From positions 11,227,730 to 11,291,729 of the forward strand of contig CAIIXF020000007.1 in NCBI GenBank assembly GCA_903813345.2: a DNA stretch of 64,000 nucleotides, given 5' to 3'. Shown one piece after another: positions 1-64,000 of this stretch. Numbering within the stretch: position 1 is the stretch's first letter; each line of letters begins with the position of its first letter. The notes beneath the pieces are model-generated. The model did no database searches. It saw nothing but the letters and a program-made list of their open reading frames with translations, and was not told the DNA's origin. This DNA is from Owenia fusiformis. Taxonomy: Eukaryota > Annelida > Polychaeta > Sabellida > Oweniidae. Made by a program: the position numbers and the translations under genes.

Positions 1-104
1 CGTTTTATCCAGTCCATCAAACCAGGACTGGGCCCACTAGGAAGCGTAAGGTAGAAAAATAACTCATCGCTTCCAGACTATCAGCAAAAGTCTGGAACGC
101 GACA
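1..104 (+). repeat. 5' LTR, 3'-terminal 104 bp only
   Basis: Identical to the last 104 bases of the 3' LTR (5798-5901) and ends in CA one base before the primer-binding site. The remaining ~1.8 kb of this LTR lies before the window. Confidence 0.9.
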
Positions 105-105
105 T

Positions 106-123
106 TGGTGTCAGAAGTGGGAT
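106..123 (+). promoter_or_regulatory. Primer-binding site, tRNA-Leu type
   Basis: TGGTGTCAGAAGTGGGAT begins two bases after the LTR's terminal CA. It starts with TGG, as a complement of a tRNA CCA tail should. From general knowledge it matches the 3' end of animal tRNA-Leu(CAA) over 18 bases. This marks the minus-strand DNA primer site of the retroelement. Confidence 0.8.
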
Positions 124-150
124 AAGTAAAACGATAGTACCGAGCACAAT

Positions 151-3100
151 ATGGCAACATCAGACACGGATACAAGCCGAGCTATGGAGAGCAAGCTCCA
201 AACAGATAGAGACATGGAGATGGACCTCCAATTAGATGGTGAAAAGACGGTGTTCTTCAAAGGACAACCAGGAGGTGATGACATGGTATTGGATGACACC
301 ATTCCTGTGGAAGATACGCCATCACCAAACAGGCCGAAGAGGGCATTTCCGCTGCAAAGTACTGGATACTGGTCAGGAACCGAGCAGCGGGTGCTATCAA
401 ATTATGCGACTCCACCAAGAGGAGCCCATGGTATTAATCAGCCAAGAACTTCTACTGAGGAGGTTCCAGTTAGCCGGATGAGTGAAGAATTGTTCACACT
501 GCAGAGGGAGCTGGTGTCACAGCAGCTCCAAACAACTTTGCTGACGAGCAGTGTGAAAGAGCAGGGAGAATGTGTACATGAACTGAGGAGGGAGCAACAG
601 ACGTTAAGGGGAGACTTGAGCCAAGGCCTTAACACGTTTCAACAGGATCTCTCCCTTGGGCTGAGTTCAGTTCATGGAGCCCTACAATCCATTGCCCAGA
701 CTATAGAGCAGTCAAGATCCCCACCAGAGGAGATAAGGAAACATATTCGGGGGAGCAGTTTTAACCCGATAGAACAGGAGTGGCAGATCTACCAGGATCC
801 CATCACAGATCACCAACTTAAGTCACATTCAAGTTACAGAGGAATAAGTCCCCGTGAGTGTGGGCAAGCCCAGTTAGAAGCTAACTTTCATAGAGAAGAC
901 ACACCAATGATGTTTGAGCCAGTCCCCGGGGAGGCGGGAGGTTGGCTGCCTCCATATTCGGTTCACGAGAGACGGGTAAAGCAGGAACAGGAAACTGCCT
1001 GTCAGCAAGATGACCCAGTACGCTCCACTTGGGAGAAACGGACCACGTATGGAGAGCCTCCACTGCCTCCTCCTGGAAGGAGATTTCAAGCTCATCCGAT
1101 GGAGGATAGGTCACATCTGGAAGGGGGGAGTAATTGCTCTATAAAAGGAATGCAGAGAAATCCAGTTCCCATGTTGTCATACGTTGAGGTTAGCAAAGAG
1201 TCGGGTGGTGCTGTGCCGAAACTTACTTCTTCGAGTAGAAGAGCAGAGAAAACAGTGGTGAAAGAAAGTCCTCAGCCAAGGTACAGACCTGAGTTGAAAC
1301 AGGCCACAATGACGGCGAACCCACACCTGGAACTACCATCTCGCAGTTCCCATAATGAGACAGCCAGAGTTACTCCAGAAGAGACAGCAACGGGAGCCAC
1401 GGGGCAAGAACAAGACTGTGAGCCTGATGTTTCTCCAGGTAAGAAGAGTCGGAATGAAGAAGCTTCAAATGCCTCTGATACTTCGGCGCTAGATTCTGTT
1501 CTGCAAATGGCTCAGAAAGCTATCGAAATTTGCGGAAAGGCAGTCGAATCGTCAAATACAGGGAGAAATACAAGGATAAAGCCTACACAAACGTTCGATG
1601 GGTCGAATCCCTGGCCAGATTACAAAGCATATTTTCAGACGTGTGTGGCAAATAATAACTGGACGGACAAAGAGAAGGCTCAGTATTTGGCCACCAACTT
1701 AAGAGGGGATGCCCAGCAGATTGTCCTGGAATTAGAGAGGGGCTACTCTTATGAAGACCTACTGGAAGCCTTGGAGAAGAGGTTCGGCCCAGGCGGCAAG
1801 GCAGATGTGTATGAGGCTGAGCTGTGCAGTCGAAAAAGAAAGCCCCGAGAATCTTTGCAAAGTCTAGGGCAACACATACGACGACTGACCTCCATGGCAT
1901 ACCCGGAAATGAGCCGGGATGTTCAAGATAGGCTCGCTCGCAGAAGCTTTGAACAAGCAATCCCAGATGAGGAGCTAAGGCGGGCCATACACAGTAAGGA
2001 GCCATCCACACTAGACAAGAGCATTGAAATTGCTCTTAGAGAGGAGAGCTATCAAGAGTCTGAGAGAATAAGACAAGGACTCAAAGGGATGACTAAGGAG
2101 CAAAGAATCTCGACAGTGGAAGAAGACTCATCTGAATTTACCAAGCTCTTACATGGATTAAAAAGGGAATTGCTGACGGAAATAAAGAATCTTCAAAACA
2201 AGGAGGAGAGCCCCAAACCCCAGGGAAAGGCGGGAACGAGATATCCCTGCAAGAGCTGCGGGGAACGAGGACATTCAATGACCTCTTGCTCACAAACCAG
2301 GTGTTACAACTGTGATGGTCTAGGTCATATTGCATCCTCTTGTCCTGAGCCTCGGCGACACCGTAATGATTCAAGATTCAGCAATACCAGCCCTATTAGG
2401 TTTTTGTTCAATAACAATGTTGACCTGCAGCCTGGTAGTAAGCAAGTGGTGCGGAAGATTCTTGCAGATGCAAAGTTTTGTGGAACTTCCATGCAGTTCC
2501 TCATTGATTCTGGGTCTGTGCAGAACATGATCAGCATAGAAAGCTACCAGAAGATACCTCTTTGTCGACGACCCAGTTTGAAGCCTCCGTCTCAAGTATT
2601 TGTACAAGCCGATGGCTCTCCCCTTTCCACATATGGGGAGATTACTGGAAAGATAAAGATAGAAGGGAGAACAACATTGACTACAGCAGTGGTAGCCGAT
2701 ATTGCTCAAGCTGGTATTCTGGGAGTAGAATACATGTTAACCAGTGGAGCTGTTATAAACTTCAACAAGTTGGAGATGTCTTTTGATGACGGAGAGATGA
2801 CAGAGCGACACCTTGTGCAAGATGAGCAGACTCAAAGAATGAATACGACATCATTGAATGCACCGAAGAAGCAGAAACAGCCATCCTCTGACCGAGCATC
2901 ATTACCACTTCCCATGCAAAGATCTAAGAAAAACGAGAGAAGAGTAACATTTACTGAGGTTCTAAAGCAGAATAAGAAGGCAGCCTTTGATAAGAATGTT
3001 GATGCTGAGGGAAGTGACCTGGAAGAGGAGGAAGCCAAAAAACCAAGAGTTATGGCCAGGGAACAACACAAGGAAGAGAATTCTACTGGGTCTGATCCAC

Positions 3101-3870
3101 CATACCCATTTGCCCCTCGGGTTTGTCAACTGATGGCAGACGAGGACATTCCACCCTATTCAAGTAAGCTGTTAAAGGTCCACATTGCTCCTACAGAGGA
3201 GGCAAGTCAGATGGGGATCATCGAATCGGTGTTACCAGATGCTCTAGAATCTGATGAAGTGGAGGTGGTTACTTCCCTGACTGAGGCACGAGATGGGATT
3301 GCTCTTATCAAGCTGAGGAATTGTTCTGCGCATCCAGTTAGATTGGAGATGGGCACAATACTTGGTGTGTTTAGCTCAGTGGAGAATCTAGTGTCTCATT
3401 TAGAAGAGCCCCCAGAAGCAGTAAATCGAATCTCGGAGAAGAGAGAGCCAGTGGACAAAGAGCCGATGGCAGGACAGTTGAAAAATTGTCCACTGATAGA
3501 AGAACAGGGGGAAAGAAATCCAGCCCTGTCAACTAAGCCCAGAAAAAGGAGGGGGAAGCATTCGAGGTCACAATTCAGGCCAAGGACCTGTGAGAGAAAC
3601 AAACCTGCAAACGAGTATGCCAGAAAGAGGATTCTGCACAGGGAGGGTTATCTCAGGAGCTCCTCACACCAGTGGTACTATCCAGCTAAGAGCTCCCCTT
3701 GTAAGAGGAACTATCCTTCTAAGAATTCATCGTACAAGGAGCATCCTCCAAAGAGCTCAATGCATCAGAAAACAAGTCCAATTGGTGCTCCTCCATGGAG
3801 CATACCCAAGTCAGCGAGCAAAACACAGAAAGACCAAGAGCCTCTGAGAGCTGACAAGCTCTTCCTGTAA
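151..3870 (+). CDS. Retrotransposon gag-protease polyprotein without RT/integrase
   Basis: Uninterrupted 1239-codon ORF starting 47 bases after the LTR end. Residues 1-470 are low-complexity and charged, with a probable coiled coil around 110-190. Residues ~480-640 look like a Ty3/Gypsy-type retrotransposon gag (capsid) domain. Two CX2CX4HX4C zinc knuckles begin at Cys700 and Cys718. A retropepsin-like aspartic protease follows: the active-site triad is Asp786-Ser-Gly and the second hydrophobic motif is Ile-Leu-Gly near 856-858. Residues ~990-1080 resemble the linker that normally joins protease to reverse transcriptase. RT is absent and is replaced by a very basic tail (to 1239) rich in Lys, Arg, Ser and Tyr. 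The product would assemble particles and cut itself but could not copy DNA alone. Gag-protease identity is confident; the role of the tail is unknown. Confidence 0.9.
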   Translation: MATSDTDTSRAMESKLQTDRDMEMDLQLDGEKTVFFKGQPGGDDMVLDDTIPVEDTPSPNRPKRAFPLQSTGYWSGTEQRVLSNYATPPRGAHGINQPRTSTEEVPVSRMSEELFTLQRELVSQQLQTTLLTSSVKEQGECVHELRREQQTLRGDLSQGLNTFQQDLSLGLSSVHGALQSIAQTIEQSRSPPEEIRKHIRGSSFNPIEQEWQIYQDPITDHQLKSHSSYRGISPRECGQAQLEANFHREDTPMMFEPVPGEAGGWLPPYSVHERRVKQEQETACQQDDPVRSTWEKRTTYGEPPLPPPGRRFQAHPMEDRSHLEGGSNCSIKGMQRNPVPMLSYVEVSKESGGAVPKLTSSSRRAEKTVVKESPQPRYRPELKQATMTANPHLELPSRSSHNETARVTPEETATGATGQEQDCEPDVSPGKKSRNEEASNASDTSALDSVLQMAQKAIEICGKAVESSNTGRNTRIKPTQTFDGSNPWPDYKAYFQTCVANNNWTDKEKAQYLATNLRGDAQQIVLELERGYSYEDLLEALEKRFGPGGKADVYEAELCSRKRKPRESLQSLGQHIRRLTSMAYPEMSRDVQDRLARRSFEQAIPDEELRRAIHSKEPSTLDKSIEIALREESYQESERIRQGLKGMTKEQRISTVEEDSSEFTKLLHGLKRELLTEIKNLQNKEESPKPQGKAGTRYPCKSCGERGHSMTSCSQTRCYNCDGLGHIASSCPEPRRHRNDSRFSNTSPIRFLFNNNVDLQPGSKQVVRKILADAKFCGTSMQFLIDSGSVQNMISIESYQKIPLCRRPSLKPPSQVFVQADGSPLSTYGEITGKIKIEGRTTLTTAVVADIAQAGILGVEYMLTSGAVINFNKLEMSFDDGEMTERHLVQDEQTQRMNTTSLNAPKKQKQPSSDRASLPLPMQRSKKNERRVTFTEVLKQNKKAAFDKNVDAEGSDLEEEEAKKPRVMAREQHKEENSTGSDPPYPFAPRVCQLMADEDIPPYSSKLLKVHIAPTEEASQMGIIESVLPDALESDEVEVVTSLTEARDGIALIKLRNCSAHPVRLEMGTILGVFSSVENLVSHLEEPPEAVNRISEKREPVDKEPMAGQLKNCPLIEEQGERNPALSTKPRKRRGKHSRSQFRPRTCERNKPANEYARKRILHREGYLRSSSHQWYYPAKSSPCKRNYPSKNSSYKEHPPKSSMHQKTSPIGAPPWSIPKSASKTQKDQEPLRADKLFL

Positions 3871-3973
3871 AGAAGGCACCAGGAGTCAGAGAGTGAAGAC
3901 AGTTATCAGTTACAGTACATTTGTTTTGATAATTTGCAGGAATTTTGTTTTATGTGAGGGCACATAAAAGCTA

Positions 3974-3982
3974 GAAGGGGGG
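3974..3982 (+). promoter_or_regulatory. Polypurine tract
   Basis: The purine run AGAAGGGGGG (about 3973-3982) sits two bases before the TG that opens the 3' LTR. This is the expected position of the plus-strand DNA primer. Confidence 0.65.
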
Positions 3983-3984
3983 TA

Positions 3985-5901
3985 TGTGGGAAAATTTCAT
4001 TTTTTGTGTTTGTCCTTTTTAATTTTCCCACTGGTGCAGATTATTGTTTAATTCAGTGTTTAATGGTCCATTTATTCAAGGGATGGGGAAACCCCTGCTC
4101 ACAAGTGGGTATTCCAAGACAGGAAGGGGAATCCCCTCAATTGCTGCAATGCAGTGCCCCTGATTTCAAAATGTGTTCACCTGTGCCTATGACTCATGCC
4201 ATCACATGATAGAGAAGGAAGGTCGCCATCTTGAAGGAAGCAGCGTGAATCAAAGGTTGGGAGGAAATCCACATTTATCACACTTTAGAGTAGCCATCTG
4301 CTAAGGATTCGGGATTAATAACGAATGATAAAGCGGGAAGACGCACCAGGAGGTTCTTGAAGGAGAAACAACAGAGAAAACCTGAATTTTTGGCAACTTA
4401 GAGAAAGAAGCATTTATTCGGGTGAGGTTTTTCCTTTTTGTTGATTTGATTTTATGGCCAGCATGCTACTAGATGCCTCTGACTGACTGTAATTTTTCAT
4501 TCCATGTGTACCAGAATTTGTAACTTCATGGCCAGCATGCTACTGAGATGCCTCTGACTGACTGTAGGTTCTAATTCATCGGGTATTGAGATCTACTGTG
4601 TGTCGCCATTTTGTGTCCCAGGCTTTCCAAAGTGAGATATTTGTCAGATTTAATGTAAAACAACACCGTGTCATTAATTGCCTAAAGTGTTGTCAAGAAT
4701 TCTTCACAGTTCAGTGCTGTCCTAGGGGAAGCAGCAAGGAACAACCTGCAAGCAGCCTTGCATTATCGTTAGGTGAAATTGGGAAACTTCCCAACACGGC
4801 GAACTAATTTTGTCAGTTGGTTTCACCGCTGACAGAAATAGTTCCAGGAAGACTTCCATCGCATCGGGCAGTGAGGAGTCTTCCCAGAAAACTCAAGAGC
4901 CATAGAGGCAGAGCAAGGCTAAAGAGCCAGAAGAGTCGAGTCAAGAGTCACAGTGAACTATTTTGTCAGTTGGTTTCACCGCTGACAGAAATAGTTCCAG
5001 GAAGACTTCTAGAGCAAAGAGCAGCTAGGAGCCTTCCCAGTAAGAAGAGGAACCAAGCTTAAGGGCTAGAGGAGCCAAGCTAAAGAGCTGGACGAGGAGC
5101 CAGAGGAGCCAAGTCCAGGAGCTAAAGGAGCCAAGCTTAAGAGCCAGAGGAGCCACGTTCAAGAGCCAGAGGAGCCAAGCTAAGGAGCCAAAGAGCTGGA
5201 CGAGGAGCCAGAGGAGCCAAGTCCAGGAGCTAAAGGAGCCAAGCTTAAGAGCTCAACGAAGAGCTAGAGGAGCCACGTTCAGGAGCCAGAGGAGCCAAGC
5301 TCAAGAGCCAGAAGAGCCAGGCTAAGGAGCCAAAGAGCTGGACGAGGAGCCAGAGGAGTCAAGTCCAGGAGCTAGAGGAGCCAGGCTAAAGAGCCGAAGA
5401 GCTAGAGGAGCCAGGCTAAAGAGCCGAAGAGCTAGAGGAGCCACGTTCAAGAGCCAGAAGAGCCAGGCTAAGGAGCCAAAGAGCTGGACGAGGAGCCAGA
5501 GGAGCCACGTTCAGGAGTCAGAGGAACCAAGCTCAAGAGCCAGAGGAGCCAAAGAGCTGGACGAAGAGCCAGAGGAGCCACGTTTAGGAGCCAGAGGAAC
5601 CAAGTTCAAGAGCCAGAGGAGCCAGGCTACAGAGCCCAGGGAGCCAAGCAAAGAGCTAATAACGCAGCAACCGCCGACATCCATCCTACAAAGAGAATTA
5701 TAGTGACATTTTAGTTTATGAACATTAAAGTGTTATTTTCCTGTATTAATAGTTGTGTAAAAATATATCTATTAAATTGGAAGCCATTTGTGACTGTCGT
5801 TTTATCCAGTCCATCAAACCAGGACTGGGCCCACTAGGAAGCGTAAGGTAGAAAAATAACTCATCGCTTCCAGACTATCAGCAAAAGTCTGGAACGCGAC
5901 A
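3985..5901 (+). repeat. 3' LTR, 1917 bp
   Basis: Begins TG at 3985 and ends CA at 5901. It is unusually long. It carries internal direct repeats (4454-4491 with 4528-4566; 4808-4856 with 4961-5009) and a long tandem array (about 5045-5650). Candidate polyadenylation motifs of the ATTAAA type lie near 5723 and 5770. It contains no ORF of note. The start is inferred from the purine tract because the 5' copy is outside the window. Confidence 0.8.
5045..5650 (+). repeat. Degenerate tandem array inside the LTR
   Basis: Many imperfect copies of a GAGCCAGAGGAGCCAAGC-type unit of roughly 18-24 bases, grouped into larger repeats that include GAGCTGGACGAGGAGCC. Copy number and register vary, so the array probably changes length quickly between insertions. 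Confidence 0.8.
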
Positions 5902-5993
5902 ATACTTAATTATAAAAGATCATTAAATTGAATAAAATAAAAGGTCATTCATATTTCATTATTATATTTCATTACAATGTTAAGTCCACTCAC

Positions 5994-6299
5994 CATCAAT
6001 GGGTTTGTTCGATATCCCCGGCCACTTGGATCAAATCTTTGCTCTCTTCTTGCATAATTCATATACCCTTCCCTAAATGAAAAACAAATCTATGACTGAA
6101 ATATGCTTGACTATAAAAATGTCTGAATGAAGACCAACATATTCAAATATATTAGGCTACATGAGAACTATATTTCAAGTTATACATATTAGCCATAGTT
6201 TGTATTTAATACTTACAATTTCCTGGAAACCAATTTGGAAACAGCTTTGGCTTCTTTCTCTGCATTTCTTGCTTCTTTGTCAGTTTCAAAAGTCGACAT
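5994..6299 (-). CDS. Unrecognised protein, first two coding exons (gene continues beyond window start)
   Basis: Two small exons on the minus strand join in frame. Exon 1 is 6299-6217: ATG at 6299, donor GTAAGT after 27 codons plus 2 bases. Exon 2 is 6072-5994: acceptor TTTAG, donor GTGAGT. The first 53 or so residues begin MSTFETDKEARNAEKEA, continue through VSKLVSRK and run on to EGYMNYARREQRFDP and GRGYRTNPLM. Clean splice signals on both sides, a shared phase and protein-like composition support a real gene. I cannot name the family. The next intron contains the whole LTR retrotransposon, so downstream exons lie before base 1. The first exon's 5' UTR probably extends up to ~6350-6500. Confidence 0.6.
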
Positions 6300-6756
6300 C
6301 TTGGGTGACAATGCATGGAAGACTTGTTTCTGTCAGTTCCTAAGACAAATATTACCAAAGTGTTGCCTAATTCAATATTCTACTGTTCATGCACAGCGCG
6401 ATGTTATCAATAGGTACAAACAATGTAATACTTGTAGAATTGTAAATCGTTACTCCCACACAAATATTGAAACTAAATTAATGGTCACGTAAGGGCTGCT
6501 TAGTGGGCATAGCCATAGTGCCTTCTTATTTTGGTGAATGAGTTGTAATCATTAGTCAATACAGTGAGATGGTACACAAAATGTGAAATGTTGGTTATAA
6601 TTTATAGTTTGTCTCTGCTAAAGCATTGCTAATTACCTGTGAACACACACAAATGAGAAAAACGGACCATCTAATAACATTTGATCGATTTTGGTATGAC
6701 CAAGCCAGATTCAGATCATCTTGTCTAGATCAATCTTGAGTCTGAGACTAAGCTAC

Positions 6757-7241
6757 AGTCTGTTACACTGCTTCAAAGGCAAGCAGTTGAACCCGAAAAA
6801 TAAGAAATCTAAAGACCATTGTGCCATAATATATAGAAAAATATATTCATATTGCACACGAATGACATTTGTATATTTCAGATTATTTAGTGTTTAGTGC
6901 AATAAGCATGTGCCCTCTTGTAATTTGATGTCTGTGCACCATGTTATTTATTTGAGAATTAACATGGTAGAGAAGCATCGAAATATAAGAGGTTACAGAC
7001 TTTATGAGCCAATTTACAAGCAATCTAACCAAACCCGTCTGGCCCAGTAATCTACTCTCGAGATCTACGATGTCAGGAGTAGATAACTGGGCCAGACGAG
7101 TTTGGTTACAAGCAATCAAACATATACAAATGTCATTCGTGTGCAATATGAATATATTTTACTATATGTTATTGCATAATGGTCTTTAGATTTCTTATAT
7201 TTCAGGTTTAACTGCTTGCCTTTGAAGCAGTGTAACAGACT
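6757..7241. mobile_element. MITE with ~110-bp terminal inverted repeats, family A copy 1
   Basis: 6757-6880 is the imperfect inverse of 7120-7241 (outer motif AGTCTGTTACACTGCTTC). The interior matches the element at 25573-25967, including a shared stretch around GTGCAATAAGC and the inverse-arm motif AATGTCATTCRTG. It is non-coding. A smaller palindrome is inserted at 7026-7108. Confidence 0.8.
7026..7108. mobile_element. 83-bp palindromic insertion with 9-bp target duplication
   Basis: It starts TAACCAAACCCGTCTGGCCC and ends with the near-perfect complement, giving arms of about 30 bases. CAAGCAATC flanks it at 7017-7025 and 7109-7117. The related MITE at 25573 has only a single AAGCAATC at this point, which is a natural empty site. 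Confidence 0.8.
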
Positions 7242-7540
7242 TTAAGTCAAATGACTGTCACTGACTGCCTGAGTAAGTGACAGAGTGAAGTCTAAGTAGG
7301 GCTATAAACTTGGAAAATATTGAGATTTAGTTGGATTAGAGTCTAGAACGACATAAATCACGGTTCCAGGAAGAAGATTTACCCCCCCCCCAGTCACTGT
7401 ATAATGTACCTAATAATTAGTAATAGATCTACATGAAGATAAATACACCAGAAAATAAACTAAATCTAAGGCTCAGCTGGAAAGTAACATTTTGGTAAAT
7501 TGCTATACCTGCACATGTTATTTTCTGATACAAAATTAAG

Positions 7541-7902
7541 TATGAAGGCATGTGTGTATTTCCTTGCTTTTTTCAGGAAAGTATCATTACACTGTCTACT
7601 TTTAGTAAACCTGGAAACAGGTCAATGGTAGCTCCTGTGTTGTCTGGAAACTTTGAAAGAAAATTTGGAAAAATAGAAAGTGTTTAATATCAGAATTTCC
7701 TGGAGTTCCCATTGAATTTCTACCAGATATTCTAAAAGAAGACAATGTAATCACAGTCAGAGAGAATGTTTCTGGCGAAATTCTGGGACTTCAAATACTT
7801 TTATAAATATAGTTCCAGGGCAATTCGAAGAACGTATTAGATGTCCGTGAATGTAATGATACTTTCCTGAAAAAAGCAAGGAAATTGGCACATGCCTTCA
7901 TA
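7541..7902. mobile_element. Nested MITE, ~52-bp inverted ends
   Basis: 7541-7592 (TATGAAGGCATGTG...) is the imperfect inverse of 7847-7902, sharing the run TTCCTTGCTTTTTTCAGG. About 250 bases of unique non-coding sequence lie between. Confidence 0.7.
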
Positions 7903-8230
7903 TTTTACTACGCAAACCTTAACTACTTACACTAATATTGCCACTATGTGCTAACATCCACCATTGAATCTATCTATGGCCAACTTCCCGGGAATTTCTT
8001 GAGCATATTACACTGTGCACCCCCGCACAAATGCCCGGATATTCCTCAAATTATTCCGCCATTTTCCTTCTGTAAAGACGGAAATTTTAGAATCGCAATA
8101 AATTTACAAATAACTTGTGACTATGAACACGGAACTGGGAAGTTAGTTGTTCTACAGGTTCATCAGTTACAAATGAAAGTAAGAGGACGAGGAAAATAGA
8201 TCATATGGAACTATAAGACAAGTTTTCAAG

Positions 8231-8890
8231 GTTTTTTCTTTGGGTTGTTAGTCCACAAAGAAAACATCTGATCTATAAAATGTCGAAGATCTTACCTCGT
8301 TCGTTTTATCTTTGCTTGCTCCATATAGGGTCTTCAGTCCCGACATGAGATTATAGTAAGCATATGGAAAAGGTCTCTAGTGTCAATTGACCTTTTTTCC
8401 AGACAATTTGTCATATTAAATGACAATTTCTCTGGGGTCATTAGACCATCAGAACACATCATGTACAGAGAACGAAATAGTACATGTTCTTCTCTGTGTT
8501 ATGTTACATGTGAGAGGTTTTCAATCCAGATAAGAAAGTAAGGAAGCCCGAAGAAGGTAGACACTGTGTTTATGCCTTGCAGTACCTTGCCTTACACTGA
8601 GGTGTTTCTTTTGGTTGTCAGTCCATAAGAAAACATTATCTGTTCAAGTTTACCCAGCTCTCAATTTTTCGTCTCTGTATTCATCACATAAACGTGTTCA
8701 GTTCCAGATGAATATGAGAAATTTGAAAAATATCTATATCTGAAGATGGCTTCAGACAGTCAGAGGTGTTTTTGGTTGTCAGTCCACAATGAAAACACAT
8801 ACGTGTTCAGGAGAACGCAGACGAAATGGCTTCTTTACTGCTCATGTGTTTTTTGGTTGTAAGTCCACAATGAAAACACATACGTGTTCA
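8231..8890. repeat. Four diverged copies of one hairpin unit
   Basis: Copies start near 8231, 8602, 8766 and 8845. Each has the pattern GTGTTTT-TTGGTTGT-CAGTCC-ACAA-GAAAACAC, i.e. a stem closed by GTGTTTT/AAAACAC and TTGT/ACAA with CAGTCC in the loop. The last two copies are about 80 bases apart and both are followed by the small palindrome AACACATACGTGTT. This is the only obvious repeated hairpin in the array. Confidence 0.7.
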
Positions 8891-11800
8891 TAAGAAGTTA
8901 TCACCTCTTTTCTTCATGCACAGTTTATAAAAGGACTCCAGTCCCTATATGAATTATGTAATAAACATGAAGAAATAACTACACCAGTAAATTTGTCTTC
9001 CAGGATTTGACATGTGTCATGCATGGACTGCATGATCCTAGGATGAAGAAGATATTTCTTCATCTTACAGTAGCGTGATCACAATAAGATGTTCAGATGA
9101 AGACACTTGGTTCACATACATTTAAATGTATTTAGAAAATATAACCGTATGTTGTAAAATCTGGTGTAGTATTCATGTAATGTTGCATACATAGAACACG
9201 TATGCTGACCACAGCTGTATAATTGGTTTATTTAGTCCATTCAGTTTTATACTAGTTCTGCGCAGCAGGATAAGTTTGTCAATTATCCATTTGGTTCAGT
9301 TATTTCTGGACTGAGTTGTTTGTCTACTGTTCAGAAAGAGGATAGGCTAAAGATTAACAAGAGTAACTGTAAGATTAACAGTAGGTCTACTGTGAAGTCG
9401 TCATCTTCTTCACAGAAAAGACCAATATAGCATTTTTAGCCTACTCATCTTCCAAGTAGATGTAAAATCTTTTCGAATCAGAGACCTATAAGTTATGGTC
9501 TCTGTTTGAGCGTTTCTGTTTTCTCCAAGTAATGGTACATGTTGCTATTAATATATGCTGAAGAAAACGATTCATGGATGCTCACAATCATCCTGTTATT
9601 GGTTGATTCAGTCTCTTCAACAAAGAAGTAGAAGGTGACTTAGATTGTTTTAGTTTTTGAGTCTCTAGACTAGGCCTATCCTTCTAGCCATATTAGCCAA
9701 CAACTGAACAACACAAGTACTTATTCATATAAGAAGTGTTGTAAGCGTTGACAAATGACAATGTCATGAACTTGTCATTTCTGACTGAAATCTTTTTTCT
9801 CAGGAATCATTTCTGAATACTCCTATTTAGCAGTTTAGACTCTATTCCTGGAATTTTAACATTCAGAATTGAGTTGGCGGAAGTACCTTCGACATAGGTT
9901 ACTTTCTCCAGATGCTTCTCATAAAGCATTCAACTCAGAGTTAATTGTTTGAGGAATTAAGATTACAGTCGAGGTTTTTTGAAAACTTAAACATTTGGCG
10001 GTTTTCAGTTTGCCAGATAAAGTAAGGTTATGTCTAAAACATCACCTCCGTGAAGGTTTTGTTTCCTTCATTTTACTTGGCCTTGGCAGCTTTTGAAGTC
10101 AAAAGTTGATTTTTGAAGTCTAAGATTACTTTTCAGATCTCTTGTAAGTCAGTTCAAGAGACTGTAAATCAAATTCTGTGCTTTCCCCTACAACCTTGGG
10201 TGTTATTCCAAAGGTTTTATTTTGTGATGAGGGGAAGTAGTTATACTTACTTATAACAAGTCCCTATATTTGTATTCCAGACCATGGGCCTGTTTGCTAC
10301 CACATCACACACAGAATGAATATTTGTTTATTTTGACCTTGTTCAGGTTGCTCAGAGTATAGTCAAAGTGATTTTTAAACACGGTTTAAGTATAATCAGT
10401 GTTTTACTGAGCCAGTCTCAGTCATGACAGTATCATCATCAACAGGTTCACAGTCGTGCCGTGCTTCTGTGTAATCTTTTGTGTCTTAAATAGCCACACC
10501 TTCACTTTAAGTCATGGTATCATCAGTGTTCAGTTCAATCACTATTTGAGAGATCTTACATGTTGTTTAGAGGTTTATGTTTTTCACCATGGAATCATTG
10601 TTACCATGTTTCCTTGGTGGTAGAACCTCAACACATCATTTAGTGGTACTGAAGTACTATATACTCGAGAGCTAGTGTACTCTTTGTTATAGACATGGTT
10701 TCGTTTGTCTTGACATGAGCTCTTCCAAACAAGAGATTCAGACTTACCTTTTTACGCATTGGTCAATTAATATTAACAGTGGCAATTTTTTCACACATAT
10801 GTCTTGTCGTGATCAAATTTTGACCAAGTTATTTTTGTAACAGTCTCATGATTTTAAGAATCACAGACATCCTCTGCTGACTGTTATACATATGATCTTT
10901 AACGGAAATCTCAGTTTTCCGTGTGGTTTTGGAGATATTTCTATACGAATTATCTTCTACTCCATCTATACTTTATCAAATAGTTTCATTTTTGAGACAG
11001 TACATTTTTTAAGATGTTGTTCTGAGTAGAACACTGAGTTAAGGAATCGTTCTGCCCTGAGACTAGTAATGTCACTACCCCCTTAATAGGACAAATATAC
11101 ATCTAAGGTTTATGATGTCAAGATTCCAAGTAATTAACAAGGCATTTTGGTGCCCTGTCACAGGAATGTTATTCTCAGGAACCACATAGTCATCGGTTCG
11201 ATTCCTATTAGCTACTGTAGTTTAGTGCTGTTTGCCTATTCTATTTGGCAATTGAATAAGGCTTTTAACGTTGCTTTATTTTCCTCTGTACCATTCATAT
11301 TTGAGGCAGATGGTGGTCAACCTCTTGAGGTGTTTAACAGAGGATTTCAATGCGAGAATAATTCTCGTTATATTTATACATGTTATTGGAACGGTTCTTG
11401 AACACTTACTAGGTAGATGAAAGTTGCCCAAGAACATTTTTGTGTTCAAAGATGCAAATCATAACGTAGTTGTCATATCCACGTTGCTTGACAGCTAGAT
11501 TTCCTTCAAAATCAGGGTTCATTTTCAACAAGAGAATGTGAAACACCTGTAGATTTTAAGGATGAGAAGCGTGATGGGGTTTTTAACACCTATATTGCAA
11601 GAAAGCAATATTGTGACATCTGACACTACAGTTCAATTGATGTGTAATACTATTAACTATTAGACATCAAGACGTCTCACTTGAATTGTTTGTTGTTTCT
11701 GATTCAAAGATTATTGATGTTTAGAACATCATAGTCTCATTAATGTGAGTTTGCATTTTAATGAGTTTATTTACTCATATTTTAGTGATAGTATACATGT

Positions 11801-13290
11801 TTGTTTATGACTAAACAGCAATATTAGAAGATACATGAAACGTATATCTTCCCCAGCAACTTTGTGGATAAATTGCAGGTGTTTCTTACCAAGAGACGCA
11901 GAGTTTTTATCACACTATATATGCGATAAGACTAGAATGCTACTGAATTACTTGGTAGTCGTCTTATTTACCTGTAATTGTTGTAAATCGAACTCTCTAA
12001 TGATATTTCTATCATGATATCGTACAAGATTATGCTTTACTAGTCTAGTAAACTTTCTGATGTCAGCATATATCAGAGGAGGGTTTTCAGAACCAGTTCC
12101 TAAATGATCTTGTCCTGATAACTTCTTCTAGAGTCGAATGATTCTTTAAGGTTTTGAGTTAGTGTTGTGAATCAGTTGAACTTATTCACTCTAAACCATT
12201 ATAATCCCTTTCTTGGGTTTGTACCAAGATCTAGGATTGTATTCAGCAGGTATCATTTAGACATGTTTGGATACATGACTATCTAATTAACCGATTTTTT
12301 CAGAAAGTGTTCGGTAATATGCAAGTTTTATTGTTGAATTGTAAACAACCAAGCATACTCGACTAATAAGGAGGGTGTACATGGGTTCTTCAATGATTGA
12401 ACATGTGATCCTAATGGCAATGAGTAAATGATGAATCTCTACGTAGTTTATCATTCAGACACAGCTTAGCCTTTAAGGGTTACAATGCTTTGCAGAAGCA
12501 CTTATACCAGATGTTTAATATTTAATGTAATTTGGGATTTCGGAGAAATCCCAAGAATATTTAAACAACTGGTGTTCAAAGTTCGAATATCATAAAGAGT
12601 CCAACATATGGTAACCGATGTAGTACTTAGTCTCACCTTTACTCAAAAGAGAGAACGAAAAGTTTGCATTGATTTGAAGAACCAGATACATTTAAGGAAC
12701 TTCAATAAAATTCCTTTAGATCTTTGGATCAAGCAATTATTAGCTGTTATCTATACATGTACAAGGTATACAGAAGTATACACATGTAGCTGTTAAAGAA
12801 GGGTCGAAAACGTTATGTCAAGACCAGTAACTACTTCTTCAATCTTTGTTTCTAGAAGTCGAGTGGAAGATATGTTTAAAGCAGGCACAATGGGCAGCTT
12901 AATTTACTTCCAAGTCATGTATGTAAGTCTAGGACTATGCAAGAAGATATTCTGACATTTTTCTTAACTTTATGGCCAATCAGAATGTCAGAATTTGTAC
13001 TGTGGTATAAGTTCGTTGTTGACCTTTGGTGGTTGAATTACCCCGCCATAGATAGACGTCCGTTTTTTATCATAGTGGCCAATTGAGTCATATATGAAAT
13101 AATACTCAGTAGTTTTTTAGCATAGTGAATCTGTATAATTAGTTTTGTTAAGTGTTTAACACAGTTTAAACATTTCACCCCAGAACTTGTATTTGGTTAC
13201 TAAGTTCCTTAGTCCCGAAGGCTTTAGGATGTAAAGTTGGGTTACCTAAAGTTGTAGGGTTGATCAATTTGTAGTTTGTTGCAAATTTAT
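8231..13290. other. Dense array of short, unrelated stem-loops (hairpin-array core)
   Basis: About 5 kb without ORFs, made almost end to end of short inverted repeats with different sequences. Stem arms seen by eye include 8366-8375/8389-8400, 8408-8414/8420-8426, 8739-8745/8750-8756, 8909-8918/8966-8975, 9042-9050/9056-9064, 9390-9397/9408-9415 (with 9384-9388/9419-9423), 9479-9486/9497-9504, 9753-9761/9772-9780, 10138-10144/10155-10161, 10838-10845/10879-10886, 10902-10908/10916-10922, 11282-11289/11337-11344, 11592-11598/11605-11611, 11637-11643/11664-11670, 11715-11721/11725-11731, 11827-11833/11845-11851, 12036-12042/12046-12052, 12427-12435/12447-12455, 12532-12540/12546-12554, 12754-12760/12782-12788, 12949-12959/12984-12994 and 13222-13228/13245-13251. 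Most stems are perfect, 6-11 bp, with loops of 3-15 bases. At least thirty were found. Chance would give only a few 7-bp stems with short loops in 5 kb. Transcripts of either strand would fold into a chain of hairpins. Function is unknown. Confidence 0.7.
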
Positions 13291-13390
13291 TCTATTCCCG
13301 TGGTCTTTCTGCTGTTTAACCCACCGCCTACTTGGCTGGGATTCAGCACATAGTGGCAATATTAGTGTAAGTAGTTAAGGTTTGCGTAGT

Positions 13391-13690
13391 AAAATCTTAA
13401 AATTTAAAGTAATTTTAGTTTTTATTAGTAAACCATACTTACCTAATATTGCCACTACAAATATGTCCCTCCCTCCTCCTCCGCTTACAGCAGAATGTTC
13501 ATAATTGTTATAGCGGAATAATTGAGGAATATCCGGGCATTTGTGCGGGGGTGCACAGTGTAATATGCTCAAGAAATTCCCGGGAAGTTGGCCATAGATA
13601 GATTCAATGGTGGATGTTAGCACATAGTGGCAATATTAGGTAAGTATGGTTTACTAATAAAAACTAAAATTACTTTAAATTTTAAGACTT
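13391..13690. mobile_element. Nested ~300-bp inverted-repeat element
   Basis: 13391-13458 is the inverse of 13625-13690 (motif ACTTACCTAATATTGCCACTA and its complement). The interior 13490-13622 is a flipped copy of 7946-8060, sharing GGTGCACAGTGTAATATGC. It interrupts the right arm of the large inverted-repeat element. Confidence 0.7.
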
Positions 13691-14519
13691 TATTATGTAC
13701 CAGAAAATAACATGTGCAGTAGCCAGGTAGATCTAGTATGTATCCAACAGACTGACTAGAAGTCAGTCTGTTATGATGTACTACTTTCCTGTGGAAATTG
13801 CAGTGAAATTTTTTGCACAAAATTATCAATTAGAGGAACCATGTGTTCTATAAAATAAACATTACAAAATTTAAATAAAATAGTAAGGTACAATTAAATG
13901 CAATAAAAAGTAACACAGCATATTGTCAAGTGGAAATAAAGCTAGTTGAAGTAAAAAATGTGCAAATTAATTTTACCCAATCGGCCATTTTGAATAGCAC
14001 TTCCTATGTAAACAAATATTTTGGATTACCATACTTTAACATAGGTGCCTTATAGTCTGAATATAATTCAGACTAAATAGGATATAGTCTACAGGTAGAT
14101 CTATAGCAATTTTTACCAAAATGTTATTTTCCAGCTGTACCTTAATATTTTCCAAGTTTATACTTAGCCAATGTGATTGACAATTATATGGTCTTCAACA
14201 GATAGTTATACAAACTGAGAAAAAGAATAGAAGAAGAGTGTTTTAGTTGAAATAATCATAAATGTTTACGTCGTTAGGGTAAATCGCTTTACGCCATTTT
14301 GTCCGAAAAACTGTCACGTGATATTAAGATGAGAGTAAGATTTTTTGATGCAAGTAAAAGGGGATACTGATTCTGTTTGACCTTATATTGATAAATAAGA
14401 TAAATTGAAAGTACTATATACACCTACTTTGATCATTGGAAAGAGTAAACCATATTAAACAAGAATAAATATCTCACTCTCGAACAAATTTCAAAATGTC
14501 ATGTGACTAAAACTTTTAA

Positions 14520-14544
14520 CCAATCAGAATAGAATAGCGCGAAA
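14520..14544 (+). promoter_or_regulatory. Shugoshin proximal promoter: CCAAT box and E2F-type site
   Basis: CCAAT at 14520-14524 is followed by GCGCGAAA at 14537-14544, seven bases before the start codon at 14551. CCAAT plus an E2F/DP-type site is typical of S/G2/M-phase genes, which fits a cohesion protector. CACGTG-like and CATGTG E-boxes lie further up (about 14316 and 14499). There is no TATA box. Confidence 0.55.
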
Positions 14545-14550
14545 TCCAAA

Positions 14551-17500
14551 ATGGAGGACGGTGAACTTTTTTCCGTTGAAGATTCACCTCCAGAAACCAG
14601 TGTAAGTCTTATATTTACATCTATTTCTTCATATAACGTGTAAAAAAAGCTACAGCTAAGTTTGTGTCATCTATGACATTTCTTTTAACTGTCGATTCAA
14701 TGCATGCATGCATTTTCAAGTCATTATATGATTTTTACAATATTTTTCTAAAAAATTGAAATCAAATCAATTTGAAAAGAATTTTTCATGATAAAATATT
14801 GATCTATGTTATTTTAAGAATTATAAGATTTGATGATTGGCACCGTAGCCTATTTAGAGATCTAATGGCTTCTGCTTTTGTCATACTTGTCAACCCCGGA
14901 TCAACTCTTGACTGAAATCTGGCTAAAATCCTAGTTTGCCTATGGCTTACATGTACCTTTCATCTAGAATCTAGCCTATTAGGGCTGCCTTTTCTCGGCC
15001 TGACTTTATTGTTAGAATTTGAAAAATAAGAGTAGGCTAACAATTTGGAGTCTTACTTACCTTCTAGAGGTTAGAATGGAGATTTCAATGAAACCCTATC
15101 ACCTTTGTTGCGTCAACTGTTGAGCATTTAGCACAATATTCAAGAGATAAAGTATGAACTGTGAAAATGAATGATTTCCTTGTAAGTTCATGGTACTAAA
15201 CATTACCGATAATATGTGTAAAATCAAATGTTTGTTCATTGATTTTACTATACCAATGTGTTATTCTTCTATATCACCAACAGGTTCGTCCTACTGTATT
15301 AATGGACTAATACAGCAGACGACCCATTCTTACTTTCTCCATAGCTTGTCAGATATTGTACAATGATCGTTTAATAAATAAAACATAACCTTAAAAAAAG
15401 CATTTCGTTCTGACCTACAGTGTCACTGTGTCTCAAAAAAATGTTACACTCACAAAAAGTACAATATCTTTCATAATTTTGACTTTTCCCTAAAATATAC
15501 TTTAGATTCCAAAAGACAAATCTTTCTCGAATAATTTAACACCATCAAATTCAAAATCTGTAATTGATTGGCTCAACATGACAGCTTTTAGTGTCCCATG
15601 GTAAAATCTGACTTGCGCCAACTTTTAAGTGATTGGATGGATCAAATGGCAAAAGAGGAACAGTTTCTTTAATACTTAACTTTCTTCTGAGTAGAAGCTT
15701 GACCTTAAACTGAGTCATAATGTAGTTTTCGTATTTGTGTTACATATGATCATTGGGTCTATCCACATAAAGATGTGGTCCCCTCAACATGTTCTCCAAA
15801 GCAAATCTGAGGTACCCTTGCCCATGCGCACATGAATTGTAATATCACTCTGATTCTATCAATTATTTTTGCAGAAGTTCATTTAGGTCAGTGTGTGATG
15901 CTGTAAACCGCTTTCAGAGGCCCTTCAAAAACTCAAGGGTGTAAAGTGGGATGACCCTGGGGGCCAATCCAATGGGTAATTCAATGCTATCTTCTGATTT
16001 CCAAAGAGTTCTACCAAACGATCTGCCACAGGCCTTTGCACCATCCTGTTTCCATCATACGTAACAAAATTGAACACTCTGACAATGATATCTTGTATTT
16101 CTATCCAGGAAATAAACAACTGGATCATTGATCATATCAAGATATCACTGTCCATAGCATTCACACCAAAAAAGAATTGATCACCACATGTCCAGCCACT
16201 GAGAAGTTGGCGCAAATCAGATTTCACATGCGTCGATAAAATCTGTCCTGTGCAGCCAATCTTGGACGGATTTTGAATCTGATGGTGTGAATTTATTCGA
16301 GAAAGACTGGTCTTATGGTATCTAAGTATATTTTAGGGGAAAGGTCAAAATCATGAGAGGTATTGAACTTTTTGTAAGTGTAACATTTTTTGGAGACACA
16401 CTGTATAGTGCGACTGTAGATCATGCTGTGTCTTCTATCTTAGAACAGGCTATCCTCCTCTGCCTTGTTCTTAACTTGTTAATATTATAATTATTTTCAC
16501 ATCAGACATGGTTGACTTACATGTCAACAAATTAAAGTTCAAGGGTCAGTATTTAATTTCATGATTGGGGCAACTCCTTCCCAGAAGACAACACAAGATA
16601 AAATGGAAAATTTGCAAAAGCACATTCACAAATTTCAATAAAATACTGTGCTTAATGCTTAGTAAGACTCCCAATCATTAGCTACCTCTTATTTTCAAAT
16701 TCTATGACGAAGTTGGGCAATGAAAAAAGTAGTAGTACAGTCAAATTCATATTTTTTAGAAAGTACTTTAAATTGGAAAAATAAGGAAATGATATATTAA
16801 CCACATACTTACCAGTCTGTGACATGTCTTTCAAAGTCCTAGGTTACCTAGTGAAACTCAGCTATGAAAAGAAGAAGTGCGAGTGTATGTATTGTGAGGT
16901 TTGGATATTACTGTTTTAGAATGAGAGGGAAGACCCATTTAAGAAAGCACGCTCCAAACTTAAATATGTTGGAAAAGGAAAGGGAAAACTGAATGTTTCA
17001 ATAGGAAGGATGAAGATGAAGACTCCTGCAAAAGGGAAGAGACATGGGAAGATAGGCAGTGGTAAGTTAGAACAGTTAAGAAAAAATAGAATGGCCAAGA
17101 AGGCCATTTCCATGCAGTTTAGTTCATAAAAATCTGAGATTCTGAGGTTAGGTTAGTAGTTTTCAACTTTGATAAATTTTTGTATTGTTTGTAAAAATCA
17201 TTTTTTCGACCACTTCAAACGGCATTGCCAGACTCACATATCAATAACATCCAGCTAAATATCCAACCATTAATCAAGTATATCAGCTCTGTAGGGAATC
17301 AGTTAAAATCCCTGTGTTTGTTCATTCACTTCAAGTACTGTATGTCATTAGCATTGAATGAGGATCTTTTCTTTATGAGAGTTTAAATGTTTTAGCAAAC
17401 TCCTCAGTTGTGAAACAGAGTTTAAAGGCCAACAATCGCCAACTGGCGCGGGCGCTAGAGTGTGTGAAACAAGAGCTCCAGATAGTCACCAAGAGAGAAT

Positions 17501-20500
17501 TAGCGCTGAAACACGCACACCAGGAACAAATGGTAAATTCTGATACTAATTTTTCATTAAAATAAACTTGTAATGTTATTCTCTTTTTTCAATATATCGA
17601 AATGAAGAATATGAAATAAACATGTTAAATTAACATAAAAATACAATTGTACAGTGGTATGGAGAGATATAAATTGATGATCTTGTACAGATTTGGTGAA
17701 TTGGAAAGCTAAAGCAAGCACCAAATGAAAACAATTTACAGTTGATTTGCTATATTCACTCAGTGTTGATTATTTCTATAATATTTTAGGTGAAGATTAA
17801 TTCTCTACAGCATGTGGCAGGTTTGAGGAATGATGGTGTTGAGAAGGAGGTACAGGTCAGAATAAAGGTCAGTGGAAGTCATAGATCTAATACTGTAATA
17901 TGAATTACTGTAGTGGTAGAGAATTACAATAAATACAGATTTGCTGGTTACTTTCTCTCCAGTCGGCCATGTTCTTTCTCAGCAGGGTCAAAATCATAAT
18001 TTTACATATTTTAGTCAAGATATCGCAACAGATCATCATTTTGACAGGGTAGAACGTTAGAAACAGATTTTTAACAGGGTGACATGTAATGTTAAAGTGT
18101 GCTGTGCCCAGTTGTTCTAATGCTGGGTAGATGAATAGCAGCTTGGCTGTACATGTGTGTTTTACTTGTTTATAGAAGCGAATGGCTGATGTTCAGAATA
18201 TCCTTAGCAAAGTGACGAGTAACTTGCTTGAGACTGTGACTCACCTAGGTGAGGCTCTCAACATGTGTAGTGACCCACGTCCACACTCTGTAGGGACAGC
18301 ATGTGATACAACCATCGACTCTACATTGAATACATCAGCCTTCAATACCAGCATGCCTAAGAGGTAGGCTTCGTGCTGTAGTTTCATTAGAATTTTGGAC
18401 AATCAAAACATGAAAGCAATGGGAAAAATTCATGGAAACTATAAATGAACTGCATACAAATTAGCATTATTTGATGGAACACTGATGCTAATTTGATAAT
18501 CTAAAAATCAGTAAATTGTGACAATTTAAAGTACAGTACATTTTCTAGAATCATTTAAGAATTGCAAGTTGCTTAAACATGGAGTGTTTGGAGTAAAACT
18601 TAGATGCTCACTCAGTTCCAGACTTGAATAAAAGTGCATATTGATACATCTTATGTCAATAATACAATATTTGATTTGATCCATGGATATCATTGTTGTA
18701 GGTCAATATTCTACACTGGCTCTGACAGTGCTAAGTCTAGGAATCCCAACACTTTAAGTAGCCTCTCAAGCGCCATCAGCAAAGTGGCAATGAACCTTGA
18801 GACTGCTATAGGTGGCGTGCATGATGCACCTAAACATGTCGATGAGATGTCTCTGATCCCAGAGAGTTCCTTGTTCATGGATGATGTTCCCCTACCATTC
18901 ACTGATGATGAGAATAGTGAACAGCTTATTCTTGGAAAAAGTATGGTGTACCTTTAATAATTGATCACAGTTTTTTTCTCTGAAATATTATTAATAATTA
19001 GTTCAGAGTTCTTTCTCTGAAATATTAATTGTGTAGAATTTGGAGCTCACAGTAGAATAATACGGTTGTCGAACAGTGTCAGAGAAACGATTTTGTAAAA
19101 CTTTTATACTTGTATATGAAAATAGTATAAGTGTAAGTATTTATGTATATAACAACAATTTACATCATTGGTCCCAGTTCTTATTTTTGCCTCATTTTGG
19201 AGAAATCAGCTTTTTGTCATCAAAATATCACATCAGCATAAGAAATGACTATGTTAGCCCAATGTATGGTCAGGTGACATTTTTATCAATATGTCCCAAA
19301 TTTCACATCATCATAAATTAATACTTTATTCATTTCAGTATCAGAGGGTCCAGAATTAAGCAAGAGAAGTAGAAGTAAATCACGCAACTCTGAACTTTTA
19401 GGGCGCATTATCTCGCCAGATGAAGATAAAGACCATAAAGCAGAGACAGTTGATAAAGAGCCCAAAAGAAGGACACTTAGGGGCAGAAGTAAAAACAGAA
19501 AAAGCAGCAATATTCAAACAAAAGAAAGACCCAAAAGTATATCACCCCAAAGTGACATGGAAACTGACTCACAAAGTAAAACTACTGAAACTATTAACAA
19601 TGATGGCAAAAATCTTCAACATACAAGGAGTAAATCAAGGAGAGGAACCCTGAAGGACACAGATCCTGTTAAGCCTACAGCTGTGTCCGCTGAAATTGAA
19701 AAGGAGACAACAATAGATAGGCGAGGGACATATTTTGTACCTATGAATGATGTTGAGACTACACCTCCCTTAACTTCACCTCCGAAAGTAAACCCTGGAG
19801 AAAGACGAGGCACATACTTTGTTCCCCAACCAATGACCAGAGATCTTGATGTGGAAAATATTTTTGATCAAGATGATAGTATTTTAGTAAATAGCATGGA
19901 TGGTTTAGATAAGACAAGGAGCAGTTATGAACCAATCACCAGTGATATTGGTAATGAAACAATACATGATGACATTACTATGGACTTCACAGCAGTCTTA
20001 CCAGTTAATAACATTATCATGGCCCCACCTACAACATCAAGTGTCACCAGTGCAGATTCAGCTAATAACATTGATCTTAGTGAAGATCCAAATAAACAAT
20101 ACCCAAGTGCCAATCAAATAGTTGCTTCGTTCAACAAGAAACAGCAACAAAACAGTGAATTCATAGGAAACACTGGAAGTTCTCTTGGACTGAAACGGTT
20201 CACGTTTAACAAAGATATTAGTGACCCCGATGATTCGAAGTCTATCAGTGATGCATCAGATGTTGATAAGGATGTGATGACTGAAAAGGTTAAGACCAAT
20301 GTAGCATTACAGTTGAAGCGACCAGGGCAGATGGTCTTCAAGGCAGGAAGGAAGGACATCAGAGAAAACTCAACGGAATCGAGACTACCCCAACTCTGCA
20401 GAGCCCGATCTAAGAGTAAAAACCACTCAAGGTCTAAGTCAAGGTCTAAGAAACGGTTACTTGATCTACCGCAGAATGGAGATCCTCCTTCGTTATTTGA

Positions 20501-23500
20501 CTTTGAATCCCCTAGTACTTCAGATAAACCACCGTCTAAAAATGTTTATGACATGTCTCTGAATGAATCCAATCAGGCTCCACTTCCAACACTCTCACAA
20601 TTCAGAGAGAAACTACAATCTCAAGTTGAACCAACTGAAAATTTCGACATTAAGGAAGATGAATCAGAGGCTAAAACCACTGGTACAAAATCAAGGTCAA
20701 GGACAAAGTCTAAGAAACCAACCACTGAGGAAGCTGAAACTGAGCCAGATGATGATTTTGTGTCAGAAAAACCAAAAGTGAAGAACAGAACTCGGACAAG
20801 AACTTCGCGAAAAACTCTTGAGCTTGTTGACAAGAACAAAGATGCAAGTGCAGAAGAAGACGAGACAGCAAAACACACTGATGGAGATGTCAAAGATGAA
20901 ATGGAAAAGAAACCAAGAACCAGGACAAGAACTCTGCGCAAGACTATTGACATCCCACAACCAAAAGGTGATGTTGAAGATGAGAAATCTTCCACTGAGC
21001 TAGAGGCAACAGTAGAACCCATTGTTGAAAAGAAATCTAGAACCAGGACCAGAACTCTGCGGAAAACAATGGAAATTCCAAAGGACGTTGACACTGGTGC
21101 TAACAAAGATGTTGAAGCTGAGAAAGTTACATCAGATACTGAACTTGAACCCCCAGTTGAGAGAAAGTCCAGAAGTAGGACGAAAACTAATAGGAAAACA
21201 ATTGATATTCAGCCTTCTGGTAATGATAACAATGAAAACAATGAGGAAAAGAGTGAAAATCCTACAGTTGAATGCCAGGCTGAAGAACCTCTTAACAAAA
21301 GGAAATCTAGAGCTCGCACAAGAACAAAAACTTCCAGAAAAACAATTGAAGTTCAACAAGAAAGGAAAAATGAATCTGAAACAAATGGTGACGTTGTAGA
21401 GAAAGTCCTCGAAACAAAATCTAAATCAAAAGAAGCAAAAGAGTTTGAAAGTAATGATGAGGAACTAAACACTGTTATTGAACCAACGGCTAAATCAGTT
21501 TCAAAGCTTAGGAGAGCAAAAAACCCCAAAAATAAAGAGACTGAGATGGAGGAGGATTCTGAAGAAGTTATAGAAAAGGAAGTAATTAAAAAGTCTTCTC
21601 ACAAAGCATCCAACAAGAAAGATGATAAACCAGAAATTGAAGCCAACAAGAAAACAGATAGATCCAGGACTAAGAGCAAGAGAAAGATAATGTTGGACAG
21701 TGAAAGTGACACTATAACAGATGAGACCAAACAGTCTAATGATATACATCCAAACATTGTTGAAGAATTCTTAAATAAAGAGGACACTAAACCTGATGAC
21801 ATAGCTATCAGCAAACGGGACCGTATCAAGAACTCCTCCAAAACCTCTGATCTCGACGACCTGTTTGTTAATGACTCCAGTCTGGACTTGTTTGCTGACC
21901 TGGCTGGTAATGGAGGCCCAACTCCCGCTGAAGATGTCACGGTTCTTCCAGAGCCTAAGGCTAAGAGTGTGAAGAAGATCAAGAAGAAAGATGTTGATGT
22001 AAATGAGCCATCACAGCTAACTGAGCCCCCTGTGGAAAAGACAACTAACAACCACTTTGTACCTAAAGAGGTGAGATCAATAATCTCTTTACTGTTTTGT
22101 CATATCATCACCTCAAGTTGTGACATATCTTCAATTTTTTGAGGACAGTGTTTGACATCTGATGGTTGGTGTCTGTAACAACTAGGGGGTGGTGACATTT
22201 TGCATGTTAATGCCTTGTCACACTATGGTTTAAGCTAAATGTTTTACCTATGCCATAAATTCAAGAGTTGGATTCATACTGTTCAGTGACTGATAATTGA
22301 TTGTTCTCTCCTTGAAATAAAATTGTCAGCATGAAAAATATTTGCTTTATCATAGCGTATTCTGAAAAATTCTTTCATTCAACAGTTATCTAACATAAGA
22401 GTAGCCATAGGTTAACGTACATGTAAGCTTTGATTGTTTCATGAAAACTTCTCACTTCAAACTGCAGCTCTTAGTTTTGAAATATGGACTGTAAATAATT
22501 AACTGTTCTTGAAGAATGGCCATTGGGATAATGTTTGATATACAGAATGAAATATTTTAAATGTTTAACTTGTTATTGCTAATGTTTTATGAATACATTT
22601 TCAGAGGAAGGACTCTAACAATGTGAGTGTACTAGAGGTGTTCAAACGAAGGCTTACTCTCATGAAGATGGGAAAGAAGGTAAATTATTAAAAAATACTT
22701 TAAATATAGAACACATGTCGAAAAGAAAAAGAAATATCAAATCAAGTCACTTAAAAAACAAGATCACTTGTAATAGTTAGATACATGCACATGTGTTCTC
22801 ATCACTAATTTATTTACTCAGAGGCATGTTGCACTTTGTTTAGTTTAAATACAGTGCAATACTAATAATGTTTGACATATTGATTTGAATGATTTCTTCA
22901 TGTTGCAGGTTGATGACAAAAAGAAGCGGCCAATCTCACATCTGTTTGAAGACAGTTCTATTGAACTGGAGCCAAAGAGACCCAGGAGAGCGGCAGGTGC
23001 TGCTGTGTCTTATAAAGAACCTTCATTAAACCAGTAAGCACCTCTTACACAATTTCAAACCTTTTTTAATACAAGTACAATCGCAAATTATGTTCGACGC
23101 CAAAAGAAAATGTTCTGATAACTAGTTCAGCCTAGGTCCCCTCCCTATATTTACTGAAAATTGATGACCATTTGCAGGAAAATGAGACGAGGTGATCCTA
23201 TTGCTAAGACTATATACAAGGATGAACCCCTTGAGATCTACAAACACAAAGACCTGCAGGGCAAACCAAGAAAAAGTAAGTCAAAGAAAACCCAGTAATA
23301 ACATATCATGTGGTTCAGTAATACCAATCCGTCAGAAGTCCTATATTGCAAATGTTGGTTGTAAAACACACATAAACAATGGCACCACAGGTTTTTTCAT
23401 CCATCTTAGGTGTTTGGACATCAGTACAACACTACAACAGTACAACACTACAACAACCAATCATCCATTTTCAAAACTCTCTTCAAACTGATAATATTTA

Positions 23501-23650
23501 AGGGATTAAAATTGTACATTTTAGATAAGGTGTAATGATTAGAACAGAAGTATGTGAGAATTTCCTTGTTCCTAATTGATATATTTCATTTTTCCAGGTA
23601 TGCCTAAGAGGGATGCTCTAGAGACACTTACAAATACAATTGACACATGA
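14551..23650 (+). CDS. SGO1: Shugoshin (centromeric cohesion protector), 11 coding exons
   Basis: Spliced model: 14551-14601, 16920-17061, 17396-17532, 17790-17867, 18176-18363, 18702-18940, 19339-22070, 22605-22679, 22909-23033, 23178-23275, 23598-23650. All junctions are AG/GT and keep frame, giving about 1305 residues. Residues ~65-136 form the N-terminal coiled coil expected for PP2A-B56 binding and dimerisation (VKQSLKANNRQLARALE). The C-terminal SGO box is at 1238-1262 (RPRR, then SYKEPSLNQKMRRGD), the family's histone H2A-phosphate reader. The large exon 7 encodes a disordered, Lys/Arg/Glu-rich region with five spaced RTRT...RKT repeats (~762-948) and two RRGTYFVP motifs (~406 and ~434). 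By family knowledge it recruits PP2A to protect cohesin at centromeres. It is longer than human SGO1, mainly through exon 7. A polyadenylation signal AATAAA lies at 23995-24000. Confidence 0.92.
15418..16403. mobile_element. Tc1/mariner-type element remnant in shugoshin intron 1
   Basis: 986 bp with ~200-bp inverted ends (15418-15630 with 16200-16403, outer motif CAGTGT...GTGTCTC). It is flanked by TA at 15416-15417 and 16404-16405. A transposase scrap on the minus strand lies inside. It is non-autonomous and diverged. Confidence 0.8.
15925..16128 (-). pseudogene. Mariner-like transposase fragment
   Basis: A short minus-strand reading frame contains FVTYDGNRMVQRP and later LDWPPGSSHFTPLSF. 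The second segment resembles the W-P-x-R-S-P-D-L-T-P-L-D-F motif near the last catalytic acidic residue of IS630/mariner transposases, with key residues degraded. Only this fragment survives, so it is not functional. Confidence 0.6.
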
Positions 23651-24479
23651 GCCATGCTAGACAGACACTCAAACGTGCATAAATACCCGTGAACATTTCC
23701 TGGATCTGGGAGTTTTGTATATGAACTAAACTCTACAGACTTTTTTTTTTTTTTAGTTTTTATGGTTCATTACAGACTTTGTCATGAACATCTCCACATG
23801 CCGAGTAAACTCAACTGGACACTTTTATTCCCCAAACTGGGGATCACCAGTGTTATCAAACTGCATGGTGAATACATTCAAATGTGTTTAACTTGGTCCG
23901 AGCAGTTTTCACACATGAAAAACTCATTTTGCATATTGAGAAGGATATAATTATAAGTTTTGACACACGCATACAGTATGACAAATATACACTCAATAAA
24001 CACTTACAGACACATCTGTTATATGTGCCAATAGCGGATTTGGTTGTATAAAAAATTCAACATTTTCTATAAAGAACATGTATACCCAAAATACTGTATA
24101 AAAGGGCAATGTAAAAATACCATAAAGTTAACAAAAAGGAATGAAGGTATAAAAGGTATAAAAAGGAGTGGACACATGCATACAAATTCCAAATCCAAGT
24201 ACATAAACAGGAAAGATCATGAGATGTGTATGAGCTTGAAGTTGACTAGGGCAGAGTATTCTGTAAAATTGTACCATAATGAACTGTATATAAATTACGG
24301 AATACCATTTTATGGGAAATTCTTTGTGTAGCATAGTGCTAGACTTGTATTGTTGTAAATATAATTTTATATACTGCATTAATGTTGTAAGCTAGTATTT
24401 AGTTTTATTTGTGTATATTGACATTGTTTTAATTATTAAGGTTTGGATTTTTAAAGTGTGCGCCAACGTTTAAAACTGC

Positions 24480-24540
24480 GCAGGCGCACCGCTCTCGCTA
24501 AACTATATAAAGAGATTACCGGGTACACGATTCAGAGGTA
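24480..24540 (+). promoter_or_regulatory. Orphan core-promoter-like block
   Basis: A GC-rich patch (GCGCAGGCGCACC) precedes TATATAAAG at about 24504-24512. Some 30 bases further on comes CAGAGGTAAGCC, which would make a good 5' splice site. This looks like the start of a spliced transcript, but no ORF follows that I can place. It could be a non-coding RNA promoter. Confidence 0.3.
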
Positions 24541-25098
24541 AGCCAGGAAGGCGAACGATCTTCGTCTCGTGATGATTTCCCATATAATAGTAACCAGGGA
24601 AGTTTCACCATTGAAATTGAAAATTACTATTAGATATACTTTGTAGATGTTATTTATGAAGCTATTTAGTGTTTGCATCAATCAAATGGCTCATTTTGAA
24701 CATATAAAAAGTATTTGTGTTTTGTTTCCCAGGGAATTGTATTGTATGTAGTACACACATAAATAGTGTACATTATACAGTACTTGAATAGCCTGGTTTA
24801 CATAATATTGAAGGGCATGCTGATTACATGCACACGAGTACATGAATGAAGGCCTAATATTGATATACGTAGCTTGCATACCTAAATAAAAATAAACTCT
24901 TCTAATCCCCTAATGTAAACACGGCGGTATACGTAGCCCGATTTATCGGGGACTTTAAGGCGCCACAAAGCTTCTATATTTGCTTACTTCTTTTATTTAT
25001 ATTATTATTGTCGCCGCAATCGGGTCACTTATTATTAATGGGTAGTCCGAATGTCGGGCTTTGGCTCATTTTATAAATGGCCATCACAATATTCTGGT

Positions 25099-25345
25099 CC
25101 CTTATCACTTCAGAGAACTTTGTCCCATTGTCCCTTTTCTTATCACTTTATAGAAATGTTTGTTCATTCTTCATCACTTCCAAGAGACATTTTTCCCTTT
25201 CCTTATCACTTCATGTGAGTATTTGTCCCATTCTTCATTACTTCCTAGAAATATATTTCCCTTTCCTCATCACGTCATTCGAGTATTTGTCCCATTCTCC
25301 ATCACTTCATAGATATATTTGCCCCTTTTTATCACTTCATATAAA
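25099..25345 (+). repeat. Minisatellite, ~34-bp unit
   Basis: About seven imperfect copies of a unit like TTATCACTTCATAGAAATAT followed by TTGTCCCATTC. They are T-rich on the plus strand, and the copies differ at several positions. Confidence 0.75.
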
Positions 25346-25572
25346 TGTTCTCTTTGAAAAAATGTTGGACAGCTTGAAATGTTTTATCTTATTTAATATT
25401 CAACCTAAAGGTTCTCGCATATCATTCATTATACCTCTATCGTAGATATTACATGTTGTTTTACCATGTACTATATTAGTATATAGTTTTGCCATCTGTA
25501 TAGGAAATAAATACATAGAACATATGAAAAAATCGTTTTATTTTGTTATGGCAGTGCATTTTTCTGCTTAAT

Positions 25573-25967
25573 TAGAGTCCATTTCACTGCTTCATTTCGT
25601 CAGTAGAACGGCAAAAATAAGAAATTGGGAGACCATTGTGCAATAATATATGGAAAAGTATATTCATAATGTACATGAATGACATTTGTATATTTCTGAT
25701 TTTTTAGTTTTTTGTGCAATAAGCCTGTGCCGTCTTGTAATTTGAAGAATTTCAGCCATGTTAATCTTATTGAAAATAACATGGCAGAGAAGCATCCAAA
25801 TATAAGAGGCCACACAATTTATAAGCCAAACTAGAAGCAATCCAAGATACACAAATGTCATTCATGTACAATAGGAGTATATTTTTCCATATATTATTGC
25901 AAAATGATATTTTGATTTCTTATTGTTTAGCTTTTACTGACGCAGTTAAACAGTGAAATGGACTCTA
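25573..25967. mobile_element. MITE family A copy 2
   Basis: Ends TAGAGTCCATTTCACTG and its complement. The body matches 6800-7200, including the internal GCAATAAGC and AACATGGYAGAGAAGCATC segments. It lacks the 83-bp palindrome found in copy 1 and so serves as the empty-site allele. Confidence 0.8.
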
Positions 25968-27326
25968 GGAAAACATTTTTCGTTTCTGTAATGGGTTTCA
26001 GTAGAATAACTGACAACAGGCAAAAAGGATGAAAACAATGCAAAATTATAGTTGGCCAATTTTGATAAAAATAACTGGAGAAAATGCCTTTTGAGATTTA
26101 TGTGGCACCACCCAACTAGACAGACGTACAATCATCAGTATGAGATGACAACGATATAATATTTTGAAAAGTGTGATAAAAAACATGAAGCAAGCACTAA
26201 AGACACCTTGTTACATCACAAAACCAATATAGAGTTTAAACCACTTATATTATAGTCCTATCCAATGTTATTATTTCAGCTAATAATAAGCCTGGGGAAA
26301 AGTCTAAAATCATGTGTTAGACAAATTATAATAAATGCTTTGTTTTTAAGCTTTATATCATAAAATAATCCCGTCTAATTTAGAAATTATGTTTATTGTA
26401 GCTAGTTTATTGTAACAAATGTAATATGGTTCCTATTTTGATACATATTTTTGATTGGTGCTTATGAATGTCTAATTATCCTAGACTGAAATCAAAAAGC
26501 AGTTTTAGGTTTATGGTGGGGATAAATCATTTTTAGTAGTGATTGACCAAATGGAGGGATCTTTCATTCTAATGGATTTCATTTCAGAATAACCATTTGA
26601 AAATGCAGCCTTGCTAAAACTGACAATAAGGTGTGTCTTGTTTTTCAATTCCAATGAATTTAGTCATTTCTGCATATCAAATTTTCAATAACTTGTATCT
26701 TTGATGAGATAACTCAATTCTTTTTTCAGAAACTAAAATAACATATGGCATGATTTTTGTAGACTGATTCCACCATCTTACACTCTCTATATCCCTTACA
26801 TCTCTTTGAGATGTTCCCTGACCTACATTTGAACCACTCAAACAAACAGATGTTACATTATTATGTCATAGATAAACATTTATTGCATTTTACAACTCAA
26901 ATATTTTCAATAAAATAAAATATTACACATATACTAGAAGTATCACATGATTAGCATGATATTCTTTACAGCAATACAGTTTTACATGCACAAATTTTCA
27001 AAATACCATATATGATGGTAAATTAAAGTTGAATAAAAATGAAAATACATACCCTCATTTTTGAGTAAATAATAATCCATTCTATGATCCATGTCAAAAC
27101 TCATTACCATTAGTAAACCCTAAGTATCAATATTCTGATGGATTTGTTTTGATCGAGGTACATCTTTAGTTTAAGAGGATCACATTCTTATATTGCAACT
27201 CCCATACTATAAATGCAGGCCCATAGCTGGGATCTAAAATTAGATGGGCAATTTGAATAGGCGAGGCAAAAATTGAGGTGAAGCACTGCAATACTGTCAA
27301 TTCAATTTCATATTCAAGGTACATGG

Positions 27327-27374
27327 TAGCCTTGCCCAAGTCGGTATTTTTAGAGACCGACTTGGGCAAGGCTA
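27327..27374. mobile_element. 48-bp perfect palindromic insertion with 9-bp target duplication
   Basis: A 19-bp perfect stem (TAGCCTTGCCCAAGTCGGT) with a 10-base loop, flanked by GGTACATGG at 27318-27326 and 27375-27383. The same object appears at 30878-30925 because of the tandem duplication. It resembles the 83-bp palindrome at 7026 in having TA-RCC ends, arms that pair almost fully and a 9-bp duplication. Confidence 0.75.
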
Positions 27375-28837
27375 GGTACATGGCTACATCCATGAATTGC
27401 CAACCAAATTCCTATAGGCTTGAATAAAACCCAGAAACAGCTTATCATTGTGTTAAAGATGACAGAGTTACAATTCAGTAAATAATTCATAATTTCAAAA
27501 TCTGCACCAATTAGGCTAAATGAACAGAAGCTAAAGCTTGTCATAATTGTTATCATAAGTTAATCTAAGTATTTATCCAAATGTGTACATGCACAGTGAT
27601 AAGATAGAATTTTGAATCATCATTCATTGGATGCTATGTTATATCCCACCATATTTCTAGACATTGGGGAGTTTAAGATTAGCGTAAATAGCTCATTTAT
27701 GGATACCTATGCAGAGTTAAACTGAATCATGTGATCTAATTATGCGCAATGACTTATACATGATTTCTTTTGCAGTGTTGAGACAGCCAATCAGATTGCG
27801 AGTTCTTAATCGGGGAAATGCTAACTGCTTATCGCAGGGGGTGAAAAGAAAGAATATATTCTGGATTTTGAAGCCCTGTGATCGGAGGATGATGTTTTAT
27901 CTGACAAATTATGTCAGTAATAAAATATCATTCATAAAACTTCATGTTAACTTTAAACAATTTTTATTCGATCGTATAAGAAATTAAGTGGTCGAACACA
28001 ATTGTCTGTGATAAACAATGCCACATGATGATGCATGAAATTGTTGAATTTACACATTTTTTATCAATTTTGCTTATTGTAAATGTGTGATTTTACTTAG
28101 TTATTCTCTAGTGGTTTAGATTGTTTTATCTTGTCACTATCATTGTTGTTTATGCTAGAAATTTATAATTTCCCCTCATTGTCACTTCCCCATTAGCAAC
28201 ATCCCCATTGCAGAAGCTAAATCATTACACAATTATACAATTTGTTGCCATGGTATCATTTATTGCCCTGAAAATAACAGTTATGTAAATGCAATACTAG
28301 CCACCATGGTTTTTGTTTTATAATTAAGATGTCATTTGCATACCCTTACATAGCATTTTACTTCTTAAACTCATTAAATACAAGACGCATTACCAATACA
28401 TATTCCTAATAAAAAAAATATGGATAGGTATACACATTTTAACTCACTATTCTCACATCCATTCTTATTGATATTTTGGTAAAAAAGTGTGATTTCTATG
28501 AAAGTATGACAGTATGTACAGTAATGTAATTACACAAATAGCATAGGTGATGACCAGAGGTTCGTTATACATTTAGTACTGGAGCCTGTAACCAGAATTA
28601 ACTTAGAGAGGTAGGCAGATGAGTATAAAAGTGAATTAGATACTTCAAATGAAGCGTTGTTCTTTTGAAAAGTTTGACATATCTCCTGGACCATTCTTGA
28701 GTTACTACAATTTGTTATCAGAATGCAAAGAGCAACTCTGTTTTACATGATTTGTTTCTAACATTGACTTATATAAAATATTCAACACATTGAGAATGAT
28801 TAAATTGATTGAGCCCAATTGAGAGATGCCAGATGTT

Positions 28838-30608
28838 TCATGAATTGCTACCAAATCCACCAGTAATCGCTGCATCCATAAGTTCATCATCAAGCATGAG
28901 GGGTGAGGAATGGGGAGATGGGGTATGAGTCTTAACAAGGTCTTTAGCCCTAGCGGGAGATACACTAACACCCACCCCAACTATTGTATTCGACACACTG
29001 GGTGAGGCTGTCCTTGCAGGGGCTCCCGACACTCCTTCAGATTGCACCTGTTCTGTGTTATTTGGCGTCGGGGAGATTGTTTTTGGTTGAGGTGTAACAG
29101 TACGTTTCACCAAGGGTGATATCGTATTTGATTTAGGCGTATTAGGAAAATCAATAACAAGGCCTGGACTGCCTTCACTGTTGGGACTCAGAGGGACAAG
29201 TCTCCTTTGTTTTGGTTCAATTATAGGAGGACTAATTGGCTCAATCCTCTGTTCAATTGGAGAAAGTGGTGGTCGTTCATCTTTAGGGTTAACATTACCA
29301 GATGGTGGGAAAGAATCACTGAACTGTGGTACAAGTGCTGGAATATCATTACCATTTGAATCATCAGGACTAATCAAATCAATCTCAACAGGTCCCTTGT
29401 TATTAACATTAACTGAGAGTTTTGGAGTTGCTTCAGATTTTGGTCTGAGATTTTCTGTTGGTTTACTATTTGTGTCTGGATTTGCTTTCCCTTGGGTATG
29501 AAGAGGTGATTGCGATTTTCTCTTCTCCATTTCTTGAAGGGTCTGAAACAAACCCTTTCTCTCACCTGAAATCCTGGCATCAAGCTTTGATTTATCATCA
29601 CTATCTGTGCCTATCACTTGTTTAGATGGATCAATTGGGACTTTGGGGGTATCTTTTATGGGTTCCATTTGACCAGTTTCTTCATTCAAGACTAAGCTCT
29701 TCGCAGGCATCATGGGAACATTTACACTCTCAGATTTTCTTGGCATTGCAGGAGTGTTAACATTTTCAGGTTTTCTTGGCATTGTAGCATTATTAGCACT
29801 TTCAGTTTTTCGAGGCAATGTAGGAATAATATTTTCAGGCTTTTTAACATCAGGAGTTTTCAGGATACTCTTTTCAGGTCGAGTTGGGGTCGAGACTTTG
29901 GTGTTTGGTGTTGAACTTTTTGAAATAGAACTTGGAACCTTTGAATTAGGGGTGGATACTTTAGAATTAGGGGTAGAAACTTTTGAATTTGGGGTAGTTA
30001 CTTTGGTATTAGAGGTAGCAGATTTGGATGAGTCTTTAGTGGGTGTACTAACACCTGTACTTGGCTTTGACTGTTTGGTTTTTGACAGATCTAATTTCAT
30101 CACTGATTTCTCTTTAGCTATAGATTCACTAGATCTCTTTTCTTTACTGGGAGTATTACTGGTAGGTTTGCTCTCAAAGGAAACAATCTCCGGTTTTCTC
30201 TCAAGAACTTTGAATTCTGTAATTTGCTGTTGGGGCTCATGAGATTTTGATTGTTGTTTGGTTGCTAATCTGTCTATGACAGCAGAGAGGGAGCCCTTTC
30301 TAGATTTGGTGGCCTTACCTAAGCCTGACACACCAGAGTTGGGTGTAGGAGTAGTTGGAGTTGGTGGGGTAGCAGATGGTGGGGTTCTATGCGGAACTGG
30401 AGGGGCAGACACTGGTGTAGTGGGGCCTTTGGATGGTTGGACATTATACAAGCTCTGGGCACCAGTTTTTGGAGGTACAGTGATTGGTTTTAGTTTCAAA
30501 GTTGGAGTTTTTGTCATCATTTTAGAATCCTCTTTTCTCACAGTGATTGGCCTATTTGATGGCCTGGCTGATGATTTAGAGCTACTTTCTGACCCAGTTC
30601 CTGATGAG
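28838..30608 (-). pseudogene. Truncated duplicate of the MED1 3' coding exon
   Basis: It repeats the last ~590 codons of MED1, including the acidic C-terminal LMLDDELMDAAITGG motif and stop, without any upstream exon. The open frame continues upstream through the duplication junction to a chance ATG at 30661, giving a chimeric 607-codon ORF whose first ~20 residues come from downstream flank. There is no promoter or splice acceptor of its own. It is probably untranslated, unless MED1 transcripts read through. Confidence 0.8.
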
Positions 30609-33600
30609 TTTTTGAGTAAATAATAATCCATTCTATGATCCATGTCAAAACTCATTACCATTAGTAAACCCTAAGTATCAATATTCTGATGGATTTGTTT
30701 TGATCGAGGTACATCTTTAGTTTAAGAGGATCACATTCTTATATTGCAACTCCCATACTATAAATGCAGGCCCATAGCTGGGATCTAAAATTAGATGGGC
30801 AATTTGAATAGGCGAGGCAAAAATTGAGGTGAAGCACTGCAATACTGTCAATTCAATTTCATATTCAAGGTACATGGTAGCCTTGCCCAAGTCGGTATTT
30901 TTAGAGACCGACTTGGGCAAGGCTAGGTACATGGCTACATCCATGAATTGCCAACCAAATTCCTATAGGCTTGAATAAAACCCAGAAACAGCTTATCATT
31001 GTGTTAAAGATGACAGAGTTACAATTCAGTAAATAATTCATAATTTCAAAATCTGCACCAATTAGGCTAAATGAACAGAAGCTAAAGCTTGTCATAATTG
31101 TTATCATAAGTTAATCTAAGTATTTATCCAAATGTGTACATGCACAGTGATAAGATAGAATTTTGAATCATCATTCATTGGATGCTATGTTATATCCCAC
31201 CATATTTCTAGACATTGGGGAGTTTAAGATTAGCGTAAATAGCTCATTTATGGATACCTATGCAGAGTTAAACTGAATCATGTGATCTAATTATGCGCAA
31301 TGACTTATACATGATTTCTTTTGCAGTGTTGAGACAGCCAATCAGATTGCGAGTTCTTAATCGGGGAAATGCTAACTGCTTATCGCAGGGGGTGAAAAGA
31401 AAGAATATATTCTGGATTTTGAAGCCCTGTGATCGGAGGATGATGTTTTATCTGACAAATTATGTCAGTAATAAAATATCATTCATAAAACTTCATGTTA
31501 ACTTTAAACAATTTTTATTCGATCGTATAAGAAATTAAGTGGTCGAACACAATTGTCTGTGATAAACAATGCCACATGATGATGCATGAAATTGTTGAAT
31601 TTACACATTTTTTATCAATTTTGCTTATTGTAAATGTGTGATTTTACTTAGTTATTCTCTAGTGGTTTAGATTGTTTTATCTTGTCACTATCATTGTTGT
31701 TTATGCTAGAAATTTATAATTTCCCCTCATTGTCACTTCCCCATTAGCAACATCCCCATTGCAGAAGCTAAATCATTACACAATTATACAATTTGTTGCC
31801 ATGGTATCATTTATTGCCCTGAAAATAACAGTTATGTAAATGCAATACTAGCCACCATGGTTTTTGTTTTATAATTAAGATGTCATTTGCATACCCTTAC
31901 ATAGCATTTTACTTCTTAAACTCATTAAATACAAGACGCATTACCAATACATATTCCTAATAAAAAAAATATGGATAGGTATACACATTTTAACTCACTA
32001 TTCTCACATCCATTCTTATTGATATTTTGGTAAAAAAGTGTGATTTCTATGAAAGTATGACAGTATGTACAGTAATGTAATTACACAAATAGCATAGGTG
32101 ATGACCAGAGGTTCGTTATACATTTAGTACTGGAGCCTGTAACCAGAATTAACTTAGAGAGGTAGGCAGATGAGTATAAAAGTGAATTAGATACTTCAAA
32201 TGAAGCGTTGTTCTTTTGAAAAGTTTGACATATCTCCTGGACCATTCTTGAGTTACTACAATTTGTTATCAGAATGCAAAGAGCAACTCTGTTTTACATG
32301 ATTTGTTTCTAACATTGACTTATATAAAATATTCAACACATTGAGAATGATTAAATTGATTGAGCCCAATTGAGAGATGCCAGATGTTTCATGAATTGCT
32401 ACCAAATCCACCAGTAATCGCTGCATCCATAAGTTCATCATCAAGCATGAGGGGTGAGGAATGGGGAGATGGGGTATGAGTCTTAACAAGGTCTTTAGCC
32501 CTAGCGGGAGATACACTAACACCCACCCCAACTATTGTATTCGACACACTGGGTGAGGCTGTCCTTGCAGGGGCTCCCGACACTCCTTCAGATTGCACCT
32601 GTTCTGTGTTATTTGGCGTCGGGGAGATTGTTTTTGGTTGAGGTGTAACAGTACGTTTCACCAAGGGTGATATCGTATTTGATTTAGGCGTATTAGGAAA
32701 ATCAATAACAAGGCCTGGACTGCCTTCACTGTTGGGACTCAGAGGGACAAGTCTCCTTTGTTTTGGTTCAATTATAGGAGGACTAATTGGCTCAATCCTC
32801 TGTTCAATTGGAGAAAGTGGTGGTCGTTCATCTTTAGGGTTAACATTACCAGATGGTGGGAAAGAATCACTGAACTGTGGTACAAGTGCTGGAATATCAT
32901 TACCATTTGAATCATCAGGACTAATCAAATCAATCTCAACAGGTCCCTTGTTATTAACATTAACTGAGAGTTTTGGAGTTGCTTCAGATTTTGGTCTGAG
33001 ATTTTCTGTTGGTTTACTATTTGTGTCTGGATTTGCTTTCCCTTGGGTATGAAGAGGTGATTGCGATTTTCTCTTCTCCATTTCTTGAAGGGTCTGAAAC
33101 AAACCCTTTCTCTCACCTGAAATCCTGGCATCAAGCTTTGATTTATCATCACTATCTGTGCCTATCACTTGTTTAGATGGATCAATTGGGACTTTGGGGG
33201 TATCTTTTATGGGTTCCATTTGACCAGTTTCTTCATTCAAGACTAAGCTCTTCGCAGGCATCATGGGAACATTTACACTCTCAGATTTTCTTGGCATTGC
33301 AGGAGTGTTAACATTTTCAGGTTTTCTGGGCATTGTAGCATTATTAGCACTTTCAGTTTTTCGAGGCAATGTAGGAATAATATTTTCAGGCTTTTTAACA
33401 TCAGGAGTTTTCAGGATACTCTTTTCAGGTCGAGTTGGGGTCGAGACTTTGGTGTTTGGTGTTGAACTTTTTGAAATAGAACTTGGAACCTTTGAATTAG
33501 GGGTGGATACTTTAGAATTAGGGGTAGAAACTTTTGAATTTGGGGTAGTTACTTTGGTATTAGAGGTAGCAGATTTGGATGAGTCTTTAGTGGGTGTACT

Positions 33601-34159
33601 AACACCTGTACTTGGCTTTGACTGTTTGGTTTTTGACAGATCTAATTTCATCACTGATTTCTCTTTAGCTATAGATTCACTAGATCTCTTTTCTTTACTG
33701 GGAGTATTACTGGTAGGTTTGCTCTCAAAGGAAACAATCTCCGGTTTTCTCTCAAGAACTTTGAATTCTGTAATTTGCTGTTGGGGCTCATGAGATTTTG
33801 ATTGTTGTTTGGTTGCTAATCTGTCTATGACAGCAGAGAGGGAGCCCTTTCTAGATTTGGTGGCCTTACCTAAGCCTGACACACCAGAGTTGGGTGTAGG
33901 AGTAGTTGGAGTTGGTGGGGTAGCAGATGGTGGGGTTCTATGCGGAACTGGAGGGGCAGACACTGGTGTAGTGGGGCCTTTGGATGGTTGGACATTATAC
34001 AAGCTCTGGGCACCAGTTTTTGGAGGTACAGTGATTGGTTTTAGTTTCAAAGTTGGAGTTTTTGTCATCATTTTAGAATCCTCTTTTCTCACAGTGATTG
34101 GCCTATTTGATGGCCTGGCTGATGATTTAGAGCTACTTTCTGACCCAGTTCCTGATGAG
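30609..34159. repeat. 3551-bp tandem duplication, copy 2
   Basis: This copy is contiguous with the rest of MED1 and is the functional version. See the first copy for boundaries. It also contains the 48-bp palindrome at 30878-30925. Confidence 0.92.
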
Positions 34160-37100
34160 GCAGGTGAGGTCTGGACTCCTGGTTGCTTAGGGGCGCTACT
34201 GGTACTGCTAGGCCTGGGTTTAGCTATTCCAGGGTTACTTGAACTGCCATGGCCTGGTGGCCTGCTTGATTTAACACTACTCCCAGATGAACTAGAGCTA
34301 TGGCTAGATGGTTTACTACTACTGATTGGCTTAGATAAAGATCCTGAAGTTTTTAAACTTGGTGAAGATGACTTTGCAATGGAGGAACTAGGTTTCTTCA
34401 GACCCTGTGAGAGATGAGAATATTTTGTGGATGGAGGGTGTTTGGGAATGGCACTCCCAGATATTGATGAAGAAGACTTTGAAGTAGAGCTAGATGATGG
34501 CACTTTCACTAAAGGAGACACTGAACTTTTTGAACTTGAGGAAGAAGACTTTAAACTCGAAGATGAACTGGACCTGGCACCGGATGATGATGAACTTGAG
34601 GATGGTTTAACATTGGGGCTTGATGAAGACTTTAAGCTTGGAGATGAGGAACCTTTTACATTACTGTATGGTAATTTTACACCAGAGGAAGATTTCATAG
34701 AAGATGTTTTTGAACTTTGAGGCTTATTTATGGAAGGCGATGATGATGTTGATGACGACTTTAAACTAGGAGAGCTAGATTTAACACTCCCTGATTTTAG
34801 AGATGAGGAAGAACTATGAGATTTACTATCTGAGGGTTTAGACTGGCTAGACAAGACCGGGGATTTAATATCTGGTGGTGTGGGGGTGGTAGGTGTGGTA
34901 GCAATTTTAAACTGATCGGGCCCATGTGTCACAATTTTAATTTTTGTTTTATATCCGTGCTTTTCAGATGAAGATGATGAAGATTTAGATTCATCATATT
35001 TCCTTTTTTTGTCCTTTTCTTTTCGATACTCATCACGTTTACGTTTTTTATCACCACTTTCATCATATTTGGAGCTTTTCCTCTTTTTCTCACTTTTATC
35101 CGATTTACTAGGCCTGAATTGTGAACTAGATTCAGACTCAAAATTATACACAGATTCTTTATCATTGACACTAAGAGATCTTTGGGCATTTTTGTCACCT
35201 GACCCTTTATGACTTAAATCCAGAACATGTTGAGGAGAATCTGTCCTACCACTGCTAGTTTTCATAGAAGATACAGATTTATGTTTATACAGTCTTTTCT
35301 CCTCACCATGTTTAGATTTATATTTTTTCTCTTTTTTGATTTCGTGTTTTTGATGGCTGCCACTGCTACTACCACTAGAGGGCATTGTGGTCTTAGCTTT
35401 GTTTACGTCGGGTTTTTTCTCAACGAGTTTCGATGCCAGCATTGCTACGGCATTACTGGTGCCAAATGCACTGGCGTCACAGGCTGCCATATCCATGCTC
35501 TCCTCATTAGGAGGGTTTAAGGTATCACCAAAAGTAGGGTCAGGATTGAGCAGTTCTGTGTTAAAATCCAATGGGTCATTTGACTCATTTTTGAATGCAT
35601 TGTCGGCACTGGTGTTTGGAGTGCTGCGATCACTTCTTTGAGATGAACTCATGAAATCTGTAGGTGTAAAGTGGCCATCTTTGCCAGTAAATATATCCGA
35701 ATCAGCATGCATTTCACCAATGTTACCTATGATGTCATCCAGGCTAGAATTGCTAGGTCGTTGTTTGTTGGCCATGTTATGTGGACTATCTCCTGGGCTA
35801 CTTCGTTCCTTCTTGATGTCATTATCTGTGAGCAAGCTAGCCATGTCCATACTATGTTGTGGTGAAGGGGTCGTCAGGCCTGGTTTAGTCTCCTGTTTGA
35901 TTATATTATCCAATGAGGAGGCTAGCTTTGATACATGTGATATGCTGGTGTCTGAATCACCTCCACCAGCTTGTAAGGGGAGCCCCATTTCATACGTACT
36001 ACTGCTGGGCTCCACATCCATCTGCATTAGCTCCTTGTTGAATTCTTCTTGGCTCATCTTTCGTGGTCGTTTTGCAACGGGGCTACTCAAAGGAGATTTC
36101 TCTGTGCTGCTACGACTCCGAGGACGTCTCGGTTTTCTTGGTTTCATAGGTGGCGCTGCCATAGGGTTCGGTAGTGACCCTGGTTGATCACCTAGCAACA
36201 CAGACAACATGGACTGATGTCCTCCAGGAGGATTCCCAGTATTCTCCGGACTGTCTGCAGCTGTATCCAACAAACTGGCCAACATTGGGTTACGTGATAC
36301 TTTATCAACAGAATGCGGGTCTACAGGATGTGGATGCTGTACTGGTAGCTCTCCGCCAGGCAGATGGTGGTCAACCAATGAAACAGTACGTCCAGAATAA
36401 CCAGTGGGACGATGAGCTGTATTCTGATAAGGATTTGGCGATATTAGAGAGTGGTCTATGTCCATTGATTCGTGTTTACTTATCAGCTTCTTCGCTGTAA
36501 TTGTTAATCCCACCGATGGCACAGTCAGTTGTTCAGTGGCTTTCAGCATGATTGCACGCAATGTGATTGGAATAGACAAACTCCTGAAATTAGAAAAAAT
36601 ATAAGTTAATTATGCTATTAGTTAAAGGGGAAATTCATAAATAACCTTCAATATTTTGTGATGATATATAACTTACATAATGATTGGATTTAGTTATAAA
36701 CCGTCTTTTCTGTCATAAGTGAAGCTTGAAAAAATCATTCATGCCAACTTATATGTTACAAGATGACTTCGTGATATTTTTGCATGAGTACAATATTTTT
36801 TTCATGAAAACATTTTAAGCCATAGCTAGAGTCAAGTAGTACCTTTGTACGAGCTTCGATGGGAAGTCCTCTGGGCAGATCTCAGATGCCTCATCCAAAG
36901 TGTAGAGCTTCCCTTTAATAGCAGCCAGCTCACTCAAGTCAAACTCAACTGAAACAAAATAACAAAAATGACTTGAATTGAAAGGATTCAAACAGATGGA
37001 TGTGAATTTTAAGGAAATAAATAAGTTTATTTAACAATAGTTTTTAGTTGATCAATATTCTAAATCATAAGAAAACTGAAAATAATAAGTTTTTTTCTAA

Positions 37101-40100
37101 CATTTGATGATTTTTGGGTAAGATTGGTCGAAAAGACTTGTGATCAATATTTTGATTAATAAGGAATGGTTTTACCAAAGAAATTGGCAATATTAGGAGA
37201 GTTAGGACTGTAAAAACAGTCCCCTTTTCAAATGGAAAATCATTTAATTATCTCCAGTGAATTTATTTTCCATCTTTGCAGTCATTTACTATACACAAGG
37301 CGACTATATATGGAACATTGACATAATGTATTTGACAAGGTTCAACCCATCATACATACCAGATGCCATAGAGTCCTGTAAAGGATGCTCAAACATTACG
37401 CTTATGTGCTGTAGAGAAATCGGGTTGACTTCAAAAACTATAGCATTTCTGCTGTCTAAAATATAAAAACATTGGAATTAGGCAAGAATTATGATATTCT
37501 CTGTTTAGCATAATTTTGTATTTGGCTGACAAAAAGATGACAGCATGCAATATTTTATTTTGTTACATTCACTCATTATAATGTATTTCAGTGATCTCCC
37601 CGGAATATTTTCTCGACTGGGTATATGCTTAATCCTCATTCTATCTGTTTTCAATATTTCACAGTTTGGCATCATGCAGAGACATGCAGGGGAATGTAAT
37701 TTATATTTTGTCAACCAGATGCTGCATCCGGTTGCTCTTATGCAGGGGAGATCACTGTATTCTGTAAAACATATGCAATATGGTCTTACACATACCTCCT
37801 TTAACCCCACATCTGATACAGCTGCCAATGAGTGTATTAAACAACAACTGCTGACGCAGATGAAGCAGAATCTGAGGCACATTTGTGGGGTGTACAAAAG
37901 GAATCTTTGAGATACATATCCCTGTCAATTCATCAGAGCCTTGAGATCCTGTGTTGAGATAGTAGCTGTGGAGCTGATCAGGCAATTTCTGAATAAAACA
38001 ACATCCCTGATTAAGTGTGCTAGAGATGGTATCTACATTGTTATGTATTCACAAAATAAATGAAAAAATGTGGTCGATTTTATATATTCCTTCCATATAT
38101 TCTCTGATTCTTTTACCCGAATGCTCAACTTATCAACTGTTGAAAAAAGAAATGAAGTCTTAAATTGTTGAAATGGAGCATTCCCTCATTGGTCAATATT
38201 TTCTAAGCGTGATTCTGATGTCACTATCTTGATAGATGTCAGATGATCATACATTTTCGATATGACTCTGGGGGTCATTACCAGAAACTTCATTAAGAAT
38301 TCCTAAACCAATTGTTTTAACCATACAATTAATGATATCATAGAAAGAGAACAATAGACTTTTGAATTCTAAACTTTCTGTTTTCAGACACTAATGACAG
38401 AGTGAAACGGGGATGAGAAAGCTTATAGCTTACCACAAATGTTCCTTCTTCAGCTTGGTCCTTCCATGGCTTGTTGGTAGCCTCTTCCCAAATGAGAGAG
38501 ACAAGGGATCCACTTTTACCTTGGGACATACCAATATCTATGCCTACAAATAAACGGCAATAATTAGTCAAACAATGGCAACACATTAAGGACACTTTCC
38601 TAGAACTGTCAAAATCTATGCAGACAAATAAACAACAATAAGTTCAACAAAGAAGTTCAGTTTAATAATTATACTTTCCCATTATTGTCAATATCATGAC
38701 ACATCTCCTTACCTGTGCTTTGCTGAATCTTTCTTATGAGTTGAAGAGCAACTGGTATTGGCTTGTCTAGTTTCAATACAAACACAGAAGGCATACTGAT
38801 ACTGTTCACTTGGTTGATTTGGGCAAATGACGGCAAACTGAAACAGAACAAAGAATTAGGCTATTAGCATATATTAATGACATGTACTCTTTTCAACTAC
38901 TTATAAAGCAGATATGAAAGATGACAATATTACACATGTAAAAATCAATCTAAAAATACCCAAAATTGACCCTCAATTCACTAACATTATGTGAGATTGT
39001 CTATAGATCTTATGTCAAATGAACTCACACGTAACTTTGAATCTTAACATTCAGAGAGCTATTTCTCAAAACATTGCGATCTAAGATTCCAATACTTCTT
39101 TTCAACCTCATATTCAATTTACTTAATATTCAAAAAAGTATTGTTGACTCATATTTTGAGGAACAACCAACAGAATGAAAGATGATTAAAGATATTACCT
39201 TTTTCCATCTGTGTTCTTTGTTATTGAACATAGAGGAATGGTTTGAAGCTTATGAGGTGTGGAAGCCTCGATATGTACAGTAACATAGCGACCCAACTTG
39301 TGCTCAGTTATTTCTGCAAATAGAAACTAGCAATTCATTGGTGTTATCTGTTAACATCATTGTTAATCTCTGTCAATGATGTAGACTCAATTATCTCTTA
39401 TCAAGTTTCAATCATGCATGTCTAATTTCCTTTTGTTGAGACATAATGTAAGACACTAGAAAAAATGCACTGGTAGAAAACTAAGTCTGGATACACTATT
39501 ATTTCACTGCTGGTTTAATCATGATTTAATCAGTTGCCGGGATATTCTTCTAATTCCTGTTAAGAATTCAACTGACCCATAAGGACTAACTGGGGTTTAG
39601 ACCCTGGATCATTGGTTGTGCCGTTACATGGATACAATTTGCAAAATTCACCTTTCAATAGGTAAATTATTGTACATGTAAAGTTTATTGTTTGAAGCTA
39701 TTTCATTCATAAATTCATATCTATTTAATTTCATACAATAGGCATTTCACAGGAAAAACAAGCCGAAGTGGACATATCATCCACTTGTCTAACAGTGTTC
39801 TAAAACAAATCTTAAACGTTTTATGTTGTACAGTATAACTAACCTTCTATTGACATATTGTAGATTGACTTAGTTTTAGGATCCAGGAGATGGTAGGGGG
39901 TAACAAAATATGTCAACTTCAAGGCTCTACCCCCTACCCTGGGGGTGAGGATGCCAAGGGGAGTCTTGTGAATGTAGTTGGTTACATTACTTATACCACT
40001 GGAAAATAAACATAATTGAATACTCTTTCATTCTAGCCATATAACATGCATGAATGAATTGTATCATACAATAGATGATAGTTGAGTGAATTTACAATAA

Positions 40101-42493
40101 TTATATTGAAAATATGCATCTTGAAATACAAAATTCAATATTTGTCTATTTTAGATATTTCTCAGTAATACATTAAAAATGGAATGCATTTGAATTATGA
40201 GAAGAAAAAGTACTAAAGGATATCTGAAAACTCTTGCAAAGTAAGACTACTATTAAACTCATGACCAGATTATTATGAAGGACATGACATTAAAATTGAA
40301 AGAATTTGAATTGTAGAAAATAACTTTCAAAAGATATATTATGCGATCATTATTTTGAAAGTTACCTCTGTAGCTGAGCTAGATTCTTCAGGTCAATTTC
40401 CAATGACTGCAGAGAAATATAAGACTTTAAGTTGCCACCTTTAGACTTCCTAAAAGACAGAATATATTCATTATTCCTAGTTTGCATTTCAATACTATTC
40501 TTAAATAATACATCAGGAGTATACTGGTTTGCAGAAATTTAGCAGAAATATATTTAATAGACTATAATAACATATGAAAAATTTAAAATCCCAGATAATA
40601 TATTAACAGTTTGAGATTTAATGGGAGTTTTCAATTATCTAAAGGAAAATACTGTTCTTCTATGAAGGAAACCACACCTTTGATTCATTGATCTGATTAA
40701 TTCATCGAAGAAAGTCTTCTTACATTTTTGAACATGGATTTATAGCTTCTTCATGAAAGAATGAGAGAATTAAAAATATCACAAATAAATTGAATTTATC
40801 ACTTGCACCACGAAGAAAATTTGAAAACCATGCGTCTGACATTTTGAACATGTGTGGATATTTCTTGCACCAAATTAAGCAAAAATGATGGGAATATCAT
40901 TGGTCTTACTTGTCTGTTCCTACTTGATGCATCTCAGCTATACCATGTAGGTGGCTAGAGAACTCCTCATAGTCGTGATCATTTAGAATCTTTTGTAACT
41001 CTGGACAACTCTGCAAATAACAATATATAGTGAGGTGAGGATGGACTTTCATAAGTATATCGAAACTAACTAGGTCAGGGTCTCTGTCACTCTTTTTGAC
41101 CCTGGAAGAATTGGAGTACTTTATAAGAATTTTGATTCTAATATGATATCATCTTCTTGAAGTTAAACATATAACAGGACACCTAAAAGTTGCCAAGCGA
41201 TTTCAAGTCCAATATCAAAAACAATCAATATAAAACACTTACCATACCCACTGGACTGGACTGTCCATGAGCAATAGTGACTTCCCGAACCTCTCCATTC
41301 TGACTGACTGACACTTGCACATAGAATCCCTCCTGACTGAAGAAACAATCCAGGTTATTCTGGTTGAACTTCAGTCCTGTTTGCTTGGCAAGACACTCCA
41401 GTTTTTCCATTACTGACTGCAGACCACAGGCTGTAAATATCAATAAGTACAGTAATGTGAATGTGTCTGTCATTGTAAAAACACATGTATTCTATTCTCA
41501 AAATGAAAGAAACAGGAATTTGTCTTTTCACATACTTTTTGAGAAATGAATAAACTAAAATTAAATTTCAATTCTTTTTTCAGACAGTAAAACTGGAGTA
41601 TATAGAGAGGAAAACATCAGCATCATCATTGAAAGGACAACTTTTACAATCTATTCATTGCTGCCACTTTTAACCTACTCTACTATATTATGATTTACAT
41701 ACTTCTGACAGCTTTCTGTAATCTACCTAGACATCTCTGTAAGTGTAGCCTGTCTTGCAAATCTGACTGATGACGTTTATCCTACAATTAGAACATAGAG
41801 TATCAGGCTTTTTAAACCAATGACTCCATAAATCATCTGTTGCATGCCACAATGTCAAGTTTTTAAAATACATTCATTTACATTAAAAAAATTCCAAGGA
41901 GGACTGGCAGAGTGCAACATCGATATTTTTGCCATTTATGGGCATGTTGTGATTACAAAATTCGAACAGCTGCCATTTTGTTCACTTCAACATTTGAATC
42001 TTATTTCCAAACAAAAAATTCCAAAACTCACAAGAAATGATCCAGACATTGGTTTCAATCTTTTGGACCGTTTATTTTGAATTTTATAATTTCATAAAAT
42101 AATGACATTTCAACGTTTTTATTGTTGGAAAATATTGAGTTCCGATCCCGAGAGCCAATCCTCACTAATAATATATAACATTGCTCACATGATTTGTCAT
42201 GTATATGTGAAGTTCAGAATTGGCCTTCAGGCATCAAATAGCAGTACAGTACATGTATCTTGAAATCCGATCAATGTTAACTTAATAATTGAGTCAATTT
42301 TAGAGATACTTGAACTAATAAGATTTAACAATGTCATAATGGCAAAAATAATCACAAGATTTCATGATAAATTCCAAAATTGTAAACTTACTGTTAAAGA
42401 CATTTTGATGTTCTTTGATGTATCAGACCACGACTTGAGCTGTGACGTGCGGTTCCGCACCCTCTCCATCAATTCTGAGTATTTCTGGTCCAT
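32389..42493 (-). CDS. MED1: Mediator complex subunit 1, 13 coding exons
   Basis: Exons read downward: 42493-42392, 41781-41703, 41430-41243, 41010-40910, 40449-40366, 39998-39844, 39313-39199, 38837-38713, 38543-38434, 37988-37796, 37455-37360, 36948-36843, 36583-32389. All are AG/GT and in frame, about 1882 residues. The ATG (MDQKYSELMERVRNR) lies in the first listed exon; a 5' UTR exon must lie upstream. Residues ~1-500 form the MED1 fold that docks on Mediator; LVQRSLSIPITLRAI matches the vertebrate family closely. Two LXXLL nuclear-receptor boxes follow at 586-590 (LASLL) and 611-615 (LSVLL). The rest is a disordered Ser/Lys/Pro-rich tail with a long poly-Ser tract, ending in an acidic ELMDAAI motif like that of vertebrate MED1. 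It works in the nucleus, linking DNA-bound receptors to RNA polymerase II. The 3' end is tandemly duplicated downstream. Confidence 0.93.
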
Positions 42494-43012
42494 ATTCAAC
42501 CCTACAAACACAGTATAGCAACAGTATTATATTTGAGTACATATTCAGCAACATTTGTTTCTATTCAATAATAGTCCCGCGAGAATGCATACAATGAACT
42601 TCAAAATACATAATATAACATATCTTCTGAAAATGGAATAAATATTTGTATAATCATTCTTCATCTAACAGTGTATATTGCACACTTGCTGTTCGGACGA
42701 TTGGTACCTAAAGCTAATAATAATTGAGATTACAGCAAATGAACTGAGATATACTGGTGACAGAAAAGAAAAGTTAACTTTTTGTCAATACTCCTAGACA
42801 TCAGTGATTTGAATTTCCATAATCTTATAAAATGTCTAGAAATATCTCCAGTAGAATATATTCACCAATAATTTCCTTGTATACAGCTTCATACAAGAGT
42901 GTGAATGATACATTTTGATTACCGAAGTAGGGGCATTCTCCGTCAATTGTGCTTAAATTTCTCATGTGTGAATATCCTGCATGTGTACGTATACCTTTTT
43001 TCTTGTTCTTTT

Positions 43013-43071
43013 TTTCGTTCCATGGAAATTTGAGTTTTACATAACTTTCATGGAATGAAAAAAGTTCCGAA
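43013..43071. repeat. Isolated long hairpin
   Basis: TTTTTTCGTTCCATGGAAA pairs with CTTTCATGGAATGAAAAAA across a ~20-base loop. No target duplication found. Confidence 0.5.
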
Positions 43072-43337
43072 AAGCAGATGGCGGAACCATGAAGATTTAA
43101 CAGGTCAAATCATTTTGATATTTTAGAGATATTTTGCCTATATTAGCAAAATGTTTGCTTCATTTGTGCATTCTGTAATTGAGATAAGAGTCAGAATAAG
43201 TTTCGGAAGGAACACTCTATTTATTTTAAAAAAACATTTCTTATTTATTTATTTATAATATATATAGACTGTAACAACATATGAAAAATATGATGATTGT
43301 GATTGTAGATACCAGTCTGAGACACAGTAATCTATAC

Positions 43338-43567
43338 CAGGGCTCTCGCCAGGCTTTTAGACTGTGGTGCAGTACAGCACACTCTATTTAGCTCCCTCCA
43401 CACCCTATTGGCAAATCATGACTGTGTCCACAGTCTAAACTTGACTGAATATACAATAATACCATGTAAAAAGGATAAAACATAACATAAATATGATTTA
43501 TCACGACTGAACGGTTATTCTGAAGATGTTAGCACCACACCCTAAATATTTCCTGGTGAGAGCCCTG
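43338..43567. mobile_element. Small MITE, CAGGGCTCTCRCCAGG ends
   Basis: About 230 bp bounded by CAGGGCTCTCGCCAGG and CCTGGTGAGAGCCCTG, with TATA-type sequence on both flanks. It lies upstream of the MED1 start codon. Confidence 0.65.
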
Positions 43568-45180
43568 TATACGAATAAATGAATATAGAATAAATAATAT
43601 GGACACCACATTTGTATATTTGTATTCCCAATATGTTCTAGGATGTTTAAGGGGAAACGAGAAAATTTGAAACAAATGTGTGACATGTACGCATTTGTTT
43701 TTTCAGTGTTCGTTTTAGTTATGTTCTCCCGAAATATTTTTGCTTGACAATAATCAGAAAAATGTGTACTTGCGTGACATATTCTGTAAATACGCAAATT
43801 GCGGGACAGTTGGACGGCCTGTGACATGCATGTAAAACTTGTGTGTTTTTTTACAACGTGATGTCTCTGAAGCACTGCTATAGATCAAAAAGATGGAAGG
43901 CTAATTCACAGACCTCTGCCAGATTACCTCTTCTTGGTAGTGTCTAGGCTCAATAAATATACTCAAGGACAAGACACAAAGTCTTCGGAAAATTTATATT
44001 TCCTTGATTTTGGAGACAGTTTATCAATAAATATCATATGTCATATCTCAAACGATGCGTACTGTTGTTAGCTTCATCTCCAATCACTAAAACCGCACAT
44101 TCAAGAAAGCGTCTGTTGATAAAAGCATAAAATAAGCAAGCGTATATTTAATGGAGTGCTTTGCCTATTTCCGTTGTTCAAATGTTTATTCCCGAAGTCA
44201 AATGCCTTTTCTAAAAATGTGACCCCACTCCGGATGATGTCAGATCAGAGATTACCGAGAAATCCCATGACGTTTCTTTAAACTCCTGGTGAAACAATAA
44301 CAACGGTTTGTTAGGCTACGCGATCCTTTATCATTGGCTGTTTGTTGCGATGTGACGTAATTCAAGAGACGAACAACATCGGACACTGCCGTAAATTACC
44401 GAAGCACTCCATTATCTTTACGCTCTGAAAATTTGAAATAAATGTCCCGGGAAAATTTGATTTACAGCGTCAATAATTGATATCATGCAACCATTCAAAC
44501 TAATACATAAAGAAGAGATAACAGGGTAAATATTGATCACTCAATGTTTGAGAGATGGAAAAGATAAAGGTCAGTTGCAAGCGTCATATTTTTGGGTGGT
44601 CATTTTTCCGATGTATCATTTTTGGTTGGTGTCTTATCTTCTCATTTATTCTTTCAGCCAATACCAAAAGGGGCTTGATCTGGGTCCAGACCTGTGGGCT
44701 AATGTATTGGATAAGAAATAGATAATTAGTGAGTAGGCCAGATATGAAAAATCAACAAAACAATTTTCTCAAACAATTTACTGAAAAATAAATTTGATTC
44801 ACAAATTAATTTATTAGACTACTTTATCACTCTATCCACTCAATCAATCCTTGCAATACCAATCCTGTATAATCTACATTTAATTCTCAACCGTTTGCAC
44901 GTTAGATATAATATGGCTCTTCAGTACTACCTTTTCTATGGTGTGTTGAATATTGGACCTGCGACGTTCCTCCTCCAGAATTGGCAGCCATCTTTTCTTT
45001 GTGAACCAATGCCATCTTTTGGTGACCTTAGAAATATCCGAAATCCAACGTTATTCTCATTTATATTTACTTTATACTAGTAGTATGGACAAATACCACA
45101 TCCATTATATAGAATACATGTTAATCATATGTTTCGTTTTGTTTGTAGGAGAGTTTAATTGCAAAAATGAACTGAGGTCA
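43568..45180. other. Intergenic region between MED1 and Ral (divergent promoters)
   Basis: No coding exon seen. The two genes point away from each other, so their promoters and the MED1 5' UTR exon should lie here. A minus-strand donor-like AGAGGTAATC is present near 43927 (weak evidence). A CRE-like TGACGTAA occurs near 44353. Confidence 0.45.
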
Positions 45181-45189
45181 AGGTGACAT

Positions 45190-45314
45190 ATCCCAGTGTG
45201 CACTTGCTTCCGCCATTTTACATTGAAAAGTAGGAATAAAAAGCCGGATCAACTTTAGGTGATTTTCCTCTCTTTCGACAGAGGAGAGGGATTTTACACT
45301 GTGTCCATACCATT
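45190..45314 (+). other. Probable Ral 5' UTR exon and core promoter
   Basis: CCGCCATTTTAC at about 45210 fits a YY1-type element common at TATA-less start sites. The stretch ends in CATT|GTAAGT, a strong donor at 45314, and the next acceptor is 45783 just ahead of the Ral start codon. The transcription start was not determined. Confidence 0.5.
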
Positions 45315-45815
45315 GTAAGTATTAATCTTCAAATATATGTAATGCACCAAGTTCATCCATTGGCTGGATGTCTTTATAACTGGACTAAATTATCACTTTC
45401 AAATCACAGAAAATAAAAATATTTTTTGGCATCAGAAAAGTTGGAAATTAGCAAACCAGATGTTATGTGTCAGAAAATACAAGAGTCTCACTGTCATTTA
45501 AATCTGCAAACATCAAGCTTTGAATTTTTCATTTCTCAAAACATTGAGTGGCTTCAGTGAAATTCATATCCTTGTCAGAAGTCCATTCATGACAATAAAC
45601 ATTCCACTTTGACTCACAAAGTCAGGATGACTCATGTCACTAAAAAAATGTGTGTAACTCCCTTTTAACGATTTCATATAAAAAAGATAACAAAAATCTG
45701 AGGCATTCACAATTATTGTGATAGCTCCTCATAAACGAACCAGGAAATGGATAATATTAAACAGTGTTTTACTTGCATTCCAGTTTTTAAACGTAAAAAG
45801 CGTCTTCATAGAGCC

Positions 45816-48800
45816 ATGTCTAAACCAAGAACAGCAGCACCGACAGTGATCCATAAAGTGATCATGGTTGGAAGTGGAGGAGTTGGAAAGTCAGCATTAA
45901 CATTACAGTTCATGTATGATGAGGTTAGTTATGCCTTCCTTGTTTATAACAACAAGAGCCTGTCTGTTTGTCATATGGAAAGGGGTATTTATTAATCACT
46001 TACATTTTCACTCATTTTTCAGCTTTCATATCATAACTTATTGAACACAGTATGATTTTGCGTGGCCTGAATATGATCTAAAGTCCTTGATACACTCGCT
46101 ATCATTCATTGCCATATTGAAAATTAGTCATTCTGGATAAGTTTTGCATGTACAGATAGACTCACTTAAAACAATCTGAGAAAATGTGCAACATACTTTA
46201 GTTAGTATAATGAATGATAAGGGGTCTGAAAGAATAGTTACTTGAAATGTAATTCGATAAAACTTCTCTAATCTTAATGTCTTTGAGACTGGCCAAAAGT
46301 GTTTAATGTAACCATTTAAGTCAATGGGAGTTAATAACTTCGGGACCAAGAAAAATTGTTCACATTGAGAGGTGTTCAAATATACAGGTGTCACTGTATG
46401 GTGTACAATGCTAAGATACCCCCTCTCCCCACTCAACCACCGCATCTCAATGCCATAGTTTTAGATTATAATAATAAACAAATCAGTTTATTTATACAAG
46501 TTTATTAAGTAAAATAAACTATATGTACAATAAAATTTGTGCAAGAGTGCCAAGAGTAACACCAAGAGGTTTCACCGATGCTCACTGAGCAGTTTATAAA
46601 TACTATATTATGTTACAATCCTTGAGAAAGTTGGAGCTATTTAAATGAAAACTATTATTATTATTATTATACTGTTGTAGAACTATTATACAACTCACTT
46701 TGATTGTGTAATATTAAAGTCTCTGTTAAATTATCAAAATGAATATTTTCACAATTATCCTACCAGAAGAAGTCATGATTTACATGCTAGGGCTTACAAA
46801 ACAAAAATAGGGTTATATTCAATCAAAGTACAGGGTCCAAGAATCTGGAATTCTATCTCAGATCATGTCAGATTTTTGCCTTCTTTACTTCAATTTAAAA
46901 TGACTAGAAAGAAAAACTTAATTGCTGAAATATAATTATATATTGTCACCTCATCTACCTTTCCATCCATACATTTTTTTCCTAAACTGAAATAGAGTTA
47001 ACACACATTGGCAGCCACAACCCACCACCACTAGCCATAAGTTAGATGCATACATATGCTATCAATATGTATAGTTATTATTAAATTTTCATTTTTGTCA
47101 CAAAAACAACTTCATACACTTGTTAAAGTGTCAGTTGATGTATAATTTATGTATCATAGTTTGACAATAAAGTATGTAACTAAAAAAAAAAAAAAAAATT
47201 ACCATCAATTTCGATTGATAAATAGAGTAATAAAGTGGCTAAAGAATGAATATATTTAGATATTCTGACACTAATTATAATAGATTGTTCAAAGGATACT
47301 AATAGATGCATTAGCTGATTGTTAATCATTTTGGCAAGATCAAGTTATATCACTAAGTTGACTGAGACATATGTTCATTAATTACAATATTTACAAGTGC
47401 ACTTAAGCAGCCAGTTTATCAATATCTATATGTTATCACAAGAGTGGTCCAATATATACAATATCACAAGATGTCCAGTGTTCCATTATCACAAGATGGC
47501 CAGAGTTCCAATTTGTACAGTATCATGAAATGTCCAGTGTTCCAATATATACAATATCACGACAGGTCCAGTGTTCCAATATGTACAATATCACAAGATG
47601 GCCAGTGTTCCAATATGTACATTATCACGCAAGTTCCAGTGTTCCAATATGTACATTATCACAAGAACTCCTTTGTTCCAATATGTACATTATCACAAGA
47701 ACTCCTTTGTTCAAATATGTACATTATTATGAGAGGTCCAATTATCTTATATTACAAGAGGTTTGACAGTGATGGTGTTCCAATATATACAATATAACGA
47801 AAGGTCAGTGTTCCAATATATACACTTTGTTGTTGCTGGCACTTTGTTGTTATGGTGATGCCTTGCAGCTTGTATTGTGACGTTTCCCGTCGGCATTGAC
47901 CAAAGGCCTCGGAATGAGGGAGCAGCATGCCACGGCATAAACTCATGGTCCCTAGAAGTATATATTGAATACTATTACATAGCTGTAATAACACATTATT
48001 AGGAAATAAAAACTGTGATATAGCATTCATCTGAATTTGATTTGAACTATGAATAAAATTATAATAACAAGATTCAATAGCTTCTTTCTAAATAGTGTAA
48101 ACAAAATAATTCTAGCAATCAAATCAAATCTTCCTATTCCGTGACATTGCATCAATTTTTATAAATTATACAATAAGAGTAAAATAATACAATGAATTCT
48201 TAAACAATTTTAAGAATTTTTATACAGTTGAAAAAGGATCCAGACAGGATCCGAAACGTCCTGTATAGTAAAAATACGTTGTGAAAAAGAAGAAAAAAAT
48301 ATTTTTGTAATATAATAAATGTCTACAGGGAGATATTCCAAACTTCTTCTAAAAAGCATTCATGAAATCGTTGACATCCTTTATGTCCAGGATAAGCCAT
48401 GCCCCATATTTAAAACTTTATATAAGACCTATCGCCAATTTCAATCAATGGAGCTCCTATTTTGTGAATTCATTTTTCGAAGACTTTCAAAATAACCGTT
48501 GAAATTATCAATCAAATTTTGCAACAGGAATTTTGAAAAATGTTATAAAAAAAGTTTTCTGTACAAGTACAGTTCTAGTGTTTGGGCTTTTTTAGATAGC
48601 TCCTCAATATGAGTGAGATAGTAATTACCTTATAAGCTGGAGTGATGCCTGGGTGGATAACTGGCGAAACCCTCAACTTGGTTGCTTCCCACACTCCTCT
48701 CTGGCCATACCATGTGATTAGGTCTGTACTCAAACACGTCATCGTCATCACATGTAGATGGAAGGGATGATTGAGAGTCGAGGCGGCGACTGTCCACACT

Positions 48801-51800
48801 GCCATGGCTGTTGCTGCGGTAACCAGATGATCCTGACTCTAGTCTCGTGATGATATTGTCGATTGCTGTAGCTAATGGTGACATAGATGATTGGCCAGGG
48901 AATACTGCCTGGCTGACAGGGGTTGAAGTGCTTTGAGGACGCCCCATACTCCATTGATCGCTATCATTGAATAGTTGTCGTCTGGGAGCCACCTCGCTGT
49001 GACCTCTCTGTCGGGACATATCAATGAAGCCCTGGTTGAATTCTCCAGTCCCGTGTCTTTGTGCCCCAGGTATCATACTGCAAAGTGGCCTAGATTCCAC
49101 GGTTTCCTCATGCTTGGGTTCTGTCTGTGGTATGCCACTAGTAGATAGGGGCCTTGGTCCATTGTCCATTCTCCTGCCTGGGGGAGGAGCGAGAGCTGCT
49201 ATTTGTTGTTGTGTTGGCTGGTTGATGCCTAGGAGTGATTCCAGGTAGTTGATATAGTCTAGCGCCATGTCAAGAGTTCTTTCCTTTGTAACATAGCAGC
49301 TGGGTCGTACTGGAAGACGGACACGAAGTTTGTCAAACAAGACGCGGTGTCTTCGAGTCAGATCTCGGTGTCTGAAATTAACAAGATTACGTCTCTCCTT
49401 GCGCTTCTGTTCCTCCTCAGACATGAGACGTTGATGCTCTCCCGAATGTGTTTCTGATTCTACAAGAGGAGAATCACGGTCCGAAGTGTGAGATTCAGCT
49501 GCTGAATCCACGCGGCCAGAACTAGCAGTTGACCCCTGGGCGATTTGGGGACGTTGCGATGATCCTTCCTCGACAGTATCAATGTTCATTGCGCTCCTAA
49601 ATTCTTGTGTAGTGTTTTGCTGGATTGGCATCATGTTGTTGTTATTCATATCCATCATTGGTTCTCTAGTTTATTTTTCGGCCTTCTTCAATACTCAACT
49701 TGTCTGACTTATATAAAACTAACTGATTGAAAAATTTGTGTGTGATAATAGCATTCAATGTTGACTCTTTGAGATTGTGAAATGTAACTGATTTCTCTTC
49801 CAAAACTGCTTGGTATTTATACCCTTCTGGTGGAAAGGCGGGAGACACAATGTCCAGGTTGCTCATTTGCATAACAAATAAATATTCTGATCAAAGACTG
49901 TCTCTTGGACATAAATAATCTTGTCTCGCTTATTTCTATGATCTTACATAATCTTGCTCTTTCAAGATTGCGTGAAAGGATCATGATCTAATTTGCATAA
50001 AATATAAATAATTCTCACACCTGTTGATTAGGGTTTATTTTCATTAAAGATTTTGGTAGTTGAATAATCAAAAAGATGTTAAGATGTTGCAGACATTATA
50101 ATTGCATAAAAAGCAGATGAAAGTCAGCCTTGCTCCAAGTTCTTAGAACTTTGTTTCTGTTTTAGAATATGTATTTTTGGCTCATATCATTCTTTGTCTT
50201 GTCTATTTCCTAAAAAAGTGCATATTTTATTGCAGAAAAACTAAGGCTTTTTACAATAATGTAGCAATTTTCTATTCTATGAATTTGGTTACCACCACAT
50301 CTATTATTCGGGAGAATTTAAACATTTCCCCCCATTTTTTGCACTTTGAATCGTTGATATCTCCACGAATTTATATCATATAGCAATAAAATACTGTGAA
50401 TCTTTGATTGCCTTTAATCTTTATAAAGAAAGCTACTTTTGAAAGCCCATTGTAATACCTTGCCTCATTTGCATAGAAAATAAATATTTCCCATGTAATG
50501 TTAATCTGTTATCAAAATCAAATCAATTCTAAATATTATTCTAGACTTTCTAATTGAAAGAAATGCATAGTGTGGCCCCACCTTGTACCGCCTCCACATG
50601 TCTACTGGCCCAATAAATATGAACTAAATAGTTATTTTCTATTGTAATTCAGAAGCGTTTAAAGAATTAGGAATTATCTCCCAGTGCCACCATAATGAGA
50701 GGGAACACTGGGAATGGAAGAACAAAAATGTCAAGCCTGTTATTATAAAGTAATAGATTTTTATATTCATGTTTTACTCTCTATGATCATTCATGATTAT
50801 GATTATTATTAATATCTTGTGATCGGAGTGATGTCTTTAAGATTACTTTCCCGCCTAAAAGATCAAGAGGACACCTTTATTACGATCCCTAGCTTATGAT
50901 CCTGACTGAGACTATAATCAATGATCAAGCATGACAATCAGGAGTTATGTATATTGGCTAGAAGACTAATTAAATAGAATGTTATTTTTGAAGGTACTTT
51001 CATTTCCTCCCTGGTGTTTTTCCTTAGTAAATGTATCATTTCTGTATTACGGAAAGGCCGTGTTGGGTATTAGGACCCAGATAGCAATTTTCAGAAAGTT
51101 TGAAATGCATTCTGTGTAAATATTGAAGTATGTTTTAAGATTGGGTAAAACAAAGTAGTTAGTGTTAGGGGAAAGGGGAATTTGTAGGGGTTTATGCACA
51201 TTACATCCTGGATTTTATTCAGAATATCTGACTCACCTCTCTCTATATACATGTATATAACCTTATATAAGCATTTTGACCAGTTTTATAAAAATTTTAG
51301 GAAAAAGATTTTAGGAAATTTGGTTAAACCACTCATTAGATGATATCTTTACAAAAAAATAACACAGACCCCCTTAATTTGTACTCAAAACTGTAATGAA
51401 AAGGTCAACTCTCCTCATGATTTTGTGCTTGACGGATTAATAAAATGAAGATTTGAAATATGTTTTCATAATTGTACATTGACTCGTCCCATTCTGAATG
51501 AGTATTATATACTCCTGTATAAATAAAGATAAGACAAATCAAACAATACTCCGATACAATAGTTATGATTAATCATATATAATCATGTAAGGTAAACAAA
51601 TCTGTATATTCTCAATAGTTTACAATGGCAATTTATTAACCATTCTAATATATTTCCTAACATTTTTATTGTTATTTACTATCTCCTCTATCCTTGTAAT
51701 GTCTGAACAGGTATCATGGTTTTATATTCAAGGTATGCGTTTGTCTGTCTGAGTCTATGAAGGGGGCCTTTAGCATGTATTTCCTTATTAGGCTTGTCTC

Positions 51801-54800
51801 CTGCTCATGTAGCCCTTTACACTGGTGTTATTAGATATAGGTGGGGAATGGTCAATAATAGTAGGTGGAAAACATGTGGAAACATACAAAATGGGTAAAC
51901 AAATATATTTGTGAAACACGGTAGGCTAAACTACACATGTGGCCAAATTCATAATTCTCCTTCAAATAAAAGGTTCGGTATTCAACATCCATCCTCTTGC
52001 CACAGTACAAATATGATGAAGGAGTATCTTACAGGCCTCGATTAATTGAGTCTTAAATTGTTATTCAATGCTTCCTATGAAATATAGGAGTTACAGTTTA
52101 TATCATACTCTGTAATTGACACAGTTCTAATATATACTTGTAATAAAATCTTTTGGAAGTGGAACATTGAGATATCTCACTAAGCACAATCAGAAGAAAA
52201 CACATTCACTCAGGTCAAAGATCATCTTTATTTTCTAAACATTTTTGACATGTTGTCATTATCTACTTCCATTCTCTTGACCTCAGAGAGAAGTTATATG
52301 CAGTTTTTATTATTCTGATTTTGATTAATGGTAAGTGTTGGTCTAAGTACAGAAAGTTATGAAATAAATCTCTTTGAACAGTAGAATAATTTTGACATTT
52401 ACTACTGCTAGGTTTTCACCATGGGGTGATTTTAATTGTTTAGTACGGTACACAATGCACAAATCAGTATTCATATTCTGTTCTTCTAGGTTGTCTTGTA
52501 GCACAGGAGGGGGATGAAGGTGTCTTGAGAGCACATTTTTCAACAATCTAATCCTTCATAAGTTAGAGTTGTTGAGAAGAAAAATTAAGTGGCTTCTCCT
52601 TTAGGAGACAATGGGATTATTAATGAAGCTCCTTCACATTTGCATCACATATGATAATTAAAAGTCACATAGTACTTATATTACAGAAGCAATCTGCAAA
52701 AAGATTTCTTACGCTTGTCAATTTATCATTCATCTCCTTGCTAACCATGTTAACCTGTTAAAGCTTATCCAAAGACCTAAAGAACTAACAACTTTTTATC
52801 TCAGTCAGATAAACTCCAGTGAGAGCAATAAACAAAGTATGCACCAATGCATGTACTTGAATTTCTCTTCTTAGTGTTTCAACATTTTTACATAAGACAA
52901 ATCACTTTGATCCCAAGTGGATATCTTGACCCGTATCTGGGTTACACCTCTTATCCGCCCAGATCAACTGACCATAAAAACTGTAATAGAAAGCAGTTCA
53001 TCTGCAGTGGCTACTAGCCAGCTACTCTCTAACTATTGCAGATGATTTTGTGGTATTCAATTGTGATGTGGATAAGGTCTTAACAGTCTCAAATGTGAGA
53101 CAAGCTACTTATAGGCAGAAATTGTAGTTTCATGATTTTGATGACTTTCATTTGATCAGATATAGGATTGATAAAAGAATCTAATTTAATAGAGTATAGT
53201 AAAATTTGGGCTCTTTCAAAGAGTAAAGAAGTTCACATTTTGTATGCAAAACAAAGCAGGATTAGTATAAGACAACCCTGAGATCTGTTTTTGTTCTAAA
53301 TATCCATTTTTGTAGTTCTTCGACTCGACTTATAGGTAGATTTATATTTATCTGTTTTTCATAATGTTGCTGAGTGAACTGTATGATCTAATTAGTAGAA
53401 ATTCTCATGATTACTGCATCTTATCTGTAATTATGTAATCAAGTCTGCTAGAGATCTACTCCAGGCTTTACAGTAACATAAAGAGTTCCTTAGGGGGAGA
53501 AACTCATAGTTGAGTAGCTCTATGTGAAAACTGATTTAGGCCTTCCAAATAGTTAATAGATCTTACAACTAACTAACAACTAGAAGAAGATTTGGCAATT
53601 ACCCAAATGCTTGATTTTGCATTTTGACCTTATAGGATCAAAGATCAAATATTTTAGGTGAATGGATAGTTGGAATCCAAAATTGTAGCTGCTGATTACC
53701 CTTATCCCATGCCAGGACTGTCCTGGACCGAGCACAATCTTTTGCCTGTTCGATTACAACTTGGGAGAATTATCTACGCCCCTTACACAGTGTAAGGGGC
53801 GTAGATAATTTCAGATGCCTACTTCAATAGATTCCTTGGTATTTTACCATTTATGTAGTTGAATCCACAATTGTCTGGGTTTATCGGCAGAACGAAGAAA
53901 TTTTCGTTTTTGATAGCAATATTTGCGTGTAATATTTAACTTATTTCAACCGTCAAATTCCTCCATTTATTGGTACTTCCGGTCCACTTCCGGTCCAGTC
54001 AAACTTGGAATCCCCTTTTAAATCCAACCGCCATCTTGGAAAGTGATGGAATCTCTCTCGATGAAAAAGAAAAATGTTCCCGTTCTGACGATATACCCAG
54101 ACAATTGTGGATTCAACTACACGAAAAGAATGCTAAAATACCAAGGAATCCATTGAAGTACAGTAGGTATCTTAAGTGTAAGGGGTGTAGATAATTCTCC
54201 CAAGCTGTAATCGTACAGGCAAACGATTGCGCTCGGTCCAGGACTATAGTCCTGATACGGGATAAGATTACCCCATATACTGAATTTATGATTTATGCTT
54301 TACTAAAAAGCTCAGTTTACCTTGCGTGCAGAGTCTAGTTACAAACAACCCGAGTGGTGAAAAAGTTCTCGAGGAGTTCTTCTCGAAGCGAACTCGAGCA
54401 AGTGCAAAGGGTAGGATCAGTTGAGATTACAAATGTGAATACATTGTATATTGAACATTATTTTTTGACAATTTCTCTGATATATTTACTATTGGCACTT
54501 GATAAGTTGTTTTGATGGAACCCTGGCGGGTAGCGGCATTATCAACTTTAATATGGGATGAACCATCAATGGGCCTCATAGCACTCATCCTGAAAGAGAC
54601 AACATATTAAAAAATACCAACCAATACCAAAGGACCTCAATATTTGAATATATAATTCACTCTTCTCTGACATCATTCACGATTCTTTTTAATTAACCTG
54701 TGTTAGACTGGATATATGTGAAATCAGTACATGAAGTGATTATTGAAGTGGTACATCCCCCTCTGGGTAGACCAAGCATTTTAAGAATTTAGCAAGGAAT

Positions 54801-57800
54801 AGAAGAAAAGAAGTATACATTCTTGAGATTGTTATTGCAGTATTTGATTTCCAGAAATAGATAAAAAAGGTTGAATGTCTTGTCTTTCAATGAGTACAAG
54901 AACAACCTGTTATACTGCAAAGGCCCCGACAGAATAGTGATTTATGTAGATGCAATTCTAGAGACTGAATGAAAAATCGTTATTTAATGATGAGTGACTA
55001 AAAACAGTTATTGTGAATGCAACTATAGCTTAAAATGTGCCTGATTGATATAATCGTTGTAGAGGGAGATAAATTGTTCAAAAAACTCCGGAAAATATTA
55101 TTATTCTGATTTTTAGAAACTGTACAGTAAAACCTGTTTGATTAAACACGACTGGAACAGGCCAAAAGTGTTCAGATTGGCAGGTGTTCCCATCTGAGGT
55201 TTTTTAACATGGAAGTTGGAAAAATAGAACAAAAAGGGTTGACATCACGAGATGTTCAGATATATCCTGATTTTAACATACCTGTAATACTTATTCTCAC
55301 AACTCTATCATTTGATTTTGTTTGAGACTTGAATCTTAGTGATGTTTTATAACTTCAGTCTTATATGTGAAATGCAAGAACTTTGTTCAAAGCTTTCTTT
55401 TATCATACTATACCAATACCATGGTGTTTCAGTGCAGTGGTCACAATATTCTAGTCATGTTAAATCTAAAAGAACTGCCCACTTCTGAATTACTGGGGTC
55501 AATCCTACCAGTGTGTCATTTTGTTGTTACCACCATAAAGTGGTGACATGATATGATGTTGACATATAATTGTCACAGTCATCATATTTTTGTGACCAAC
55601 TTTGGCATAAGCATCAAAAGTTACTGATCAGCTTTGGCATTAGACTTCATCTGCAAACACATTTGTAGCCACTTGTACTATTTTGTTATGGTAAAATGCC
55701 TTATTATAATTTCTATCAGGCAATATGAAATCATTATAAATAACTCCATCACGATCCACACACTACCACTTGTCTCCCTAAGGAGAAACCACAGCTGTAT
55801 AAAAAAGTATTTTCCAATTGTCTACAGATTGTAAACCCATCAAGCCAGCCAGGTGTATTCTCTCTTGGCAACCGAGTGAATTCTCTCTGGGGTTCAACCA
55901 TAATAATCTGAAATAAGAAGAGAAAAGAGCGAAAGCTGTTAAAAAGGTTGTTATGAGTAAGATTTAGTGCAATTTCACATCCACAGGTTTGCAATTTTCT
56001 ACTGTTTTCCAGATGAATTATCGGAGAAATGACCTCTGTTAATTTGAGTTGGAAATGTCACGAAGCCTGGCTATGTAATAACTTGCAAGGATATATCTTC
56101 TGTTATTAGATTTTCATTTATAGCTTGCAGAGAGGGGAAAATGAAAATGTGATTATTCACATAACTGTCAAACTTGTCTCTATTTGTAAGATAGATTCAT
56201 ATTTAGATTAAGAAAATAATGTATCAGAATGTCGGTTTGTTTCTATTTCTTAAGTCCTTCACAAGACCTTGGCTTTGTCTATACTAGATTTAAATGTTTT
56301 AGTTGTATAATTCAGGTGTAATTATGTAATCTGAATATGAAGTTGAAAAACTCACAGCAGTTTATCTAAAGAAGAGATGAAAAAGTAAAAACACTTTCGG
56401 TACTCATTTCATGTTTATTTGAAAAATAGAATCATCAGAGAATATATTAGACCAAGCAGTTGTTTGGAAATCTATTTATCATTGCTATTGTTTAGAATTT
56501 TGTCAAGTTTATTACTGAGCTGCCTTTTCAATCTACAAGGTCACATATGAGCAATCTTCCTGGTTTGTATTCAATACTGATAATGTCATTTCAGATTTTT
56601 GCAAAGGCTTTTTTCTGTGTACATATGATATACAATACAATAATAATACAATAATACAATACAAGCATAGCATCTTTTACCCTGCGTGCAGAGTCTAGTT
56701 AAACTACACTCTGCCTATACTAGTAGAGACCATATTACAGTTTAGTAGCCCCGCCCCCACGACGGGTACCGGTGACAGTTTGTGTAATAAATCACTCCTG
56801 ACCTACGCGCTGACCTTTCTTCCACTAATCAGCGAGCTTGAAGATACATACGCCAAATGCGTTCTAATTAAATATGCGCATGTCATTGGTCAATTCCGGT
56901 CTCAACGATGACGTCAGAAGGAATGACCATATATAGAACGTCGGTCAAATTTGGCCGACGAACACTGATTGGCGCGGTGAGTTCACAAGTTTATTTTAGT
57001 TTGAAAGAGTGAAGACGAAGCTCTCTTTTAAGAAGTGAAGTCAAACGAATGCAAAGGGTAAGCATCTTTCATCCTTTCTGAAATAATGTACCAGGGAAAT
57101 GTATGAGTTAAAGAGAGACATTAAATGTAGATTTGCAACAAAAAGCATAATTATCACAGATACTAGTTTTCTGCATGAAAAAATCAAAATTCTGCAAAAA
57201 ATTCTGCAAGAAAAAAAGCAAATTCTGCAATCTTTTAAAACGATGAAAAACGGAAACGGAAGTCAGCTACTTTCTAGGTAAGAACTGCGCGTCATTAGCG
57301 AACTCGCTTTAGCGAATTTAAACGTGATAGAATGTTGAATTTCACGGTGAAATCGTACTTGTACTCAATAATGATTGATTGTTGGACATAAACAGACACT
57401 CTTCAAATACCCCGCAAAGGTAGGAGATCGTAAAATATGTAATTTCTGGAAATTCTGGTAATTCCGCGGGATTTTCATGAAAATCAGGGATTCTGCAAAA
57501 AATTGAAGTTTTGTCAAATTCCGTCCACGCCGCGGAATTACGGAATACTAGTATCTATGAATTATGTTGAATTATCTGGGTTAATTTGTTAGTTGAATAG
57601 ATTTTAGATTTAAGCGTTTGGCATCTGGGACAAATTGTTATATTTTTATAATACCAGCCAGGTGTGAGGTGCCATGACATTTTATCATGTAAATGCCATG
57701 TTTCAATAAACATTTTGGTATCCTCACACATTCATACAGTGAAAACTTGTTTCTATGTTGCTACCCTACATTTGAAATCTGTTAGGGTTCAGGACAATAT

Positions 57801-60800
57801 TTTGCAAAGGCTACAGCGGAAACTTCAGATTTGTAACTACTTGTATCTTAATTGTAAGCATAATTTTGACTGACTTATGTGGGATTCACTTGATCGCAGC
57901 CTTCTAAAGGAGGTTCTCAAGTACAGAATAAGATAATTAATATTAGAGTTATTTCAATTGAGAGCAATCTAATTTGGTAGATATTTTGACAGAGGGGTAC
58001 TTTCATTAATGGAAAATCTGTCTATCTGATAGAAACTTTCAATAAATGTTCTCCAATTAGTAGCCAAAAGCTGTAAAGTTCATACACAGTTTATAGCAAG
58101 AGCAGCTGATGCTATACTGATATGTTTCAACATACTTAATGGTGAAGTTATGGCTTCTATAGGAAACTCTAAGGAGTAGAAGTTTGGGGATTTTTATTTT
58201 ACCTGGCAAGGTTGAGAGCCTAGGAGTCAAAGATCCCTCATGGTTTCCCTTACTTTCAACAAAATACTTATCACTTGAAAGAATCAAAATTGGCAGTGGT
58301 ATGTTTTCCCATCTTTCAACATCATACTGTTCATGTAGTATTTAGATAAAATTCCCAGGTAAAATTCTCCTTTAAATATGCAAAATCGTTGCAACTATCA
58401 ATAGATAGAAATAAATTTAATATTGAGGCAAGAACTTGAAATATAACTTTCTGGGGAAAATTGTCTGTGTGAACATCAAAGCAATCAAGCTATTATAGAA
58501 GGATTAGCAGGGTGTGTTGCTTTTCCATGGTTATATTACAAGATAGATAAAAAGAAGATAATTGGATTTTCACTATGAGATAGTCATTTTGACAAATTGC
58601 TTAATTTATGAAATAGATGAGACTTTTCTTTACTTTGGAAAGATATGCAACAGTATTTATGACGATCATTTTAGCAAAATAAAAGGATAGTGCAATATCA
58701 CTGGTACTCACCTAGTTACGCTGACGATACGTCAGCGTAACAAGATGGAAGAACTTCCGGGCTTCGTTTTCAGTAAGATATTTTTATTTCTCATTACATT
58801 CTACAAGTAAATACGTTCAATATTTTTAGCTTGCTTAACAGATTTTCATGATAGTTTTGTAAGTGTTAGTATGGGTCCCACATCTTTTTGATGAATGAAA
58901 TTGACAAGTTTGGCTTGTACTTCTCATAGGAACCTTTCATGCTATCTGTCAAGTAGTGCCCTTATTAGGCAATTAGAATCAGAAAAAACTCCAAATAAGA
59001 AATGTATGGTATAAATGAATCAATATGCAAAGGGCATTTCACCAGTGCATTTATTTTTGGTTTGGTAGATGATTTTATGTCTCCACCAAGAAGTGTGACA
59101 CTTTTGTAATATTAACCAGTTGGTGACACTGAGATGACAGTAAATGAATCAAACTGTTAAGCTCCCCCTACCCTTTATTAGGACCTGAGTAGTTATGATA
59201 CTTGCCTCTGGTCATCAGGATACCAACTTTCATATAAACATGATACAAAGCTACTTGACAGACCTCCTTCAATCAAGAAGCCTTGAGTAAATGTTAAGCA
59301 GTTGGAATTAAATGCTTAGCAGAACAACTTTCACACTTGTCTGGAAAGTTATAATGAACCGTGATTGCTCTCAATGGAAATTTCTTCTTCTATTATTACT
59401 TCATCCATTGGTATTTTAGTATTTTTACGCATCTGTAGAGCATGTTAACTTAAATGCTGATTTAAAGTACATCTTTCTGAGTTACCAGACCCTCAGATGG
59501 TTTAGCTGACTTGATGAGATTTCAGGCAGTAGTTTTTCTCTTAATTGAAACAGCTCTGATTTTTTAGATTCTGACTCGTACAAGGCCAAGCCTTGCTGCG
59601 GTTGTGTTGTTTTAAACTGCCATTGATTGTGTCGTGTTTCTTATATTTTATCCTCCATAGGATTGGAATAACTGGATATTGCAACCTGTCGTGAATTTGA
59701 GGATTATCTCGCACCAAGTTCAAAATCCAGAGTGAACATTTTTCAGAGTCCAGTGACCAAATGATTAATGTTGATTGAATGAACCTCTTTAAGTAGAGCA
59801 TATCACAAGTAGAACATTTTACAGTTACCTAAGATGTTCTACTTAAACAAGTTTTACTGTATTTGTACTGTGTTGAGAATATTGTTAAAATCAAGAATTT
59901 AAGAATATTTTATTTACTTTTGATATTTCTTAGTTAGAACTGGTAAAAGAAGAGTTTTGTAACTAATCAAGAAAAACTATTGAGAGCAAGAACAGTACTC
60001 TTTTTCTTTAATGGAATAGAATGTAATGCAGCAATTTGTGAATGTAAACTGTCGATTGGGAATATCATTGTGTTTCTAGGGAAATTAATGACTTGGTTGA
60101 GTGAATGGGTTGAGTTTATCTTATCTAGGAAGTATTGACCTTATATAATGCAATTTTCTCATATCTAGCAGCCTCTGTAGTTGCTCTTGCAAGTGGAAAA
60201 TAAAGATGGACTCAGATTGTGATTTAGTATGTAATTTCTTATTTCAAGGCAAAAGAGATTTGAAATAGAATCTCAAGGTAATACTATTGTAATGTACAAC
60301 TATGTTTATAGTCTTATTTACTAAGAATGATATCTCTAAATAGAATTCAATTTGAAGAACTGGTAGAAATCCTGGATTTTAAAAAGAACCAAATGAGATG
60401 TTAGTTATTTTTATACATACAGCATACAGCAAAACCCGTCTCATCCAATTATCACTGTAAAATTGAAGTTTATGGCAGGTTTAATAAATAGCCATAGTTT
60501 GCTCCTGAAATATTAAATAAATGGCAATGGGACTGAAAAAAACCGTTCACATAGAGAGGTGTTCAGATTAGAAAGGTGTTCAGCTATACAGGTTTTACTG
60601 TGTGCTACATCTTGATTGAAGTAAACTGGAAGCATATGGAGATGATTTTAAATCTTGTAAGGTGTAAATTGTTCTAACAGGGCATCATGTAGTGGAGGTA
60701 GTTACATTTCCTCATATGTTCACCAACATGTTACCATGTAGCACAAAAACTGTAAGCTAAATGTTACCTTTTATAAATGAGGAGTAAGTGGTTGGATTGC

Positions 60801-63800
60801 AGGTAGCAGATAAATTATTTATCTCATCCTTTTGGGTATGTATATCCATGACAAGGGTGATATACATCATGTGGCCTTACTATGATTTGACCATAATCTC
60901 CTCTACCACATAAAAATCTAATATTTTCCCTAGAATAATTCCATCACCCTAAACCTCACAGGGGTAGACCTAAATAGGAATTAAATAGAAATGGAATGAA
61001 GCTTATTTTCAAAAATGAGGCCTAAATCAATTTTGGGCCTATCAAGGAAGGGAGGGAAGGGGGAGGGGCAATGGCAATATTTTCAGGTATGAACATGTTT
61101 TCCTGTTTTAAGAACAAACTACTAAAATACAGGGTGGTCAAAAACATGGAAACCCTGGATTTTCCTCATAATTTGTTATTTTGGGTAATTATTCCCTGAA
61201 ATTTGACACACATGTACAACATTCAATTTCCTACCAGCTAATCATATTTCATGACCATCAGATTGATAGTCACAATGGTACAGCACTTTGAATAAGATGC
61301 CCCAGTGTGGCCACCATCGCACTATTGGCAAATCTGAACAGGTTGGCAATGATCTGACTACATTTTTCAGCAGGTATGGCCTGAATGACATGGATGATCT
61401 GCTTTTTGAGGTCTGCAATTGTCCTGGGGTTATTCTCGTACATTCTTTTTGGTGTATCACCACAGGTTGAAGTTAGGTAGGGACATTTTGGATGATATGT
61501 GCAGGTTTGCCGAAAGTGCAATGTTGGCAAATGGAGCATGTTGTTTAAAGTGCTGTAACATTGTGACTATCAATTTGATGGTCATGAAATATGGTAGGCC
61601 GGTAGGAAATTGAATGATGTACAAATGTGCTAAATATCAGGGAGTAATATCCTAAAATGACAAAGATATGATGAAAATGGCGACAGGGTTTCCATTTTTT
61701 TGACCACCCTGTAGAAGGATGATAATTTCAAATAGTGGTTTCATTTTCACTACTGTATTTCTGGAGAGTTGAGTTTGATCTATTTTCATAAAGTCAATAA
61801 AACTCTTGAATAAGAAAAAGTGGTTGGTAGTTCAAGCACCATAATTATTTTGAGGCTGTCAATAAGAAATTTCTTACATGTAACATAACTCATGAAAAGT
61901 AAAATAATATGTATATATGTACAGAATTTGATTTAAACAACTATTTATGATTTTATATCTAAATTATTTACTTACTTAGGCCATAAGAAGTAGATTCTTT
62001 GTTTTGCGTCCTGCCAAAATCCAAATCATGCAAGGGTACAAGGAAAACAAACACAAACTCAAGAAAAAACACAAACTTGTTTGCTGAGAAATGTACACAT
62101 TTTATGGGCATAGAAAGGGATGACATGCCAATTTGCAGTGATTACAAACACATATCTATACATTTTATACAATATATTTAAACTTCAAGGGTAAAAAATA
62201 AGAAAATACACAATGTATGCCAAAATAATTATAACACTGTCAATTTTGAGGCACATCAAATTATCCGCCATTTCGTCTGATTCTGATTGAACGAAATGTA
62301 ATGGTACTTTCAGACCCTTGTGATTGCTATTTTGATGTGTTTGTTTTTTCTGATTTACTCAAAATCGTTCAAGCAAGGGGACGCAAAACAAAGAATCTAC
62401 TTCTTATGGCCTTAATCATAAATTAAAACAGTTTTACTATTCAGAGTTGAATGTATGGTGAGATAATAATGTTATAAGTTATAACTCTAATTAAAAGTTG
62501 AACACCTTCAATAAAATATTGGTCAAAGATAAGAGATATGTTGTTGTTACCCTGACCTCATAATCTTGATAGCCTCTAACTACGACCAGTCATTTTTCAG
62601 TTTGGAATTCAGTCACTCGGATATCACTGCAGATCATTTAACAATATACAAATCCCTGTAGCTGGGATATACGAGAGGCTTTAATTGGCTAGTGATTTCA
62701 AATGTTCATAAGTAATATTTGAATTATCAGTCATTCATCCAAAGGGTATCTAGATATTGAAATAGACCAAAGCCTGTTTAGATTCATTGTGATAGTATTT
62801 GATTCATAAGTAGGTTGTGGGTGGGTGGTTAGGTTGTTTGGATGACATCATGTTAGTTTAATTTCAGTAGGAGAAAATAGGATGTGTTGTTGAATACCTG
62901 TACATGTGATATGAACATGAAGCATGTATATTTCTCTTCAGTTTATTTCTCTTAAAGTGCATAGCCTTAGGAAAATATGAAGCATTTGTCAGAGCCATGT
63001 ATTAAAACTGATATTCTAGGTGTAGCATCATGTAATAAGTAATGGACCTTGTATATAATGTATTAGTACAAGTTCAAAATGAATTGATGTTTCATATTGA
63101 AAATTATACCTGTAACTATAGAAACAAAAAATAAGTATGAGAACATTTTTTGCACATTTTATTTGTATTTATTGAACTACCCTCACTAGTCAATTGCTAT
63201 ATACATGTATATCACTTACTTGTGACATCACATTACGACCATACTTTAACAAAAACAAGCAAACAAATGTACAAGCAACAACAAACAATGAAAAAAATCC
63301 AGTATTGAATCTTATCGAAGTCCATTTTCATAACACCCAATTTTTATATTCTTTCAGTTTGTTGAAGACTATGAACCTACAAAAGCTGATTCATACCGCA
63401 AAAAAGTAACTCTAGATGGTGAAGAGGTTCAGATAGATATCCTAGATACAGCAGGCCAGGAAGATTATGCTGCCATTAGAGACAATTATTTCCGTAGCGG
63501 TGAAGGATTTCTATGTGTTTTCTCAATTACTGAACAGGAATCATTTCAAGCCACAGCTGAATTTAGGTAATTTTAAGAGTAAGATTAAGGTAAAGTTGAT
63601 CGATCAACTTTCTGTTCAGATGGAATTTAACTTTTTGAACAGTCATGCTGTTTTGCATCAAGCCGCTCTACCCTTCCAATTAATTCACTAGGTTATCTGA
63701 TGTAAAACAGGGGGGGGGGGGTTACAAAAGCTTGAAGCAAGAACCGAAATTTGCTGAAATTCCTGAGATTTCAAGATTTTGATAATTTTGATATACCTCA

Positions 63801-64000
63801 GTTATTAAAATACAAATATATTACACAAATATTTCATTCTGTGCTTCCATTGAAAGCAATCTTCCCCTATATGCGGAATATTATGTACATCCATGAAATT
63901 TATTTTCAGAGAACAAATATTAAGAGTAAAGAATGATGAGAACATTCCATTCCTGTTGGTAGGAAACAAAGCTGATTTAGAAGAGAAAAGACAAGTCACT
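45816..64000 (+). CDS. RALA: Ral small GTPase (RalA-like), 3' end beyond window
   Basis: Coding exons 45816-45923 (exon starts at 45784), 63358-63566 and 63910 to the window end. Frames join without error. The 136 residues seen carry P-loop GSGGVGKS (19-26), the Ral-specific effector loop YEPTKADSY (41-49), switch II DTAGQE (66-71) and NKAD (125-128). The sequence is almost identical to animal RalA/RalB, which share this effector loop. Ral is a membrane-bound switch acting on the exocyst and endocytosis through Sec5, Exo84 and RalBP1. The first coding intron is 17434 bp and contains a complete minus-strand bHLH gene. The remaining exons, with the C-terminal CAAX box, are outside the window. 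Confidence 0.96.
46672..47200 (+). mobile_element. 3' end of a 5'-truncated LINE
   Basis: A reading frame ending at 46935 encodes [15 protein letters not shown], then [18 protein letters not shown] and a basic end. This is the typical C-terminus of a non-LTR reverse transcriptase (the Y-x-TR...GP-x-IWN-x-L motif). About 250 bases of 3' UTR follow, with AATAAA near 47168 and a ~17-base poly-A tail ending at 47200. A (TTA)n tract at ~46660 precedes it. The 5' end was not found. Confidence 0.75.
47447..47826 (+). repeat. Minisatellite, ~34-bp unit
   Basis: About 11 copies of a unit like TTCCAATATGTACATTATCA followed by CAAGA and a variable CTCC or GTCC segment. Repeat copies from 47640 to 47730 are spaced 34 bases apart. 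The short ORFs across it are repeat artefacts. Confidence 0.85.
48630..49658 (-). CDS. Atypical bHLH transcription factor, intronless, nested in Ral intron
   Basis: A single open frame of 342 codons. Residues 84-115 hold a basic region and helix 1 ([20 protein letters not shown] then DKLRVRLP). Residues 124-143 form helix 2 ([20 protein letters not shown]), which resembles class A-type bHLH proteins. The glutamate that normally contacts the E-box is not present in the expected place (His in NFRHR), so DNA binding may be altered. The N-terminus is Asn/Met/Gln-rich; the C-terminus is disordered with Ser-rich stretches and no Orange or WRPW motif, so it is not a Hes protein. A TATA box lies 155 bases upstream. 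I cannot assign an orthologue. It is transcribed against Ral. Confidence 0.8.
   Translation of the reverse strand: MMDMNNNNMMPIQQNTTQEFRSAMNIDTVEEGSSQRPQIAQGSTASSGRVDSAAESHTSDRDSPLVESETHSGEHQRLMSEEEQKRKERRNLVNFRHRDLTRRHRVLFDKLRVRLPVRPSCYVTKERTLDMALDYINYLESLLGINQPTQQQIAALAPPPGRRMDNGPRPLSTSGIPQTEPKHEETVESRPLCSMIPGAQRHGTGEFNQGFIDMSRQRGHSEVAPRRQLFNDSDQWSMGRPQSTSTPVSQAVFPGQSSMSPLATAIDNIITRLESGSSGYRSNSHGSVDSRRLDSQSSLPSTCDDDDVFEYRPNHMVWPERSVGSNQVEGFASYPPRHHSSL
49813..49820 (-). promoter_or_regulatory. TATA box of the bHLH gene
   Basis: Minus-strand TATAAATA. A start about 30 bases downstream (~49785) would leave a 5' UTR of ~125 bases before the ATG at 49658. Confidence 0.65.
49865..50474. promoter_or_regulatory. 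Three POU-type octamers upstream of the bHLH gene
   Basis: Exact ATTTGCAT at 49865-49872, 49991-49998 and 50467-50474, all in the same orientation. The first is 45 bases upstream of the TATA box. Each is followed within a few bases by an A-rich AAATA block. This suggests control by a POU-homeodomain factor (inference). Confidence 0.45.
50480..53700. other. Ral intron, AT-rich non-coding stretch
   Basis: No coding exon or clear transposon seen. One compact nested hairpin lies at 52998-53045 (9-bp arms TCATCTGCA/TGCAGATGA around an inner TGGCT/AGCCA stem). Confidence 0.5.
53701..54266. mobile_element. Fold-back MITE, 566 bp
   Basis: The ~180-bp inverted ends begin CTTATCCC and share GGACCGAGC, TTATCTACGCC-type and ATACCAAGGAAT segments. 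ATTACC flanks both sides (53695-53700, 54267-54272). The left arm contains a further palindrome around ACGCCCCTTACAC. Confidence 0.8.
54317..54413 (+). repeat. Short copy of a TTACCYTGCGTGCAGAG repeat
   Basis: It shares its start (GCGTGCAGAGTCTAGTTA) and end (TGCAAAGGGTA) with 56677-57062 but is only ~97 bp. Terminal TTACC/GGGTA give a short inverted end. Confidence 0.5.
54414..56676. other. Ral intron, non-coding stretch
   Basis: No gene supported. A MITE-like segment beginning ACAGTAAAACCTG lies at about 55127-55210. A minus-strand acceptor-like CTTTCAG at ~54590 precedes a ~50-codon open frame, with no partner exon found. Confidence 0.4.
56677..57062 (+). repeat. Long copy of the TTACCYTGCGTGCAGAG repeat with promoter motifs
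   Basis: Same ends as 54317-54413, with ~290 extra bases between. The interior is GC-richer than its surroundings and carries a CRE (TGACGTCA near 56910), TATATAGAAC near 56932, a GTCGGTC...GGCCGAC palindrome just after it and a GGGTAAG donor at the end. It could be a solo LTR-like or MITE-borne promoter inside the Ral intron. Confidence 0.45.
57063..60420. other. Ral intron, non-coding stretch
   Basis: No coding exon supported. Around 57158-57556, AGATACTAGT and its complement bracket a region with repeated ATTCTGCAA motifs, possibly a short mobile element. A perfect 12-bp palindrome lies at 58715-58741. Confidence 0.4.
58715..58741. repeat. Perfect 12-bp stem, 3-base loop palindrome
   Basis: GTTACGCTGACG, loop ATA, CGTCAGCGTAAC. 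It is much GC-richer than its flanks. An ETS-type CTTCCGG follows about 14 bases downstream. No target duplication was found. Confidence 0.75.
60425..60601. mobile_element. MITE, ACAGYAAAACCYG ends
   Basis: ACAGCAAAACCCGT at the left is the near-inverse of ACAGGTTTTACTGT at the right. Internal GTTCACATAGAGAGGTGTTC recurs in diverged form near 46357-46378, and similar ends occur near 55127 and 59845, so this is a repeated family in the Ral intron. Confidence 0.6.
61130..61711. mobile_element. Tc1/mariner-type element remnant with TA target site
   Basis: Long inverted ends start CAGGGTGGTCAAAAA and include ACCATCAGATTGATAGTCAC and its inverse. TA flanks both ends (61128-61129, 61712-61713). 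A transposase fragment lies inside on the minus strand. Confidence 0.85.
61242..61540 (-). pseudogene. Mariner-like transposase C-terminal fragment
   Basis: The minus-strand frame includes [16 protein letters not shown] and [14 protein letters not shown], resembling the extreme C-terminus of IS630/mariner transposases. The catalytic core is missing and it sits between inverted ends, so it is a relic. Confidence 0.55.
61979..62411. mobile_element. PIF/Harbinger-type MITE, 433 bp
   Basis: 33-bp inverted ends starting GGCCATAAGAAGTAGATTC, with TTA on both sides (61976-61978, 62412-62414). A three-base TWA target site and GG start fit the Harbinger superfamily. No transposase ORF. Confidence 0.8.
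62412..63357. other. Ral intron, non-coding stretch before exon 2
   Basis: AT-rich sequence with no gene or repeat recognised. It ends in the polypyrimidine tract and CTTTCAG acceptor of the second Ral coding exon. Confidence 0.5.

Follow-up and report, generated by a model that had tools for sequence, protein, structure and literature searches.

The hairpin-dense stretch of the window (the whole 64,000 nt of Owenia fusiformis DNA analysed) lies within a 5,788 bp element at positions 7902–13689 of the plus strand, which displays DIRS1-like termini and in which no genes were found. The element is probably a member of a young, non-autonomous family of DIRS1-like (tyrosine-recombinase) retrotransposons. 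As judged from sequence comparison, with mobility deduced from it, the probability of this reading as a whole is put at roughly 0.8. The element extends beyond the segment 8231–13290 singled out in an earlier note on this DNA. The note knew of no transposon class characterised by a core of this kind; the hairpins do lie inside what appears to be a mobile element, but its DIRS1-like termini had been missed.

The left terminus (7902–7931, plus strand) forms the divergent part of an inverted terminal repeat (ITR) and matches a left internal complementary region (lICR) at 13345–13395 (plus strand); positions 7902–7952 are the reverse complement of the lICR at 51 of 51 positions. The conserved part of the ITR is situated at 7932–8049 (plus strand) and 13522–13639 (minus strand), and the two are strictly complementary (118/118). 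The right terminus (13640–13689, plus strand) consists of the divergent repeat and a right extension, and is complementary to a right ICR at 13393–13457 (plus strand; 64/65). The two ICRs are found near the 3′ end and overlap at a 3-bp circular junction, AAT at 13393–13395. A stretch of 10 nt or more common to both ITRs and both ICRs is reported for DIRS1-like elements (PMC3266345), and here the 15-nt sequence TAGTGGCAATATTAG is found with no mismatches at exactly four sites in the window, i.e. the two ITRs and the two ICRs. An NTT trinucleotide is reported at the start and end of 23 of 28 published DIRS1-like elements, with ATT the most frequent start. The window copy starts with ATT and ends with ACT; ten other copies show an NTT start, and where the right end is readable, in five of them, ATT, AAT or ACT stands there (by eye).

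Between the ends is a non-coding, hairpin-dense core (8063–13344, plus strand), supported by stem counts, fold z values, and open-frame and Pfam searches. The element thus looks like a parasite consisting almost wholly of non-coding sequence able to fold. The gag, RT/RH/MT and tyrosine recombinase genes required of a DIRS1-like element were not found in the core. The longest plus-strand stop-free run in the core is 87 codons versus 92 expected in shuffles, the 10 longest of its 31 open pieces give no credible Pfam match, and other stop-codon sets reveal no coding remnants in the core. With neither a long open frame nor a credible domain seen in its core, the element is filed as non-autonomous, and as DIRS1-like by its termini only. 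No relatives of the element were found among phages, nor among viral contigs with a search for one 28-base terminal pattern.

Searches with the left part and the right-end block yield a multi-copy family. A near-identical left part is found at 24 places including the window (661 or more of 669 query bases, 95–100% identity), so that at least 24 places carry this part. The right-end block is also found at 24 places with 97–100% identity, and at four more with 78–83%. The close identity of these copies suggests a family that is young and has recently moved.

The dense stem-loops described earlier for 8231–13290 are borne out, both against shuffled sequence and against 48 further blocks of 5 kb, of which 8 come from this window and 40 from 20 separate 10-kb loci. 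Density and folding equal to shuffled sequence or to other DNA of the window were tested for and are not what was found. Three stems cited as examples are all present, TTGGGATTTC/GAAATCCCAA at 12532–12554 (10 bp), AAATGACAA/TTGTCATTT at 9753–9780 (9 bp) and one of 11 bp at 12949–12994. Perfect stems of at least 7 bp in 8231–13290 number 35 with loops of 3–30 nt (11.4 expected) and 25 with loops of 31–60 nt (10.0 expected); loops of 61–250 nt give no excess and loops of 251–500 nt a slight one (115 versus 92.8). Inverted 7-mers with gaps below 60 nt are found 98 times versus 33 expected, and direct 7-mers 53 times versus 37. Folding z is below zero on both strands in 21 of 21 consecutive 250-nt windows of 8063–13344 (means −1.81 and −1.84). 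The lowest median z among the 48 control blocks is −0.96, versus −1.91 in the hairpin stretch, and their highest inverted-7-mer ratio is 2.70 versus 3.15. Among background stretches of 1.5 kb a few have similar medians (L011, −2.07; L015, −1.88), and close inverted 6-mers are 1.2–1.3 times the expected number in the background itself; thus it is the length of the hairpin stretch that is distinctive. The excess is stronger at 8001–10000 (67 stems of at least 6 bp versus 32) than at 10001–13000 (74 versus 50). Recurring spaced trinucleotide motifs and a composition bias of stem arms were sought and rejected, palindromes are not chained beyond independence (14 versus 11.9 expected for 6-mers, tandem pair excluded), and no known RNA family matches at its gathering score (best E-value = 0.68).

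There is modest support for selection keeping the fold, which was one of two origins proposed in the earlier note. Three other copies are about as structured as the window copy (z+ = −2.14 in L029, −1.49 in L031 and −2.09 in L037), and the damage that polarised substitutions in five copies do to folding is about half that of random ones (Z = −2.1 and −2.2). However, stems show no significant reduction in substitution rate. Derived substitutions affect 36 of 775 sites in stems of at least 7 bp and 260 of 4425 sites outside (ratio 0.79, p = 0.21); the ratio is 0.93 for stems of at least 6 bp and 0.78 (p = 0.07) for MFE pairs. Shared-derived (0.65) and private (0.88) ratios are both non-significant. 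An apparently inverted stretch of L037 was dropped from the substitution tests and the shared/private count. Covariation of stems, which the earlier note wished to see examined, amounts to two independent double changes among the copies, and there is no bias of G-U over A-C (10 versus 9), so that a hint of such a bias in the window stems is not upheld. An unpolarised comparison of the window copy with the other clade (Z = −2.1 to −4.2) was discounted because the differences were not polarised, and the five-copy polarised test replaced it.

The second proposed origin, a copying process that keeps writing local inverted copies, finds no support in recent events. Among 79 gap blocks of at least 5 nt in 11 copies, some of them from the apparently inverted part of L037, an inverted copy of at least 7 nt lies nearby in 14% versus 12% of controls; direct copies lie nearby in 16% versus 7%. 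This also weighs against a reading which may well be wrong but has to be taken seriously, that the element is non-autonomous and DIRS1-like and its hairpins are a functionless by-product of reverse transcription or of single-stranded circles, made by snap-back copying and template switching in sequence free of coding constraint. Template switching has been proposed as a maker of perfect stems (PMC8794818), and in the core perfect 8-bp stem windows (34 versus 8.2) are favoured above those with one mismatch that is neither G-U nor A-C (97 versus 65.3). The strand symmetry of the hairpin signal and the lack of G-U bias among copies fit a by-product as well. However, the milder effect of the polarised substitutions on folding argues against it.

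Coding members of the same order are found in this genome. A Dam domain is present at 26 places, 12 of them inside open frames of more than 700 codons. L039 matches RVT_1, RVT_3, Dam and integrase; as no inverted terminal repeats are seen in the 7-kb stretch examined, only its domains place it in the DIRS order, so that it supports the order, not the DIRS1-like class. L040 lies directly upstream of a right end 83% identical to that of the element; the part of it examined spans 2.06 kb and stops short of its left end. One frame gives a weak Dam match (E-value = 0.0047, 17 bits versus a cut-off of 28.1), and overlapping it is a 581-codon frame whose alignment along the L039 recombinase preserves HxLR and GRW (21% identity, E-value = 0.037). 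On this weak alignment the 581-codon frame is a putative recombinase; the 2.06 kb gives no Pfam integrase match. The 3′ part of the core (12931–13339, plus strand) has three pieces, 12931–12997, 13030–13057 and 13170–13339, that are 76–89% identical to the 3′ part of L040 by blastn.

L040 also shows a folding signal (z = −1.38 and −1.50; below zero in 7 of 8 windows). The coding parts of L039 (−0.25) and of L028 (−0.27), one copy of a tyrosine-recombinase retrotransposon with split direct repeats (A1/A2 99.4%, B1/B2 99.6%), do not. Genome-scale structure might thus be an old trait of the DIRS lineage, coding members included, that the gene-less family inherited. MS2 and Qbeta likewise have the both-strand signature with local stems. 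This explanation is doubtful, as it draws on 8 windows of one relative, whose nucleotide homology to the core is found in its 3′ part only.

The insertion site is consistent with a DIRS1-like element. The left half of an interrupted older repeat is found at 7852–7901 and the repeat resumes at 13687–13719. When joined, the two flanks correspond to its other arm (7509–7560) in reverse complement, with no duplicated bases, and part of the same arm is found with 83% identity at L015:444–545. Target-site duplication is therefore absent at the empty site read from this repeat, for one insertion. The long inverted repeats at both ends first prompted another reading, that of a structured core inside a TIR DNA transposon or foldback element. 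This reading is very improbable and was dropped, as the ICR/circular-junction layout and the duplication-free empty site are DIRS1-like traits and a TIR transposon requires a duplication. An unrelated 358-bp repeat is inserted in the flank (13734–14091; a 96% copy at L011:2107–2463), bounded by 10-bp direct repeats CAGGTAGATC at 13724–13733 and 14092–14101.

One hairpin unit, with a conserved loop and a variable stem, is repeated near the left end on the plus strand at 8230–8269 (loop carrying GGTTGTnAGTCC), 8600–8639, 8761–8800 and 8842–8881. A covariance model gives exactly four strong matches in the window, in agreement with the four copies counted earlier by eye. That the whole stretch is a diverged satellite of this unit, present four times as it is, can be dismissed as extremely improbable: the next best match in the window has E = 0.57, nothing in 220 kb of background is better than E = 0.3, and close direct 7-mers are little enriched. 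The stems mostly differ from one another, as the earlier note had maintained.

For the preferred reading, a non-autonomous DIRS1-like retrotransposon, the published DIRS1 model suggests how the element may be copied. Proteins of a coding relative would reverse-transcribe its RNA, the cDNA would be closed into a circle by the ICR acting as a splint between its two ends, and the recombinase of the relative would insert this circle at a trinucleotide. Given the DIRS1-like termini, the RNA genome and circular DNA of this model are natural places for a fold to act. Less certainly, the genes may have been replaced by the hairpin-dense core, which would persist because RNA and/or single-stranded DNA of about full length that folds locally and compactly is copied, packaged or stabilised better. 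It is a tentative and rather unlikely further step that the lineage has a genome selected for pervasive local folding, as RNA and as single-stranded circular DNA, with gene-less members upheld by fold and termini alone. The element would then be an RNA-structure-only parasite of DIRS1 elements, and the repeated 5′ hairpin a possible encapsidation signal.

The element resembles the DIRS1-like elements of PMC3266345 in its ITRs, each with a conserved and a divergent part, in two ICRs with a 3-bp junction overlap, and in its right extension, NTT start and lack of target-site duplication. Its 5.8 kb falls within the 3.8–6.3 kb of those DIRS1-like rows of the table there that were compared, among them Aplysia, Lottia and Capitella, and such elements are reported in an annelid. 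It differs in that no gag, RT-RH-MT or YR genes were found and that its interior is non-coding and hairpin-dense. Ngaro-/PAT-like elements, e.g. L028, are of the same tyrosine-recombinase order, but this class was rejected because it requires split direct repeats and those of the element are inverted; the coding part of L028 is also not hairpin-dense. The RNA phage genomes MS2 and Qbeta, used as controls, share folding better than shuffles on both strands and an excess of local stems, but differ in being coding RNA genomes, and their z values run from −3.6 to −4.5. Among open-licence PMC papers, as judged by titles and the first parts of abstracts, no non-autonomous DIRS element was found in print. 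Plant LARDs (large retrotransposon derivatives) and TRIMs (PMC7215508) likewise have no protein genes and are assumed to be mobilised in trans. These are LTR retrotransposons of plants, however, whereas the element has DIRS-type inverted repeats and ICRs in an animal, and a LARD proper was rejected because direct long terminal repeats are required. As regards the LARD trait of secondary structure conserved across copies, the three other copies folded are about as structured as the window copy, but the tests for selection are weak. With a recent gene-less family of this kind, about as long as a full DIRS element and hairpin-dense in its core, DIRS1 elements would have a LARD-like parasite, and with at least 24 places and coding members of the order in one genome, the RNA requirements for copying by DIRS machinery would become testable.

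The nested inverted repeats around the core (8063..13344) resolve, in a self-comparison of the window, to a single pattern, and by these termini the element at 7902..13689 (plus strand, 5,788 bp) is DIRS1-like. Positions 13345-13395 are the exact reverse complement of the left terminus (7902-7952). The right terminus (13625-13689) shares 64 of 65 bases with the reverse complement of 13393-13457, and the lone mismatch to this internal complementary region (ICR) is within the terminal trinucleotide. The conserved inverted repeats, 7932-8049 and 13522-13639, are identical at 118 of 118 bases. The reverse complement of 13345-13457 displays the order right end, ATT, left end, and is a circle junction. 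A 15-nt sequence is common to both inverted terminal repeats (ITRs) and both ICRs, with no other mismatch-free occurrence in the window. Passages of PMC3266345 describe the same anatomy for DIRS1-like retrotransposons: their ITRs consist of conserved and divergent parts, their two ICRs at the 3′ end overlap on a 3-bp junction, a stretch of 10 nt or more is common to ITRs and ICRs, the ends are mostly NTT, and integration does not duplicate the target site. Joining the flanks of the element restores an older repeat, whose uninterrupted version is its other arm (7509-7560); relative to this arm no base is duplicated at the joined flanks. Part of this other arm is also present in a background locus (L015:444-545, 83% identity). 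From the position of the ICRs at the right end, the RNA is expected to have the sense of the plus strand. A 358-bp repeat at 13734-14091 is flanked by 10-bp direct repeats and has a 96% copy on another contig.

The window copy is without genes by frame and Pfam searches. The longest stop-free runs, 87 codons (plus) and 60 codons (minus), are not above shuffles, and alternative, smaller stop-codon sets give no long frame set (longest 359 codons, with TAA as sole stop). Pfam yields no credible match for the 10 longest of its 31 open pieces (best E-value = 0.16), and Rfam no family at its threshold.

The element is multi-copy in the 498 Mb, 525-contig assembly (G000), where the window is C7:11227730-11291729. 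A bHLH protein encoded in the window is 83% identical to a relative from Owenia fusiformis. At least 661 bases of a 669-base left-part query are found at 95-100% identity in at least 24 places, window counted, a lower bound with 40 of 62 candidates scored. A 345-base right-end block (40 of 68 candidates scored) is found in at least 24 places over 343-345 bases at 97-100%, at 78-83% over most of its length in at least four, and as partial matches elsewhere. Ten copies (L029-L038) were compared with the window copy; eight group into a second clade that differs from it by about 4%, and L038 is 99.2% identical to it. Folding of three other copies gives a degree of structure similar to that of the window copy (plus-strand folding-energy z = −2.14 for L029, −1.49 for L031 and −2.09 for L037; −1.69 for the window copy in the same run). 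L037 (G000 C11:34378914-34384800) appears, from alignment rows, to carry an inverted internal stretch. Two copies span about 9.5 kb and 7.2 kb end to end rather than the usual 5.8 kb (G000 C10:29351024-29360548 and C1:22803849-22811025), and further copies on C8, C11 and C3 also have ends wider apart than 5.8 kb; these are either insertions or longer variants.

The earlier note described 8231-13290 as a succession of short hairpins, and this holds against shuffles: for loops of 3-60 nt, 60 stems of at least 7 bp are found versus 21.4 expected, with no excess for loops of 61-250 nt. Inverted 7-mers less than 60 nt apart number 98 (33 expected) and direct 7-mers 53 (37 expected). The stem excess is greater toward the 5′ part of the core, and z is negative on both strands in 21 of 21 windows of 250 nt. 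The core ranks ahead of 48 other 5-kb blocks taken from the genome in median z and inverted-repeat ratio, but at the 1.5-kb scale a few background stretches match it, and close inverted 6-mers are mildly overrepresented in the background too. Thus the distinguishing trait of the core is its length. The four copies of one unit noticed earlier are a 40-nt hairpin within the first kb past the left repeat (z = −3.2, −2.2, −1.3 and −2.3 when folded singly). Conservation is highest in the loop, with variation in the arms; a role in protein binding or packaging would be speculative.

Selection for folding, one of two origins suggested in the earlier note, has modest support from substitution costs, and substitution rates in stems are not significantly lower. 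Substitutions polarised in five copies cost 53 versus 104 kcal/mol at random on the plus strand (Z = −2.08), and the minus-strand cost is 52 versus 105 (Z = −2.23). L031, alone of the five copies, shows the opposite direction. Stems of at least 7 bp change per site at 0.79 times the outside rate (p = 0.21); the ratio is 0.93 for stems of at least 6 bp and 0.78 for MFE pairs (p = 0.07). Shared-derived changes give a stem ratio of 0.65 and private changes 0.88, neither significant, and the numbers of G-U and A-C products (10 and 9) hardly differ. Independent double changes number two in total, and both restore pairing. It is possible that the hairpins are a neutral outcome of copying errors. The other suggested origin, a process adding local inverted copies, is not supported by the indels among copies, where inverted copies are not in excess. 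Our reading is weak selection for folding without RNA-strand preference, which fits an element passing through RNA and single-stranded circular DNA.

Coding elements were found as possible partners. Passages of PMC3266345 and PMC9210276 place a methyltransferase in DIRS pol, with a Dam domain in Xenopus. The Dam family is found in 26 places in the O. fusiformis genome, 12 within open frames of more than 700 codons; among 14 control genomes E. coli alone gave a match. In L039, a 725-codon frame contains RVT_1, RVT_3 and Dam (the last under its curated cut-off), and a second frame contains a phage-integrase domain. No inverted terminal repeats are seen in the 7 kb of L039 examined, thus its support is limited to its order. 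L040 lies directly upstream of a right end 83% identical to that of the element, and three pieces of the last 400 bases of the core match its 3′ sequence (76-89% identity). One of the L040 frames matches Dam weakly (E-value = 0.0047, under the cut-off) and is overlapped by a 581-codon frame that has no Pfam match but aligns with the L039 recombinase at 21% identity, HxLR and GRW being kept. The genome thus contains a coding element whose right end is related, and L040 or its kin may mobilise the gene-less family. A tyrosine-recombinase retrotransposon (L028, G000 C4:8998000-9002700) is also present; it has frames for RT and recombinase, a frame of gag size, and split direct repeats that are more than 99% identical. 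Its coding part and that of L039 have ordinary z values (−0.27 and −0.25), thus such elements are not structured as a rule in this genome. The value for a 2-kb stretch of L040 lies in between (z = −1.38; seven of eight windows below zero), and structure may be a trait of the lineage of L040 and the element, coding members included.

Other repeats are found in the window. Direct repeats at 1-104 and 5798-5901 (100% identical) enclose a frame of 1,239 aa that includes a CCHC zinc knuckle and in which no polymerase domain was found, and a 22-bp-based array is present at 5046-5656; this stretch is a gag-type LTR retrotransposon that may be without pol. Two related long-inverted-repeat elements (6754-7244 and 25573-25967) share 82% identity over 246 bp. 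A 3,551-bp tandem duplication (27058-30608/30609-34159, 99.97% identity), overlapping large open frames, is either a very recent event or an assembly artefact.

In its termini the family is DIRS1-like; it is without genes and has a structured core. In MS2 and Qbeta a folding signal of this kind is present on both strands and is stronger in energy; E. coli 16S and 23S rRNA show scant local-stem excess. The family is comparable to plant LARDs, which, as described in part of PMC7215508, are also without genes and specify well-conserved RNA structures.
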